Shown here: positions 1-64,000 of the stretch, piece by piece
Position numbering within the stretch: position 1 is the first letter of the stretch
Layout of the letters: each line of letters starts with the position of its first letter
NCBI GenBank assembly: GCA_902537815.1
Contig: CACBCS010000002.1
Span: 1 to 64,000 of the forward strand
Length of the DNA: 64,000 nt
From: an uncultured Pseudohongiella sp.
GTDB lineage: Bacteria; Pseudomonadota; Gammaproteobacteria; Pseudomonadales; Pseudohongiellaceae
Direction: 5' to 3'
Notes under the pieces: model-generated
The model's input: only the letters and a program-made list of their open reading frames with translations
Told to the model about the DNA's origin: nothing
Database searches by the model: none
Translations under genes and position numbers: made by a program

Positions 1-753
<753 letters not shown>

Positions 754-761
754 GGTAAACA

Positions 762-3149
762 ATGATTATCAGTGAAAGCTGGCTGTGCGAATGGGTCGAT
801 CCTGGGCTGACAACTGACGAGCTTGCCGCGAGTTTAACCATGGTGGGGCTTGAAGTAGATAGAATTGCGCCAGTTGCCCGAGAGTTTAACGGGATTATTG
901 TTGCTGAGGTCAGGCGGGTAACGCAGCACCCTGATGCTGACAAGCTCCGCGTATGTTCCGTATTCGACGGTGAGCATGAGCAACAGGTTGTATGCGGCGC
1001 TCCCAACGTCGTGCCGGGCATGAAAGCGCCCTTTGCCACGGTCGGCGCTACCATTGAAACGGGGCAAAGCAAACCGCTGAAGATTACCAACGCGAAATTG
1101 CGTGGTGTGGAATCCCACGGGATGCTTTGTTCGGCCGAAGAATTGGGGCTGGAAGAAAGTTCTGAAGGGCTGATGGAGCTTCCGTCTGATGCACCAGTAG
1201 GTCAGAATTTTCATGCATACCTGCAGCTCTCTGATTCCATAATTGAGTTAGATCTGACGCCAAACCGTGGTGATTGCCTTGGAATGCGGGGAATCGCGCG
1301 TGAAGTGGGGGTACTTAGTCGCAAAGAAGTGTTCGAGCCCGCCGTCAATGCTGTGGAGCCTGTTCACGCTGAAGAATTTCCCGTCACCATCAGCGCAACC
1401 GAGGCTTGCCCTCGCTATCTGGGGCGAGTGATCCGGAACGTAAAGCTAAATGCCCGTTCGCCGCTGTGGATGCAGGAAAAGCTCAGGCGCTCGGGGTTGC
1501 GCAGCATTGACCCAATCGTTGATGTGACCAATTTTGTGCTGATGGAACTGGGTCAGCCGATGCATGCCTTCGACTTCGAGAAGCTTTCCGGCAAGATTTG
1601 CGTGAGAATGGCCGATGATGGTGAGGCGATCACCTTGCTTGACGGCAAGGAAATAGCGCTGAGCACCGATACTTTAGTGATAGCTGACGCGGAAAAACCG
1701 GTTGCCATGGCAGGCGTGATGGGGGGGCTTGCCACGGCCGTGAGTCACGCAACGGAACACGTCTTTCTGGAATGCGCTTTCTTTGCACCTCTATCGATTG
1801 CCGGAAGGGCACGCGCTTATGGTCTGCACACTGACGCGGCTCACCGCTATGAGAGAGGCGTTGATTTTGAGTTGCAGCACAGAGCCATGGAGCGGGCCAC
1901 TGAGTTGCTGCTTGATATCGTTGGTGGAGAACCCGGGCCGATTACCGAGGCCATCGGTACATTGCCTGAACGCAACACGGTAAGGTTACGGTTTGCGAGC
2001 ATCAAAAAGGATCTCGGCGTCACCATCAGTGCTCAGGAGGTAGCAGAGATTTTGTCGCGTCTCGGGTTCTTCATAACGGCCCAAGACAATCAATCCATTG
2101 AGGTTGAGGTGCCAAGCTATCGGTTTGACGTCAGTATAGAGGCTGATCTGATCGAAGAGTTGGCCAGGATTTTCGGCTATGACAACATTCCACAGACAGC
2201 CGGTCTCAGCGCTCAGCGCTTCCCGAAAAGCTCAGAGACAACCTTCGAGACAAACCGCTTGCGGGAACATCTGGTGGCGCTTGGCTATCAGGAAATTATC
2301 TCCTACAGTTTTATTGATCCCGCTCTTTCCGAATTGATCACCGGCTCGCAACAGGCTATTTCCCTGCAAAACCCGATCTCTGAAGAAATGGGGGTGATGC
2401 GCTGCAGTTTGCTTCCCGGTTTGCTGTCGAGTTACCAGCACAATGCCAATCGTCAGCACGAGCGACTCAGGTTTTTCGAGACAGGTCTGGTTTTTCAGCG
2501 TAATGGAGAAGAGATACAGCAGGAGGCCCGGGTAGGTGGGCTGATCGCCGGAAGCCAGTTGCCAAAAAGCTGGTTCAATGGTCGTGACCAGTCAGACTTC
2601 TATGATCTGAAAGGTGATGTAGAGGTATTGCTGGGCCTTGGCGGTAAAACAGGCCAGCTGAGTTTCTTCCCAGTAGCCGAGTGTGGCTATCACCCCGGGC
2701 AGTGTGCCGAGATCAGAAACCCGGAGGGTGAGCGAGTCGGAGTCCTCGGCGCGCTGCACCCGGCAATTCAGCGCAAGTTGGATTTAGATCAATCGATATT
2801 TGTTTTTGAGCTGCGTCTCGTTTCCCTGCTTGAGGCGCGCATGCCTCAGGTCAGCGCACTGTCCAAATACCCTGAGGTGCAGCGCGACATGGCGATCGTG
2901 ATTAATGAGGCTGTCTCTGCAGACTCTATCAGTAATCTGGTCAGGGCCAGCGCCGGCGAATTTCTGACAGACTTGCGAATATTTGATGTTTATCAAGGGG
3001 ATGCAATCGCTAAAGGCCAAAAAAGTGTGGCTTTGGGCTTGACGTGGCAACATCCTTCCCGCACTCTTAGCGATGAAGAGATAACTGCAATAATTGGTAA
3101 TTGCGTCAACGCACTACAAGAACAATTTAATGCTGATTTGCGGAAATAG
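762..3149 (+). CDS. pheT: Phenylalanine--tRNA ligase beta subunit
   Basis: Beta subunit of PheRS, 795 aa, the usual length for gammaproteobacteria. Domain order is as expected: an N-terminal OB-fold tRNA-binding domain (about residues 39-150), the B3/B4 editing region, the B5 domain, a degenerate class II core, and a C-terminal FDX-ACB anticodon-binding domain (around VSALSKYPEVQRDMAIVI). The ATG at 762 follows the pheS stop by 8 bases. It binds tRNA-Phe and hydrolyses mischarged Tyr-tRNA-Phe. ihfA starts 13 bases after its stop, matching the widespread pheST-ihfA operon. No defect is seen. Confidence 0.98.
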   Translation: MIISESWLCEWVDPGLTTDELAASLTMVGLEVDRIAPVAREFNGIIVAEVRRVTQHPDADKLRVCSVFDGEHEQQVVCGAPNVVPGMKAPFATVGATIETGQSKPLKITNAKLRGVESHGMLCSAEELGLEESSEGLMELPSDAPVGQNFHAYLQLSDSIIELDLTPNRGDCLGMRGIAREVGVLSRKEVFEPAVNAVEPVHAEEFPVTISATEACPRYLGRVIRNVKLNARSPLWMQEKLRRSGLRSIDPIVDVTNFVLMELGQPMHAFDFEKLSGKICVRMADDGEAITLLDGKEIALSTDTLVIADAEKPVAMAGVMGGLATAVSHATEHVFLECAFFAPLSIAGRARAYGLHTDAAHRYERGVDFELQHRAMERATELLLDIVGGEPGPITEAIGTLPERNTVRLRFASIKKDLGVTISAQEVAEILSRLGFFITAQDNQSIEVEVPSYRFDVSIEADLIEELARIFGYDNIPQTAGLSAQRFPKSSETTFETNRLREHLVALGYQEIISYSFIDPALSELITGSQQAISLQNPISEEMGVMRCSLLPGLLSSYQHNANRQHERLRFFETGLVFQRNGEEIQQEARVGGLIAGSQLPKSWFNGRDQSDFYDLKGDVEVLLGLGGKTGQLSFFPVAECGYHPGQCAEIRNPEGERVGVLGALHPAIQRKLDLDQSIFVFELRLVSLLEARMPQVSALSKYPEVQRDMAIVINEAVSADSISNLVRASAGEFLTDLRIFDVYQGDAIAKGQKSVALGLTWQHPSRTLSDEEITAIIGNCVNALQEQFNADLRK

Positions 3150-3162
3150 GTAGGAATTAATT

Positions 3163-3471
3163 ATGGCAGATGGAGCGCTTACAAAGGCCGACATGGCCGA
3201 GCGTCTGTTTGAAGAACTGGGTCTCAATAAGCGAGAAGCGAAAGAGGTTGTAGAGCAGTTTTTCGAGGAAATCCGCCTCTCGCTTGAACGTAATGAACAG
3301 GTCAAGCTCTCCGGGTACGGGAACTTTGATCTCAGAGACAAAAAACAACGTCCCGGCCGTAACCCAAAAACAGGCGAGGAAATCCCAATCAAGGCAAGAC
3401 GGGTAGTGACTTTTCGGCCAGGACAAAAACTGAAAGCAAGAGTAGAAGGGTATGCTGGAAGCGAAGAATAA
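3163..3471 (+). CDS. ihfA: Integration host factor subunit alpha
   Basis: DNA-bending nucleoid protein, 102 aa, alpha partner of the IHF heterodimer. The N-terminal helices ([20 protein letters not shown]) and the beta-arm with the proline tip ([14 protein letters not shown]) are both present, as is the C-terminal [14 protein letters not shown] helix. IHF assists tyrosine-integrase recombination, transcription and replication initiation; it may serve the island integrase encoded about 600 bases downstream (inference). It sits in the pheST operon, and its last 20 bases overlap the start of the next gene in another frame. Confidence 0.97.
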
Positions 3472-3805
3472 CGACGAACTCCCTCCAATTCCTCCGAAGC
3501 GCTATTTCACCATCGGTGAGGTTGGCGAGCTCTGTGCGGTCAAGCCCCATGTGTTGCGCTACTGGGAGGCGGAATTCCCCCAGCTCAAGCCTGTCAAGCG
3601 GCGAGGCAACCGGCGATACTATCAAAGACAGGACGTCATTCTGATACGGCAAATCAAAAGCTTGCTTTATGAGCAGGGCTACACGATCGGCGGTGCTCGG
3701 CAAAAAATGACCGACAGGCCTGACGAGGTCGCTGCACCACAGGTAAGCTCCGGCGAAATTAAGACTCTGATCAGAGAACTGGAAGAGGTGATCAAGTCGT
3801 TATAG
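3452..3805 (+). CDS. MerR-family transcriptional regulator
   Basis: Small MerR-type DNA-binding protein, 117 aa. The winged-helix region is clear: [22 protein letters not shown] followed in the family by a recognition wing, here [14 protein letters not shown]. Only a short C-terminal tail follows, with no metal-binding cysteines, so the ligand is unknown. The ATG at 3452 lies inside the end of ihfA, a 20-base overlap that suggests translational coupling. This ihfA-merR pair is conserved in many gammaproteobacteria, but the role of the regulator is not established. Confidence 0.9.
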
Positions 3806-3841
3806 GGCGGGACTGGATCCTCATTCTTTTCAATCCATTTT

Positions 3842-3918
3842 CGGGGCGTAGCGCAGTCTGGTAGCGCACCACACTGGGGGTGTGGTGGTCACAGGTTCAA
3901 ATCCTGTCGTCCCGACCA
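3842..3918 (+). tRNA. tRNA-Pro (GGG anticodon)
   Basis: A 77-base cloverleaf with CCA encoded. The acceptor stem CGGGGCG pairs with CGTCCCG, allowing the C1-G pair. The anticodon stem CCACA/TGTGG encloses loop CTGGGGG, giving anticodon GGG at 3876-3878. The T-arm contains GGTTCAAATCC. The 3' 23 bases (3896-3918) recur with two mismatches at 17136-17158, which marks this gene as the integration site of the downstream island. The gene itself is intact. Confidence 0.96.
3896..3918 (+). repeat. attL-like repeat (tRNA-Pro 3' end)
   Basis: The last 23 bases of the tRNA gene, including the T-arm and CCA, match 17136-17158 with two mismatches. This is the expected left attachment site of an island that restores the tRNA on insertion. 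Confidence 0.8.
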
Positions 3919-3998
3919 TTTTCTCGTCTCATGACTTCTCACAAGATGTTAATTACGATAAAAAACAGCACGTTACAATCCTTTTTTCATATTCCTGC

Positions 3999-4060
3999 GT
4001 CTCCTGATGTCTCCTGATATACCGTAATTTATTCGGTACATTTTACGGTACATTGCATAT
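3999..4060. promoter_or_regulatory. Putative integrase arm-type sites between tRNA-Pro and int
   Basis: This segment holds a tandem 10-mer (GTCTCCTGAT at 3999-4008 and 4009-4018), then TATACCGTAATTTAT at 4018-4032, followed by further ACGGTA/CCGTAA-type words at about 4033-4082. The 15-mer at 4018-4032 recurs in inverted orientation at 17069-17083 near the other island end. Paired repeats flanking an integrase gene and at the far end are typical arm-binding or excisionase sites. The role is inferred from position and symmetry. Confidence 0.5.
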
Positions 4061-4095
4061 CATCCTTTGAATATTCCGTAATCTGAGGGCGGGCC

Positions 4096-5295
4096 TTGCA
4101 GAAACTTACGGCAATACAGGTAGATAAAGCCAAACCTGCTGATAAACCAAGAAAGCTGACAGATGGTCGTGGTCTCTATTTATACCTTCATCCAAATGGG
4201 GGTAAATACTGGCGCTATGACTATTCCATTTCTGGCAAGCGAAAGACTTTTTCCATAGGAACGTATCCAGATGTGGGCCTTGCGGACGCTAGGCTGCAAC
4301 ATCAGGCGGCCAGAGAGGCTGTTGCCAGAGGTGAAGACCCTACAGAATTGAAGAGGCTTAAGCGGCTAACCCAGAATATTGCCGCTGGAGAAACTTTTGA
4401 GGCCATAGCTACTGAGTGGTTTGAGACTCATATGGCCGATAAGTCAGAGAGTTACCGCTCTAGAAGCCTGAGAATCCTCAAGAAAGACTTATTTCCACCC
4501 CTTGGGCGACGCCCAGTATCTGCGCTCGCTGAGCCTGAAATCCTCCTAGCGCTGCGTGTAGTTGAGCGTAGGACGGTTGATATTGCTCACAGGGCATGCC
4601 AGCTGACTAGCCAAGTGCTTGCTTATGCGAGGATAACAGGCAGATTGGAGCGAAACCCTGCTGTGGGCCTCTCTAAAGCACTTAAAAGGACCAAAGTTAG
4701 GCACTATCCTGCTTTAACAGACCCGAAAGACCTTAGGCGCCTGCTCTTGGCTGCTCAGGATTATCGTGGGCTTGGCGTTGTTGCTATCGCTCTGCGGCTT
4801 TCAATTCTCTTGTTCCAGCGTCCAGGTGAGATAAGGACTATGCGCTGGGACGAAATAGACATTGAGAAATCGCGGTGGGTGAGGGCGTCGGTTAACCAGA
4901 AGTCTAATCGTGACCACATTACGCCCCTTCCTTTACAGGCAATGGAATTACTAGAACAGGCTAAGCACTTCTCTAGTGGTAGTGAATATGTATTTCCTAA
5001 CGCTCGTGGAAAATCTAGGCCCATGAGTGATAACGGCGTAAGAACTGCACTAAGAACGCTAGGGTTTGATAAAGATGTAATATGCCCTCATGGTTTCAGA
5101 GCGATGGGTAGGACAATCCTGGAAGAGAGATTGAAATACCGTTCGGTGCTGATAGAGCTTCAAATTGCCCACAAGGTTAAAGACCCTATGGGTGATACCT
5201 ACAATAGGACAGCATTTATTGATGAGCGAACAGAGATGATGCAGACCTGGGCTGACTATCTTGATGCGCTTATCGGAGAAGACCCTGCTGAGTAA
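4096..5295 (+). CDS. P4-type tyrosine integrase (DUF4102 N-terminal domain)
   Basis: Site-specific recombinase of 399 aa, the usual length for tRNA-targeting island integrases. The N-terminal DUF4102 arm-binding domain is clear (KLTDGRGLYLYLHPNGGKYW and GTYPDVGLADAR), followed by a core-binding domain and the catalytic domain. Catalytic residues visible are R242 (QRPGEIRTMRW), H332 and R335 (CPHGFR), H359 (IAHK) and Y369 (DTYNR). All are present, so it is probably active. The start is a TTG at 4096 preceded by GAGGGCGGG. It most likely integrated this island into tRNA-Pro. Confidence 0.95.
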   Translation: MQKLTAIQVDKAKPADKPRKLTDGRGLYLYLHPNGGKYWRYDYSISGKRKTFSIGTYPDVGLADARLQHQAAREAVARGEDPTELKRLKRLTQNIAAGETFEAIATEWFETHMADKSESYRSRSLRILKKDLFPPLGRRPVSALAEPEILLALRVVERRTVDIAHRACQLTSQVLAYARITGRLERNPAVGLSKALKRTKVRHYPALTDPKDLRRLLLAAQDYRGLGVVAIALRLSILLFQRPGEIRTMRWDEIDIEKSRWVRASVNQKSNRDHITPLPLQAMELLEQAKHFSSGSEYVFPNARGKSRPMSDNGVRTALRTLGFDKDVICPHGFRAMGRTILEERLKYRSVLIELQIAHKVKDPMGDTYNRTAFIDERTEMMQTWADYLDALIGEDPAE

Positions 5296-5519
5296 TGGAT
5301 TATCTTAAAGAGAACCTGCCCTAGAAGGGGGGAGTTAATCATAAGGGGGGGGGGAGGGCTTTCACGCTGTAGCAATAGTTATAGAATGTTCCAAGACTTA
5401 CTTGAGCCAATTTTGAAAAGAAGTGAGTTTTATGATGAGACGCACACGATATGAATGTCGACTCTAAATCAGACAGAAATATGCAAAAGTGAATTTCAAA
5501 AAAAAAGGAAAAACCGAGA
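5296..5519. other. Intergenic stretch with a G10 tract
   Basis: No convincing gene is seen between the integrase stop and the first small gene. It contains a run of ten G at 5345-5354, followed by AGGG, and an A-rich stretch at about 5498-5512 just before the next reading frame. Confidence 0.5.
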
Positions 5520-5705
5520 TTGGTAAAAAAACCGCCTCACCCAATACCGATACAAGGTTACAACAAGATGAGGCGGGTCCACGTTCCCACAATTAAGCTT
5601 GAACAGGCTCGTGGTAAGGACAAACCTACAGAATTAAACGTATTGGCTATCAATAGTGACAGGACGTTTCCAGATTCTGGAATAGTTAAAGCAGTGAGAG
5701 GCTAA
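5520..5705 (+). CDS. Small hypothetical protein
   Basis: A 61-aa basic reading frame with a TTG start at 5520 preceded by an AAGGA-like site; an internal ATG at 5568 is an alternative. It contains no recognised domain. Its stop lies two bases before the ATG of the next small gene, which in turn overlaps a third by ATGA, so the three probably form one transcript. The spacing is the main argument that it is real. Confidence 0.4.
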   Translation: MVKKPPHPIPIQGYNKMRRVHVPTIKLEQARGKDKPTELNVLAINSDRTFPDSGIVKAVRG

Positions 5706-5707
5706 TT

Positions 5708-5848
5708 ATGAGTATCAAGTATGAAGCCAGCAAGAGAAACCCAGTGGCTAAAAACATGAATTCTGCGAACACGCCTGCTACTCACAGGGACCGAAAAAAT
5801 GACTATCGCCGAAAAGGCAAACACACTAGGAAAGAGGGTGAAGAATGA
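5708..5848 (+). CDS. 46-aa basic protein with NPVAKNM and RKNDYRRKGKH motifs
   Basis: A very small, highly basic protein. Visible segments are NPVAKNMNSAN near the middle and HRDRKNDYRRKGKHTRK at the C terminus. This composition resembles short gammaproteobacterial families of unknown function (DUF7230-like) and faintly the basic tail of ArfA, but neither assignment is secure. The start has an AGAGG site six bases upstream. The stop overlaps the next ATG by four bases (ATGA, 5845-5848), strong evidence that it is translated. The basic tail could bind RNA or the ribosome (inference). Confidence 0.6.
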   Translation: MSIKYEASKRNPVAKNMNSANTPATHRDRKNDYRRKGKHTRKEGEE

Positions 5849-6051
5849 ACGACAGGTCGTTAAAAATATTGCTAGGGATTATTGCAGTTAATCTAACACT
5901 GCAAACAATTAATCAGATTGGGCTATTCCCGACTGCCAACGCCGCCAGCGGGATTCAAAGAATTGCGCTGTGCGATGAATACGGGCGGGTCTGCGCTGAA
6001 ATGGAAAGGCACGTCAGCGGCAACAGAATAAGGATAGAAACTGAGCAATAA
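5845..6051 (+). CDS. Small hypothetical protein with N-terminal membrane or signal segment
   Basis: A 68-aa protein. Residues 8-34 form a hydrophobic stretch (ILLGIIAVNLTLQ) ending in a possible signal peptidase site, TANAA|SG. The remaining 34 residues contain two cysteines (CDEYGRVC). It could be a secreted micro-protein or a single-pass membrane protein. It starts inside the stop of the upstream 46-aa gene, so translation is probably coupled. No family is recognised. Confidence 0.6.
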   Translation: MNDRSLKILLGIIAVNLTLQTINQIGLFPTANAASGIQRIALCDEYGRVCAEMERHVSGNRIRIETEQ

Positions 6052-6056
6052 TCACA

Positions 6057-6524
6057 TTGCTGCTAAACGATATGGAAGTGAAAGAGATTAAAGTCAGTGA
6101 CGACCTTGAAAAACTCATACTTGATATAAATTCTGCTTCGTGGGATGAGGGAAATGATATTCAACACTATTCAGTATCTTGTTTAAGTGCGTATTTAGAT
6201 AGGCAGGACTCATTGTTTTTGGCATGTTACCTGGACCGCGATGGTCAAAATACTCTCATGGGTATTGCTTCCGCACGTATTGAATGGAAACCCTATGCAG
6301 ACAGACCCTGGTTATACGTTGACGAGATAGACACATGTTGTGACCATCGCAGAAGGGGCGTTGCCACAAAATTAATGTCGGCTTTTTTCAATCTCGCGAA
6401 GGAGAAGGAATGTGATGAAGTGTGGTTAGGGACGGAGTCAACTAATCTAGCCGCCCAAAAGCTGTATCAATCTTTGAGTCCTCAGCATGCTGACCTATTT
6501 ATTGGTTACACATTTAATATGTAA
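6057..6524 (+). CDS. GNAT-family N-acetyltransferase
   Basis: Acetyl-CoA-dependent acyltransferase of 155 aa. GNAT motif A is clear at residues 88-104 (VDEIDTCCDHRRRGVAT), with the acetyl-CoA phosphate-binding RRRGVAT loop. A typical C-terminal strand-helix follows (EVWLGTESTNLAAQKLYQSL). The general outline resembles small-molecule acetyltransferases such as the AAC(3)-I group, but the substrate cannot be read from sequence. The start may be TTG 6057 or ATG 6072. It lies five bases after the preceding small gene and may belong to the same transcript. Confidence 0.85.
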   Translation: MLLNDMEVKEIKVSDDLEKLILDINSASWDEGNDIQHYSVSCLSAYLDRQDSLFLACYLDRDGQNTLMGIASARIEWKPYADRPWLYVDEIDTCCDHRRRGVATKLMSAFFNLAKEKECDEVWLGTESTNLAAQKLYQSLSPQHADLFIGYTFNM

Positions 6525-6529
6525 ATATA

Positions 6530-6714
6530 TTGACATTGGGTGTTGATGCTATTAGCCTGCACCGGCTTCAATTAACGAACACTATTTATTGTCCTCATCG
6601 AAGTCGTCCTAGTATTACCTCGTTCTGTAGTCTCTAAGTACCTCGCAAGTTTAAGCATTCTCGCCTGTCCTTATTCGCTGGGGTGGGTAAAATTTTAATT
6701 ATTGGAAAATTATT
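6530..6714 (+). promoter_or_regulatory. Likely promoter and long 5' leader of the cold-shock gene
   Basis: A TTGACA -35-like hexamer occurs at 6530-6535, though no strong -10 is obvious. About 175 bases without a reading frame then precede the cold-shock ATG. Long structured leaders are characteristic of cspA-type mRNAs and act as thermosensors in the family. Whether this one does is inference. Confidence 0.35.
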
Positions 6715-6924
6715 ATGTCAGAAAGAGTTGAAGGAACCGTAAAGTGGTTCAATGAATCTAAAGGGTTTGGTTTTATTGAAAGAGAAGGAGGCCCTGATGT
6801 ATTCGCACATTACAGCGCAATCAGTGGCGGTGGCTTCAAAACGCTAACTGATGGCCAAAAAGTTGAATTTGACGTCACGTCTGGCGCAAAAGGGCCTCAG
6901 GCAGAAAACATCACTATTTTATAA
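6715..6924 (+). CDS. Cold-shock protein (CspA family)
   Basis: Single cold-shock domain protein, 69 aa. The RNA-binding motifs RNP1 (KGFGFIE) and RNP2 (VFAHYS) are both intact, as is the opening [11 protein letters not shown]. Such proteins bind single-stranded RNA and DNA and act as RNA chaperones. It is cargo of the tRNA-Pro island. A hairpin lies directly after the stop. The paralogue number in the genome is unknown, so a cold-specific role is not implied. Confidence 0.95.
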
Positions 6925-6928
6925 TAAA

Positions 6929-6980
6929 CGGGGCATTTTAAGGGGTAGTCGTTCTGGCTGCCCCGCTGGCTACGTTTTTG
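6929..6980 (+). terminator. Hairpin after the cold-shock gene
   Basis: GGGGTAG and CTGCCCC pair around a 9-base loop, with an outer CGGGGCA/TGCCCCG alternative. A T5 tract follows at about ten bases. The position just after the stop supports a terminator; the distance to the T tract makes it imperfect. Confidence 0.45.
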
Positions 6981-6988
6981 TACGGAAA

Positions 6989-7082
6989 ACACTCACCATC
7001 TTCCGCAAGTGACTAGCTAAGGATATGTCTCCAGGTTTGTCTGGTAGCACCCACAGGCACCCGCTTGTAGAAGAAATCACCA
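6989..7082 (-). pseudogene. Decayed 3' fragment of the RHH-like gene family
   Basis: On the minus strand this segment matches the end of the 13235-13489 gene (coding for DFFYKRV-LPDKPEDVSLASH-RKMVTV). It has a 10-base internal duplication (GGGTGCCTGT then GGGTGCTACC) that shifts the frame and leads to a TAG stop. The 5' half of the gene is absent. It is therefore a third, dead copy of the family found intact at 8040-8282 and 13235-13489. Confidence 0.75.
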
Positions 7083-7088
7083 AGTACA

Positions 7089-7763
7089 TCAAACTCTCTT
7101 TCTGAATCTTTTTAATTTTTTACCACTTTGTTTTAGTTTTTTATCGCTAATACGGCCATTTCTTTCTCCTCTATCTAGAACTTTCTTGTAGCAATCTTCT
7201 ATAGGATATCCTTGCATTAGCAGATCCATTATTTCCTCATTTTTTGAACGAATCCACTTTGGATAAACTTCTTTATTTTCTTGCCAGTAATCCCAGTTTA
7301 TACGTTTCAGTTTTTCTCTGCTTGGTGGTATCGGTTTGGGGTCTGGTTTCTTTATCTCTGCGAAATCTACTTCATCATATGGATACTTAACCCAATCAGA
7401 ATCAATGGTTGATGCATGCGACTCCCAGTCAGTGTCATAAACCCTCTTTCGTTCTGATTTTGCGTGTAAGTGATCAGCATCGCTTAATCTTAAAGATGTA
7501 GATTCAATCAGTGATGACAAATCGGGGAGAGAGTTTTCTCTTAGTATTTGCCTAAGAACGTTGAGCCTTCGTCCTGCAAGGACAGGAATACTTCTTTTGA
7601 CATACTCGTTGTCTGGATGCAACTCTTTAGCACCTTGAACTAAGTTGCCATAAGTGATGGTTTTCTTGTCTTTTGCTACCTGTATAAGAATAGGGAGGTA
7701 GATAGTTGAGAGAACAATATCGTGAGCGGTGTAATTGGGGACATCAGTTACATCATTTTGCAT
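7089..7763 (-). CDS. Hypothetical protein with possible winged-helix-like N terminus
   Basis: 224 aa, unrecognised as a whole. Residues 30-80 (ITYGNLVQGAKELHPDNEY and VLAGRRLNVLRQILRE) resemble an N-terminal module found on HNH-type and other accessory bacterial proteins, where ITYGxLA, a GRRL helix and a following LPxL motif recur. No HNH or other nuclease motif is seen downstream. The C-terminal 60 residues are strongly basic (SDKKLKQSGKKLKRFRKRV), suggesting nucleic-acid binding. It stands alone on the minus strand next to a dead RHH fragment. Function unknown; the module similarity is tentative. Confidence 0.65.
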   Translation of the reverse strand: MQNDVTDVPNYTAHDIVLSTIYLPILIQVAKDKKTITYGNLVQGAKELHPDNEYVKRSIPVLAGRRLNVLRQILRENSLPDLSSLIESTSLRLSDADHLHAKSERKRVYDTDWESHASTIDSDWVKYPYDEVDFAEIKKPDPKPIPPSREKLKRINWDYWQENKEVYPKWIRSKNEEIMDLLMQGYPIEDCYKKVLDRGERNGRISDKKLKQSGKKLKRFRKRV

Positions 7764-8039
7764 AGAACACCCATCTATAATAGATGAATCGAGTTGAACA
7801 CATAAAAGCTCGGAAGGAAAGGATATTTGGGAGGAGATTCATTCTCTGATGCATACAGACTATATTTCTTTCTCTTCAGCGATTTCCCTAATTTCAAAGC
7901 ATAGTTGTCATTGTCATTAGCAGTTTATTCATGAAATTCTTTTAGCGTTGACGCATCAGTCACGTTAGACGCGAAATAAAGTAACTACTAACAGCTTTCC
8001 ACATTAGTTTGTCATCTGTGTCACTCGTGTTCTCCTAAT
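7764..8039. other. AT-rich intergenic segment
   Basis: Separates the 224-aa gene start from the stop of the RHH-like gene. No gene, hairpin or strong repeat is seen; it presumably holds the promoter of the minus-strand 224-aa gene. Confidence 0.4.
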
Positions 8040-8282
8040 TCAAGAGTCCGACCTCCATGCTTCAAACGGAGGCACAGTCAAAATCTTCCGCTCGTGGCTA
8101 GCTAAGGATATGTCTGTGGGTTTGTCTGGAAGCACCTGCATGTCGAAGAAATCACGCCAGTTGTTCCAGCTGTCTTCATAGACCAGGACTTCAATTGCCT
8201 GCCAGTATTCAGGCTCCAAGGCTAAACAGCTTCGCCCGCTGTCTAGGTCAATGTGACGCTGTTCTAGGTATCTTCTGGACAT
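8040..8282 (-). CDS. Ribbon-helix-helix-like small protein, copy 2
   Basis: 80 aa. The segment DLDSGRSCLALEPEYWQAIEVL resembles the strand-helix start of RHH_4-type domains (a short strand, then LEPEFWxAL), followed by a second helix (WNNWRDFF). RHH proteins are usually DNA-binding dimers. It is closely related to the 84-aa protein at 13235-13489 and to a dead fragment at 6989-7082. The C-terminal ends differ (PPFEAWRSDS here). It is not next to a recognisable toxin. The DNA-binding role is inferred from the fold resemblance. Confidence 0.65.
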   Translation of the reverse strand: MSRRYLEQRHIDLDSGRSCLALEPEYWQAIEVLVYEDSWNNWRDFFDMQVLPDKPTDISLASHERKILTVPPFEAWRSDS

Positions 8283-8438
8283 TGTTTGATGCCCATATAT
8301 CCGCTTCCTCTTGCAGAGTAGTTATTTTCTAAATCTTAAGTAAGTTTATCAAAACGGACAAAATCAAATTCTATCTGCGCGCAAATTTATCCAAGTTGAC
8401 CAGCTAGACGAAAGGTCGAGCATTGTTATTTTTAACCG

Positions 8439-9986
8439 CTAATCGAAGTTCCAGGCATCGATGAATGAACGCGAGCGAGAACTATCCATTATTTTGGTCG
8501 CCCAATCGACCAACTGTGCATTTTTCGCGGAAAGATCCAAAGACTCTCCGGGATCATTATCTAAGTCATACAATTCGAAAACAGCTTTTGTTTCGGAGCT
8601 TTCATTGTACAAGCGTACTGCTTTCCAGCTTTTGGAAGAATCATCCAAAAATCTGACTGCTTGCGCGTGACCCCCTCGTGTATTGTGGAATTCCCAGTAG
8701 AGACTTTGATGTTGTTCTTGTCCCTCTGCCTGCAATAGGGCTGGCAAGAAAGACAATCCATCATTGTTTGGTGAAACTGTGCCTGCGAGATCAGCCAGTG
8801 TAGGCATAAGGTCCCAGAATGCGGACACATGGTCGCTGCGACTCCCTGGTTGGATTCTGCCAGGCCAACGTGCCAAAGTGGGCATTCGGATACCACCCTC
8901 ATACAGGTCGCGCTTGTAGCCGCGGTAAATGCTATTTGAGTTGAAAAACTCTATATCGCCACCCCCTTCTGGGGTAGGTCCATTGTCACTACTAAAAATG
9001 ATCAAGGTATTGTCACTTATTCCTAATTTTTCAAGCCGATCTATTATTGCTCCAACGCTACGGTCAATATTAGAAATCATGGCAGCTCTTGCAGCTCTTG
9101 GTTTTGGGTGCGGCAAGTAATTCTGTTTTGCAGTGTAGGGTGTTTCATCAAACGATGAATAAGATACCAAATTTTCATCCGGCACTTGCAGCGCAGCATG
9201 AGGAGAAGCATATGCTAAAAATAAAAAAAACGGCTGCTCGTCGGTTGTTTCTATAAATTCTAAGGCAGCATTGTTTAACCTGGTCTGGGCATAGTCTTTC
9301 CTCTGGTAGGGTTCATAACTAGTCAAGTCATAGGGGTCGGCGCCAGCAGGTAAACTCTGATGCGGGTGCAAAAACGCATTATCGAGAGGATAGCGTTCTT
9401 CGTTTTCCCAGAGGTGAGTCGGGAAGTGATTGTGGGCTTGCTTTTGATCCAGGTAACCCAAGAAGTAATCGAACCCGTGCTTGTTTGGCACGCCATATGA
9501 ACCAGGGCCGCCGAGGCCCCACTTTCCTATTAACCCAGTTCGATAGCCTGCGTCTTGCAGCATGGTGGCAACCGTAGCTGTCCCTGGATTCAGGGGCATC
9601 TGGCCGAATTCCTCTTCATCTGTAAAACCGCCTAATTCGAAGTTTCCTCGGATTTGCGTGTGTCCAGAGTGCAGGCCTGTCATCAGAGCAGCCCTGGATG
9701 GTGCGCAGACAGTGTTTCCAGCATAGTGCTGAGTCAGCACCATACCCTCACGCATCATACGGTTTAGGTTTGGTGTCTTAATATGTTGTTGACCAAACGG
9801 CTCAATATCACCGATGCCTAAATCGTCGGCGAGGATGTAAATAACATTGGGTCGGGAACCCGCCGCATTATCGATAGGCGAACGCGCAGACGTCATTTGT
9901 GTATATTGAATCAGGCAGAAGCAAAGCAGTATGAGGGCCGCCATTTGCTGTGTGGTTGTGGCTTTGTGAAAAGTCTTGGTGCTCAT
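8439..9986 (-). CDS. Sulfatase (arylsulfatase-type), exported
   Basis: Type I formylglycine sulfatase of 515 aa that hydrolyses sulfate esters. A hydrophobic signal segment covers residues 15-35. Metal-binding aspartates are at ADDLG (54-55). The maturation signature C94-A-P-S-R98 is perfect, followed by the expected LMTGLHSGH. Further sulfatase motifs are GKWGLGG and the FSSDNGP metal site. It follows the second sulfatase gene by 12 bases, so both are one transcript. Substrate is unknown; sulfated algal or animal polysaccharides are common targets in marine bacteria. No formylglycine-generating enzyme is encoded in the window. Confidence 0.93.
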   Translation of the reverse strand: MSTKTFHKATTTQQMAALILLCFCLIQYTQMTSARSPIDNAAGSRPNVIYILADDLGIGDIEPFGQQHIKTPNLNRMMREGMVLTQHYAGNTVCAPSRAALMTGLHSGHTQIRGNFELGGFTDEEEFGQMPLNPGTATVATMLQDAGYRTGLIGKWGLGGPGSYGVPNKHGFDYFLGYLDQKQAHNHFPTHLWENEERYPLDNAFLHPHQSLPAGADPYDLTSYEPYQRKDYAQTRLNNAALEFIETTDEQPFFLFLAYASPHAALQVPDENLVSYSSFDETPYTAKQNYLPHPKPRAARAAMISNIDRSVGAIIDRLEKLGISDNTLIIFSSDNGPTPEGGGDIEFFNSNSIYRGYKRDLYEGGIRMPTLARWPGRIQPGSRSDHVSAFWDLMPTLADLAGTVSPNNDGLSFLPALLQAEGQEQHQSLYWEFHNTRGGHAQAVRFLDDSSKSWKAVRLYNESSETKAVFELYDLDNDPGESLDLSAKNAQLVDWATKIMDSSRSRSFIDAWNFD

Positions 9987-9998
9987 TGTTTATAAAGC

Positions 9999-11855
9999 TT
10001 AATTATCTAGGTGGTCCAGGCGCAGAGTCAAATTAGATTCCTCATCCGACGTCCACTGGGCCGGGAACATGTCCTGGCTGACTTCAATCTGGTAATCATG
10101 AAAGTCCTGAAGCAAAACTATAGTATTTAGAATGATCATCGCTTCTATTGTATTGTCAGTTTTGCGTAGCGCATCGACGAGGTAAGGGCCGGGATTTTCT
10201 GCATGTACTAGGCCGAGAAATTCAGCAGCGCGCACCCGTACAAGATTTTCGCTGTCTCCAGTTGCCATGCTCTGAGCGATCTCGGTAAAGGTTTGCGCTT
10301 CTTCTCTGAAACTGCTCAAGACTATCAGCCCCCAATATCGCACCCAGGGGTCTTCTGACTTCAGAGCAGTCTCGATGTCTTCTGTAACGTCATCGAATGA
10401 CTGCAAGCCCAAGTCTGCGATATCAACCAAATCAGCGATACGAGCACTGTTCTTCCGACCGAATGAGACGGGGTCATCAAAAGCTTCCGTAAATAACATG
10501 CTTTCAGGAAACATGCTGAGGTCATTGATAGACTTAACGCGGCCATTTAATTCCTGTCGCATCTCAATTAGCACGTCAGCATAAGCAGGGTCCTTCGCAA
10601 GGTTTACGGTTTCGAATGGATCATCGCCAAGATCAAATAATTGCTCTGCAGCTCGTGGTTCAAAGAATTGCTTTTGAGTTTCGTCAAGTGAGCCTGCCCG
10701 ATACAACTCCCACCATTCAGCATATGCGAGCATGCGATACCGATACTCGTTAAACAGAGCGTCGACGTTGAAGGGCTGATAATTACGGATATACTTTATG
10801 TTCCCTCTGCGCAATGTCCTTACATGGTCGATTTTCTCATCGAACCGATCGGCATAGCCAAAGACTTCATTTCGACTATTAACTTCCTCAATACTCACCC
10901 CGGCACCGAGGAAGGGTCTGCCGTCCATGTGCGGTGGTATGTCTATCCCAGCCAAATTTAGAATAGTTGGTGCGAAATCAATAAAGCTCACAAACCCTTT
11001 GATGCGAGAGCCATAGTCTGCATCGACCAAGTGTTTCCAATTTTTCGGTATATAAATTACTAAAGGGACGTGCAAACCATTTTCATAGGCGTATCCTTTT
11101 CCTCTAGGAAGCACTCCGCCATGATCTCCGAAATAAAAAATAAACGTGTCATCCAGCACACCGTCTTCTTCCAGCATCGCAATATAGTCTGCAAAATAGT
11201 TGTCCACACGAACATGATTATCTAAATAGCGCGCGTGGGTATAGCGAAACGTTGGTGTGTCAGGAAAGTATGGAAACAAGGCGACTGAATCAGATGTGGT
11301 TTTATTCACGGTTATCTCCATTTCTTCTCTCGAGAAATGCAGACTACTTTCGTGAGTAATGGCAGTGTTCTGTACGTGCAAAAACGGCTGCCCAGCTTTT
11401 CGATTACGCCAATGTGCATTAGGAGAAGAATCGTTCCAGCCTTCGCCAGCGATCACATTGTAGTCGGTTTTACTATTGTTGCTTGTGTAATATCCGGCCT
11501 GTTGCAAGTACCAAGGATACATTTTCCCATTATCGGGCATAGGAACCAATTTTGAGCGACGATGGTATTGAGTTCCTATGCGTGGAGCATATGCGCCTGC
11601 AATTAAGGTAGTTCGCGCAACGGAACAAACCGGCGCATTCGAAAAAGCGTGCTCGAAAACTAACCCATGCTTGGCCAAGCCTTCGATCGCCGGCATCGCG
11701 ATACCGGCTTCACTGTATATGCGGCTAAAGTGGACCGAATTGTCTTCGGACGTAAGCCACACAAAATTCGGTAGATCAGCCGCATATGCGCTGAAGCAGG
11801 AAATCAGCAGGCCCGTCATAGAGATAATAAGTTGTATAACTTTCATAGCTTGCAA
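9999..11855 (-). CDS. Sulfatase with atypical CSVAR signature and HEAT-like C terminus
   Basis: 618 aa, exported (hydrophobic residues 5-25). The WLTSEDNS metal-binding start (35-40) and the FYFGDHGG site identify the sulfatase fold. The catalytic-cysteine signature reads C77-S-V-A-R81, with V where the consensus has P or A. After the catalytic domain, roughly residues 480-600 look like HEAT-type helical repeats (SEDPWVRYWGLIVLS; NLVRVRAAEFLG), as seen in some SEDN-type sulfatases of heparinase-like clusters. It leads the two-sulfatase operon. Whether its cysteine is converted to formylglycine is uncertain. Confidence 0.9.
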   Translation of the reverse strand: MQAMKVIQLIISMTGLLISCFSAYAADLPNFVWLTSEDNSVHFSRIYSEAGIAMPAIEGLAKHGLVFEHAFSNAPVCSVARTTLIAGAYAPRIGTQYHRRSKLVPMPDNGKMYPWYLQQAGYYTSNNSKTDYNVIAGEGWNDSSPNAHWRNRKAGQPFLHVQNTAITHESSLHFSREEMEITVNKTTSDSVALFPYFPDTPTFRYTHARYLDNHVRVDNYFADYIAMLEEDGVLDDTFIFYFGDHGGVLPRGKGYAYENGLHVPLVIYIPKNWKHLVDADYGSRIKGFVSFIDFAPTILNLAGIDIPPHMDGRPFLGAGVSIEEVNSRNEVFGYADRFDEKIDHVRTLRRGNIKYIRNYQPFNVDALFNEYRYRMLAYAEWWELYRAGSLDETQKQFFEPRAAEQLFDLGDDPFETVNLAKDPAYADVLIEMRQELNGRVKSINDLSMFPESMLFTEAFDDPVSFGRKNSARIADLVDIADLGLQSFDDVTEDIETALKSEDPWVRYWGLIVLSSFREEAQTFTEIAQSMATGDSENLVRVRAAEFLGLVHAENPGPYLVDALRKTDNTIEAMIILNTIVLLQDFHDYQIEVSQDMFPAQWTSDEESNLTLRLDHLDN

Positions 11856-11891
11856 TCATAAGAAGAGTAAATAAAAAAATACAGTATTGAG

Positions 11892-11918
11892 AAAAGGCAG
11901 TCTTGGGGCTGTCTTTTT
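11892..11918 (-). terminator. Bidirectional-looking terminator hairpin
   Basis: GGCAG and CTGTC pair (one G-U) around an 8-base loop, flanked by AAAA on the left and TTTTT on the right, so it can act on both strands. It immediately follows the stop of the 55-aa minus-strand fragment at 11918 and precedes the sulfatase operon start. Confidence 0.65.
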
Positions 11919-12085
11919 CATTTGGCAGTGAGCAATGACCTTCGCTGCTCCATGTCTGCGGGTGCTATTCGTTGCGTTTGCCGCAACTCTAAACCAACAA
12001 AGATAAGGGAGCCAATTACTCCAAGTACGCCAAGGAAATTCGCGACTCCAGTGAATGATATTGCTGCGGGTATTTTTGAAGACAT
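11918..12085 (-). pseudogene. Truncated copy of the LELRQ membrane protein family
   Basis: Reads as 55 aa. The first 40 residues (MSSKIPAAISFTGVANFLG onward to GLELRQTQRI) match the N termini of the 167-aa and 156-aa proteins at 13954-14457 and 13483-13953. The homology then stops and an unrelated 15-residue tail runs to a terminator. The upstream 12100-12155 segment also matches the 3' end of the 14454-14741 gene. This is a decayed duplicate of the operon; a short membrane peptide could still be made. Confidence 0.7.
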
Positions 12086-12099
12086 GACTAGACTCCTAG

Positions 12100-12155
12100 T
12101 TATAGTTCATCAATTACTTTTTCGACCTTTATTGGAATAGTTGAAATGGTGATTT
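12100..12155 (-). pseudogene. 3' remnant of the 95-aa gene family
   Basis: The minus strand encodes KITISTIPIKVEKVIDEL followed by TAA, nearly the same as the last 18 residues of the 14454-14741 product (NITISTIPIKDEKVINEL). The rest of the gene is gone. Together with the 11918-12085 fragment it shows that a two-gene unit was duplicated and then eroded. Confidence 0.65.
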
Positions 12156-12721
12156 TCGAAGACAATTAATCATCTAAGCTTACTAGTATGCAGTGAGAGA
12201 AAACGCACGATAATGGTGCGCTATGCCTTCTGTGATGCAATTTATTTCGGAATTATGAGATCTTCGTTACAGAAGCCAAATTACTTTGACATTCAGGCAA
12301 TCCAATGGTCCTATCAAATACGTTGTTTTTCGCTACATTCCAGAATACAAATTAGTAACCAGATGAGACTGTTGTTCAAAAAATCAGAATGCGAGGAGCA
12401 CAAAATTTTGAATCTCTCGTTGAACTAGAGACAGCGGTCAGCGGATCAAGTGCTTTTGAAGAGTATCGAAGCGAAGTAGGCGATGTGCGCGAATTACTCA
12501 ATACTTCGTTGATAACACCAGTGATGAACTGGCCTAGAAACTAGCAAAATAGGGTAACTACATTGTCTAATCACCTGTTCCTAAAGGGATGATCGGGCCT
12601 TTAATTTACGCATAAATCGATTACTCAAAGGCCCTAATTTGCGTCTGCTAAGGCTGCGATTTGGCCTTGCAGACTGCTTACAAGATTGCTGACCATAAAA
12701 TAGTCTAAAAAGGAGACCATA
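12156..12721. other. Gene-poor segment with one weak 51-codon frame
   Basis: No secure gene. A plus-strand frame at 12389-12544 (starting MRGAQNFESLVELETAVSG) could be a remnant or a tiny gene, but it has no ribosome-binding site. The last part presumably carries the promoter of the 143-aa gene, whose AAGGAGA site is at about 12710. Confidence 0.4.
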
Positions 12722-13153
12722 ATGTACAAACTCATTTTATTGCTGGCCACGCTTTGCGCCGGTATAACATTTCCGCTTGCTGGCTATAGTTTCGATGTCA
12801 CAGGAGACAGAGCAAATCTTTCTGGCACAATTACTTCAATCGAATTGACTGACGAAGGTGGAGTCCTAAATGTTGTGTCTGACAATGAACTCTATGGCAA
12901 AACTTGGCTGACTTATAATATCAACTTAGATAACCCTAACTCCGTAGATCAAGGCTCTTTTAGTGGGAGGGCCACTGCGATTAATACTGACGGATCGAGA
13001 GCAACCTCTACCCGTCAAGGGGTTTGGAGTAGGGACGGATATATATATTCATTTTACTCGCTAGATGATGCTAGTGATGGTAACCAATACATATGTATTA
13101 CGACAATGAACTTACAAGATGACTCCGTGGAAATGCAATTTTATCCGAAGTGA
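12722..13153 (+). CDS. Exported small protein with DG-QGVW-SLDDA motif, copy 1
   Basis: 143 aa with a clear signal peptide (LILLLATLCAGITFPLAGYS), then about 120 mostly beta-strand residues. An AAGGAGA site precedes the ATG. The segment GRATAINTDGSRATSTRQG, then VWSRDGYIYSFYSLDDASDG, matches the 116-aa protein at 15346-15696. Family and function are not recognised; the alternating strand pattern suggests a small beta-barrel. One copy is exported and the other lacks a signal peptide. Confidence 0.75.
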   Translation: MYKLILLLATLCAGITFPLAGYSFDVTGDRANLSGTITSIELTDEGGVLNVVSDNELYGKTWLTYNINLDNPNSVDQGSFSGRATAINTDGSRATSTRQGVWSRDGYIYSFYSLDDASDGNQYICITTMNLQDDSVEMQFYPK

Positions 13154-13175
13154 GTAGTGCAGAATTTAGAATGGA

Positions 13176-13195
13176 GGGGGAGCAGCAGCTCCCCC
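13176..13195. terminator. GC-rich hairpin without T tract
   Basis: GGGGGAGC and GCTCCCCC form a perfect 8-base stem around AGCA, 22 bases after the stop of the exported protein gene. No T run follows on either strand, so termination is uncertain. Confidence 0.35.
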
Positions 13196-13234
13196 CTAAC
13201 AAACTGATCGGATAACAAAGATCCATCATTCCGC

Positions 13235-13489
13235 TCATTCAGTGCCCGCGCGACACTGCCTGAACTCATCAAACAGAAACACAGTCACCATCTTCCGCAC
13301 ATGACTGGCTAAAGATACGTCTTCGGGTTTGTCTGGTAGTACCCGCTTGTAGAAGAAATCACGCCAGTTGTTCCAGCCATCTTCGTAAGCCAGGACTTCA
13401 AGTGCTTGCCAGTATTCACGCTCCAAAGCTAAACAGCTTCGCCCGCTGTCTAGGTCAATGTGACGCTGTTCTAGATATCTTCTCAGCAT
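13235..13489 (-). CDS. Ribbon-helix-helix-like small protein, copy 3
   Basis: 84 aa, the last gene of a four-gene minus-strand operon. It shares the opening RRYLEQRHIDLDSGRSCLAL and most of the central 60 residues with the 8040-8282 product, diverging at the C terminus (FLFDEFRQCRAGTE). The LEREYWQALEVLAYEDGW region resembles RHH_4 domains. It overlaps the upstream gene by seven bases. As the promoter-distal gene it could be the operon's own repressor (inference). Confidence 0.7.
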   Translation of the reverse strand: MLRRYLEQRHIDLDSGRSCLALEREYWQALEVLAYEDGWNNWRDFFYKRVLPDKPEDVSLASHVRKMVTVFLFDEFRQCRAGTE

Positions 13490-13953
13490 TCTTCATATTC
13501 CCAATCCAAGACGATTTCAGAGAGAGCGGCATTTGAAAAGGTGAGAGCTAATTCGCTGATAGAGCGAAATTTACATATGCCATAAAGGTTTCGCATAGCG
13601 GCAACTTTAGAAGTCCAAACTCCTTCATCTATTAACCCTAGTTCATGCTGAAGATGGTCATTTTCATAAAGCATCCAAAGTTGATAGGCGGCATTAGCGC
13701 CAAGGTTAAAGTGGTCTTCACTTAAGTTGTTTGTAACCATATCTTCCCAATTAGCTGGGTTATCAGGATAGGAGAACGTGCCAATGATATCTACTAAGGT
13801 GTCAGTTCTTGCTTGTTGTTGTGACGCTAAAGCGATTATCTGTGATTGTCTCAGCTCCAATCCAACAAAAATTAATGAACCAATGACACCAACTACGCCT
13901 AGGAGATTGGCAATTCCAGTAAATGATATTGCTACGGGTATTTTTGAAGGCAC
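13483..13953 (-). CDS. Membrane-anchored LELRQ-family protein, copy B
   Basis: 156 aa. Residues 9-32 form one transmembrane helix (FTGIANLLGVVGVIGSLIFVG) ending in the hallmark GLELRQ. The remainder is a soluble, mostly helical domain. Similar proteins with a single helix followed by a Q-R-Q/N stretch are widespread hypotheticals. A GTG start at 13953 follows the upstream stop with no gap, and GGAG lies eight bases before it. It differs strongly from its neighbour outside the first 40 residues, so the pair arose by an old duplication or by shuffling of the anchor. Confidence 0.75.
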   Translation of the reverse strand: MPSKIPVAISFTGIANLLGVVGVIGSLIFVGLELRQSQIIALASQQQARTDTLVDIIGTFSYPDNPANWEDMVTNNLSEDHFNLGANAAYQLWMLYENDHLQHELGLIDEGVWTSKVAAMRNLYGICKFRSISELALTFSNAALSEIVLDWEYEEC

Positions 13954-14457
13954 CTAATTTTCTCCTGAACCTTTTATTCTACTTTCAATCAAGGCTTTCC
14001 ATTCAGGAGGATAAAGTCGTTCTACTAAACCTAAATCTTCCCATCTTTCATAGATTTCCATACTGACGATGTCATCAAGCGTCCTTTCCAAGGCGATTTC
14101 GTCCAAAAACCCCTGTTTATACTGGTAAAATTGACTTTCCATCCGCCATTGAACGGCTGTCTCCCAGGCTATCATCCTGCGTAATTCAGTTTCTGTCAGA
14201 GCACCAGCACCAAGAATTGCTGTCTTCACCATTATTTCAGCCAGGTCACCTGATGCGGCAAGATTTCGCTGCGCTTGCTGCATTTCACTCAAGCGTGTTT
14301 GATATGCATTCGTCATCGCAAGTCTTTTGTTTTGTCTAAGTTCTAGCCCGACAAAAACAAGAGACCCGATAATTCCAATTACACCAAGAAAATTGGCTAC
14401 TCCAGTAAATGATATTGCTGCGGGTATTCTTGAAGACATGACTGGACTCCTATTCAT
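13954..14457 (-). CDS. Membrane-anchored LELRQ-family protein, copy A
   Basis: 167 aa (or 161 from the internal ATG giving MSSRIPAAIS). One transmembrane helix (ANFLGVIGIIGSLVFVG) ends in LELRQN, followed by a helical soluble part (YQTRLSEMQQAQRNLAASGD and WETAVQWRMESQFYQYKQGF). It resembles common hypothetical proteins in which a membrane anchor precedes a four-helix-like domain; no function is known. Its start overlaps the upstream stop by four bases (ATGA). It is one of three copies in the island. Confidence 0.78.
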   Translation of the reverse strand: MNRSPVMSSRIPAAISFTGVANFLGVIGIIGSLVFVGLELRQNKRLAMTNAYQTRLSEMQQAQRNLAASGDLAEIMVKTAILGAGALTETELRRMIAWETAVQWRMESQFYQYKQGFLDEIALERTLDDIVSMEIYERWEDLGLVERLYPPEWKALIESRIKGSGEN

Positions 14458-14741
14458 AGCTCATTAATTACTTTTTCGTCCTTTATCGGAATAGTTGAAA
14501 TGGTGATATTGATTCTTTCCTTGAAGTCAGTTCCTTTGTCGAAGGTGCTTACGGGGAGAATCCTATCCATAAGTATCTTCTGAGCTGCCGTTTGATTCTT
14601 GTGAGTGTCATCAACAGCAGTCTTTACGACCGTCTCTATGACCGTAGGAACGTCTGGATGCTCCAAAAGTGTTTGTTTCAACTCAATCTGCCTAGCCCAC
14701 ATCCCTGCTGGTCTGCCACGTTTGACGGAGGTTTTACTCAT
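14454..14741 (-). CDS. Small basic hypothetical protein (KRGRPAG start)
   Basis: 95 aa, first gene of the four-gene operon. The N terminus is basic with KRGRPAGMWARQ. The middle (TVVKTAVDDTHKNQTAAQKILMDRILP) resembles the helical, repeat-like segment of phage small-terminase or DUF5681-type proteins, which bind DNA; the likeness is weak. Its stop overlaps the next start (ATGA). A remnant of its 3' end sits at 12100-12155. Function unknown; DNA binding is inferred only from charge. Confidence 0.65.
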   Translation of the reverse strand: MSKTSVKRGRPAGMWARQIELKQTLLEHPDVPTVIETVVKTAVDDTHKNQTAAQKILMDRILPVSTFDKGTDFKERINITISTIPIKDEKVINEL

Positions 14742-14795
14742 CGTGTGTCATGCCTTAATATTCAACTAAACTTATCAAGTCCTAAGGAGTTCAGA

Positions 14796-15173
14796 ATGCA
14801 AGATTCAGCGAAACAAATCCAAGTCTTTTACGAATTGAAAGTATTGCCAGGTAAAGCTGCTGAGCTGAGGGAAATAGCAGAAAAGATGGTTGCGATGAAT
14901 GCCATCGAAGAGCCTGGGACTCTTGTCTATAATGTCTACTTCAATGATGACGAAACCCTTTTCACATACCTAGAAACCTACAGTGACTCAGAGACTGGTC
15001 TTTTCCATGCAGGTCGGTTTGCTGAAGGTGAATATGTTGGGCAAATCCTTGAGCGGACTGATGGCGGTAGACTTTGTTTCTATGGTGACATCTCAAGTGA
15101 GTTTAAAAACTGGGCAAAAGACAATGGGTTTGAACCCGAATATTTCAGTCTGATAGATGGCTTCGTCCGTTAA
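14796..15173 (+). CDS. ABM-like (antibiotic biosynthesis monooxygenase fold) protein
   Basis: 125 aa. The ATG at 14796 has a TAAGGAG site seven bases upstream, better than any earlier start in the frame. The pattern FYELKVLPGKAAELREIAEK, then EPGTLVYNVYFNDDETLFTYLETYSD, is that of dimeric alpha-beta barrel ABM proteins, in which a strand, a helix and an E-x-Y/E-x-W strand recur. These include cofactor-free monooxygenases and heme-degrading enzymes, but many have no known reaction. It diverges from the four-gene operon, with about 50 bases between the starts. Confidence 0.75.
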   Translation: MQDSAKQIQVFYELKVLPGKAAELREIAEKMVAMNAIEEPGTLVYNVYFNDDETLFTYLETYSDSETGLFHAGRFAEGEYVGQILERTDGGRLCFYGDISSEFKNWAKDNGFEPEYFSLIDGFVR

Positions 15174-15312
15174 TGCTAAAGATAGGAAAGGTCGATTACT
15201 TTTATACTCCAAGAGAAAAGGTGGTTGCGGTTTCCAGAAGCATTGGATTGTTTCAGGAAGCCGCGATTTTTTTGTGGGAGCTAGACCGCACACTTTCTCT
15301 AACAATCGAAGG

Positions 15313-15342
15313 AGAGAGCCAGAACTGCCTGGCTCTCTTTTC
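15313..15342 (+). terminator. Strong hairpin terminator between converging genes
   Basis: AGAGAGCCAG and CTGGCTCTCT form a perfect 10-base stem with a 6-base loop, followed by TTT. It lies 140 bases after the ABM-like gene and directly beside the stop of the minus-strand gene at 15346, so it may serve both. Confidence 0.7.
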
Positions 15343-15345
15343 CAG

Positions 15346-15696
15346 CTAAACAGAAAAGACCTTCACATTCGTCTTCATCTCGAGCATATCGGCTTCTATA
15401 ACAGCATAATTTTGGTCTCCATTAGTGGCATCATCCAAACTATGAATAGTAATAATATTGCCTTCTCGCTTCCAAACACCCTGCAAGGTTGCGCCGATAG
15501 CGGAACCATCCTCCATTAATGCTCTAGCTTCGCCATCAAAATTACCTGCATTTTTTGTCGCGCTGTTTGAGTAAAGATTGTGGCTCGCAAAAACTTTTCC
15601 GTACTTTCCAACATTTCCTTCGGAAACCAACGTAGACCCGCCAGGGATTGGGATTACCGAAGTAATTTTCATTTCTGATTCAGCTATTAGCTCCAT
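15346..15696 (-). CDS. Small beta-rich protein with DG-QGVW-SLDDA motif, copy 2
   Basis: 116 aa without a signal peptide; the start has an AGGAG site. It aligns with the C-terminal two thirds of the exported 143-aa protein (GEARALMEDGSAIGATLQG, then VWKREGNIITIHSLDDATNG). It belongs to an unrecognised family of probable small beta-barrels. A cytoplasmic copy and an exported copy on one island suggest related binding roles in different compartments (inference). Confidence 0.72.
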   Translation of the reverse strand: MELIAESEMKITSVIPIPGGSTLVSEGNVGKYGKVFASHNLYSNSATKNAGNFDGEARALMEDGSAIGATLQGVWKREGNIITIHSLDDATNGDQNYAVIEADMLEMKTNVKVFSV

Positions 15697-16116
15697 CTTG
15701 TATCTCCTAGAGTTGAGTTTTATGTGATGAATATCTCGTCTTTAACAGACTTAGAGATTCAGCGTAGTGCTTTAGCATTACCAAGATATGACATGCTAGA
15801 GGGCAAAGCCAGACTCCTAAAGTAACTAGATATTAGAAAGGTTTTTGAATGCTTAAGAAGAGGGCCTTACTGGTAGCTTCACACTCATCTAATTAACAAA
15901 AAGTAGACAGTAAGAGACGTCAGGAGATTATTGAATACGTATATTTACCGCTCTAATTACGATTAATTGAAATTAATTCTCTCCTATTAACGCTCGCATC
16001 ATGTGAGCGATGTATTATCTTCTACCTTATAGGCTTATATCTTCTCGCTTCTACCTTGTTAATAATGGCTATGCCTTGGTCACGTATCCTACCTATTGGT
16101 TCAGCCCTTAATTGTT
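15697..16116. other. AT-rich non-coding segment
   Basis: 420 bases between two minus-strand genes. No frame with a ribosome-binding site, no clear hairpin and no tRNA-like structure is seen. It presumably contains the promoter of the 116-aa gene. Confidence 0.45.
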
Positions 16117-16872
16117 TTAATTCGTAGAAAGTTGCAAGCTGGCTAGAATAAGCATTCCTGAAGTGAGCAGTACAACTAATGTCCAACAGACGAATGGCCA
16201 ACCGATAGGTTTTATCTCGTTAGTAATAGAGGGATTCGCTAGCTTATAGCCGACCGATGCAATACCTGCGTATAAGAAGCTCAAATAGCCAAATGCGAGA
16301 GCGGGGCCGATACTTTGAGGGTCTGCTATGTTTCCAAGGGCTGGTATTAACGCTAAAAACAGCCCAAAAAGCCCAATATGCGGCAGTCGGCTCAATATTA
16401 TCGGTATTATATCCGATGCCCCCGTAGACCTTCTCACCATCCCAAGAACAGCCATAGAAATCGCAACGTAGATAAGAGCGTCTAGGTTAAGGTATATAAA
16501 AAAGTCCTCAACACTAGCGATTGCAAACATGACCACCACAAGGAATAAGAAGACTGCAATTATCCTGCGAGCAAGTGAGGCCGAATTTATCTGCGAGTTT
16601 GATGCTGGAATTACAGAGATAATTCCAAATGCAAGAAAGCCGTAAACCACGACGAGTAACAATATTGCAGTGGCTGGGCCGAGGGCATCTAAGTCATTTA
16701 GGCCCGCAAGCATGGCAGCCGCGCCGATAAAAACTCCGATAAGCGCGACTTCCAGTACGATTTGACGTGCAAGAAAGGCACCCTGAGCGGGTGAGCTGGA
16801 GGCCAAATATGCGGCGAGCAGAGGTAAAAATATGAATATGATTGATGCCGTATCTACAAATTGAGACAACAT
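16117..16872 (-). CDS. Polytopic membrane protein with two MotA-like hairpins
   Basis: 251 aa with about seven transmembrane segments. Residues 45-82 (GVFIGAAAMLAGLNDLDALG then PATAILLLVVVYGF) and 167-205 (LFGLFLALIPALGNIADPQS then IGPALAFGYLSFLYAG) each match the MotA pair of helices, where G-x-x-G...ML-x-L-x-D/DP-x-x-LGPA-x-A...LLTT-x-YG is typical. The protein is thus an internal duplication of the MotA-type helix pair. It lacks the long cytoplasmic loop that MotA uses to contact the rotor. Ion conduction is plausible but unproven. No MotB-like partner is adjacent. Confidence 0.7.
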   Translation of the reverse strand: MLSQFVDTASIIFIFLPLLAAYLASSSPAQGAFLARQIVLEVALIGVFIGAAAMLAGLNDLDALGPATAILLLVVVYGFLAFGIISVIPASNSQINSASLARRIIAVFLFLVVVMFAIASVEDFFIYLNLDALIYVAISMAVLGMVRRSTGASDIIPIILSRLPHIGLFGLFLALIPALGNIADPQSIGPALAFGYLSFLYAGIASVGYKLANPSITNEIKPIGWPFVCWTLVVLLTSGMLILASLQLSTN

Positions 16873-17013
16873 TTTAAATCTCCACAGAATAGGGGCAGTT
16901 GAAGGCGCTTATTGCTTTCCGAAAAATAGCTCAGGCAAGAGTGGATTGATACAAAAACAATTGGCGGCACTTAGCAGGTAGCCCCGCCCATGTTCGGAAG
17001 GGGGCCTTGTACC

Positions 17014-17039
17014 CAATCCATTTTCGGGGCGTAGTGCAG
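17014..17039 (+). pseudogene. 5' remnant of a second tRNA-Pro locus
   Basis: Twenty-six bases match 3831-3856 with one mismatch. The match covers 11 bases of the tRNA's upstream flank plus the first 15 bases of the gene. After 17039 the similarity ends abruptly. Because the upstream flank is included, this derives from the chromosomal locus and not from a phage-borne attachment site. Confidence 0.75.
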
Positions 17040-17060
17040 ACTCTTAAATAAGATTTAAAA

Positions 17061-17085
17061 AATACGGTATAAATTACGGTATACG
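17061..17085. repeat. Inverted partner of the int-proximal repeat
   Basis: ATAAATTACGGTATA at 17069-17083 is the exact reverse complement of 4018-4032, and the flanking bases also partly match. TACGGTAT occurs twice here. It lies about 50 bases inside the right island end, the expected place for an integrase arm site. Confidence 0.6.
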
Positions 17086-17135
17086 AGTATTTTCTAATTT
17101 AAATAACGCTATTAAACAGAATTTTATAGATCAAA

Positions 17136-17158
17136 TTCGAATCCTGTCGTCTCGACCA
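17136..17158 (+). repeat. attR-like repeat (tRNA-Pro 3' end copy)
   Basis: Matches 3896-3918 in 21 of 23 positions, including AATCCTGTCGT and CGACCA. It marks the right island junction. Confidence 0.8.
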
Positions 17159-17293
17159 ATTTTTGAATCCTTCTGAACCGGTGTGCGGCCGCACAAGTCG
17201 CCCTCTACAGCAAGGCCGTGAAGGCTGTTTCTCAGTCATGTCGCTTTTTCTCTTCGGTGGCGTCTTCTTGGTGCAAGTACGCCATGAGCCAGC

Positions 17294-17485
17294 CTAAGCC
17301 GGGGCAGCAGCCTCTCCCATGCCCGATTGTCCATGACCTTCACTGTGTGCCTGATGCCTGTTCTCAATGTCATCAAGGTATTCAAGGATCGCCTCAACGG
17401 CAAAAAAGTGGATCGATATATCGGTGCTGAGAGAGAGTAATTCCAGGCGGGTCTGGAAGTCATTCGGGAGTCCCAATTTCAGCAT
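17294..17485 (-). CDS. Possible orphan ribbon-helix-helix antitoxin
   Basis: 63 aa from the ATG at 17485, which has GGAGGGG upstream. The opening MLKLGLPNDFQTRLELLSL, then FFAVEAILEYLDDIEN, has the spacing of RelB/CopG-type antitoxins (short strand, helix, helix ending in EAIxEYLxDLE). The tail (HSEGHGQSGMGEAAAPA) does not resemble a normal antitoxin C terminus, and no toxin gene follows. It lies just outside the island's right end, so its partner may have been lost. It may be a decayed gene. Confidence 0.5.
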   Translation of the reverse strand: MLKLGLPNDFQTRLELLSLSTDISIHFFAVEAILEYLDDIENRHQAHSEGHGQSGMGEAAAPA

Positions 17486-17977
17486 ATAGGGCCCCTCCAA
17501 AAGCTTATCTGAGCGTTCCGCCTGCGATACGGATGATGGTGAATTATGGCGAGGCAGCACAAGAATACGTCCCTGTATTCCGATCAGCTGTCAGTGCTGT
17601 TATCCACTATAGTTCAGACCATCCGGCACGATTCGTGTCATTGGGTTGACACAACGAGACAGGCTGTCCTGTTTTGCCAATCTGACGAGTCGGTGAGATT
17701 CCGGGTCGGAGGCCTGCTTGCCGTGCACGCGAGGCTTCCGTATTCCATCGGGCTGTTCAGTCAAGAGGTCGGATCGGGCAATATTTTGGCATCAAAACCC
17801 AATATATAGTGTTTTTAAGCGCGAGCATGCGCTAGAATCGGAACGGTTAGGAGGTGTACGCTGCTGCACTTCGGCGCCGTGGTCAGCGTCAACCACACGG
17901 ATTATGAATACTAATAACATCCAGTCCTTAAATAACCAGTCAATAGACGGTATCGGAATCGCTCGAGTCATCGCTTA
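17486..17977. other. Gene-poor segment before smc
   Basis: Open frames here lack family features and ribosome-binding sites. A TAGAAT -10-like word at 17833-17838 could belong to an smc promoter, but no good -35 is visible. Confidence 0.4.
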
Positions 17978-20900
17978 ATGCGTCTTAAGTGTATTAAATT
18001 AGCCGGCTTCAAATCTTTCGTGGATCCGACCACGATCAATTTTCCCTCCAATTTGTGTTCAGTGGTCGGTCCGAACGGCTGCGGCAAATCGAATGTTATC
18101 GATGCAGTCCGGTGGGTAATGGGCGAGAGCTCTGCCAAAAACCTTCGCGGCGAACACATGACTGATGTGATCTTCAATGGTTCCAGTGCGCGCAAGCCGG
18201 TGGGGCAGGCCAGCGTCGAACTGGTATTCGATAATCACGATCACAAATTGACAGGTGAGTACGCTAACTTCACCGAAGTTTCAATCAAGCGCCGGGTTGA
18301 CCGTGAGGCGCAGTCGACCTATTTCCTCAACGGCACCAAATGCCGGCGTAAAGACATCACCGATATTTTTCTGGGTACGGGTCTTGGTGCGCGCAGCTAT
18401 TCAATCATCGAGCAAGGCATGGTTTCTCGACTGATCGAATCGAAACCGGAGGAGTTGCGTGTCTATATCGAAGAGGCTGCGGGCATCTCCAAATACAAGG
18501 AACGTCGGAAGGAAACCGAAAGTCGAATTAAGCGGACCAAGGAAAATCTGGAGAGGCTTGAAGATATCAGGGAGGAGCTCGAGCGTCAGCTACAGCATCT
18601 CAAGCGACAATCGGTCGCGGCAGGAAAGTACGGTGAGCTCAAAGCGGAAGAGCGTCAGACGAGCGCAAATCTCAATGCGCTACGCTGGCAGAGCCTGGAC
18701 GCTGAGCTGAAACAGAATCAGGAAAAAATCGGTCAGCTGGAAATTCAAATCGAGGCGACGATCGCGGAGCAGAGAGCGCTAGATGCCAGCGTTGAGCAGC
18801 ATCTGGCTGACAATGCGGAGCTCACCGATGCCCTGGGCGAAGTGCAGGCGCGTTTTTACAGTCTGGGCAATGACATAGCCCGGATAGAACAGTCAATTGA
18901 GCACCATCTGGAGAGAGTGGAGCAGCTTAAGCTAGATTTGTCCGAGACCGAAGAGGGCTGGGAGCAGACCAAAGAAGAGCTTGATATTGATCTGAGAAAG
19001 ATCACCCAGCTGGATGCCGAGCTTAAAACCATTGAGCCGGAACTTGAAACTACCCGTGATGAAGAGCTGCAGTCAGCCACTGAGCTGGCAGCCGCGGAGA
19101 CGGCTTTACAGGAGTGGCAGCAGGCCTGGGATGAATTCAACCAGCGGGCTGCAGAACCCAGACAAACTGCAGAAGTTGAACAATCGCGGATCCAGCAGCT
19201 AGAGCAGTCAATTGACAGGGCATTAGAGCGTCGAAAACGTTTACTGGAAGAGCAGAATCGACTGGCCGAGATGCCCAGCAGCACTGAGAGCACCGATGAG
19301 CAGCAACTGGAAGCGCTGGAAAAGGAAGTCGACGAGCTAAAGAGCGACCTGTCCTCCAGTGACGAAGTTGCAGTCTGCAGACAGTCAATTGCAGAGAATC
19401 AGTCTGAACTGGATCAGCTCCGTGGTGAGCTGCAAAACGCTCAGGGCAAGCTGGCTTCTCTGGAGGCCCTGCAGCAGGCAGCGCTTGGCCAGGACAATCC
19501 GAAGCTGAATCAGTGGCTACAGGCCAAAGGATTCGACAATCAGTTGCGCCTGGCAGAGGGCCTGCGCATTGATAGTGGGTGGGAATTGGCTGTTGAGTCG
19601 GTTCTGGGAGAATCCCTGCAGGCAATCTGTATCGAAGGCTTGGATAACCTGGCCGAGGTGCTGATGGATCTGCCTTTAGGCAAGTTGTCATTCGTTGACG
19701 TCAGGGCCGCTTCTGTTGATTCTCCTGATAATCTGAATCTGCCTTTGATCGGCAGCAAAGTCGGCTGCGACTGGCAGTTAGGTAACCTATTGCAGGGCAT
19801 TTACGCAGCAGAAAGTCTGTCAGATGCGCTGGCTTACCAACATCAGCTGAGTCCTTCAGAGTCGATTGTGACGCGCGACGGCGTCTGGTTGGGCGCTGGC
19901 TGGATTCAGATAAAGAACATCAGCGCTCAGGATTCCATCGTAGAGCGTCGAGGCCTGATCGGTGACCTGTTTGTGCAGCTTAAACGGCTGCGGGCAGATA
20001 TCGAGGTTCTGGAGCAAAATCGCTTGGCCTTGCGAGAGTCCTTGAAAGTTGCCGAGTTAAAACGCGAATCCGATCAAGCTGCCGTGGCGGAAAAGACCCG
20101 GCTTCTGGGTGAAGTCAAATCCCGTCTGAGTGCACACCGCGCGAAGGCTGAAGAAGCATCGGTACGCCGGCAACAGCTTGCAAAGGAGTTGCAGGAGCTC
20201 GGTCGGCTGATCGAGCTTGAAGAGTCTCAGATCGGCGAGGCGCGCGCCAGGCTGCAACGGGCCCTTGACAGCATGGCGCAGGACGAGGGCGGGCGCGAAG
20301 AACTGGAGTCTAAGCGTGAGGAAGTAAGAGCTGCCCTGTCGATTGCCAGAGAAAAATCCCGGAAGGATAAAGACCTGGCGCATGAACTAGCGCTCAGGCA
20401 ACAGTCTGTCGCTGCCCAGGTAAAGTCCACCCGGGAGACGATGGATCGCATGGCCAGCCAGGTGCAGCGCTCGAAAGAGCGTATTGAAAGCCTGACTACC
20501 CAGATCGAAGAGTCCCACGAGCCACTGGAAGAGATGCGTGCAGACCTTGAAACACTGCTTGAGCAGCGGCTCGGGGTCGGAAAAGAGCTGGCTGAAGCCA
20601 AGGCCAGAGTGGACGAAAACGAGCACGCCATGCGCAAACTGGAGCAGGAGCGCAATGAGACGCAGGCGCGGCAGAATGCTTTGCGCGAAACCCTTATGCA
20701 GAACCGGCTGAAGTCTGAGGGTGCCACCGTCAAGAGAGAGGCCTTGGTCGCGCAACTCACCGAGGCGAACTTTGAGCTTGAGGCTGTCATAAGTCAGTTA
20801 CCCGACTCGCTGACTGAGGCAGAGTGCGGGCAAGCCTTGGAAAAACTGGGCAATCGCATACAGCGCTTGGGCCCGATTAATCTGGCTGCGATTGACGAAT

Positions 20901-21481
20901 ACCAGACGCAATCCGAACGGAAAGTCTATCTGGACAAACAGAATGAAGATTTGGAGCGGGCTCTGGCGACTCTGCAAAATGCGATTCGCAAGATCGATAA
21001 GGAAACCCGAACCCGGTTCAAGGAGACCTTCGACAAAATCAATGGCGGTCTGCAGAGTCTATTTCCGAGAATCTTCGGAGGCGGACATGCCTATCTGGAC
21101 ATGACAGGGGAGGATCTGCTGGATACAGGTGTGGCGATCATGGCGCGTCCCCCGGGTAAGCGAAACAGCACCATTCATCTCCTCTCCGGCGGTGAGAAAG
21201 CGATGACTGCGATTGCTCTGGTTTTTTCGATTTTTCACCTCAACCCTTCGCCTTTTTGCATGTTGGATGAAGTGGACGCGCCGCTGGACGATGCTAATGT
21301 TGGCCGTTATGCCAATCTGGTGGTGGAAATGTCGGCGAACGTGCAGTTCATTTTTATTACCCACAACAAGATCACTATGGAAGTCGCCAACCAGTTGCTA
21401 GGTGTCACCATGCATGAAGCGGGGGTTTCACGCATTGTTGCTGTCGACATTGATGAAGCCGCTGAGCTGGCAGCCATTTGA
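17978..21481 (+). CDS. smc: Chromosome partition protein SMC
   Basis: Structural maintenance of chromosomes ATPase, 1167 aa, which with ScpA and ScpB organises the nucleoid. Walker A (GPNGCGKS, residues 31-38), two long coiled coils (about 170-500 and 660-1000), the hinge (around 510-640), the ABC signature LLSGGEKAMTAIAL near 1067 and Walker B FCMLDEVDAPLDDAN near 1093 are all present. The length is normal. zipA begins 104 bases later and ligA follows, the order seen in pseudomonad relatives. SMC is used here in place of the enterobacterial MukB. Confidence 0.98.
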   Translation: MRLKCIKLAGFKSFVDPTTINFPSNLCSVVGPNGCGKSNVIDAVRWVMGESSAKNLRGEHMTDVIFNGSSARKPVGQASVELVFDNHDHKLTGEYANFTEVSIKRRVDREAQSTYFLNGTKCRRKDITDIFLGTGLGARSYSIIEQGMVSRLIESKPEELRVYIEEAAGISKYKERRKETESRIKRTKENLERLEDIREELERQLQHLKRQSVAAGKYGELKAEERQTSANLNALRWQSLDAELKQNQEKIGQLEIQIEATIAEQRALDASVEQHLADNAELTDALGEVQARFYSLGNDIARIEQSIEHHLERVEQLKLDLSETEEGWEQTKEELDIDLRKITQLDAELKTIEPELETTRDEELQSATELAAAETALQEWQQAWDEFNQRAAEPRQTAEVEQSRIQQLEQSIDRALERRKRLLEEQNRLAEMPSSTESTDEQQLEALEKEVDELKSDLSSSDEVAVCRQSIAENQSELDQLRGELQNAQGKLASLEALQQAALGQDNPKLNQWLQAKGFDNQLRLAEGLRIDSGWELAVESVLGESLQAICIEGLDNLAEVLMDLPLGKLSFVDVRAASVDSPDNLNLPLIGSKVGCDWQLGNLLQGIYAAESLSDALAYQHQLSPSESIVTRDGVWLGAGWIQIKNISAQDSIVERRGLIGDLFVQLKRLRADIEVLEQNRLALRESLKVAELKRESDQAAVAEKTRLLGEVKSRLSAHRAKAEEASVRRQQLAKELQELGRLIELEESQIGEARARLQRALDSMAQDEGGREELESKREEVRAALSIAREKSRKDKDLAHELALRQQSVAAQVKSTRETMDRMASQVQRSKERIESLTTQIEESHEPLEEMRADLETLLEQRLGVGKELAEAKARVDENEHAMRKLEQERNETQARQNALRETLMQNRLKSEGATVKREALVAQLTEANFELEAVISQLPDSLTEAECGQALEKLGNRIQRLGPINLAAIDEYQTQSERKVYLDKQNEDLERALATLQNAIRKIDKETRTRFKETFDKINGGLQSLFPRIFGGGHAYLDMTGEDLLDTGVAIMARPPGKRNSTIHLLSGGEKAMTAIALVFSIFHLNPSPFCMLDEVDAPLDDANVGRYANLVVEMSANVQFIFITHNKITMEVANQLLGVTMHEAGVSRIVAVDIDEAAELAAI

Positions 21482-21585
21482 TCTGTCTCATTCTGAGGCG
21501 GTTTGTACTAAAGAAATGTCCTTAACCGTCAGATAATACTACTAATTTTAATCAGCAATTTTCCGACCGGTACACTCATTACCTC

Positions 21586-23367
21586 ATGGGTTTACGTGAA
21601 CTGATCATCCTTCTGCTAGTTCTTGCCATTATTGGCATTATTCTGCGTGGCTTGTTCGTGGCGCTTCAGGCGCGCCGCGGCCAATTGCGCATGGCGATCG
21701 ACAAGAATATTCCCGCAGACGTCGATTTGGATGCCCTGGAGCTCGCCGAATTGCCCAGCGGAGGCGCTCGCGTGGTGCGGCGGGTTGGAGCAACGCAGGA
21801 AGGCATGCCTAGCAAGCTCGAAAGGGCGGCGCTTCGGGCACAGGCACTTGACCTGGAGGAAGAGAGCGAGGCGGTTCCGGTGTTGATGGAGACGGTAGCC
21901 GTCGGACATTCTGATGAGCCGGCAGGCCTCTCAGACGAGGAAAAGATCGTGGAGAACACCGACCCCCAAAGCCCAGAGACACCGGCGGGTAGCCAGCATA
22001 GCGCTCCTGACGCGCTGCGCGTTTCAGACGAACCCGTCGTCCCGGAAGCGCATGGCGATGAGCCTCCAATATCCGAAGCGCGTCCTGCTGCTCAGCGGGC
22101 CGATCCTGATCCACGTGAGGATTCAGGCGGTCAGGACGCGGTCATGAATTTTGGTGCTATCGACGGGGATGTTGAACATCCTGATGAAGTGCTGCTGGAT
22201 TATGAGGAAAGCGATGACGCTCTGTCTGAGTCCGTTTTTATCACGGCTGACCCCGCCGCTCAGACTGACCAGGGTGGCTCCTCTGAACATCCGGATGACA
22301 TTGATGAATCGGATGAGGCAGATGAATCGCAGGAACCTGAAGGTTATTCTGATGAATCAGGCCAGGAGACTGAAGTTGATGATGACCTGAATAAATTTTC
22401 CATGACCGCCGGTGAGCGTATTGGTGGCAACCCGTCCGCACCCGCTCAAACTGCGCTTTCTGATGAGGGCGATAATCATTCCGCGAAGCGTACTACAGGC
22501 GCAGAGACACTGGTATCTCGGGCTGCAGCCTTGCTCGGTTCCTGGCGCAAGCGGCAGAGCGAAAAGATCGCAGTGGCGGTATCTGCTCCGGTGGGGGAAC
22601 AACAAGACAGCTTCGCTTTTGAAGACGAAGAGAAGGCAGTAATCAGGCAGGAAGTTGAGGATTCCGACGATGGGACCGTCGAAAACCCGACCGACGGTTT
22701 CGGTGCTGATACCGCTGAGGCTCAACTGGCTTCGTCTCGCGAGACAGAGCTTGTTGAAAGCGATGAGGACTACGAGTTCGATGGGGTTGACGAGGCAGTC
22801 AGTGAGGAGCAGAAAGCCGCTGCTGGGGATCAGTTGGACTGGGCAGGCAGTGAATCAGTTGAAGCCCAACAAAAAGCTCCGAGCAGCAGGCCATCAGAAG
22901 TCCGACAGCAGGCGCCAGTAGCACAGCCTGGGGAAGTGCTGGTGTGCAATGTGATGGCTCGTGAGGGCTCCGAGCTACATGGGGACGATCTGCTGGAGGC
23001 CTTGATCACCAGTGGGTTGGAGTTTGGTGAAATGAATATATTCCACAAGAGATTTCGCGGCACAACCAACGGCCCGGTGATCTTCAGTGTTGCCAACATT
23101 CTGAATCCGGGGACTTTTGATTTGAATGCCATGGCCGAATTCAGAACGATCGGCGTCAGTTTGTTTCTAGCCCTGCCTTCTCCGATCAACAATCTGGAAG
23201 CATTTGAACAGATGCTTGATGTGGCCATCCACCTGAAGGAATCGCTTGACGGTGAGTTGAAAGACGATCATCGTAATGTGATGACCGCTCAGACGATTGA
23301 GCATTATCGCCAGAGAATCAGAGACTTTGAATTGCGTCAATTACGGGCGGCTGGCAACAGCGCCTAA
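21586..23367 (+). CDS. zipA: Cell division protein ZipA with very long acidic linker
   Basis: Inner-membrane anchor of FtsZ at the septum. Residues 5-28 form the N-terminal helix (LIILLLVLAIIGIILRGLF). Residues 449-593 are the ZipA FtsZ-binding domain (GEVLVCNVMAREGSEL, then NIFHKRF). Between them about 400 residues are acidic and low in complexity, rich in D, E and S. At 593 aa it is much longer than the 328-aa E. coli protein, entirely because of this linker. It sits between smc and ligA, as in Pseudomonas. Confidence 0.95.
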   Translation: MGLRELIILLLVLAIIGIILRGLFVALQARRGQLRMAIDKNIPADVDLDALELAELPSGGARVVRRVGATQEGMPSKLERAALRAQALDLEEESEAVPVLMETVAVGHSDEPAGLSDEEKIVENTDPQSPETPAGSQHSAPDALRVSDEPVVPEAHGDEPPISEARPAAQRADPDPREDSGGQDAVMNFGAIDGDVEHPDEVLLDYEESDDALSESVFITADPAAQTDQGGSSEHPDDIDESDEADESQEPEGYSDESGQETEVDDDLNKFSMTAGERIGGNPSAPAQTALSDEGDNHSAKRTTGAETLVSRAAALLGSWRKRQSEKIAVAVSAPVGEQQDSFAFEDEEKAVIRQEVEDSDDGTVENPTDGFGADTAEAQLASSRETELVESDEDYEFDGVDEAVSEEQKAAAGDQLDWAGSESVEAQQKAPSSRPSEVRQQAPVAQPGEVLVCNVMAREGSELHGDDLLEALITSGLEFGEMNIFHKRFRGTTNGPVIFSVANILNPGTFDLNAMAEFRTIGVSLFLALPSPINNLEAFEQMLDVAIHLKESLDGELKDDHRNVMTAQTIEHYRQRIRDFELRQLRAAGNSA

Positions 23368-25413
<2,046 letters not shown>

Positions 25414-25642
25414 TCCGAGAAAAAGCGGTCCGATCGTGCGCACACGGCTTTGCACGGCAACTATGTGTCGCGCCGAGACAGCAAGAAGGCGCGGGAAAAC
25501 TGACGTGAACGGCAAACAGCCGATCAATGAAAAACGCAATCGCGCGGGTTTGCTTCGGTTCAGTCCTGCAGGCCGGCAGGGCTTCAGGTCCGATGTGCGG
25601 AAGACTTCTGCACCAGCGGTTTCGTCCCGCAGGTCCGATTCT

Positions 25643-26326
25643 TTGCCAATCAGTTCTCTCGCGCTGTCGTGCAGGTTACGTAATGCCTGCTGTGGGGCGT
25701 TATTGGTATTGAGTGGCTGCAACAGTTCACCACCAGCAAATCCCGGCGATGTCTGTTCGATCTTCACTGAACGCACCAACTGGTATCGTGCTGCAAAAGC
25801 TGCGGAGGAGCAGTGGCAAACCCCTATCGCGCTTAACATGGCCATCATTTATCAGGAATCCAGCTTTCGCTCCCGGGCCCGACCTGCACGGGAACGTTTC
25901 CTGTGGGTATTCCCCGGAGCCAGGCCGTCAAGTGCTTTTGGTTACGCTCAGGCGCTTGAATCAACCTGGCAGGAATATCAGTTGCGGTCTGGAAATGATT
26001 CTGCTTCTCGGTCCAATTTTGCCGATGCGGTAGACTTCGTTGCATGGTACAACACGAATTCCCGTCGAATCAGCGGGATTGAGGCCACTGATGCCCGGTC
26101 GCTCTATTTTGCCTATCACGAAGGTAACGCCGGCTTCCAGCGTGCTAGACATCTGCGGAAGCGCTGGTTAATTCAGGCGGCCGATCAGGTGCAGCAGAAC
26201 TCGGAGAAATTTGGTCGGCAGTTAGATGGATGTCGTGCAGAATTCGAAAAGAGCTGGTTTGAAAAATTGCTCAGTTCAGCCAGCGATCAAATTGGCTGGA
26301 AAGCAGCTACGAGGAGTGTGTCTTGA
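25643..26326 (+). CDS. SLT-like lipoprotein
   Basis: Probable peptidoglycan-active lipoprotein. A lipobox LVLSGC is at its N terminus. The domain contains NMAIIYQESSFRSRARPARE with the transglycosylase-like glutamate, then SSAFGYAQALESTWQEY and AYHEGNAGF, as in a pseudomonad lipoprotein family with an SLT-type fold. The frame is open from 25436, but the earlier part is unlike a signal peptide. TTG 25643 gives a good lipoprotein signal, so it is chosen with modest confidence. Its stop overlaps the djlA start (TTGA). Confidence 0.8.
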   Translation: MPISSLALSCRLRNACCGALLVLSGCNSSPPANPGDVCSIFTERTNWYRAAKAAEEQWQTPIALNMAIIYQESSFRSRARPARERFLWVFPGARPSSAFGYAQALESTWQEYQLRSGNDSASRSNFADAVDFVAWYNTNSRRISGIEATDARSLYFAYHEGNAGFQRARHLRKRWLIQAADQVQQNSEKFGRQLDGCRAEFEKSWFEKLLSSASDQIGWKAATRSVS

Positions 26327-27105
26327 GTTGGTGGGGAAAGATTGTTGGCGGCACATTCGGCTTTATGATGGGTGGGCCGCTTGGTGCCGTCATGGGGGCA
26401 GCACTAGGGAATTACTTTGATGGTGGCCTCGAGGGCATAGCACTGGATGACAATTTAGGGGTTGGCGCTACGGAGAGGGTGCAGTACGCTTTTTTTACCA
26501 CCACATTTGCTGTTATGGGTTATATCGCGAAGTCGGACGGTAAGGTAACTCGAGATGAAATAGAGCTCGCTGAGCAGGTCATGCAGCGGATGCACCTGAC
26601 ATCCGAGCAGAGAGTCCTCGCGATCAACCTGTTTAATGAAGGTAAGAAAGAAAGCTTTCCGCTCGACGACTTGCTGGCGCAGTTTAAACGCGAGGCTTTC
26701 CGACGCCGGAATCTTGTTCAAATGTTTCTGGAAATTCTCATTTCGACGGCTCTGGCCGATGGCAGTCTGCACGGCGATGAAGAGAGAACGCTTCAACATA
26801 TTGCGGCGCAATTAAACTGGCGGCCAGAGGAGTTCTTCCGCCTGCTGCGCATGGTCTCAGGTCAAGCGCAATTCGGTGATATCCGGGCAGAGTCCAAAAA
26901 GCTGGATGCAGCCTATGAGCTGTTAGGGGTGCAGGAGTCTGTCGCTGATCAGGAGCTGAAGAAATCTTACCGTCGCCTGATGAATCAGCATCATCCAGAT
27001 AAATTGGTTGCGAAAGGTTTGCCTGAAGAAATGATCGATATTGCGACTCAAAAGACCCAGGACATCAAGGCGGCTTACGAGCTGATCAAAAAGCACAGGT
27101 CCTGA
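26323..27105 (+). CDS. djlA: Co-chaperone DjlA
   Basis: Membrane-anchored J-domain protein, 260 aa, that stimulates DnaK ATPase. The N-terminal helix is glycine-rich (GGTFGFMMGGPLGAVMGAALG region, residues 8-29), followed by a TerB-like helical domain (residues 60-180) and a C-terminal J domain with the HPD motif (NQHHPDKL). The TTG start overlaps the preceding stop, implying coupling. It converges on the korB-like gene with only 13 bases between them. Confidence 0.93.
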   Translation: MSWWGKIVGGTFGFMMGGPLGAVMGAALGNYFDGGLEGIALDDNLGVGATERVQYAFFTTTFAVMGYIAKSDGKVTRDEIELAEQVMQRMHLTSEQRVLAINLFNEGKKESFPLDDLLAQFKREAFRRRNLVQMFLEILISTALADGSLHGDEERTLQHIAAQLNWRPEEFFRLLRMVSGQAQFGDIRAESKKLDAAYELLGVQESVADQELKKSYRRLMNQHHPDKLVAKGLPEEMIDIATQKTQDIKAAYELIKKHRS

Positions 27106-27118
27106 TGCTATTGCGTCT

Positions 27119-28174
27119 CTAACGGAATGCCTCGTTGATTTCCATTAATGTCGAATTGCCCGGGCTCAGCTCCTGTTCGCCCAGCACGTTAAATGGGCGA
27201 TCAACAGTGTTGGTCAGATCATGCAGGTCTGATGTTTTTTGATTGATATACAGCAAGCCGGTCGCAATTCTTCCTTCGGCTTTGTGTTGATTGATATGCA
27301 TCATTGCCTTTTCTTTGTGAAAGGGGTCGTAATTATTTCCGATCTTGTGCAGATGTATTACCGAGCCGTCGTGCAGAGTGATATCTTTCTCCTCACCCTC
27401 GGCATAGCGTGTGGTGATTTCCTCGCGCATCGGCACAAAATCTACCTGACTCAGTGCCGCGTTGTTTTCCCAGGTGTTCTTGTATCCGTGCGTTGAAAGA
27501 TCCGTATTATTGAATGTCACGCAAGGTGAGACCACATCGATGAAGGCAAACCCCTTATGGCTCAAACCTGCCTGAATCAGGGGTACCAGCTGTTTTTTGT
27601 CACCAGAAAAACTCCTGGCAACAAAGCTCGCACCCAATTCGATCGCAAGAGAAGCCAGGTCGATGTTGTCATAGAGGCTCTCCTCACCGGACTTGGTTTT
27701 AGAGCCAAGGTCAGCCGTAGCAGACAGCTGGCCTTTGGTTAAACCATAGGTGCCATTGTTCGCCACGATGTATAGCATATTGATGCGACGCCGCACGATG
27801 TGACAAAACTGTCCAAGCCCGATTGAAGCGCTGTCCCCGTCTCCGGAGATGCCGAGATAATACAGCTCCTTGTTCGCCAGATTGGCGCCGGTGGCAACAG
27901 AAGGCATTCTGCCGTGAACGGCATTGAAGGCATGCGCTTTGCCGAGAAAGTAAGAAGGGATTTTGGACGAACATCCGATTCCGGATAGCTTGGCGATTCG
28001 GTTAGGTTCCAGGGACATTTCTGCTGCAGCCTGGATGATCGCCGCGCTGATAGAATCATGCCCGCAACCGCCACAAAGTGTGGTGAGGGTTCCTTCGTAG
28101 TCTCTTCGTGTGAGACCCAACTCATTGGTTTCGAGTTGGGGATGCTGGAAGCTGGGTTTACGGATATACGTCAT
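27119..28174 (-). CDS. 2-oxoacid:acceptor oxidoreductase beta subunit
   Basis: Thiamine-diphosphate-binding beta subunit, 351 aa, of a KorAB/OFOR-type enzyme that oxidatively decarboxylates a 2-oxoacid to acyl-CoA. Visible are TLCGGCGHDSISAAI, GIGCSSKIPSYF with conserved cysteine, and the ThDP motif GDGDSASIGLGQ through NNGTYGLTKGQ. It is the last gene of a three-gene minus-strand operon, 47 bases after the alpha gene. Substrate is most likely 2-oxoglutarate or a related oxoacid; it cannot be fixed from sequence. Confidence 0.92.
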   Translation of the reverse strand: MTYIRKPSFQHPQLETNELGLTRRDYEGTLTTLCGGCGHDSISAAIIQAAAEMSLEPNRIAKLSGIGCSSKIPSYFLGKAHAFNAVHGRMPSVATGANLANKELYYLGISGDGDSASIGLGQFCHIVRRRINMLYIVANNGTYGLTKGQLSATADLGSKTKSGEESLYDNIDLASLAIELGASFVARSFSGDKKQLVPLIQAGLSHKGFAFIDVVSPCVTFNNTDLSTHGYKNTWENNAALSQVDFVPMREEITTRYAEGEEKDITLHDGSVIHLHKIGNNYDPFHKEKAMMHINQHKAEGRIATGLLYINQKTSDLHDLTNTVDRPFNVLGEQELSPGNSTLMEINEAFR

Positions 28175-28221
28175 TCGATTTTCCTGTCTGGTGATGCGGC
28201 GTGTCGGGGTCGATGTGAAGA

Positions 28222-30054
28222 TTATTCGCCGGCGTTTTCCTGCGAATCAAGAACGGAACGAGAAATATGTTCCGCGGTAATAAGCATCCCGTTATAGCTG
28301 CGAATCGACTGTACTTGTGATTCATTGACGTTGAGTTCAATTTTCAGCAGGCTTTTAAGCTGCGCGTCTCGGTTCTGATCAATTACGTACACCTTCTCAT
28401 GGCGGTCAATGAAGGTTCTGACTGACTGATGAAAGGGAAAGGATTTAACCCTAAGCGTGTCCGTGGCCACGCCATGCTTAGTCAGCAGATCCTGTGCCTC
28501 TGCTATTGCACTGGTGGTGGTTCCCAGATACAGCAGTCCGATGGCTGCGCCATTTTCGCGAATTTCCGGTTCTGGTAAGTAGTTAAGGGCTGTGTCAAAT
28601 TTCTTCGCAATCCTGTCCATAACTTCAGCGTAGATATCGCCGTCTTCCGTGTATGCTGCATTGGCATCATGGGAACTGCCGCGGGTGAAATAGCTTCCCT
28701 TATCGGGGTGAGTACCCGGATAGGTTCGGTAGGGAATGCCGTCTCCATCGCTGTCCTGATACCGACCAAAATGTTCCAGTTCCTCCAGTTGGTCGTGGTT
28801 CAGAACTTTACCTCGGTCATAGGTTCTGCCTTCCTGCCATTCCAGCGGTTCGCTGATCTGTTCATTCATGCCGAGTTCGAGGTCACTCATAACAATTACC
28901 GGTGTTTGTATCTGATCGGCGATGTCAAAGGCACTTGCGGTGAAATCGAAACATTCCTTGGGCGTTGAGGGGAAGAGCAGGATGTGCTTTGTATCGCCGT
29001 GAGAGGCGTATGCACAGCTCAGCAGATCTCCCTGCTGGGTACGAGTTGGCATGCCCGTTGACGGGCCTACCCTCTGGATGTTGAACAGAACTACCGGAAT
29101 TTCGGAAAAGTACGCCAGCCCGAGAAATTCCTGCATCAGGGAAATGCCGGGCCCGCTGGTGGCAGTGAAAGCCCTCGCGCCATTCCAGCCTGCGCCAATC
29201 GCGATACCAATGGCTGCGAGTTCATCTTCAGCCTGCACAACGCTGAATTTTTGCTGGCCAGTCTGCTTGTCTATCCGCAGACGCTGGCAATACCGTTCAA
29301 AAGCATCTACTACCGAGGTTGAGGGTGTCAAGGGATACCAAGAAGCGACGGTGGCGCCCCCATAAACACAGCCCAGTCCGACGGCAGTATTGCCGTCCAT
29401 AAGGATTTTGCTGTCTGTCTTGTCGGCAGATTTCAATTTCAGTCTCAGGGGGCATTGAAAGTGTTCCGAAGCAAACTGATAGCCAAGCTGCAGGGCGTGG
29501 ATGTTGGGCGGGATCAGCTTTTCCTTGCCGCGGAACTGGTCTGAGATGAGGCCCGTGAGGACATCAAAATCAATGTTGATCAGTGCTGCCAGAGCGCCGA
29601 CATATATAATGTTCTTAAACAGTTGCCGCTGTGAGGGCTTCTCAAATTCGCAATTACATATTTCTGTCAGCGGGATCGGCAGAAACTGCACATGTTCACG
29701 AGCCATCTGTTCGGGAAGAGCCTTGGTAGAATCATACAGTACGTATCCTCCGGACACGACCGAATCAATATCCTTCTGAATAGTCTGCTCATTCATGGCG
29801 ATCATCAGGTCTACACCTTCACGTCGCCCGAGATATCCTTTTTCACTGATGCGGACTTCGTACCAGGTCGGCAGCCCCTGGATATTTGATGGAAAAATAT
29901 TGTGAGGGCTGACCGGTATACCCATGCGGAAAATCGATTTAGCAAAAAGCGTGTTTGCGCTTGCGGAACCCGAGCCATTCACATTTGCGAACTTCACGAC
30001 AAAGTCATTCACCTTGGTCAGGGTTTCAATTTTGGCACCGGCTGGGCTGTTCAT
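28222..30054 (-). CDS. 2-oxoacid:acceptor oxidoreductase alpha subunit (gamma-alpha fusion)
   Basis: About 610 aa from the ATG at 30054, which overlaps the upstream stop by four bases. The N-terminal third is the gamma domain (VNGSGSASANTLFAKSIFRMG), fused to the alpha domain (DGNTAVGLGCVYGGATVASW; ATSGPGISLMQEFLGLAYFSE). This is the KorA layout of aerobic bacteria. It forms the enzyme with the downstream beta subunit. Electrons would pass to ferredoxin or to the ferredoxin domains of the upstream flavoprotein (inference). Confidence 0.93.
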   Translation of the reverse strand: MNSPAGAKIETLTKVNDFVVKFANVNGSGSASANTLFAKSIFRMGIPVSPHNIFPSNIQGLPTWYEVRISEKGYLGRREGVDLMIAMNEQTIQKDIDSVVSGGYVLYDSTKALPEQMAREHVQFLPIPLTEICNCEFEKPSQRQLFKNIIYVGALAALINIDFDVLTGLISDQFRGKEKLIPPNIHALQLGYQFASEHFQCPLRLKLKSADKTDSKILMDGNTAVGLGCVYGGATVASWYPLTPSTSVVDAFERYCQRLRIDKQTGQQKFSVVQAEDELAAIGIAIGAGWNGARAFTATSGPGISLMQEFLGLAYFSEIPVVLFNIQRVGPSTGMPTRTQQGDLLSCAYASHGDTKHILLFPSTPKECFDFTASAFDIADQIQTPVIVMSDLELGMNEQISEPLEWQEGRTYDRGKVLNHDQLEELEHFGRYQDSDGDGIPYRTYPGTHPDKGSYFTRGSSHDANAAYTEDGDIYAEVMDRIAKKFDTALNYLPEPEIRENGAAIGLLYLGTTTSAIAEAQDLLTKHGVATDTLRVKSFPFHQSVRTFIDRHEKVYVIDQNRDAQLKSLLKIELNVNESQVQSIRSYNGMLITAEHISRSVLDSQENAGE

Positions 30055-31826
30055 GCGTTCACCGCTTTTGCTGTGTTGTAAAGAAATTTTCGCATGTCCC
30101 AGGCGTTGGTCGGGCAGCGTTCCGCGCAAAGCCCGCAATGAAGGCACAGGTCTTCATTCTTAGCCATGACTCGCGTCGTCTGAAGCGCTCCGGAAATGTA
30201 GAGGTCCTGTGACTCATTGTCTGCCGGAGCAGTCAGCCTGCTTCTCAGTTCTGCTTCTGTGCCGTTGTCTGTGAAACTAATGCAATCAGTCGGACAGATG
30301 TCTACGCAGGCATCACATTCGATGCAGAGTTGATCGGTGAATACGGTCTGAACATCGCAGTTCAGACATCTCATGGTTTCACCGAATGCAAGCTCCGGGT
30401 CAAAACCAAGCTCAACTTCCATGTTGATGTCTTTGAGGGTTTTTTCCTTGGCAGCGTGAGGCACGGCGTAACGCACATCGTTACTGATATCGTTGTCATA
30501 GGACCACTGATGGATCCCCATTTTCTGACTCACCAGTGAGGTCAGCGGCGTGATACGTTCGGTGACCTCCTGATTCTGGCAGAACAGATGAATGGAGAGA
30601 GCCGCGTCGTGCCCGTGCGCGACTGCCGTGATGATATTGTCCGGCCCGAGAGCAGCATCTCCGCCAAAGAATACTTTTTCATGGGTCGACTGAAAGGTAT
30701 TTTCGTCAAGAACCGGAAGTTCCCAGCGGTCGAATTCAATGCCGATATCCCGTTCAATCCAGGGGAAACTGTTTTCCTGGCCAATGGCGCAAATCACATC
30801 ATCGCAGGGAATAATCACCGGTTCTTCACCGGTCGGGACCAGCATGCGGCGGCCATTCTCATCGAGTTCCTTTCGTACCTTCTCGAATTCCATGCCTACC
30901 AGGCGACCTTCTTCGACAAGGTAACGCTTTGGGACGTGGAAATTAAGGATCGGGATGTCTTCGGCAATTGCGTCTTCAATTTCCCAGGGAGACGCCTTCA
31001 TTTCATCGAAGCCGCTGCGTACAGCAACAGTGACTGTCTCTCCTCCCAGTCGCTTGGAGGTTCTGCAGCAGTCCATGGCGGTATTGCCGCCTCCCAACAC
31101 AATGACGCGCTTGCCAATAGCCTGGATATGCTCGAATGCCACGTTCGCCAGCCATTCGATCCCCGTATGAATTCTATCCTGCACCTCAGAATAGCCGGGG
31201 AGATCAAGATGTTTACCAAGAGGGGCACCGGTCCCAACAAAGACCGAATCGTAGTTTTCGTTGAGCAGGCTTTTCATGCTGGTGATTTCCTCACCAAAGC
31301 GTGAGTTGACACCCATGCCGAGGATGTAATTGAGTTCTTCTTCGAGCACCTCTACCGGCAATCTGAAGCGGGGAATTTGTGTGCGCATTGCGCCGCCACT
31401 CACTGCATCGCGCTCAAATAGGGTGATTTCATAGCCCAGGGGAAGGAGGTCACGGGCGACAGTCAAAGAAGCCGGACCGGCCCCGATCAACGCAATATGC
31501 TTTCCATTCTTGTCGGCAGGGACAACAGGCAATCGGTCCTTGATGTCTTCTTTAAAATCTGCGGCAACCCGCTTCAAGCGGCAGATGGCCACTGGCTGCT
31601 CTTCAACCCTTCCCCGCCGGCAGGCGGGTTCGCAAGGTCTGTCGCAGGTGCGCCCGAGTATTCCGGGAAAAACGTTGCTGTGCCAATTCACCATATACGC
31701 ATCGGTATAGCGCTTTTCGGCGATCAGTCTAATATATTCCGGAACGGGGGTATGAGCGGGGCAAGCCCACTGGCAATCCACCACTTTGTGGAAATATTCA
31801 GGATTGGTGATATCCGTTGGCTTCAT
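30051..31826 (-). CDS. GltD-like flavoprotein fused to two ferredoxin domains
   Basis: 591 aa. The N terminus carries the GltD-type 4Fe-4S cysteines (CQWACPAH, CDRPCEPACRRG). FAD- and NAD(P)-binding folds follow (IGAGPASLTVARDLLP; LGGGNTAMDCCRTSKRLGG). The C-terminal 120 residues hold two 4Fe-4S ferredoxin motifs (CIECDACVDICPTDC and CLHCGLCAERCP). It is transcribed first in the operon with the 2-oxoacid oxidoreductase genes. It probably moves electrons between the oxidoreductase and NAD(P)H, as NfnB-like or GltD-like modules do; direction is unknown. Confidence 0.88.
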   Translation of the reverse strand: MKPTDITNPEYFHKVVDCQWACPAHTPVPEYIRLIAEKRYTDAYMVNWHSNVFPGILGRTCDRPCEPACRRGRVEEQPVAICRLKRVAADFKEDIKDRLPVVPADKNGKHIALIGAGPASLTVARDLLPLGYEITLFERDAVSGGAMRTQIPRFRLPVEVLEEELNYILGMGVNSRFGEEITSMKSLLNENYDSVFVGTGAPLGKHLDLPGYSEVQDRIHTGIEWLANVAFEHIQAIGKRVIVLGGGNTAMDCCRTSKRLGGETVTVAVRSGFDEMKASPWEIEDAIAEDIPILNFHVPKRYLVEEGRLVGMEFEKVRKELDENGRRMLVPTGEEPVIIPCDDVICAIGQENSFPWIERDIGIEFDRWELPVLDENTFQSTHEKVFFGGDAALGPDNIITAVAHGHDAALSIHLFCQNQEVTERITPLTSLVSQKMGIHQWSYDNDISNDVRYAVPHAAKEKTLKDINMEVELGFDPELAFGETMRCLNCDVQTVFTDQLCIECDACVDICPTDCISFTDNGTEAELRSRLTAPADNESQDLYISGALQTTRVMAKNEDLCLHCGLCAERCPTNAWDMRKFLYNTAKAVNA

Positions 31827-31885
31827 GGGTGGCTCTTGTTGTTATTCTGTTATTGGTATTTTTAGTGCCTTTTGCAGGGCTGTAA

Positions 31886-31905
31886 AGCCTAGCTTCGCAT
31901 AGGCT
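31886..31905 (-). terminator. Weak hairpin downstream of the cation efflux gene
   Basis: AGCCTA and TAGGCT pair around an 8-base loop, followed on the minus strand by TTTACA. It lies between the efflux gene stop and the flavoprotein operon start. The stem is short and the T run is poor. Confidence 0.3.
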
Positions 31906-32038
31906 CTCTACGGAGTGCTATTGCTCGAGAGATTTTTGACCAGTCAGTGATTCAGGCTTCACCCAAGTATAGGCAAATCGAGCGTTTTTGACAGCCGTTA
32001 TTCGCATGAGCCATCTCGGTGTTGAAGTGGCCTGATCA

Positions 32039-33169
32039 TTACGCTTCAACGACGATCCGTGCCTTTGAAATCCTCGGCAGGCTCTCAAGTTCTTGGCTTA
32101 GCTGCGCTAACAGTGCCGGCGACAGGCTTGTCTTTCCGAAAGCTATGTCAATGTCTACTCCGCTTTCTGAATAGTGCAGCAGGAGGCGTTCGACTGGCTC
32201 CATTATGCGCAGTGTTGCCAGCACAGCCTGAACGTCTGTTGCAATGCTTGCGCGAGATGGCAGTCCCCCGAGTCCGGACTGGTGCGCACTCGATTCGGGT
32301 CCGACCGAAACGTGGATCATCACATTGCCAAGGTCACTGAAAGTGGCCAACAAACGGCGTTGCACCCCGGCTGAGAGATACAGACCTTCAGAAACGGTGA
32401 TTGCCGGGCTGACTTTCACTTCAGCCTCCAGCAGAATTTTGCCTCCTGAGCTCTGGCTTCTCTGCCATGTAACAGAATGGATGCCATCAACCTCCAGAAT
32501 GCACTGCTCGATTTGTTCCTGGCGCGCGGCGGGCACTGCGGTGTCCACCAGCTCTTTCAGGCTGTGAAAACATAGCTCCCAGCCGATTTTGGCGATAATG
32601 AGCGAAACGAACATAGCGGCAATCGCGTCCATCCATAGATAGCCCTGTTGCGCTCCGAAGAGACCGGCTAAAACGGCTAAAGAAGAGAGTGCGTCGCTCC
32701 GACTGTGCCACGCATTGGCGCGAAGCAAATTGGAGTTGAGGCGGTTGGCGACTCGCAAGGTGTAGCGAAATATCCATTCTTTGCCGGCTATTGAAATGGT
32801 GGCGATAAGCATGCCGGTAGCTGCAGGGGTGGATAGCGCTGATGGGCTCAGCAAGCGTTGGAAGCTGCTATAGAGCAGTAAAGTCGCTGTGCAGCAGAAT
32901 ACGACACCCAAGACGATTGTGCCGAGGGTCTCAAAGCGCCTATGTCCGTAAGGATGAATTGCGTCTGGCGGCTGGTGCGAGATTCTTGCCACCAGAAGGG
33001 CAAACAGATCGGTCGCGGCGTCCGAGAGCGAATGAATGCCATCAGTGATCAACGCGAAAGACTGGGTCAGCACTCCTCCGCCAATTTTAAGAGCGCTCAG
33101 AACCAGGTCTAAAACTATGCCTGTGACGGTTGCCGATATGGCTTGGGAGCGCTCTTCTGGGCTGTGCAT
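32039..33169 (-). CDS. Cation diffusion facilitator (CDF) family transporter
   Basis: Inner-membrane metal:proton antiporter of the FieF/ZitB type, about 376 aa from the ATG at 33169 (MHSPEERSQ). The frame extends upstream, but that part overlaps a terminator, so the internal start is preferred. TM2 and TM5 metal ligands are visible as ALITDGIHSLSDAATD and NAWHSRSDALSSLAV. The regulatory HPYGHRRFE loop and a long C-terminal cytoplasmic domain are present. Zn or Fe efflux is likely; the exact metal is not determined. Confidence 0.92.
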   Translation of the reverse strand: MHSPEERSQAISATVTGIVLDLVLSALKIGGGVLTQSFALITDGIHSLSDAATDLFALLVARISHQPPDAIHPYGHRRFETLGTIVLGVVFCCTATLLLYSSFQRLLSPSALSTPAATGMLIATISIAGKEWIFRYTLRVANRLNSNLLRANAWHSRSDALSSLAVLAGLFGAQQGYLWMDAIAAMFVSLIIAKIGWELCFHSLKELVDTAVPAARQEQIEQCILEVDGIHSVTWQRSQSSGGKILLEAEVKVSPAITVSEGLYLSAGVQRRLLATFSDLGNVMIHVSVGPESSAHQSGLGGLPSRASIATDVQAVLATLRIMEPVERLLLHYSESGVDIDIAFGKTSLSPALLAQLSQELESLPRISKARIVVEA

Positions 33170-33212
33170 CTCACACTCTACCAATGTGCGAGTGGGCGAT
33201 GAGACCCGGGCA

Positions 33213-33245
33213 TAAAAAAAGCCCAGCAACGCAGGCTGCTGGGCT
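33213..33245 (-). terminator. Rho-independent terminator of the M16 protease gene
   Basis: On the minus strand AGCCCAGCA pairs with TGCTGGGCT around an 8-base loop, followed by seven T. It is a strong terminator about 170 bases after the protease stop, and it shows that the efflux gene below is transcribed separately. Confidence 0.85.
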
Positions 33246-33413
33246 CAAATGACTATCAAGGGAGAGATAAATGAGACGAAACCCACATTTTTCGTACCAT
33301 CTACCTACACTTATTAGGACACGCATAATCTCAGTAAGTTCCGAGCCTGTGGAAATTATTTTTTTGAGTTCCACAGAATGCATTAATAAATAGACCTAAT
33401 TAACAGATTATTA

Positions 33414-36380
33414 TCATAATTTTATAATTTTCAATCCTTCAATTCTTGATCTCTCGAGTGCCTTCTGGCTACTGACAATGCCTACTGACGCCAGTTCCGG
33501 GTCAAAATAGGTTTCCGCAACCCGGCGCAAGTCTTCTATCGTGGTGGCGAGAACTCTTTCGCGGAAAGTGGTGCGATCATGCAGACTCCGTCCGAACAGG
33601 TGATTGTAAAAAGCCTGTTTGGCTTCGCCTGCCGGAGAAGAAGTTTTGTCCATAGCGGCGATCACCCCCAGTATGGCCTCTTCGATTTGATTTTCTGAGT
33701 GCTTCTCGTCAAGCAGCCAGCCGATCGCCCGGTCAAAATCCAGAAGGGTTTCTGACAATCGAGGATCCCGGTATGAGAAGAAACGGAAGCTGGCCGAGTT
33801 GGCTTCTTGACTCGCTCCGCCGCCATACGCGCCCCCTTTCTCCCGGATGGCGGTGTGCAGGAACCCATTTCGCAGAAAGCCTGCGAGAACTTGTAACACG
33901 GCATGATCGGGGTGGTTTGCGCACACAGTCGGATAGGCCTTGGCGCAGAAACTGACCTGCGTTGCGGTACTCCAAGCTTCAATCAGCTGTGCTCTGACTG
34001 GCCGCAAAGAAAGCTGATTCTGGGGCTGACCGTTGAGATTGGCGTCCCATTGGGCGTCAAGATCCGCAATGAGAGCGTTTTTGCGATGCGCTTCACCGAT
34101 TAATAAAAAGTGCTTGGGGCCTGTTAGCAGAGTCTCATGAAGTTCCTGTATCCGAAAAATCAATTTTTCGCGCTCATTGCTACCGCTCAGGGCTTCGCGG
34201 TGCCTCTGCAGGCGGTGAATCCCTTCCAGCCCCCCAAACTGGTGGTTAAGCTGTGCTACGGGGCTCATCCTGCTGCAAGCGAGGCTCATCGCGAGACTGT
34301 GCCCTTGGCCTGTAATACTTGCTTCTTTTCGGGTACAAATCTGCTCAACCAAATCGGCCAATCGTTGAGTCTCGTCGAATCGCGTCTCGGACAATGTGGC
34401 CTTTAAGAGTGCTGACATCTGGCGATGGTTCGACGTAAGGGCCTTCGATGAGAAAGTCAGGTAGCCGCTTGCTGACTGTTCGTCGTCCCCGGCACTGCGA
34501 ATACTGCTAAAACAGTTGACCCCTCCGCTGATTCGGGAATGCCAGGTCTGAACCTCGGCGTAGTTTTTGTCCGCAATGCCGAACTCTGTCAGACAGCTGG
34601 TATACAGAGGTAGTATCTCAAGCTGTTCAGGGCTCAGTTGCGGTAGTGGCAGCACGATCTGCTGATAGGCCAGATTGTTGGTTCCTTGCCCGTAGAATGA
34701 CACTGAGGCCTGTGAGCTTGTCAGCGTTTCGTCAATGCGCGCCGGCTCGACGATTTTTGGTGGAACGTCCTCAAGCCCGACCTTGGGCAACAGGTGCGGG
34801 TCGTCAGCCTGCGACTGCCGCCTGGCCAGTGCCAGAGCCTGTTCGATAATGCGCTCTTTTTCGCTAGAGTCCAGATTTGCCTTAATGGTGGCAAGTTTCT
34901 CTTCTTCTGTTTTTTGTTTTTCTCCGGCTAAGGTTAGGCTGGGTTTTAAGGTCAGCGTCAGACGATGCGGATTATCCAGCAGCAGGCGCTTAATGAGTCC
35001 CGGGATATAGCTCCTGTCGGAAACACGCTCGCGCAGAAGCTCCAGCACAGGCTCAAGGTCCAGCAGCTGAATCGGGTCTCCTCGATGCAGCGCTGTGGAG
35101 AGGCCGGCAAGGATCAGCTGGAGGCCGAATGGGTAACTGTCTCCGGAAATCTCCCGCTGATTGAGTTCAAGCTGGTGTAGCGCCGCCTCAACGTGCTGTT
35201 GCTCAACGCCGTTCTCGTAAACTGAATGAAGGCAAGAAAGGATGAGTTGCTCAATGGCTTCCGCGGACTCCTCGCCACAGCCTTCAAGACCCGCCATAAA
35301 GGCCATTTCTTTGTTGGAATCCTCCAGCCCACACATAGGGGAAGGAGATTGGCCGAGCTTGCTGGTTTCAAGAATATTCAACAGTGGCGAAGCACTGTTT
35401 TCCATAAGTATGCTGGCCAACAACTGGGCTTCAAATAGTTCCACGATGTCGGTACTGTTGCCAAGCAGCCATCCCAGTACGACGTGTGTCTTGTGATCAG
35501 TCGATTCGGCGACTTCATAGTGTTCTGTAACCTTAGTCGGCGCCGCGTATCGCTTTTCATCGTCCACCTTGATGTGTATATCGAGTCGTTCGAATCTGGA
35601 TAGCGCCAGCGATTCGAAAGCGGCATGGTGCTCTGCTGCTGGTATATCGCCAAAGGTCATAAAGACTGCATTACTGGGATGGTAATGGCTCTGGTAGAAC
35701 TTAAGCAGTTGCTGATAGCTTAGATCGGGAATATCGCTTGGTTCACCTCCGCTGTTGTAGTGATAGGTGGTAGTAGGGAACAAATGCTTGGTCATCATTT
35801 GCCAGAGGGTGTTGTTCGGCGAGCTCATTGCCCCTTTCATTTCGTTATAGACGACACCCTTATAAAGCAAGTCACTGTCGCTGTTTTCCAGTTCGGCGAA
35901 TTCGAGACGGTGGCCTTCCTGAGCGAAGTCCAATTCATGCAAGCGGGAGAAAAAGGTAGCATCCAAATAGACCTGCAAAAGATTGTTGAAGTCTTTTCGG
36001 TTCTTGCTCGCAAAAGGATACGCCGTCCAGTCGCTGCTAGTCATTGCGTTCATGAATGTATTGAGCGAGCGGCGGATCATCATGAAAAAAGGATCTCTTA
36101 CCGGATACTTCTCACTGCCGCAAAGTGCCGTATGTTCTAGTATGTGTGCAACGCCGGTTGAGTCCATCGGTACGGTTCGAAAAGCGACCAGGAACACGTT
36201 TTCAGGGTTGTCACAGTTTAGGTGATAGTGCATAGCGCCGGTTGCATGGTGTTCATACTCCTCCATTGTGAGATTCAATGAGGAAATGGTTTTACGTCGA
36301 TGGCAGATGAAGGCAGGATGGTCAGCGATTGGAGGCTGTGTGGTACCCACTGCAGTCGGGGTATTGGGTGATTCGCTCAT
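33414..36380 (-). CDS. M16C family zinc metalloprotease (PreP-like)
   Basis: Large insulinase-type peptidase, about 988 aa from the ATG at 36380 (MSESPNTP), which has GAGGAA upstream. The inverted zinc motif HILEH sits in DSTGVAHILEHTALCGSEK, with the downstream partner glutamate in the ENSDSDLLYKGVVYNEMKGA region. Two M16 halves of about 450 residues are joined by a linker, as in presequence proteases. Such enzymes degrade unfolded peptides in a closed chamber; the bacterial role is not well defined. No export signal is evident. Confidence 0.9.
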   Translation of the reverse strand: MSESPNTPTAVGTTQPPIADHPAFICHRRKTISSLNLTMEEYEHHATGAMHYHLNCDNPENVFLVAFRTVPMDSTGVAHILEHTALCGSEKYPVRDPFFMMIRRSLNTFMNAMTSSDWTAYPFASKNRKDFNNLLQVYLDATFFSRLHELDFAQEGHRLEFAELENSDSDLLYKGVVYNEMKGAMSSPNNTLWQMMTKHLFPTTTYHYNSGGEPSDIPDLSYQQLLKFYQSHYHPSNAVFMTFGDIPAAEHHAAFESLALSRFERLDIHIKVDDEKRYAAPTKVTEHYEVAESTDHKTHVVLGWLLGNSTDIVELFEAQLLASILMENSASPLLNILETSKLGQSPSPMCGLEDSNKEMAFMAGLEGCGEESAEAIEQLILSCLHSVYENGVEQQHVEAALHQLELNQREISGDSYPFGLQLILAGLSTALHRGDPIQLLDLEPVLELLRERVSDRSYIPGLIKRLLLDNPHRLTLTLKPSLTLAGEKQKTEEEKLATIKANLDSSEKERIIEQALALARRQSQADDPHLLPKVGLEDVPPKIVEPARIDETLTSSQASVSFYGQGTNNLAYQQIVLPLPQLSPEQLEILPLYTSCLTEFGIADKNYAEVQTWHSRISGGVNCFSSIRSAGDDEQSASGYLTFSSKALTSNHRQMSALLKATLSETRFDETQRLADLVEQICTRKEASITGQGHSLAMSLACSRMSPVAQLNHQFGGLEGIHRLQRHREALSGSNEREKLIFRIQELHETLLTGPKHFLLIGEAHRKNALIADLDAQWDANLNGQPQNQLSLRPVRAQLIEAWSTATQVSFCAKAYPTVCANHPDHAVLQVLAGFLRNGFLHTAIREKGGAYGGGASQEANSASFRFFSYRDPRLSETLLDFDRAIGWLLDEKHSENQIEEAILGVIAAMDKTSSPAGEAKQAFYNHLFGRSLHDRTTFRERVLATTIEDLRRVAETYFDPELASVGIVSSQKALERSRIEGLKIIKL

Positions 36381-36480
36381 ATTCTGGCAGGTTCCTCGAT
36401 ATTTCTGCGTCTGGGAAATCCCAAAGCTCATGATGGGCATTTCGATTTTCCAGACCTACGGCGGTGAACAGTTGGCTAGA

Positions 36481-37314
36481 TCAGGATGGGATGGACTCCA
36501 GTGTCAGCGCGCCAAGTTTACCCGACCGGAAGTCGTTTAGTAATGCCTGGGCAACTTTATCTCCGTCGATGAGTCCTCCTTTTGTGAGGCTGCCTGTGGC
36601 ATCGGCTATCGCGGCAACTAACTGCTCGGTTTGTTTCGGCAAAACGTCAAGCCCGTAGCGCGCTTTGAGCAAGGCCGGAGCGACCTGGTTAAGGTATTCA
36701 GCAGCCATCCAACCAATTTCCTCAACGTCCAGCGCCGTATGGCGGATACTGCCGGTCATTGCCAGCCAGAGCGCTGCCTGCTGGTCTTCGAGCTTAGGCC
36801 ACAGCATTCCCGGCGTGTCAATAAGTGTCCAAGCTTCGTTGAGTTTGATGCGCTGCTGCCCCTTGGTAACTGCCGGCTCATTGCCTGTTCTGGCCAATTT
36901 GCGGCCGGCAATAGCGTTCAGAATTGTTGACTTGCCGACATTGGGTACGCCAAAGATAACGGCTTGCCTGCGCTTGGCAGTCGCCGGGCGGGGATTGTCA
37001 GTCAGGGCTGTCAGTGCCATGAGTATCGCCTTGGAAATAGATTGCTTGTCCTGGCTCAGTGTAAGGCTTATCGTGCTGTCGGACGCATTGAAATAGGCTT
37101 GCCAGGTGCTTGTGGCCCCGGTCTCGGCAAGATCGCATTTGTTGAGCAGTTTCAGCGTTGGTTTTCCTTTAAAAATCTCTCTTAGTAAAGGATTTGAACT
37201 GGCCGCGGGAATGCGGGCGTCGAGGACCTCCACGACAGCATCGGTGGTCGAGGCTAACTTTCTGAGCTCTTTCCCGGCTTTGTGCATGTGACCGGGGTAC
37301 CAGGTTATTGTCAT
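36481..37314 (-). CDS. ylqF: Ribosome biogenesis GTPase YlqF/RbgA
   Basis: Circularly permuted GTPase that acts in 50S subunit maturation. The start is taken as ATG 37314 (MTITWYPGHMHKAGKEL), as in the family; upstream residues are not conserved. G motifs come in permuted order: NKCDLAE (G4), then GVPNVGKSTILNAIAG (G1), then DTPGMLWPK (G3). A C-terminal helical RNA-binding region follows. The gene diverges from bolA with about 90 bases between starts. Confidence 0.93.
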   Translation of the reverse strand: MTITWYPGHMHKAGKELRKLASTTDAVVEVLDARIPAASSNPLLREIFKGKPTLKLLNKCDLAETGATSTWQAYFNASDSTISLTLSQDKQSISKAILMALTALTDNPRPATAKRRQAVIFGVPNVGKSTILNAIAGRKLARTGNEPAVTKGQQRIKLNEAWTLIDTPGMLWPKLEDQQAALWLAMTGSIRHTALDVEEIGWMAAEYLNQVAPALLKARYGLDVLPKQTEQLVAAIADATGSLTKGGLIDGDKVAQALLNDFRSGKLGALTLESIPS

Positions 37315-37344
37315 ACAAAAGTTATCGGCCGTTCGAGCTTGCCG

Positions 37345-37350
37345 TATAAT
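37345..37350 (+). promoter_or_regulatory. -10-like TATAAT upstream of bolA
   Basis: A perfect TATAAT lies 58 bases before the bolA ATG. The -35 at the proper spacing (TTATCG) is poor, so an activator or alternative sigma factor may be involved; bolA genes are often stress-induced. Confidence 0.45.
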
Positions 37351-37407
37351 GGTGAAAGGCTGTCCATATATGTGACGGACAGCACGCAGGTAATTGAAGA
37401 GTGGAAT

Positions 37408-37722
37408 ATGAATATTCAAGCATCTATCGAGCGGAAATTGAACCTAGAATTTCGCCCGACTTACCAACTGATTGAAAATGAAAGCCACCTGCATGGCGGC
37501 GGGGCAGGGGAGTCGCATTTTAAGCTGACGGTTGTCTCCGAGAGCTTTGCCGGCCTGAATCGCGTGAAGCGGCATCAGAGCGTGTATGCGCTACTGGCAG
37601 ATGAAATAGCCGGACCAGTGCATGCTCTGGCACTGCATTTGTACTCACCTGCGGAGTGGGTCGAACGGACGAATGATCGCCCTGACTCTCCGGACTGTCG
37701 TGGAGGCAGCCGAGTTGTTTAG
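37408..37722 (+). CDS. bolA: BolA family protein
   Basis: 104 aa from ATG 37408. The BolA fold is clear: the H-rich loop ESHLHGGGAGESHFKLTVVS, then RHQSVYALLADEI, then VHALALHLYSPAEW. The conserved C-terminal histidine that ligates iron-sulfur clusters with monothiol glutaredoxins is present. BolA proteins act in iron-sulfur handling and morphology control. An upstream in-frame extension exists but runs through the promoter region, so it is rejected. Confidence 0.93.
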   Translation: MNIQASIERKLNLEFRPTYQLIENESHLHGGGAGESHFKLTVVSESFAGLNRVKRHQSVYALLADEIAGPVHALALHLYSPAEWVERTNDRPDSPDCRGGSRVV

Positions 37723-38016
37723 CGGAATAATACTGACGCTGCTCACTGCCCTGTGTGGCATCAGGGTTTGACGGTCGCAGTTCAGGATTGCGGCCTGATC
37801 TGCGGTCACCCGGATTTCGTTTAAGGTTGATTAGTGAGTTTTGCATGCCGCCTACGAGACGCCGGTCACAGACCGACGTTCCCTATTTGCGTTAGAGTCA
37901 CTGGCAGGCAACGCGCGTAACTGGAAAGAAGCAGGATGGAGCACTGTTTCGTGGGGAGAGAAGTGGCAAAATTATCAGAAATGTACGTGGCCTTGCTCCG
38001 CCTGAGGTTTGCCTGA
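37723..38016. other. Intergenic segment between bolA and the Bax-like gene
   Basis: About 290 bases. No gene, tRNA or clear terminator was recognised. Confidence 0.4.
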
Positions 38017-38820
38017 ATGGCGGAAAGAATCCTGCCGAGTTTTGCGCTCTACCCGGGGCTGCTCGCCCTGGCGCTGATTGTGTTTTCGTGGCAATTATCC
38101 CCCATTGAAGACCTGCCTGAATCGATTCCGGATCCTGCTGTCTCAGAGCAAACGCCAATCTCGGTCTTTCCCGATTTTGCTGCGGTAGTTGAAATTGACG
38201 TGAGAAAACAACAGTTCTTTCTCTTTTTAAAGGACTACATCGATGCGGCTAACGCGGAGGTATTGGAAACGCGGCAGCAACTTAAGCGGTATGATGAGGT
38301 CGCAGCAAGCGGGAGTCGGTTCTCACCAACGGAACGGGGGTGGATTTTAGCGTTGGCTGATGAATATGATCTTGATACCAGCGAGCTTTTCGAGCGGGAA
38401 ATTACCGCAGAACTGATGAAGCGCGTTGACGAGGTGCCTCTTGCGATGGCCCTGGCCCAGGCCGCGAACGAATCTGCTTGGGGTACTTCGCGGTTCGCTC
38501 TTGAGGGTAATAATATTTTCGGGCAATGGTGTTTCGAATCGGGCTGTGGTCTGGTTCCCCTGCAGCGGCAGGGGAACGCATCTTATGAAGTAAGGAAATT
38601 CGAGTCTATCGGCGAGTCGGTCAGGGCCTACATCAAAAACATCAACTCGCAATATTCGTATGAAGGGCTCAGGGAGCTCAGGGCGCGTATGCGCAGGCGG
38701 AATGAACCGCTTAACGCGTTCGATCTGGCGGCCGGGTTGGCGGCCTACTCTGAGAGAGGCGAAAATTACGTGGATGAAGTACAGAATCTGATCGTACAGA
38801 ACGAGCTTGACCGGCTCTGA
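38017..38820 (+). CDS. Bax-like glucosaminidase-domain protein
   Basis: 267 aa with an N-terminal membrane helix (LALALIVFSWQLSP). The glucosaminidase-type domain contains EVPLAMALAQAANESAWGTS with the catalytic glutamate and FALEGNNIFGQWCF, as in E. coli Bax and FlgJ-like enzymes. It probably cleaves peptidoglycan glycan strands in the periplasm. It converges with the downstream deacetylase gene, five bases apart. The biological role of Bax proteins is poorly known. Confidence 0.9.
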   Translation: MAERILPSFALYPGLLALALIVFSWQLSPIEDLPESIPDPAVSEQTPISVFPDFAAVVEIDVRKQQFFLFLKDYIDAANAEVLETRQQLKRYDEVAASGSRFSPTERGWILALADEYDLDTSELFEREITAELMKRVDEVPLAMALAQAANESAWGTSRFALEGNNIFGQWCFESGCGLVPLQRQGNASYEVRKFESIGESVRAYIKNINSQYSYEGLRELRARMRRRNEPLNAFDLAAGLAAYSERGENYVDEVQNLIVQNELDRL

Positions 38821-38825
38821 CCGGG

Positions 38826-39875
38826 CTACCGGGGGTTGATCCAGGGAACGGAATACCAGAAGTATCTGTCGTTCTCCGTCGAGGGAGCGGTGCAGATGTA
38901 GCGCCATCGTCGGTCACTGTGTGCATCAACGGCCTGTATCCGCAACAAACCCGTTTCTCGATTTTCCCACGTCAGCGTCATCGCCTGCCCGTTATCATAA
39001 CACCCTAGCTGTGATGGGCTGATCCCATTCAGGTTGAACCTAAGCAGAGCTTCGGGTCTCTCCAGTTCGGTCACGGGTGAGTCAGGTTCGAGTAATTCGA
39101 CGTCAAAAGCGAGTGAAGAGAACTTGACCCGCGCCGTTTCGAGTCGTGCGTAAATACCGGCCAGCGGGTAGCGCGGCAGAGCGTGGAAGTCTGAGTTGTA
39201 GCTGACTGCTCCAGAATTCTGTGCGAATCCGACATAACCTTCTTCCACAAGCATTGCCTTGATCTGCGCATTGAATTCTCCGTAGGGATAGGCAAGAAAG
39301 CGATGGCTTTGCCCTGTTTCCTTGAGGATAGTGGCTTCTGCCTCAAGCAGTTCAGCGCGTTGCCGTGCCAACCAGTTGGCATCTGTCTCCTCGTAGTTGC
39401 GACTCAGCATATAGGGATGGCTTACCATATGATTGGCAATCAGCGCCCCCGCTTCGGAGAGCGCTCTGATCTGCTCCCAGGTCATATAATTTTTTTGGCG
39501 ATTATTTATGGGCTCCGTGCTCACAAACAGCGCAAACGGCATGTCATATTCCTGGAGAAGCGGGAAAGCGGTTTCATAGATTGACGAATACCCATCGTCA
39601 AAAGTGATGGAGACAGCACGATCTGGCAGGGGCGTCCTGCTGCGCAGGCTCTGGACCAGTTCGTCGAGCGGCAGAACAGAGAAGTGGTTGTCTCTGAGAT
39701 AATCAAGATGGGACCGAAAATCTTCGGGCGAAATGCTGGTAGACGGAGGCGTTCCGGTGGCGACATGATGGTAGAGCAGAACTACGCCGCTCTCGGCAGC
39801 CACGACGATTCCGGACGCAGACAAAAGCAGACACAGTACGCTGTGACGAAAAGCTTGTCGGATCGCAGACACCAT
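38826..39875 (-). CDS. Exported polysaccharide deacetylase family protein
   Basis: NodB-fold carbohydrate esterase, about 349 aa from ATG 39875, which gives a clean signal peptide (LCLLLSASGIVVAAES). Catalytic metal-site motifs are present: VSITFDDGYSS (DD motif) and IANHMVSHPYM (HxxxH). The first residues after the signal (GVVLLYHHVATG) match the PgaB/IcaB-like group that acts on poly-N-acetylglucosamine, but other N-acetylated glycans are possible. No pga operon is adjacent. A longer start at 39977 is less likely. Confidence 0.87.
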   Translation of the reverse strand: MVSAIRQAFRHSVLCLLLSASGIVVAAESGVVLLYHHVATGTPPSTSISPEDFRSHLDYLRDNHFSVLPLDELVQSLRSRTPLPDRAVSITFDDGYSSIYETAFPLLQEYDMPFALFVSTEPINNRQKNYMTWEQIRALSEAGALIANHMVSHPYMLSRNYEETDANWLARQRAELLEAEATILKETGQSHRFLAYPYGEFNAQIKAMLVEEGYVGFAQNSGAVSYNSDFHALPRYPLAGIYARLETARVKFSSLAFDVELLEPDSPVTELERPEALLRFNLNGISPSQLGCYDNGQAMTLTWENRETGLLRIQAVDAHSDRRWRYICTAPSTENDRYFWYSVPWINPR

Positions 39876-39988
39876 TGCGCAATAATACCCTATCAACCCC
39901 ATTGAATGGCACTCACTCTGAATGTCAGCAAGGCACGCATCTGCTGCCTGAGCTCGATTTGTCTCTGTTGTGTGCAAAGGCTAGAAGG

Positions 39989-39994
39989 TATAAT
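39989..39994 (+). promoter_or_regulatory. -10-like TATAAT upstream of fadBA
   Basis: A perfect TATAAT 49 bases before the fadB ATG. The upstream TTGTGT is spaced at 15 and so is only a weak -35. A FadR or PsrA operator may lie here, but none was identified. Confidence 0.4.
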
Positions 39995-40043
39995 CGCCGC
40001 CCGGTAGCAGGCACGACTCACGTCGGAAAGCAGAGGAAACTTT

Positions 40044-42188
40044 ATGATATTTCAGGGCAGCGCACTCAGCGTTGAATTATTGCCTTCAGGCGTAGCCAAG
40101 TTGCAGTTTGATCTGAACGAGTCTTCAGTGAACAAATTCAACCGGCACACGCTTGAAGAGTTGCGCAATGCGGTCGATTTGCTGGCGAAATCCGATGCTA
40201 AGGGGCTTGTCTTTAGCAGCGCTAAGAGCGGATTTATCGTGGGAGCTGACATCACAGAGTTCACCGGCATTTTTGCTGGCAGCGAAGAAAGCATTGTGGC
40301 CTGGCTGGTGGAGGCCAATGAAGTCTTCAACGCAATAGAGGACCTCCCGTTTCCGACCGTCTGTGCGATCAATGGTGTCGCCCTCGGCGGCGGGTTCGAG
40401 CTGGCAATTGCAGCCGATTATCGCGTTGCATCCGCGGAAGCGGTTGTTGGATTCCCTGAGGTTAAACTCGGCATTATTCCGGGTTTTGGTGGTACGGTCC
40501 GTCTGCCCAGACTGATCGGGGCGGACAATGCGAATGTCTGGATCAGCAGTGGAACCCATGTCAAAGCTGACCAGGCCTTCAAAGAAGGCGCTCTGGACGC
40601 CATTGTGGAGCCCGACAGCTTGGAATCTGCTGCCGAAGACCTTGTGCTGCAGTGCGTGGCGGGCAAGCTGGACTTTTATGGGCCTCGCAAGGCTAAGAGC
40701 TCTCCGCTCAGTTTAGGTCCGATTGAGCTGAATGTCGCCTTTGAAACGGCCAAGGGAATGGTCATGGCACAGGCAGGGCGAAATTATCCGGCACCGGTTG
40801 CGGCAGTCACAGTTATGCAGGACGCAGCCAGCATGAACCGGTCTGGTGCTTTGCAGATGGAACACAAGGCATTTGCCCGTCTGGCAGTTGGCGAAGTAGC
40901 GGCCAATCTTGTGCAAATGTTTCTGAATGACCAGCTGCTCGCCGGCATAGCCAAGAAAGCGGTAAAGCTTGCCAAGAAACAGGTAAAGTCAGCTGCGGTG
41001 CTAGGTGCGGGCATTATGGGAGGTGGCATCGCTTACCAGTCTGCTTCCAAAGGCGTTCCGATCCTGATGAAGGATGTTCGTAAGGAAGGTATCGATCTTG
41101 GGATGTCAGAAGCCCGCAAACTGCTCAACAAGAAAGTCAGTCGGGGCAGCTTGTCCACTGACGGCATGATAGAGACTCTGTCTAACATTACCCCGACCCT
41201 GGACTACAGTGGTGTTGACTCGGTTGATTTTGTGATCGAGGCGGTGGTCGAAAACCCCGACGTCAAAAAGTCGGTACTTCAGGAGCTGGGGGAGATGGTG
41301 CGGGCTGACACCATCATAGCGACCAATACCTCTACGATTTCAGTGGATGACCTGTCGGGTGTTCTGGCGCGTCCAGAAAACTTTTGCGGGATGCACTTTT
41401 TTAATCCAGTCCCGGTAATGCCTCTGGTTGAGGTGATTCGCGGCGAGGCCAGCAGTGAACAAACGATTGCGACGACGGTAGCTTATGCAAAGAAGCTGGG
41501 GAAAACCCCGATAGTTGTCAATAACTGTCCCGGCTTCCTGGTGAATCGCGTGTTGTTTCCCTATTTTGGCGCGTTCGCGCAATTAATCCATGATGGGGCT
41601 GATTTCCGCCAGATCGACAAAGCCATGGAGCGCTTTGGCTGGCCCATGGGACCTGCCTATCTGATGGATGTCGTGGGGATTGATACCGGGGTCCACGCCC
41701 AGGGAGTGATGGCTGCAGGGTTTGAGCGAATGCGGCAAAGTTTCCCCAGTGTTGTTGAAAAGCTGTTCGAGGCCGGGGATCTGGGTCAGAAGACCGGTCA
41801 GGGTTTTTACCGGTACGAAGCGGATAAAAAAGGTAAGCCCAGAAAGCTTCCAAACCCCGATATCGATATGCACATCGCTGAAGTACAGCCGGAAGCCCGA
41901 CCCTTTACTGACGAGCAGATCGTCAATCGCATGATGGTGGCCATGTGCCTCGAAACCGTCCGCTGCCTGGAAGACAGGATTGTCGAGACAGCAGTCGAGG
42001 CGGATATGGGGCTCGCCCTCGGAATTGGCTTTCCACCGTTCAGGGGAGGGGCGCTTCGTTACATAGACAGCATCGGGGTTGGCGAGTTTGTCGATCTTGC
42101 CGACAGTTTCCAGGATTCAGGTGCGCTGTATCAGCCCACTGCGCAACTGAGAGAGCTGGCCAAGTCGGGCGGCGCTTTTTATCAGTAA
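40044..42188 (+). CDS. fadB: Fatty acid oxidation complex alpha subunit FadB
   Basis: Bifunctional enoyl-CoA hydratase and 3-hydroxyacyl-CoA dehydrogenase, 714 aa, of aerobic beta-oxidation. N-terminal crotonase domain: [10 protein letters not shown] and [15 protein letters not shown] with the oxyanion-hole glycines and [14 protein letters not shown]-terminal dehydrogenase: NAD-binding [14 protein letters not shown], the catalytic [13 protein letters not shown] block, and [14 protein letters not shown]. fadA follows 15 bases later with a good AAGGAG site. The two form the alpha2-beta2 complex. Confidence 0.97.
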
Positions 42189-43379
<1,191 letters not shown>

Positions 43380-43393
43380 AGGATACGTGTGTC

Positions 43394-44230
43394 TTGAGTA
43401 CCACCGACAAGAATCATTTCATGCTCAATCGCAGCCGCAAGAATTTGCGCCGCGACGTCGGTCGGGCTATCGCTGACTTTGACATGATAGCGGACGGTGA
43501 TCTGGTCATGGTATGCCTGTCCGGCGGTAAAGACTCCTACACCCTGCTGGACATCTTATCGAGTCTGCAGCGCCATGCCCCTATCAATTTCGAGTTGCAT
43601 GCCGTAAACCTCGACCAGAAGCAGCCGGGATTTCCCGAGCACGTACTCCCAGAGTATCTAGAAAACCTTGGGGTGCCATACAAAATACTGGAACAAGACA
43701 CCTACTCGATTGTCACCGACAAAGTGCCCGAGGGGAAAACTTTTTGCGGGCTTTGTTCACGCTTGCGCCGGGGCATCCTCTATAACTATGCCGAGTCAAT
43801 TGGTGCAAACAAGATCGCACTGGGTCATCACCGTGATGATATTGTGGAAACTCTTTTTCTCAACATGTTTTATGGCGGCAAGCTTAAAGCGATGCCGCCT
43901 AAACTGCTCAGCGATGACAGACGCAACATAGTGATTAGACCGCTGGCATACTGTAAAGAAGCGGAAATCAGTCGCTATGCCGAGTTGGCAGGGTTTCCGA
44001 TTATTCCCTGCAATTTGTGCGGTTCGCAGGACAATCTTCAGCGCCAGGCCATTAAAAACATGCTGCAGGGCTGGCAACGAGAGCATCCTGGCCGAGTCGA
44101 AACGATATTCCGAGCAATCTGTAATGTGTCACCCAGTCAGCTTGCGGACTCAGAGCTGTTTGATTTTTCAGGGCTTGAAGGCGTACGCTCGGAAAAAGCG
44201 GCAAATCTTAATCTGATTGAAGTCAACTGA
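43394..44230 (+). CDS. ttcA: tRNA 2-thiocytidine(32) synthetase TtcA
   Basis: Iron-sulfur PP-loop enzyme that thiolates cytidine 32 in some tRNAs; about 278 aa. PP-loop [11 protein letters not shown], the cysteine pair [10 protein letters not shown], and the third motif [13 protein letters not shown] are intact. The TTG at 43394 with AGAGGA upstream is preferred; ATG 43421 lacks a site, and the frame upstream runs into fadA. Sulfur for it is likely supplied via IscS. The nearby tusA also belongs to a tRNA sulfur-relay family. Confidence 0.94.
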
Positions 44231-44281
44231 ACTCGTTTTCGGATTCCTCGCCGAGAAACTGTTCGTGTTTCTTTAAAAAGC

Positions 44282-44503
44282 ATGGCCTCTGCGAACATGG
44301 AAATTCCTCATTCTCAGCTGTCCGATGAAGCGCTTCGGGCCATAATCGAAGAGTTCATCTCGCGAGAAGGTTCCGAGTACGGACTGATAGAGTATTCCTT
44401 TGAAGAGAAAGTCAGCCACGTGATAAAACAGCTTGAGCGCGGTGAGGTGGTCGTGACCTTTGACGCAGTATCCGAGACGTGTAACCTGATGCCAAGTCGC
44501 TAG
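44282..44503 (+). CDS. YheU-family (UPF0270) protein
   Basis: 73 aa (or 68 from ATG 44297). The family pattern is clear: IPHSQLSDEALRAIIEEFIS then REGSEYG, VSHVIKQLERGEVVVTFD and CNLMP at the C terminus. The function of this family is unknown. It lies between ttcA and tusA with short gaps. Confidence 0.85.
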   Translation: MASANMEIPHSQLSDEALRAIIEEFISREGSEYGLIEYSFEEKVSHVIKQLERGEVVVTFDAVSETCNLMPSR

Positions 44504-44578
44504 GGTTCCATGAGTGTCAGTTACACTACGCGATTAACCGCGCGTCAGCGCGCTTGGGCGCTGCCATATGGAGAACAG

Positions 44579-44857
44579 ATGAACGACGGACAGAATGAAC
44601 CTAGCCGCACACAGAGGCAAGCGGACGAAATTGCAGTGCTCGATGCGAAAGGTCTATATTGCCCGGAACCGGTCATGCTGCTCCATAACAAAGTCAGGGA
44701 CCTGCCTGGAGGAAGCCTGCTCAGGGTGATCGCAACTGACCCCTCCACAGAAAGGGACATCCCTAAGTTTTGCGTATTTCTTGGGCATGAACTGATTGAA
44801 GCGACCCGGGATGATACTCTGTTTACCTATGTCATCAAGAAGAAGGCAGACGGGTAA
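44579..44857 (+). CDS. tusA: TusA-family sulfurtransferase
   Basis: Small sulfur carrier, 92 aa from ATG 44579, which has GGAG eight bases upstream. The signature [16 protein letters not shown] contains the persulfide-carrying cysteine of the CPxPV motif. TusA hands sulfur to the TusBCD/MnmA relay for tRNA 2-thiouridine and to other acceptors. An earlier in-frame start exists at 44510 but lacks a site. It is followed three bases later by the Xni-like gene. Confidence 0.9.
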
Positions 44858-44860
44858 TCA

Positions 44861-45841
44861 ATGGGTGGTGTCCATAAAGCGCATCCGCTGTTTCTGATTG
44901 ATGCTTCCATCTATATATTCCAGTCTCATTTTTCTGCTTATGTGCAGTGCACCAGTCGCAAAGACCAGGATCTCAGTGCGCTCTACGGGTTTATTCAATT
45001 CTTGTTGCAGTTTCTGCGTCGCGCTCAACCGGTTCTGGCAGCAATCGCGCATGATGAAAGTCTGTTCTGCGGATTCCGTCACGCATTGTGCAGTGATTAC
45101 AAGTCTAATCGCGAGCTACCGGACGATAATCTGAGCATGCAGCTTGAGGCCTGCCATTTGATTGGTGAAATTTTTGGCTTTGCTTGCTACCGGAGTCGGG
45201 TATACGAAGCAGACGATATTATCGGCACGATAGCGAGTCAGATTCGAAACACAAGGTCAGCGAACAACCCAAATGAGCCGCGACAGATTCAAATTGTTTC
45301 CAGAGACAAGGACCTGGCGCAGTTGCTTGTGACTGACGGAGACTGTCTCTGGGATTTCAGTGCGAACAAACGGCGTTTCCGGTTACATATTGAGGAAGAG
45401 TTCGGCGTTTCGGCGGAACAACTTCCAGATTTTCTGGGCTTGGCCGGTGATGCTGTCGATTGTATCTCGGGTGTTCCCGGGATCGGGGCGGTCAAGGCGG
45501 GTCAGCTGTTGCGGAAGTTTGGCACGCTTGATGAGATCTACCGCAATCTTGATGCGGTCGCGCAGATGAAGATCAGAGGGGCGGGGCGACTGGCGACTGC
45601 GCTTGAAGAAAACAGGGACACCGCTGAGCTCAGCCGTAAACTGGCGACAATTGTTTGCGAGGTTGCTGACGCAGATGAGTGTTTTGGGAAAGTATCGCTG
45701 TCAGATCTCTTCGTACACACACCCGATCTGGATGAGCTGCGAAGCTTTCTGGTTGAGTACTCTTTTTGTCCCCGAGAAAGCAGTGAAATTGTAAAACAGG
45801 CGGCTCAACTCATTAAAGACTCCTCAGAGCAAGCAGTTTAA
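44861..45841 (+). CDS. 5'-3' exonuclease / flap endonuclease (Xni-like)
   Basis: 326 aa, resembling the 5' nuclease domain of DNA polymerase I. Metal-binding acidic clusters are visible: FLIDASIYIF near the start, VYEADDIIGTIASQI, and VSRDKDLAQLL; the H3TH region follows (LAGDAVDCISGVPGIGAVKA). It cleaves branched DNA flaps and may back up PolA. E. coli ExoIX/Xni is about 250 aa, so this one is longer at the C terminus. It is close behind tusA. Confidence 0.88.
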   Translation: MGGVHKAHPLFLIDASIYIFQSHFSAYVQCTSRKDQDLSALYGFIQFLLQFLRRAQPVLAAIAHDESLFCGFRHALCSDYKSNRELPDDNLSMQLEACHLIGEIFGFACYRSRVYEADDIIGTIASQIRNTRSANNPNEPRQIQIVSRDKDLAQLLVTDGDCLWDFSANKRRFRLHIEEEFGVSAEQLPDFLGLAGDAVDCISGVPGIGAVKAGQLLRKFGTLDEIYRNLDAVAQMKIRGAGRLATALEENRDTAELSRKLATIVCEVADADECFGKVSLSDLFVHTPDLDELRSFLVEYSFCPRESSEIVKQAAQLIKDSSEQAV

Positions 45842-45887
45842 TATGGCGCTCTAGGCTGCCGTCAGCTCGTCAATCAGAATTTTGCTC

Positions 45888-47033
45888 ATGCGAATTATCG
45901 CCGACAGAAACATTCCGCTTTTGCCAAGCCTCCTAGCAGAGCAGGAATTGGTGCAGGTAGATGCGCGGGAAATAAGCGCGGATTCGCTCACTCAGGCAGA
46001 TGCTCTGGTCGTTCGTTCGGTGACTCAGGTCGACAGCCGGCTTTTGACGGGTTCGTCCGTTCGATTTGTCGCAACCGCGACGTCCGGGGTCGACCACGTC
46101 GATTTACCGTGGCTTGCCAATTCCGGTATCGCTTTTTCCTCAGCGGCGGGTGCCAATGCGACAGCAGTGGCTGATTACGTGATGGCTGCGTTCAGCTGGT
46201 ATTTGCAGAGCACCGGTAAACGCCCTGAACAGCTCCGCTGTGGCATCGTCGGGATCGGCCATGTCGGTACTGAAGTTCTAAGGCGGTTTCGTGCCCTGGG
46301 TTGTATGACTCTTGCCTGTGATCCGCCAAGGCAGGAAAGTGGTGATTCGCTGGCATCTAATTTTGAAGGTCTGTCCGCATTGAGTGTCTGCGATGTGGTT
46401 TCCGTTCATGTGCCGCTGATTTCATCGGGGCGTCATGCGACGGTGGGGCTGATAGATGGAGCATTTCTTAGGGCTCTGCCGCGCGGTGCCCTTCTGATCA
46501 ATACCTCAAGAGGCGGGGTGCTCAATGAAAGGGACGCTAGCCGCATCCTTACTGTGCGCAAGGATATCCGTCTGGTTCTCGACGTCTTTGCCGGAGAGCC
46601 TTGTGCGGACCCCTCTTTGGTAAGAGTCACCGGTCTGATTACGCCTCACATAGCAGGCTACAGCCGGCTGGCCAAACACCTCGCTGCCAGACAAGTAGCG
46701 AAAGCGCTGATGGGGTTCTTTGAGCTCGCCGTCCCGCCATCTAATGAAGGCGCTGATTCAACTGATCAGATGCGGCTTGAGCTTGTTACCGGCCAGCCGG
46801 ATGAAGTCTGGCAGGTCGCACTTAAGTCTTTTGACCTGACAGCTATCAGCGATACCTTCAAGAGCAGTATTAAGCGAGGGAATAGCGAGGAGGTTTTTGA
46901 TTCTCTGCGAAAGCAATGCTCGGAACGGCCTGAATATTCAGAATGCTCAGCCGGTGGTCAAATGACGGCTTCGGCGTCTGATTATATGGCTGGATTAGGC
47001 TTTGCGGTGGGTCGAGAATCGGGCAGATCTTAA
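45888..47033 (+). CDS. pdxB: Erythronate-4-phosphate dehydrogenase PdxB
   Basis: NAD-dependent dehydrogenase, 381 aa, second step of DXP-dependent pyridoxal phosphate synthesis. The Rossmann motif GIVGIGHVGTEVL, the substrate-binding VVRSVTQV, the catalytic arginine in LLINTSRGGVLNE and the histidine in ITPHIAGYS are present. The C-terminal dimerisation extension typical of PdxB follows. ATG 45888 is taken as the start in preference to the TTG six bases before. Confidence 0.94.
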   Translation: MRIIADRNIPLLPSLLAEQELVQVDAREISADSLTQADALVVRSVTQVDSRLLTGSSVRFVATATSGVDHVDLPWLANSGIAFSSAAGANATAVADYVMAAFSWYLQSTGKRPEQLRCGIVGIGHVGTEVLRRFRALGCMTLACDPPRQESGDSLASNFEGLSALSVCDVVSVHVPLISSGRHATVGLIDGAFLRALPRGALLINTSRGGVLNERDASRILTVRKDIRLVLDVFAGEPCADPSLVRVTGLITPHIAGYSRLAKHLAARQVAKALMGFFELAVPPSNEGADSTDQMRLELVTGQPDEVWQVALKSFDLTAISDTFKSSIKRGNSEEVFDSLRKQCSERPEYSECSAGGQMTASASDYMAGLGFAVGRESGRS

Positions 47034-47058
47034 ACTGATAGGCGCTCCCAACAAAGCC

Positions 47059-48306
47059 CTAAATTCGATACTGATCTAAAACGTTGGCAAGCTTCAGCAG
47101 CGCATTTTCCAGCTCATCAAGACGAGGTAAGAACACAATCCTCAGATGATGCGTATCCTTGATATTAAACGCACTACCCTGCACCAGAAGAACCTTTTCC
47201 TGTTCAAGGATGTCGAGTACCAGCTTCACATCATCGGCAATGTCAAAGTGTGCAGGATCGAGACGAGGAAAGAGATAGATCGCCCCCTTGGGCATGACGC
47301 AGTCAACACCGGGAATGGAGGTCAGCAGGCGATGGGCAGCATTCCTTTGTTCCAGTAACCGCCCGCCGGGAAGAAGGAGTTCATTGATGCTCTGGTAGCC
47401 GCCCAGGGCAGTTTGTATCGCAAACTGGGCGGGGACATTGGCGCACAGTCTCATATTGCTCAGAATTTCCAGGCCAAGAATGTAATCCCGGGCCGCGTCC
47501 TTTGCCCCGCTGATCACCATCCAGCCGGAGCGGAAACCTGCCAGCCGATACGCCTTCGACAATCCGCTGAAGCTGACGATGAGTAAATCATCACAAAGCG
47601 AGGCGATGGGGATGTGGCAGGCATCGTCGTAGAGGATCTTACTGTAAATCTCATCGGCAAAGATGATGAGTTGGTGTCTGCGAGCCAATTCAATGAGTTC
47701 TGTCAGAATCTCTTTGCTGTAAACGGCGCCAGTGGGATTATTCGGGTTGATAATCACAAGTGCTTTGGTGTGTGGGGTAATTTTTGCCGCAATATCCGCC
47801 ACACTCGGATACCAGTCAGACTGTTCGTCACACAGGTAGTGAACCGGTGTGCCTCCGCTCAGACTGACTGCTGCAGTCCAGAGCGGGTAGTCAGGAGCCG
47901 GGATCAGAACCTGATCGCCATCATTCAGAAGTGCCTGCATTGCCATGGTGATCAGTTCACTTACCCCATTACCCAGGTAAATGTCATCGATTTCCACATT
48001 CGCAATGCCCAGTCGCTGACATTCCTGCATGACTGCCTTTCGAGCCGGGTAGAGACCCTTCGAGTCAGAATAACCCTGGGCGTCTGCTAAATTGTGAATA
48101 ACATCGTAGAGTATCTCGTCCGGTGCATTGAAGCCGAAAGGCGCTGGATTGCCGATATTCAGCTTCAGAATCTGCTGGCCTTCCTCTTCAAGCCGAGCGG
48201 CCTGCTCCAGCACCGGGCCTCGAATGTCGTAACAAACATTATTGAGTTTGACTGACTGAGCAATGCTCATGGCGTACAGAGACGCTGGTGGTTTCTTGGA
48301 ATTCAT
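47059..48306 (-). CDS. alaA: Alanine-forming aminotransferase AlaA
   Basis: Class I PLP-dependent aminotransferase, about 415 aa, glutamate-pyruvate type. Family features: NNVCYDIRGPVLEQAARLEE, LNIGNPAPFGF, the PLP-lysine region SFSGLSKAYRLAGFRSGW, and NPNNPTGAVYS. The start ATG 48306 has AAGG eight bases upstream; the family usually begins about 12 residues later (48270). It probably makes alanine from pyruvate. It diverges from msrB. Confidence 0.92.
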   Translation of the reverse strand: MNSKKPPASLYAMSIAQSVKLNNVCYDIRGPVLEQAARLEEEGQQILKLNIGNPAPFGFNAPDEILYDVIHNLADAQGYSDSKGLYPARKAVMQECQRLGIANVEIDDIYLGNGVSELITMAMQALLNDGDQVLIPAPDYPLWTAAVSLSGGTPVHYLCDEQSDWYPSVADIAAKITPHTKALVIINPNNPTGAVYSKEILTELIELARRHQLIIFADEIYSKILYDDACHIPIASLCDDLLIVSFSGLSKAYRLAGFRSGWMVISGAKDAARDYILGLEILSNMRLCANVPAQFAIQTALGGYQSINELLLPGGRLLEQRNAAHRLLTSIPGVDCVMPKGAIYLFPRLDPAHFDIADDVKLVLDILEQEKVLLVQGSAFNIKDTHHLRIVFLPRLDELENALLKLANVLDQYRI

Positions 48307-48518
48307 GGTCAACCTTATGCGCGGCGACGCTGAATCGCACGCAGATATTTGGATGAGGCTCGGCTTTCGCGTAGACTTAGTATACCTCAGCTTGTCTGAT
48401 GTCGCTCTTTACGGTGTTAGCTAAAACTGAGGCGCCGGGCAGGCGGGGCTGAGGACAACAGCAAACCAGTGAGTCGGAATTTGCAGCCATCGGCACCGGG
48501 CTTTGGAGAACAGTAAAA

Positions 48519-48950
48519 ATGCATGAGGAAACAGAGAAGGCCGGCAGACCTGGTCTCAGTAAAACGGAAGCTGATTGGCGGGAAGAGCTTGATCCGCATC
48601 AGTTTCATGTCCTCAGGGAAAAGGGAACTGAGCGAGCCTTTTCGGGAAAATATTGGGACCTCAAAGATGAGGGGAGTTACCTCTGTGCTGCCTGCGGAGA
48701 GACTCTGTTTCTGTCAGAGACCAAGTACGACTCCGGTTCAGGATGGCCGAGTTTCTATCAGCCGGCTGGTTCGGAGAGCGTCAAAGAGGTCGCGGATCAT
48801 TCCCATGGCATGATTCGCACGGAAGTTATCTGCGGCAAGTGCGAGTCACATCTGGGGCATGTTTTTCCCGACGGGCCTCCCGAGACTGGACTGCGCTACT
48901 GTATTAACTCTGCTTCGCTCGACTTCGACGGCGAAGCCGCCAAAGAGTGA
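48519..48950 (+). CDS. msrB: Peptide-methionine (R)-S-oxide reductase MsrB
   Basis: Repairs methionine-R-sulfoxide in proteins; 143 aa. Two zinc-binding CxxC pairs (CAACGE and CGKCES) and the catalytic cysteine in [11 protein letters not shown] are present, along with [11 protein letters not shown]. It is a cytosolic form without a signal peptide. Its last 55 bases overlap the converging gene at 48896. Confidence 0.95.
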
Positions 48951-49396
48951 AGCGAATGATGTGCCGGAGGCGGATAGGGCTGTGCATCTCGCTTTGCCGA
49001 TTCGGGCAAAAAAATGTCATTACGCTTTCTGGCGAACTCTGACTCAGTCTTATCGCTTTTGAGCACCCATTGATAGCAGGCCATCTCGAGAATTTTGACA
49101 GTTTGCCGGTAGGGCAGAGAGTGTGTCAGAACCAGGTCGGCGTCGATATCGAGGGAATCCGTACATAGAAAGACGGCTTCCGGGAATTCTGCCGACCACC
49201 GGGTGAAATCAATATCCCGCAGTAAATAATGATCGAGCAGTATCAGTGCCGGGTTGTAGCGTTGCGCGGTAGCGAGTGAAACGATTTCAGTTGGAACGAT
49301 CAGTTTCGTTCCCAGCTCCCGCCAAAACTCTGTCTCAGCGAAGCTTGGCCCGTAACCTATCGTGATCGATCTTTGAGTTTGCACGACGGAATTCAT
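48896..49396 (-). CDS. Hypothetical protein, possibly receiver-like
   Basis: 166 aa from ATG 49396. The middle ([20 protein letters not shown] and [20 protein letters not shown], then [11 protein letters not shown]) has the alternation of a response-regulator receiver domain with a central aspartate, but no clear phosphorylation triad can be assigned. The charged C-terminal 50 residues overlap the msrB end on the other strand, so they are constrained and may be poorly conserved. A start at 49450 is also possible. Function unknown. Confidence 0.55.
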
Positions 49397-49487
49397 AAGG
49401 TTAACGGTCGTATCCTGCAATCGCGTTACGATTATCGCGCAGAATCGCAATTATCACGTTATTGACTGCCCAATGTCTGAGCTTTGG

Positions 49488-49691
49488 CTATTCCGGATCG
49501 GCGTCGAGGCGCTGTTTCAGTTCAGACAGAAATTTGTTCAGATTGCTCTGAGCTTCAGATTGGTATCTGAAAGGACCGATTTTCTGACCTGTGTCGGTCT
49601 GGTAATACCAGAGATTGTCCTGACTGTAGATCTCTGTCTGTTGATCCTGGGTTCCTCTTTGGTTCATCTGCATCGATGTCAGCTTTTTCAT
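49488..49691 (-). CDS. Small hypothetical protein with W-Y-GPF motif
   Basis: 67 aa from ATG 49691. The core WYYQTDTGQKIGPFRYQSEA resembles DUF6316-type small proteins of pseudomonads (WYFxTREGxxxGPF). No membrane segment or signal is present. Function unknown. It is transcribed on the minus strand upstream of the receiver-like gene. Confidence 0.6.
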   Translation of the reverse strand: MKKLTSMQMNQRGTQDQQTEIYSQDNLWYYQTDTGQKIGPFRYQSEAQSNLNKFLSELKQRLDADPE

Positions 49692-49908
49692 GTCATTCTG
49701 CCCTGTAAGTGAGGATCCGGTCTTCGCGAGAGCCAGCGCTACAGGATAAGGCAATGTCGCGAACTGATTTGTGAGCGTGAGCCCATATTTCGTGACTCCG
49801 TGTTGACGATTTGTTTCCGATGCTCAGGGAGGTCATGACTTCTACCTACCACCGCGAGCAATGATGCCAACCTGCAGTCTCGAGCGAGACACTTCGGGCA
49901 ATAGCTTC

Positions 49909-50565
49909 TCAAAGTTTGCCGGCCAGCGCCAGCATATCCTGTTGGGTGTTCAGATTGGTGAAATCAAACGCTGAGCTGCACGGAATATCAACGACTACTG
50001 AGTCAAGTTCCGGCAACAGCGGCTTCGGGCCAAAAATGCCCGCACCGACTGCCTTTTTGATTTTTGCGGCCGATGTGCAGTGCCATAACGAGAAGAGCGG
50101 CTGTAGCTGACCGGCCTGACAGGCAACGGCGACCTGCTTGCCCTGAGTCGAAAGCGCATGTTTGAGTTGCGCAACTAGGTTGTCCGGAAAAATGGGGACA
50201 TCGACTGGGAAGCAGGCAAGCAATGGCAGGGCTCTGTTCCTTGCTTGCTGGTTCATGACCCAGTCCATTGCGGTGGCAATGCCCAACAGTGGGCCGCTCT
50301 GTGAGTCGTTTCGGTCTGGAACGATGGGGAGTCCGAATTGCCTATAAAAGGTCGAAGAGGAGTTACTCGACAGGATCAGTTTATCCACCTGATGCTCGGC
50401 GCGTCTTACTACGTGCTCAAGCAGACTCCTGCCGGCAAGTATTTGTTCGGGTTTACTCGCTCCCATTCGTCTTGAACGACCGCCAGCGAGAATGACCCCG
50501 ACTGTTCGGGAGGTCGTGGTTGGTGTTTCCATAGAAAAGGTATTGCGCTCGTCGCGTTGCGGCAT
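49909..50565 (-). CDS. mobA: Molybdenum cofactor guanylyltransferase MobA
   Basis: Attaches GMP to molybdopterin to make the bis-MGD cofactor; 218 aa. The nucleotide-binding motif LAGGRSRRMGASKP is clear, as are DRNDSQSGPLLGIATAMDW and PLLACFPVDVPIFP. The start could be 50565 or the internal ATG 50532. It implies that the organism has at least one bis-MGD molybdoenzyme elsewhere. Confidence 0.9.
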   Translation of the reverse strand: MPQRDERNTFSMETPTTTSRTVGVILAGGRSRRMGASKPEQILAGRSLLEHVVRRAEHQVDKLILSSNSSSTFYRQFGLPIVPDRNDSQSGPLLGIATAMDWVMNQQARNRALPLLACFPVDVPIFPDNLVAQLKHALSTQGKQVAVACQAGQLQPLFSLWHCTSAAKIKKAVGAGIFGPKPLLPELDSVVVDIPCSSAFDFTNLNTQQDMLALAGKL

Positions 50566-50910
50566 CTCAGTTCAGTCACTCAGCCTACGGGCAGAAAGTG
50601 CAGTCTACCTGGTATCGATTCCCTGATTTATCGTCCGAATAGTGCAAGCACAGTTAGACTTTTCAATTCGGTCTGACAGTCTGTTCGTACAGCAAGCCCG
50701 ACAGGCGTTGCAGTCCCCAGATTGATGTGGGAAAATCGCGCTCTTTGCTCGCCCGGTGTATCACTGTAAGTTATTGAAATTAATCGAAAACAGGGTGCCT
50801 TCTGCGCTCTGGTCGAACTATTGCAGGCCATTTTAGGTAACAGCACTGGCTCAAGGCAACCGGTCGCCGGCGTCGAGCGACGGCGACGATGAATCGAACG
50901 AGGTTTAAGC
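50566..50910. other. Divergent intergenic region mobA/tig
   Basis: 345 bases. It must hold the tig promoter; no clear -35/-10 pair was identified and no gene is seen. Confidence 0.4.
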
Positions 50911-52239
50911 ATGCAGGTTTCAGTAGAGACGACTGAAGGTCTAGAACGAAAGTTAACGATAGCGATACCAGGGGATCGTGTCGATACGGCAGTCAATGCC
51001 CGGCTTCAGGAAGCGGCGCAGACAATCCGCCTCAATGGGTTCCGCCAGGGCAAGGTGCCGCTTAAGGTGGTAAAAAATAAATTCGGCAAAGGCGTGCGTC
51101 AGGAAGTGGTTGGCGAGCTAATGAATCAAACCTACTTTGAGGCCATCGCACAGGAAAGCCTGAAGCCAGCAGGGCAACCTCGCATCGAACCCACGAGCAT
51201 GGATGAAGGGAAGGACGTCGAGTTTGTCGCCGTTTTTGAGGTATACCCCCACATTGAATTGCCCGATTTCGCAGCCATCAAAGCAGAGCGCCTGGTTGCT
51301 GAGGTTTCAGACGACGATATCGACGAAATGATCGAAACTCTTCGCAAACAGCGTCAGACTTGGGTGCCTGTCGAGCGGGCCGCTGCCGACGGGGATATGG
51401 TCAACATCGACTATGTCGGCAAAAAAGAAGGTGAGGAGTTTCAGGGTGGTAAAGCAGCTGGGCAGAATCTGGTCCTGGGCTCCGAGCGAATGATCCCCGG
51501 CTTCGAGGATGGCGTAATCGGAAAGAGCGCGGGTGATGACTTTGCCCTGCAGCTTAAGTTTCCTGATGAATATCACAGTGAAGAACTGGCCGGCGCTGAA
51601 GTTGAATTCGAACTCAAGCTCAACACAGTGAGCGAGCAGAGCCTGCCCGAGGTTAACGAAGACTTTTTTGAGAGCTTCGGCGTGGAAGAGGGTGGAATGG
51701 AGGCATTTCGCGAGGAAGTCAGCAATAACATGCAGCGCGAAATGAAAACGGCTTCGCGCAACAAGCTGAAAACAAAGCTGATGGATGCTTTGATTTCAGA
51801 TTTGGAGGTCGCGATTCCGGCGGCATTGATGAGTAACGAAATTCATCAGCTGAAGCATCAAACCGTGCAGCAGATGAGAGGGGGTCAGGGGTTTGACCCT
51901 CACAGTATGCCAGACGACCTTTTTCGGGAGCAGGCCAGACGCCGGGTCACTCTGGGGCTTATTCTAGGTGAGGTGATTTCGCAACAAGGCATTCAGGCTG
52001 ACGCGGACAAAGTCAGGGATGCGGTAGAGGAGATAGCTGCCACTTACGAGTCACCGGAGGAGGTTGTAAAGTGGTACTACAGCAACGAAGAGCAGCTGCA
52101 GGGAATCGAGTCATCAGTGATTGAAGATCAGGTCTTTGACCATATCATCGAGCAGGCGCAGGTGTCCGATAAAGAGGTGTCATACCAGGACGTTATAAAG
52201 CCCGAATCACAGGGGGGCGAAGCGGACGACACGGCTTAA
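50911..52239 (+). CDS. tig: Trigger factor
   Basis: Ribosome-associated chaperone and prolyl isomerase, 442 aa. The N-terminal ribosome-binding domain carries the GFRQGKVPLKVV signature, followed by an FKBP-type domain (GDMVNIDYVGKKEGEEFQGG to VEFELKLNTV, residues about 165-245) and the helical C-terminal substrate cradle. It heads the conserved tig-clpP-clpX-lon cluster. Confidence 0.97.
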   Translation: MQVSVETTEGLERKLTIAIPGDRVDTAVNARLQEAAQTIRLNGFRQGKVPLKVVKNKFGKGVRQEVVGELMNQTYFEAIAQESLKPAGQPRIEPTSMDEGKDVEFVAVFEVYPHIELPDFAAIKAERLVAEVSDDDIDEMIETLRKQRQTWVPVERAAADGDMVNIDYVGKKEGEEFQGGKAAGQNLVLGSERMIPGFEDGVIGKSAGDDFALQLKFPDEYHSEELAGAEVEFELKLNTVSEQSLPEVNEDFFESFGVEEGGMEAFREEVSNNMQREMKTASRNKLKTKLMDALISDLEVAIPAALMSNEIHQLKHQTVQQMRGGQGFDPHSMPDDLFREQARRRVTLGLILGEVISQQGIQADADKVRDAVEEIAATYESPEEVVKWYYSNEEQLQGIESSVIEDQVFDHIIEQAQVSDKEVSYQDVIKPESQGGEADDTA

Positions 52240-52354
52240 CCGTTGATCTCGTCGCTTCACGGAATATTCAGGACAGCCGGCCGGGATGAAACCCGACAGG
52301 AACCCGGTGCGAAGCCCCTTTCATAAAACACACTTTTAAGAAGGAATAGTTGTC

Positions 52355-52996
52355 ATGCCGAGTCGCTCAATGGATCCCGCAGCCGCACTGGTGCCCGTGG
52401 TGGTGGAGCAAACTGCTCGCGGCGAGCGCTCTTATGATATTTATTCGCGCCTGCTTAAAGATCGGGTGATCTTCATGACTGGGCCGGTTGAGGATCATAT
52501 GGCCAACCTGATTGTTGCTCAAATGTTATTCCTGGAGTCCGAAAATCCTGACAAAGACATTCATCTGTACATTAATTCGCCGGGGGGGGCAGTGACAGCA
52601 GGCCTGTCTATTTACGACACCATGCAGTTCATTCGACCTGATGTGAGCACCATGTGCATCGGCCAAGCGGCCAGCATGGGTGCCATGCTGCTGGCTGGCG
52701 GTGCGGCAGGTAAACGCCTTGCGCTGCCACACGCACGGATGATGATACATCAACCTAGCGGCGGTGCTCAGGGACAGGCGTCAGATATTGAAATACAAGC
52801 CAATGAAATCATAAAGATACGAAAGAAACTTAATGTTCTTTTGGCGGATCATACCGGGCAAGATGAAAAGCGGATCGCGCGGGACACGGAGCGGGACAAT
52901 TTCATGAGCACGGGCGAAGCCCTCGAGTATGGCCTGATTGATAAAGTAATTGAGCGACGTGTAGATAAAGTAGATAAGGTGGAGAGGGAAGGATAG
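52355..52996 (+). CDS. clpP: ATP-dependent Clp protease proteolytic subunit
   Basis: Serine protease of 213 aa that assembles into a 14-mer barrel. The catalytic triad is intact: S107 ([10 protein letters not shown]), H132 (MMIHQPSGG) and D181 (TERDNF). A short N-terminal propeptide is probably processed. AAGGAATAG precedes the ATG. It works with ClpX, encoded 174 bases downstream. Confidence 0.97.
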
Positions 52997-53026
52997 CGGT
53001 CAATTTTCGCTTGCAATCACGCTCCA

Positions 53027-53066
53027 ATGCCTTAGTTTAAGGCTCATTGCCTTAGTTTAAGGCTCA
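53027..53066. repeat. Tandem pair of palindromes between clpP and clpX
   Basis: GCCTTAGTTTAAGGC occurs at 53029-53043 and 53049-53063, a period of 20 bases. Each copy is a palindrome (GCCTTA gtt TAAGGC). They may be a doubled operator or small hairpins that affect clpX expression or mRNA stability. The role is inferred. Confidence 0.7.
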
Positions 53067-53170
53067 TAAAGGCAACCCACAGGCGTAACGCTTAACGGCG
53101 CGAGTTGTGTCTAAAAGTCCAGCAGTAACGATCCCTTTTGCCCGGGACGTGTTTTGGGTAGTAATCAATT

Positions 53171-54457
53171 ATGTCAGATGACAAATACAGCAAAGGCGAA
53201 GACAACGGTAAGCTGTTGTACTGCTCCTTCTGCGGCAAAAGTCAGCACGAAGTCCGGAAACTTATCGCAGGCCCTTCCGTATTCGTGTGCGACGAATGTG
53301 TTGATCTCTGCAACGACATCATCCGGGAAGAAATTCAGGAGAAAGACTTGGATTCAGCGGCGCGCAAGCTGCCAATCCCGGAAGAGATCAAATCCACACT
53401 TGACGAATACGTCATTGGTCAGGATAGCGCCAAGAAGGTGCTTGCGGTGGCGGTCTACAATCACTACAAGCGGCTGAATTACGATAAATCCAGTCAAGAC
53501 GTTGAGCTCGGTAAAAGCAATATTCTGATGGTCGGCCCGACCGGGACCGGAAAAACCCTGCTGGCAGAGACCCTGGCCCGGCTGCTTGATGTTCCGTTCA
53601 CGATTGCAGATGCCACAACACTGACTGAAGCTGGCTACGTTGGCGAAGATGTTGAAAACATCATCCAGAAGCTCCTGCAAAAATGTGACTATGATGTTGA
53701 AAAAGCCCAGATTGGCATTGTCTATATTGACGAGATCGACAAGATATCGCGAAAGTCGGACAATCCCTCGATCACCAGAGACGTCTCGGGCGAAGGGGTC
53801 CAGCAGGCGCTGCTGAAACTCATTGAAGGCACCGTGGCCTCTGTACCACCACAGGGAGGGCGCAAGCATCCTCAACAGGAGTTCTTACAGGTAGATACCG
53901 CCAACATTCTGTTCATCTGTGGGGGCGCTTTTGCCGGCTTGGACAAGGTGATCCGGGACAGGTCTCAGAAAAGCGGTATCGGGTTCAGCGCAGAAGTCCG
54001 TAGTCAGGACAACGAAGACAACCTCGGAGAAACCCTCAGTGGCGTAGAGCCCGAGGATCTGGTCAAGTACGGATTGATTCCGGAGTTTGTCGGTCGCCTG
54101 CCTATGATTGCGACCCTTGATGAGCTGGATCTTGACGCTTTGGTTCGTATCATCAAAGAGCCGAAAAACAGTCTCACCAAGCAGTACAGCAAGCTGTTTG
54201 AGATGGAGGGGGTCGAGATACAGTTCCGGGACGAGGCGTTGCGGGCGGTGGCGCGCAAAGCCAAAGAAAGGAAAACGGGCGCGAGAGGTCTGCGCTCGAT
54301 TATGGAAGCCGTTTTGCTGGATACGATGTATAACATCCCTTCGCTCGAGGCTGTCAGCAAGGTCATCATCGATGAAGCGGTCATTCAGGGCGAGTCTGAG
54401 CCGCTGCTGATGTATGAGAACGCTGAACCGACCAGCAAATCCGTGGCCGACGAATAA
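53171..54457 (+). CDS. clpX: ATP-dependent Clp protease ATP-binding subunit ClpX
   Basis: AAA+ unfoldase, 428 aa, that feeds substrates to ClpP. The N-terminal zinc finger has C18, C21, C40 and C43. Walker [13 protein letters not shown], Walker [11 protein letters not shown], the pore-loop region around AGYVGEDVE and sensor 2 (GARGLRS) are present. It is normal in length. Confidence 0.98.
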
Positions 54458-54541
54458 TTCCCGGCATCGACTTGATTTCTGGCCCAGCGACTCTATGTCT
54501 TGGATAGAACGCCGGCCCATGCCTAACTAACGAGTACCCTA

Positions 54542-56971
54542 ATGAGCTTACCCTCTGATTCCGCGAGCAATTCTCAGTACCCCTTACTCCCCCTTAGAGA
54601 CGTCGTTGTCTATCCCCAAATCGTCCAGCCGCTCTTTGTGGGGCGGCCTAAATCGATTAAAGCGCTTGAGGTGGCGATGGCTAATGACAAGCAGATACTG
54701 CTTGTTGCGCAAAAAAACGCCTCAGATGATGAGCCCGGTGCAGACGATCTTTTCAGTATTGGCACGATCGCCACTATTCTGCAGTTGATACGCCTGCCGG
54801 ACGGTACCGTGAAGGTGCTGGTAGAAGGTATTGCGCGGGCGATGATTAAAACCGTAATCCACGATGATGAGTTCTTTAAGGCTGAAACGAAGCAGCTTCA
54901 GACTGCTGAGGTGCCAGACAAGGAGTCCGGCCTGCTCATCCGCTCGCTGCTGTCTCAGTTTGATCAGTACGTTCAGCTGAGCAAAAAAATCCCACCCGAG
55001 GTTATGACCTCCATCTCCAGCATCGATGAGCCGGGCAGGCTGGTGGATACGATTGCCTCGCATATGTCCCTGCAGCTCGAAGAAAAACAGAATCTGCTGG
55101 AGTTGCCGGCTTTACCGGCTCGCATTGAGCATCTCATGGCGTTGATCGAGTCAGAGATCGACCTGTTTCAGGTCGAGAAGCGCATCCGCGGCCGGGTCAA
55201 GAAGCAAATGGAGAAAAGTCAGCGCGAGTACTATCTGAATGAGCAGATGAAGGCGATCCAGAAGGAGATGGGAGAGCTGGAGGATGTTCCAAATGAAGCA
55301 GAAGAACTCAAACTCAAAATCGACGAAGCGGGAATGCCGAAAGAGGCCAAGGATAAAGCTACGGCAGAGCTGAACAAATTGAAGATGATGTCGCCGATGT
55401 CCTCAGAGGCTTCCGTGGTCAGGACTTATCTGGACTGGATGATCAGCGTGCCCTGGAAAAAGCGCAGTAAGGTACGCCTTGATTTGCCGAAAGCAGAAGC
55501 AATTCTTGAGAATGATCACTACGGCCTGCAGGACGTGAAAGAGAGAATCCTGGAGTATCTCGCGGTGCAGAAACGGGTGAAGAAGCTTAAGGGTCCAATA
55601 CTATGTCTCGTGGGTCCGCCGGGCGTTGGTAAAACGTCTCTGGGTGAGTCGATTGCCCGATCTACCAACCGTAAGTTTATCAGGATGGCTCTCGGCGGTG
55701 TGAGAGATGAGGCAGAAATCAGAGGCCACAGACGAACGTATATCGGTTCTTTGCCGGGCAAGTTGCTTCAGAAATTGTCGAAAGCGGGCGTCAAAAACCC
55801 GCTGTTTCTGCTGGACGAAATCGACAAGATGGGAATGGATAACCGGGGAGACCCTGCTTCAGCACTGCTTGAGGTGCTGGACCCCGAGCAAAATCACAAT
55901 TTTAATGACCATTATCTGGAGGTAGATTACGATCTTTCCGAGGTCATGTTTGTATGCACGTCAAACAGCATGAACATCCCGGAGCCCCTTCTTGATCGCA
56001 TGGAGGTCATTCGCATCCCGGGCTACACCGAGGATGAGAAAGTCAATATCGCTGAGCGTTATCTGATCCCCAAGCAAAAGAAAAATAACGGATTGCGTGA
56101 AGGTGAACTCGAATTCACGGAGGAAGCGATCCGGGGGCTTATTCGCTACTACACCCGGGAGGCCGGTGTGAGAGGCCTGGAGCGTGAAGTCGCCAAAATA
56201 TGCCGAAAAGTCGTTAAGGGAAATGTCGTCAGCGATAAGGCGCACGACGGCAAGATCACTCTTGAAGCACTTGAGTTGTATTCTGGAGTGCGCAAGTACG
56301 ATTATGGCAAGGCAGAAGAGCAGAACGTCGTCGGTCAGGTCAACGGCCTGGCGTGGACATCAGTCGGCGGGGAGCTTCTTACCATTGAGTCCAGTGCTGT
56401 TGAAGGTAAAGGAAAGACGATCAAAACCGGTTCGCTCGGGGACGTCATGCAAGAGTCAATTCAGGCGGCGTTCACCGTGGTGAGAAGCCGAGCAAAAGCG
56501 CTCGGCCTGGATGCCAATTTTCATGAAAAATTCGATCTTCATATACATGTTCCGGAAGGGGCGACCCCAAAGGACGGGCCCAGTGCGGGAATCGGCATGT
56601 GTACCGCTCTTGTATCAGTGCTGACCGACATCCCGGTTAAGTCAGACGTCGCGATGACGGGCGAAATTACTCTCCGAGGGCAGGTCCTGAAAATAGGAGG
56701 GCTTAAAGAAAAATTGCTCGCCGCACATCGGGGCAACATCAAGACGGTTCTGATTCCGGCAGATAATGAGCGTGACCTTGCGGATATTCCGGACAACATT
56801 AAATCTGACCTGCATATTGTGCCTGTTCGCTGGATCGACGAAGTTCTCGAGCATGCGCTGCAGTATCAGCCGACCCCCACATCTGTTGATGCCGAATCCA
56901 TACCTGAGACCGAGTCTTCAGGCGAAGAGACAGACCAGAGTGGTGAAGAAAAGCCCATCAATACACATTAA
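54542..56971 (+). CDS. lon: Lon protease
   Basis: ATP-dependent serine protease of 809 aa that degrades misfolded and regulatory proteins. The N-terminal substrate domain ([14 protein letters not shown]), AAA+ module with Walker [14 protein letters not shown], and the C-terminal peptidase domain with the Ser-Lys dyad (DGPSAGIGM and [12 protein letters not shown]) are complete. It follows clpX by 84 bases. The C-terminal tail of about 30 residues is acidic. Confidence 0.98.
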
Positions 56972-56986
56972 TACCGGGTGTTTTTG

Positions 56987-57016
56987 TTGACACCGCTTTT
57001 CACCGCTTGGTTTAAT
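56987..57016 (+). promoter_or_regulatory. Putative sigma70 promoter of hupB
   Basis: TTGACA (56987-56992) and TTTAAT (57011-57016) are separated by 18 bases. It sits about 195 bases before the hupB start, immediately after lon, giving the HU gene its own promoter and a long leader. Confidence 0.55.
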
Positions 57017-57211
57017 TGACGGGAATAACGCTAAAGGGCGTGCAGCTGTAGCCTAGCCCAAGCATGGTTGCTGCCGAACTCGCTCAAGCGAGCCAATTGT
57101 CAGGCGAAACGTAATAACTCTGTCGGTGTGAAAGAAAGGTTGGGCATCATGCCGCGATAAGAGAAGTCAGATTTTGCTCAAGAAGAACTTCAACTCAGAA
57201 AAGGGGATAAC

Positions 57212-57487
57212 GTGAATAAATCAGAATTGATAGATGCGGTCGCCGCTAGCGCAGATCTGCCTAAGGCAGCAGCAGGTCGGGCTATTGATGCCATGCTGGA
57301 TACCATTAGAGACTCTTTGAAAAAAGATGACCCTGTCGTGCTCGTAGGCTTTGGTACGTTTGCAACAAAAGATCGGGCAGCGCGGACTGGTCGAAATCCT
57401 CAAACGGGGGCCCCAATTGAAATCAAAGCCGCTAAGGTTCCCAGTTTCAAGGCAGGCAAAGCGCTGAAAGACTCTGTGAATTCCTAG
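57212..57487 (+). CDS. hupB: DNA-binding protein HU-beta
   Basis: Nucleoid protein of 91 aa. The N-terminal [20 protein letters not shown] and the beta-arm [14 protein letters not shown] with its proline tip are typical of HU. It starts with GTG at 57212, preceded by AAAAGGGG. Its position after lon is conserved. A strong terminator follows. Confidence 0.96.
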
Positions 57488-57550
57488 TACGAAGGGCAAC
57501 AGTCAGCGGTCTGCCGCCAGTGAATGCTGAGGCCGCAAAGGGCACTTTAG

Positions 57551-57575
57551 AGGCGCATCTTTGATGCGCCTTTTT
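57551..57575 (+). terminator. Rho-independent terminator after hupB
   Basis: AGGCGCATC and GATGCGCCT form a perfect 9-base stem with a TTT loop, followed by TTTT. It lies 64 bases after the hupB stop and ends the transcript. Confidence 0.9.
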
Positions 57576-57759
57576 AGTTGGTTCGGGAGGCCCGGTAACT
57601 TCGGCGTTGCGCTGGTGTTGAACGATTCGCCGGCTTGAAATCTGACCGCTGTTAATGACATCGCTGTTCCACCGAATTTGGCTGCTCAGATTGAGTGCGC
57701 GGTAATGAGCCAGGACCCCCTGGCAACTTTGTAGAACGTAGAGCGGGTTGACGGTAATT

Positions 57760-59640
57760 ATGCTTCAAGATATTCGTGAAAATTCCCAGGGCGTGATCGC
57801 TAAAGTGATCATCGGGTTTATTGTTGCCATTTTCGCGCTGACAGGCGTTGAGTGGCTGATCGGAGGATTTGTTGCCTCTCCTCCCGTTGCTGAAGTGAAT
57901 GGCGAAGAAATTACTGAAGCGCAACTGCAGGTTAATACGCAGAATCTGCTGGCATCTCTCGGCGGGGCAGAGTTTGATCAGCAGCTGCTGGAGCAAATCG
58001 CCCTCAATCAGCTGATTGAGGAGGCGGTGATGAAACAGTCTGTTGAGCGGTCGGACATGATTGTCTCCTCGAATCGGGTGGATCGCGCCATTCTTGAGAA
58101 CCCCAGCTTCCAGATCAATGGGGTTTTCGACAGTGATCTGGCCGTTCGAACAATGGCAAGCCAGGGATACAGCATCGCGCTCTATCGAGATGCCTTGAGC
58201 CAGAGCATTTTGCTCGGACAATTGGCGAACGCCTACTCTGCTTCTAATTTTGTGACTGATGCCGAACTTGAATCCATCGCTGCGCTTATGCAGCAGACAC
58301 GTGACTTTAGGTACGTGTCTGTCACGCTGGGTACCCGTACGCTGGGAACACCCATATCACAGGAAGAAATCCAAAATTACTACGCGTCAAATCCGGCTGA
58401 ATTTACTGAAGAAGAATCAGTCGACCTCAGCTATGTCGTACTTGACAGGAATATAATTTCGGAAGAAATCGCGGTACCTGAGTCGGAGGTCCTCGCTCAG
58501 TACGAGGCCCAGCGGGCCGATTTTGAAGGGTCTTCTGAAAAACGTGCCTCTCATATCCTTTTTGAACTGAGCAGTGATTTGCTCGAGGAGGCAGCGGTAC
58601 AGCTTGCTTCTGAAACACGGCAACGCTTAATGGATGGTGAGGATTTTGCGGCTCTCGCGCTTGAATTGTCGTCCGATACGGTATCAGCAGAAGAGGGCGG
58701 AGACATCGGCTATACCGATGGGACAGCGTTCCCAGAACCTTTGGAGGATGCTCTCGAAGCTCTGTCGCTGGATGAGATATCTGAGCCGGTAGTTTCCGAA
58801 TTTGGCGTGCATTTGCTCAAGCTCACAGAAGATGCTGAAAACGTCTATCAACCCTTCGATGAGGTAAGAGACAGGATTGAGCGGGAGCTTAAGAGTGCAG
58901 AAGTGGATCTGCTGTTTGCTGAGCGGATTGAAGACCTGTCTAATTTGGCATTCGAAACAGGAGATTTACTGACTATCGCTGAGCAGTTGGGGCTGGTGAT
59001 TCAAAGCGCCAGTTCGGTGGCCCGGGCAGGGGGCTCTGGCCTGTTTGCCAATACCGCAGTGCTGGATGCTGCCTTTTCTGATGAAGTGATTCTTGACGGC
59101 AACAACAGCGATGTCATCGAGATCGGTGACAACCAGGCCATGGTGCTGCGACTGGCGCAGTTCAACGATTCGTCACTTTTGCCATTGGAAGAAGTCGCAG
59201 CAGAGATTTCGGTTATTCTGCGAACAGAAAAAGAGCGAGAGGCAGTTGCCGAGTTGGGGGAGCGGCTGCTCACTTCGAGGGAAAATGGCGAAGATATAGA
59301 CAATCTTTTGCAGGAAAATGAGCTGGAATGGATAGATGCTGAGGGGGTTGATCGAAACGCTTTTACCGTCAACCGTGAAATACTCGAGCATGTATTCTCT
59401 CTGCCGGCACCTGAGGATTCTGCCAGCATTTCAAGCATCAGTCTGTCCAATGGCACTTACGTGATGGTCGAGCTGCATGAGGTTAATGTCGGGGAATTGA
59501 GTGCAATCCCAGAGCCTGATCAAGAGCGTTTGGTCGGTTCTTTGGAATCTGACCTCGGGGTCAGTGACTATCAGTCGTTCTTGAACAGCCTGAGGGAGAA
59601 TTCAGATATCACCGCACCCTTGCTCGAAGAGACATTCTAG
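57760..59640 (+). CDS. ppiD: Peptidyl-prolyl isomerase PpiD
   Basis: Periplasmic chaperone anchored in the inner membrane, 626 aa from ATG 57760. N-terminal helix VIAKVIIGFIVAIFALTGVEW, a SurA-type N-terminal domain (LASLGGAEFDQQLLEQIALN), and a parvulin domain at about 265-350 (KRASHILFEL and GGDIGYTDGTAFPEP). A TTG start four codons earlier is possible. It follows hupB as in E. coli and helps proteins leaving the Sec translocon. Confidence 0.93.
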   Translation: MLQDIRENSQGVIAKVIIGFIVAIFALTGVEWLIGGFVASPPVAEVNGEEITEAQLQVNTQNLLASLGGAEFDQQLLEQIALNQLIEEAVMKQSVERSDMIVSSNRVDRAILENPSFQINGVFDSDLAVRTMASQGYSIALYRDALSQSILLGQLANAYSASNFVTDAELESIAALMQQTRDFRYVSVTLGTRTLGTPISQEEIQNYYASNPAEFTEEESVDLSYVVLDRNIISEEIAVPESEVLAQYEAQRADFEGSSEKRASHILFELSSDLLEEAAVQLASETRQRLMDGEDFAALALELSSDTVSAEEGGDIGYTDGTAFPEPLEDALEALSLDEISEPVVSEFGVHLLKLTEDAENVYQPFDEVRDRIERELKSAEVDLLFAERIEDLSNLAFETGDLLTIAEQLGLVIQSASSVARAGGSGLFANTAVLDAAFSDEVILDGNNSDVIEIGDNQAMVLRLAQFNDSSLLPLEEVAAEISVILRTEKEREAVAELGERLLTSRENGEDIDNLLQENELEWIDAEGVDRNAFTVNREILEHVFSLPAPEDSASISSISLSNGTYVMVELHEVNVGELSAIPEPDQERLVGSLESDLGVSDYQSFLNSLRENSDITAPLLEETF

Positions 59641-59700
59641 GTAAGCTCCGCCCGTATGAGAGGAAGGTCAAGACAGGCAGAGGCAAGGTATCATCGCGCG

Positions 59701-60492
59701 TTAGTCTGAACTCAAATCACCCATGGCGGTGGTGTTAAAACCGCCATCAACGTATAAGATTTCGCCCGATATACCTGACGCCAGATCCGAACTGAGGAAG
59801 GCAGCTGCATTTCCGACTTCATCAATGGTCACGTTTCGACGCAACGGCGTTTGTCTTGCATTATAGTCGAGCATCTTCCGGAAACTTTTAATGCCTGAGG
59901 CTGCGAGAGTCCTTATGGGACCGGCTGAAATGGCATTGACACGGGTGGCCTCAGGGCCAAGGCTTGCTGCCATGTATCTCACATTGGCCTCCAGGCTGGC
60001 TTTCGCGAGGCCCATAACATTATAGTTTGGCAGGCTACGCATGGCTCCGAGATAGCTCAGTGTAAGCAGGGATCCCTGACGACCGGACATGAGCTCTTTG
60101 CCGGCCTTTGCGAGGGCAACAAAACTGTAGGAACTGATTTCATGTGCCAGCAAGAACCCGGACCGTGTCGTAATGTCCACGTAATTTCCGTCGAGTTCAC
60201 TGCCCGGCGCAAAGGCGAGGCAGTGGACGATGCCATCAAGGCCATCCCAGGCATCAGAAATCCCAGACATAAGATCTTCAATCTGGCTGTCTTCGGTGAC
60301 ATCACAAGGATAAACAAGATCAGAGCCCCATTGCTCCGCAAATTCAATGACGCGATCCTTCAGCTTTTCGTTTTGATAGGTAAACGCCAGTTCGGCCCCT
60401 TCCCGACGCATGGCGGCCGCGATTCCCGAGGCGATAGAAAGCTTACTGGCTACCCCTAGAATGAGAATTTTTTTGTTTGTTAGAAAGCCCAT
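59701..60492 (-). CDS. fabI: Enoyl-ACP reductase FabI
   Basis: NADH-dependent enoyl reductase of 263 aa, last step of the fatty acid elongation cycle. The family N terminus ([22 protein letters not shown]) and the Y-x6-K catalytic pair in [15 protein letters not shown] are present. The start has AAAGGGACC upstream. It is the target of triclosan-type inhibitors in the family. Confidence 0.96.
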
Positions 60493-60592
60493 GTATTGGT
60501 CCCTTTCAGAAGTAGGTGATTTTCGCGATTAAATGCCTGCTTGTGTCTTCGGAATACGACAGGGTGGATTGCCTGTTTAATTGGCCTATGGT

Positions 60593-62098
60593 CTAGGCAT
60601 TGGCTCTATCTAAAGCGGACTCCCAGTGTCTTGTGCCAAGGGTGCAAAACGCAATAACGAGTCCTGCTGCGATTGAAAACATTGAGATTTGCAGGTACAG
60701 ATTTGGCATTTGCTGGATATTTTCTGGGTCAAAATTTCCTGCGACCAGCCCAGCTACAACGCTGCCGATTGAGTAGGTCAGCGTGAATACCCCCATCATC
60801 TGGCCGGCAAAACGTTTCGGGGACAATTTGCTCACAGCGCTGAGCGCGACAGGACTCAGGCAGAGTTCGCCCACGGTATGCAGGAAATAGGTTGCGATAA
60901 GCCAGTAGGGCGCAGCCTGCAATCCTGATGCTGCGACCTGGGCGGCGAAGAACATAACGATAAAGCCACTTGCCATAATAATCAGGCCAACTGCGCACTT
61001 GAGCCCATAGGACGGGTTGATCATTCGCTTGGTGAGGTTGATCCACAGTGCCGCAAAAAAAGGCGACAGCAGTACAATAAAAATGGAATTGGCGGATTGG
61101 AACCAGGCAGGTGGTATTTCGAAGCTGCCGATGAAGCGATCAGTATAATCTCGTCCGAATAAGTTCAGAGAAGACCCGGCCTGTTCGAAGCCGGCCCAGA
61201 AAAAGGTCGAAGCAACGCAAACCAGAAACAAAGCGCCAAGCGACTTTTTTTCAGCACTAGTCAAATCAGTGAACAGATAAATCGCCGCATAATAGCCGAT
61301 AAAAACCACTGTGATGAGCAATGCAACATACTGAGCCAGTGAAACGGGGTCGATGGCGACACTGCCGCTCATAATCAGATAAGTCAGACCTGCGGTCAGC
61401 GCCAGGGCAGTCACAAGCGCGAGCTGGGTTCTTCTCATGCCGGGTGAGCTGAGTTTTACGGTAGGGTTTGCGCCGTGTCCGTGTAACTTGCCGAGCGATA
61501 GGCGGAATTGTATGAGGCCTGCCCCCATGCCGATGGCTGCTGCCCCGAATGCCCAGTGATAGCCGACGTTAACCTGCAGCCAGCCGCACACCAGATAGCC
61601 GATGATGGATCCGATGTTGATGCCCATATAGTACAGCGTATATCCGGAATCTCTTCGCTCATCACCGGTCGGATACAGCTGGCCTACCAGCGCGCCGATA
61701 TTTGGTTTGAGAAGACCGGTGCCGGCTACGACAAATATCAATCCGATAAAAAACGTGCTGTCATGCGGGATCGCCAGCAATAGATGACCGCACATGATAA
61801 TGATGCCGCCATACCAGATAGCATTCTGACTACCGATCATTCGGTCAGCAATCCATCCGCCGGGCAATCCCATGAAATAGACAGCGCCTGTATAGAGTCC
61901 GTATATCGCGGTCGCGGACGCAACAGTAATTCCTAACCCGCCTTCCTGAATACTGAGAGTCATGTAGAGCACCAGCAGCGCTCTCATTCCGTAGTAACTC
62001 ATGCGCTCCCACATTTCGGTATAGAAGAGTGTAGAGAGGCCGTTAGGGTGGCCAAAGAAAGCTGTGTCATCTCCAGTAGAAGATAGGGGAGCGGTCAT
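60593..62098 (-). CDS. POT/PTR family proton-dependent peptide transporter
   Basis: 501 aa, 12 or more transmembrane segments. The POT signatures are visible: the ExxER-type motif TEMWERMSYYGMRALLVLYM, GGWIADRMIGSQNA, and LKPNIGALVGQLYP. It imports di- or tripeptides with protons. DtpA-type E. coli paralogues share this structure; specificity cannot be read. It ends about 100 bases upstream of the fabI start. Confidence 0.93.
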   Translation of the reverse strand: MTAPLSSTGDDTAFFGHPNGLSTLFYTEMWERMSYYGMRALLVLYMTLSIQEGGLGITVASATAIYGLYTGAVYFMGLPGGWIADRMIGSQNAIWYGGIIIMCGHLLLAIPHDSTFFIGLIFVVAGTGLLKPNIGALVGQLYPTGDERRDSGYTLYYMGINIGSIIGYLVCGWLQVNVGYHWAFGAAAIGMGAGLIQFRLSLGKLHGHGANPTVKLSSPGMRRTQLALVTALALTAGLTYLIMSGSVAIDPVSLAQYVALLITVVFIGYYAAIYLFTDLTSAEKKSLGALFLVCVASTFFWAGFEQAGSSLNLFGRDYTDRFIGSFEIPPAWFQSANSIFIVLLSPFFAALWINLTKRMINPSYGLKCAVGLIIMASGFIVMFFAAQVAASGLQAAPYWLIATYFLHTVGELCLSPVALSAVSKLSPKRFAGQMMGVFTLTYSIGSVVAGLVAGNFDPENIQQMPNLYLQISMFSIAAGLVIAFCTLGTRHWESALDRANA

Positions 62099-62114
62099 AG
62101 TTGCGTAACAGTCC

Positions 62115-63686
62115 TTATCGCGGTGAGAGGATGAGTTCTTGTCCCGGATGGATTAGATCATTATTCGTCAGCCCATTCCAACGCAGCAAGTCTGCTGTAT
62201 CCAGTTCGAAACGGTGCGCGATCTGGCTCAGGGAATCTCCAGGACGGACTCGATAGAGATCGGAGCTTGGTGTTGTCAACGGTTGATCAGCCGTTGCGTT
62301 TCGAGCGAATTGCAAGTCCAGCGCCTGGCCGGGCTGCAGCAACGAATCCAGTTTCAGGTCATTGTTTGCAGCAATGTCAGCAGATCGCAGGTCGAACCGC
62401 CGGGCAATGCTCCACAAATTGTCTCCGCGACGGACCGTGTAGAAATCCGGAATGTCCGATTGTTGTCTGCGCTCATCAAAAGGACGTCGATTTCTGAGTT
62501 CTGCCAGAGTGGGTAAACTGCTTCCCCGGGGGATCAGCAAGGACTCGCCAGCGATTATTCTGGACCCTCGGAGATTGTTAATGACCCTAAGTGTTTCGGC
62601 GGACGTGCCAAGTTGTTGCGCAATTTCGCCCAGGGTGTCGCCTGGCTGAATTGCGTAATGCTCCCAGGTGACGAAGCGACTGGGTGCAAGTTTAGCAAGG
62701 CCCCTCTCAAGAAGTGCCCGTCTGTCCCTTGGGACCGCGATTTGCTGCGGAAATTGCGGATGCGTGGCCCATCTCAGATAACCTGGATTGAGTGTTTGAA
62801 CGCACTCCAATTCAAGGTCAGCGAGAGATGCGATCTGCTCCAGTTCAATCTGGCGGCCTATATCGACATAGGATAGTGGTTCGCTATCAGACAATTCTGA
62901 GAGTTCTATGGAGAAAGCCTCCGGCTTGGCTATCACACTGGCCAGAGCAAGCAGGCGCGGTACATGCGCGCTTGTTTCTGCGTTGAGGGGCAGTTTCCAA
63001 AAGTCGGCTTCTTCGATCTGGACACCCTCGCGCCGCTGTGCGCGTCTGATGTTTCTGCTGCCAGTGTTGTAGGCAGCGAGCGCAATAAGCCAGTCCTGAT
63101 CGAACTCGTTGTGGAGGGATTGTAAGTAGTCCAGCGCTGCCGTAGTCGAGGCCCCGGGGTCTCGCCTGCCGTCATACCACCAGTCTTGTTGCAGGCCATA
63201 AGCGCGGGCGGTGCCGGGCATAAATTGCCACAGTCCCACCGCACCTTCGCGAGACCGGGCATCAGGGGAAAATGTACTCTCGACGAAAGGTAAAAGTGCT
63301 ATCTCCATGGGAAGGCCGCGACTTTCTACTTCGCTGACGATGCCATGGAGAAATGGAGCGGCGCGCTCAGCGATCAGATCAAAGTATTCCTGATTGCCAG
63401 CGTAACGCGTTGCTTGCTCTAGTACACGAGGGTGGGAATATGCCGGCTGGAGTGAAAGAGAAGCTCTGATTCGCTCCCAAAGGCTGAGATAGGTGATTGC
63501 ATGTTCCGAAGTGAGCTCGTCGCGGGGAGCAGCTTGAAATTCCGGCACTGTTTCTACCGATTCGACCGGCAAACGCTGGGTTGCTTGATTAGCGCTGCCA
63601 TCTTGAGTCTGGTTGACCTGGCACGACGCAAGAATCATGCAAAAACACCAGCTCGTGAGGGTTCGCAACTGAGCTGTTTTGAGCAT
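62115..63686 (-). CDS. mltD: Membrane-bound lytic transglycosylase D (MltD)
   Basis: Lipoprotein that cleaves peptidoglycan, about 523 aa. N-terminal lipobox CFCMILASC; catalytic SLT domain with the glutamate in ALLPFVESTFSPDARS and GAVGLWQFMPGTARAYG; then three LysM domains (YAIQPGDTLGEIAQQLG, FYTVRRGDNLWSIARRF, YRVRPGDSLSQIAHRF). The start is taken as ATG 63686 instead of the GTG nine bases before. The next gene upstream, gloB, is its usual neighbour. Confidence 0.95.
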   Translation of the reverse strand: MLKTAQLRTLTSWCFCMILASCQVNQTQDGSANQATQRLPVESVETVPEFQAAPRDELTSEHAITYLSLWERIRASLSLQPAYSHPRVLEQATRYAGNQEYFDLIAERAAPFLHGIVSEVESRGLPMEIALLPFVESTFSPDARSREGAVGLWQFMPGTARAYGLQQDWWYDGRRDPGASTTAALDYLQSLHNEFDQDWLIALAAYNTGSRNIRRAQRREGVQIEEADFWKLPLNAETSAHVPRLLALASVIAKPEAFSIELSELSDSEPLSYVDIGRQIELEQIASLADLELECVQTLNPGYLRWATHPQFPQQIAVPRDRRALLERGLAKLAPSRFVTWEHYAIQPGDTLGEIAQQLGTSAETLRVINNLRGSRIIAGESLLIPRGSSLPTLAELRNRRPFDERRQQSDIPDFYTVRRGDNLWSIARRFDLRSADIAANNDLKLDSLLQPGQALDLQFARNATADQPLTTPSSDLYRVRPGDSLSQIAHRFELDTADLLRWNGLTNNDLIHPGQELILSPR

Positions 63687-63716
63687 GCTATTCACGAGAC
63701 TGAGTCATGGCGCATA

Positions 63717-64000
63717 TCAGAAATTGTCTTTCCAGCTGCGAAGTGCACCGAATACCTCGGCCGGCGTTTCGAGAGACGTGACCGATCTTTGCCGTAGCAC
63801 TTGGATAATGTCAGCATTTTCGCAGCGTAAGAAGGGATTTGTCTCCCGCTCTAACTGAATGGTAGAGGGTAAAGTAGGTTGTCCGAGTTCCCGTTTTTCC
63901 TGCTCTACTGCCAGACGCGCCCGGAGCTTCTCATTGCCCGGGTCGGCTGCTGTAGCGAAGGCCAGATTCGCCAGCGTATATTCGTGAGTGCAGTAAACCT
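63717..64000 (-). CDS. gloB: Hydroxyacylglutathione hydrolase GloB (C-terminal part)
   Basis: The minus strand from 64000 reads VYCTHEYTLANLAFATAADP, then NEKLRARLAVEQEKR and TIQLERETNPFLRC, ending in FGALRSWKDNF with a TGA stop. These are the glyoxalase II C-terminal histidine and helical glutathione-binding domain. The start lies outside the window. It hydrolyses S-lactoylglutathione in methylglyoxal detoxification. The gloB-mltD order is conserved in gammaproteobacteria. Confidence 0.93.
   Translation of the reverse strand, partial: VYCTHEYTLANLAFATAADPGNEKLRARLAVEQEKRELGQPTLPSTIQLERETNPFLRCENADIIQVLRQRSVTSLETPAEVFGALRSWKDNF

What the first reader, a model, noticed from the sequence alone, without database searches (positions are those of the whole stretch)
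11918..14741. Repeatedly duplicated cassette of unknown small proteins (95-aa basic / LELRQ membrane / RHH-like)
A tightly packed operon (14741 to 13235, overlaps or zero gaps at all three junctions) encodes a basic 95-aa protein, two membrane-anchored proteins with the same first 40 residues but unrelated soluble parts, and an RHH-like protein. A second, eroded copy of the 95-aa/LELRQ junction sits at 11918-12155 beside a terminator. Conserved anchors with variable soluble domains suggest diversification of the exposed part, as in immunity or surface-recognition systems. No known defence or secretion family fits.
Basis: partly seen in the sequence, partly recalled or inferred. Interest (0 to 1): 0.72.

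Follow-up and report, generated by a model that had tools for sequence, protein, structure and literature searches.

The report
Mix-and-match membrane protein gene array
In one group of marine bacteria, mobile islands at tRNA genes carry a recurring operon in which a row of small membrane proteins shares an interchangeable front end but differs in the part after it, which looks like a kit for building varied protective proteins, although what they protect against is unknown.

Summary
The operon is real and is one case of a recurring module. Window 14741-13235 (minus) reads p95 - LELRQ-A - LELRQ-B - RHH, inside a low-GC island at tRNA-Pro. In genomes of the same genus (one record title says Pseudohongiella) the layout is p95 - 0 to 5 LELRQ genes - RHH. 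Of 20 p95 3' ends, 12 run into LELRQ, 5 into RHH, 3 into something else; 15 of 24 stretches with module parts also hold a tRNA or tmRNA gene.

The soluble parts are not unrelated: they belong to one helical family without a convincing match in Pfam, NCBIfam or PADLOC. Cysteines come as 0 or 2 in 91 of 101 proteins, suggesting a disulfide outside the cytoplasm. Orthologous soluble parts are under purifying selection. Anchor type is scrambled against the soluble-part tree (10 changes, shuffled mean 10.2), and in S-type copies the first 12 codons are conserved even at silent sites (0.82, against 0.31-0.39 beyond codon 20): 5' ends were probably swapped between genes.

Closest working analogue: tandem recombining immunity genes such as tipC. 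No toxin partner or function was found. Reader: partly supported.

The parts
3842..3918 (+). tRNA-Pro(GGG), left end of the island
   Evidence: ARAGORN; its 5' and 3' segments recur at 17014-17042 and 17136-17162
4096..5295 (+). tyrosine integrase (Arm-DNA-bind_3, Phage_int_M, Phage_integrase)
   Evidence: Pfam E 4.9e-25, 4.1e-22, 6.9e-12
17014..17162 (+). split tRNA-Pro-like repeat, probable right end of the island
   Evidence: 29 nt at 93% and 27 nt at 89% identity to the tRNA-Pro region, separated by other sequence
14454..14741 (-). p95: 95-aa basic protein, first gene of the module
   Evidence: ORF; relatives, some of them fragments, in 9 of 84 genus genomes, own included; dN/dS 0.10-0.28 in four comparisons; only weak DUF5681 resemblance
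13954..14439 (-). LELRQ-A: membrane-anchored protein, S-type anchor (likely start 14439; ORF extends to 14457)
   Evidence: orthologue in G716 (L140 8014-8499)
13483..13953 (-). LELRQ-B: membrane-anchored protein, S-type anchor; soluble part has the cysteine pair C127 and C156
   Evidence: ORF; AlphaFold2 model pLDDT 89.1; orthologue in G716 with soluble omega 0.04
13235..13489 (-). RHH_4-like protein, last gene of the module
   Evidence: PF13467 E 7.4e-5, below cut-off; relatives, some of them fragments, in 13 of 84 genus genomes, own included
12103..12159 (-). remnant of a p95 3' end (residues 77-95)
   Evidence: 79% identity, E 0.10 on its own; covered by the 193-nt repeat
11918..12085 (-). 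LELRQ-C: truncated copy, anchor plus a short stretch
   Evidence: a like-truncated copy in L128 4151-4366
8040..8282 (-). second RHH copy
   Evidence: 225 nt at 86% identity; protein 76%
6982..7050 (-). RHH 3' fragment (residues 50-72)
8439..11855 (-). two sulfatase genes (8439-9986, 9999-11855) lying between the p95/LELRQ-C remnant and the second RHH copy
   Evidence: Pfam Sulfatase E 7.1e-58 and 4.1e-32

Best explanation
Shown by computation: this is one copy of an accessory operon found, with the searches made, only in one genus, carried by islands at tRNA or tmRNA genes. Its layout is p95, then 0 to 5 tandem LELRQ genes, then RHH. The LELRQ proteins share an N-terminal hydrophobic anchor and a helical soluble part, often with a co-occurring cysteine pair. 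Inferred with good support: the 5' segment of the gene (start codon plus up to about 40 codons) has been exchanged repeatedly between genes with different soluble parts. Inferred: the soluble part faces the periplasm; RHH (perhaps with p95) represses its own operon at the conserved stretch before p95; the array grows, shrinks and recombines by homologous exchange at the repeated 5' segments and at p95 and RHH copies. Most likely, but untested: the LELRQ proteins are a repertoire of periplasmic exclusion or immunity factors, each specific for a different envelope-acting toxin or phage, working like the tandem membrane-bound immunity genes tipC of streptococci.
For: Linkage: of 20 p95 3' ends, 12 are followed directly by LELRQ, 5 by RHH, 3 by something else; the L135 array is p95, five LELRQ, RHH with 3-nt gaps or 1-nt overlaps. 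Co-occurrence: 8 of the 9 genus genomes with p95 also have RHH, which 13 of 84 have (about 1.4 expected by independence, my arithmetic). Islands: tRNA or tmRNA in 15 of 24 stretches, against 0 of 6 LELRQ-bearing stretches of G648/G640 (93 kb); integrases in the window and L141, AlpA in L141. Anchor exchange: label S/K needs 10 changes on the soluble tree, shuffled mean 10.2, at least 6 forced by starred branches; silent-site identity of 15 S-type copies is 0.82 in codons 2-12, 0.53 in 13-20, then 0.31-0.39 (site-wise p 0.0004), flat in RHH; the second LELRQ gene of C11 and of G716-C44 has an anchor at 78% identity (dS 0.49) but a soluble part at 21% with saturated silent sites. Export: cysteine counts 0/1/2/3 are 43/6/48/4 of 101 against 33/37/21/8 expected. 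Constraint: soluble omega 0.04-0.24 in five orthologous pairs. Analogue: PMC9484751 (abstract and sections 18-19 read).
Against: No toxin, secretion or defence gene noticed beside the arrays, though no systematic search was made; no convincing match for LELRQ in PADLOC, Pfam or NCBIfam. No relative found in viral contigs (p95, RHH, LELRQ), phage records (p95) or plasmids (LELRQ-B). As a control for exchange, dS should be equal in anchor and soluble part of orthologues: three of five pairs are similar (0.60/0.76, 0.68/0.81, 0.36/0.53), two are not (0.76/0.31 and 0.11/0.36, few sites). K-type copies show only a weak 5' gradient (0.52, then 0.25-0.36; p 0.51 with 2 sites), and within the L135 array anchors are nearly saturated at silent sites (42/105 against 30/96). 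p95 also has a 5' gradient (0.83 to 0.38), so selection on translation starts may contribute. The flank-charge difference that would set topology is weak. RHH is preceded by LELRQ in only about 11 of 27 copies. Many copies are broken, which fits turnover of dispensable cargo.
Confidence: 0.42

Rival explanations
1. Plain genomic-island cargo under turnover: p95 and RHH are regulators of the island, and LELRQ genes are one of several kinds of accessory gene that happen to accumulate between them. The repeats are by-products of island duplication; there is no dedicated repertoire system.
For: Other genes also lie between p95 and RHH copies: two sulfatases in the window, a reprolysin-like gene in inverted orientation in L131 and L141. 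Many copies are fragments. LELRQ genes also occur in integron arrays and outside these modules elsewhere.
Against: A LELRQ gene overlaps or starts within about 20 nt of the p95 stop in 12 of 20 cases, orthologues are under purifying selection, and anchors are scrambled among soluble parts: more order than random cargo would need.
Confidence: 0.33
2. Superinfection-exclusion proteins of a phage satellite: the islands are helper-dependent satellites, p95 is a small-terminase-like packaging adaptor, and the LELRQ proteins block entry of competing phages.
For: tRNA/tmRNA sites, integrases, and AlpA in L141; three of ten p95 members resemble DUF5681 weakly, best E 0.03; a gene with a weak helix-turn-helix match beside an RHH copy in L025, and a similar one by eye in L141. 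That DUF5681 resembles small terminases is recalled, not tested.
Against: The viral-contig and phage-record searches found no relatives; islands carry large cargo that does not look phage-like; the p95 model is poor (pLDDT 54); no primase was identified, though none was searched for.
Confidence: 0.15
3. p95 and RHH are a toxin-antitoxin-like addiction pair that stabilises the island, with LELRQ genes as passengers captured between them.
For: Two small genes whose ends overlap where no cargo lies between them: L025, L129, L141.
Against: Copies exist with either partner broken: p95 frameshifted with RHH intact (L025), p95 intact with RHH broken (L129); LELRQ-RHH without a p95 gene in L069; no toxin family match for p95.
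Confidence: 0.07

Closest known systems
Tandem recombining type VII immunity genes tipC / esaG / tsaI (and lpl lipoprotein arrays), PMC9484751
   Same: Strings of non-identical small paralogues; blocks of high DNA similarity at gene starts (about 55 nt for esaG, about 75 residues for tsaI); recombination through such blocks in esaG and tipC; TipC is membrane-bound and faces outside (paper: abstract and sections 18-19 read).
   Different: No toxin or type VII system noticed beside these arrays; LELRQ model is all helical while TipC is described with seven beta strands; bracketed by p95 and RHH; carried by tRNA islands of a Gram-negative genus. For tsaI, which has only a 5' block, the authors found little evidence of recombination.
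Chromosomal integron cassette arrays
   Same: Arrays of variable genes; members of the same LELRQ family fill such an array in a congener, G648: 13 of its 24 matches lie within 36 kb of an integron integrase, with repeats of about 105-117 nt.
   Different: Genes here abut or overlap, leaving no room for attC. A simple attC pattern found none in the window or L135 arrays, but it also did not exceed shuffles in the G648 array, so spacing is the argument. No integron integrase match in this genome, which is 71% complete.
PICMI phage satellites, PMC10803314 (passages read)
   Same: Tyrosine integrase plus AlpA in one island (L141); small marine element at a conserved site.
   Different: Primase, mandatory in the PICMI model, was not identified here (not searched for); sites here are tRNA/tmRNA genes, not fis; AlpA was not searched for in the window island; no helper phage known.
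RHH_4 family (PF13467)
   Same: Profile match over residues 7-68, E 7.4e-5.
   Different: 23.2 bits, below the family's 25-bit cut-off; position as last gene of this operon.

Membership tests
Tandem recombining immunity-gene arrays (tipC/esaG type) | Several non-identical paralogues in tandem, copy number varying between places and genomes | tested here: met
   0 to 5 LELRQ genes between p95 and RHH
Tandem recombining immunity-gene arrays (tipC/esaG type) | DNA homology blocks through which paralogues recombine | tested here: met
   5' block with silent-site conservation and anchor/soluble discordance; no dedicated breakpoint program was run, and two of five dS controls were uneven
Tandem recombining immunity-gene arrays (tipC/esaG type) | Cognate toxin or secretion system at the locus | tested here: inconclusive
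   None noticed among neighbours listed or annotated; most neighbours were read by eye, not searched
Tandem recombining immunity-gene arrays (tipC/esaG type) | Membrane-bound protein facing outside | tested here: inconclusive
   cysteine parity favours an exported part; flank charges weak; no topology predictor run
Tandem recombining immunity-gene arrays (tipC/esaG type) | Protein neutralises a toxin | not testable with these tools
   needs experiment
Integron cassette array | attC site between genes | tested here: not met
   small gaps or overlaps in window and L135; attC-like pattern 0 in both, a test of low sensitivity
Integron cassette array | integron integrase in the genome | tested here: not met
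   TIGR02249: 0 matches in G000, which is 71% complete
PICMI phage satellite | integrase, AlpA and primase together | tested here: inconclusive
   integrase in window; integrase and AlpA in L141; primase not searched for
DUF5681 (p95) | profile match above cut-off | tested here: not met
   3 of 10 members match weakly, best E 0.03
RHH_4 (PF13467) | profile match above cut-off | tested here: not met
   23.2 bits against 25; E 7.4e-5 still makes a distant relation likely
Known anti-phage defence families (PADLOC) | profile match | tested here: not met
   best E 0.0053 (LmuB) in 1 of 48 LELRQ members, 0.016 (PDC-M24A) in 1; no family for window p95, LA, LB, RHH

The most novel reading that the evidence does not exclude
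A gene-shuffling platform that works without an integron: on tRNA islands, the p95-RHH pair marks a capture site at which genes are inserted, and tandem LELRQ genes trade their start-plus-anchor DNA, so that each strain assembles its own repertoire of disulfide-bonded periplasmic proteins against envelope-acting enemies.
Probability: 0.2. Interest if true: 0.78.

Novelty: new variant of a known kind. Interest (0 to 1): 0.56.

Why it matters
The LELRQ family has no convincing match in Pfam, NCBIfam or PADLOC, yet fills both tRNA-island arrays and an integron array within one marine genus. If the arrays are repertoires of exclusion or immunity proteins, they are an easily read record of which envelope-acting enemies a population meets, and a case of modular anchor swapping between genes. 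The proposal is directly testable because the modules are small and self-contained.

Tried and rejected
Chance or convergence of the anchors: rejected for S-type copies by silent-site identity and by shared upstream DNA in the six copies behind a p95 tail. Recent gene conversion as the cause of anchor similarity inside the L135 array: not supported there, silent sites are near saturation, 42/105 in anchors against 30/96 elsewhere; selection on the protein explains that part. Hypervariability of the soluble part between orthologues: rejected. Integron cassettes: rejected for this array. A conserved site downstream of RHH: none common to all copies compared. Small-terminase-like identity of p95: tried by Pfam and PHROGs on ten members, weak only; model too poor for a fold search. 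Fold search of LELRQ-B: no PDB match better than E 1.8. Single odd profile hits (Pox_G5 E 1.9e-4 in 1 of 48; RskA_C E 0.0035 in 1 of 48) taken as chance because no other member supports them. Literature: five searches listed nothing on this module that I could see from titles and abstract openings; papers opened: PMC9484751 (abstract, sections 18 and 19) and PMC10803314 (passages only).

Rows dropped or adjusted: one search called 13 of 27 RHH starts preceded by LELRQ; I set two aside as spurious (E 0.004 and 0.009), hence about 11. It called L009 7357 'other' although one search shows the stretch before it 89% identical to the LELRQ end before L009 13333, and it missed two p95 cases that the p95 half of the same call shows (L131 2536, L132 3779). 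One search left out three proteins without a recognisable anchor and any with a soluble part under 70 residues; S and K labels were set by pattern, 14 of 50 rows unlabelled. The 101-protein set holds only ORFs of 120-199 aa.
Full report
What is there. The four ORFs at 14741-13235 exist as described. They lie in a 13-kb low-GC stretch (2-kb windows 40-47% inside, 50-56% in windows beyond 17 kb) that starts at tRNA-Pro 3842-3918, carries a tyrosine integrase at 4096-5295 and ends at a split tRNA-Pro-like repeat at 17014-17162: an integrated island. On the minus strand the order p95 remnant, LELRQ-C, two sulfatases, RHH repeats the module's outer genes around other cargo.

Copies in the same genome. 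G000 (2.14 Mb, 85 contigs, 71% complete) holds a second array on contig C11 beside tRNA-Leu: p95, five LELRQ genes (the last interrupted), RHH, and further along a partial third (L009). A third place, on C9 near tRNA-Arg and a 464-aa ORF that I read by eye as an integrase (not scanned), has a frameshifted p95 running directly into RHH (L025).

Distribution. p95 as a single query: 1 of 293 order genomes, the window's own. RHH profile: 3 of 321 class genomes, own plus two marginal. In the genus (84 genomes, own included): RHH 13, p95 9, both 8; some of these are fragments. Of the five genomes behind the eight loci of the genome-contig scan, one has a title that says Pseudohongiella, one says Porticoccaceae, the rest only broader names; contig lengths tie the first to G716. 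The LELRQ profile matched 29 of 59 family genomes, so LELRQ is a broad family, and p95 and RHH are the lineage-restricted parts as far as these searches reach.

Layout. One search classified what follows 20 p95 3' ends: LELRQ 12, RHH 5, other 3. For 27 RHH starts it gave LELRQ 13 (I trust 11), p95 3 (two more are visible from the p95 side), other 11. The best array, L135 (G715), is p95, five LELRQ genes, RHH with 3-nt gaps or 1-nt overlaps. In three copies without cargo (L025, L129, L141) p95 runs into RHH with an overlap. Other cargo between p95 tail and RHH includes a reprolysin-like gene in inverted orientation in two genomes. Of 24 stretches with module parts (window island, L009, L025, L069, L129-L148), 15 contain a tRNA or tmRNA gene: Pro, Leu, Arg, SeC, tmRNA; six LELRQ-bearing stretches of two congeners (93 kb) have none. 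The stretches differ in length and several come from one genome, so this is a rough comparison.

The LELRQ proteins. An iterated profile search over the ORFs then held gave 73 ORFs, some of them the same gene in overlapping stretches; a later set without identical copies gave 101 proteins. The AlphaFold2 model of LELRQ-B (20-sequence alignment) has pLDDT 89.1 and pTM 0.74: a long N-terminal helix (residues 11-61), which by its sequence holds the membrane segment, and further helices. Foldseek found no solved relative. Cysteine counts in the 101 proteins are 0: 43, 1: 6, 2: 48, 3: 4, against Poisson 33, 37, 21, 8; at the two alignment columns of LELRQ-B, island members have both in 33, neither in 17, one in 2 of 52. 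This argues for a disulfide and hence an extracytoplasmic soluble part; flank charges agree only weakly, and relatedness of the proteins is not corrected for. LELRQ-A lacks the pair.

Selection and exchange. Five orthologous pairs have soluble omega 0.24 (A), 0.04 (B), 0.23, 0.08 and 0.14: functional genes, not hypervariable ones. Different genes in one operon differ strongly (24-40% aa in the L135 soluble parts against 76-89% in anchors). On a tree of 50 soluble parts, the anchor label (24 K, 12 S, 14 unlabelled) needs 10 changes, as many as when shuffled (mean 10.2; about 275 of 500 shuffles as low), with at least 6 forced by starred branches (quick tree without mixture model, several long branches). 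DNA similarity of 15 S-type copies starts at about the start codon in nine copies with unlike upstream DNA, and further upstream in the six behind a p95 tail; it fades after about 40 codons. Third-base identity at four-fold sites of the S-type: 0.82 in codons 2-12, then 0.53, 0.39, 0.32, 0.31; p95 shows a like gradient (0.83 to 0.38), RHH none, K-type copies a weak one. Pairs are not independent. dS in anchor and soluble part is similar in three of five orthologous pairs and uneven in two, so the dS contrast of the C11/G716-C44 second genes (0.49 against saturation) is support, not proof. The simplest reading is repeated exchange of 5' segments; selection on translation starts may add to it.

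Family elsewhere. In congener G648, 13 of 24 LELRQ matches lie in 2.991-3.026 Mb next to an integron integrase at 3.027 Mb (370 bits, cut-off 265), with repeats of about 105-117 nt that I take for attC sites by eye. So the same protein family is spread by two gene-array systems; the window's array is not an integron.

How it most likely works. Shown: island, recurring layout, one anchor-bearing family, purifying selection, anchor/soluble discordance. Inferred: anchor exchange by homologous recombination, periplasmic location, autoregulation by RHH. Proposed: a repertoire of exclusion or immunity proteins. The published analogue is the tandem T7SS immunity genes, where blocks of homology let non-identical paralogues recombine and where TipC is membrane-bound and faces outside (PMC9484751). 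Against membership: no cognate toxin noticed, different fold, different setting. Phage-satellite and addiction-pair readings are kept as rivals.

Limits. The window's genome is incomplete; all function is inferred; toxin and primase searches of the neighbours were not made systematically; the pattern-based viral scans have limited reach; the literature searches cover only the held open-access library.

Noticed in passing
L064 and G648:C1:2991042-3027960: Chromosomal integron in a congener whose cassette array holds many LELRQ genes, with repeats of about 105-117 nt between genes.
   Followed up: partly
L131:6831-9248, L141:4401-6836: Reprolysin-like metallopeptidase gene (805-811 aa; only the L141 one scanned) inverted between a p95-like tail and RHH in two genomes.
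   Followed up: partly
L025:6177-6734, L141:6841-7098: Gene with a weak HTH_Tnp_1_2 match (L025 copy scanned) directly after an RHH copy; in L141 a similar ORF ends in a p95-like tail.
   Followed up: partly
window 12394-12553: 160 nt at 95% identity with the 3' end of a 234-aa gene on contig C11 (L009 13767-13926): a gene fragment.
   Followed up: no
window 12722-13153 and 15346-15696: Two related small proteins flank the module; tblastn relatives lie in L069, L136, L140 and L025.
   Followed up: no
window 15157-15277: 121 nt at 92% identity with L009 4051-4171, upstream of p95 in both places.
   Followed up: no
L025:5024-5096, 5672-5704, 6110-6182: Short direct repeats between small genes of the tRNA-Arg island.
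   Followed up: partly
L134:8548-8598: A 17-residue RHH start sits between two LELRQ genes, as if two modules had been fused.
   Followed up: no
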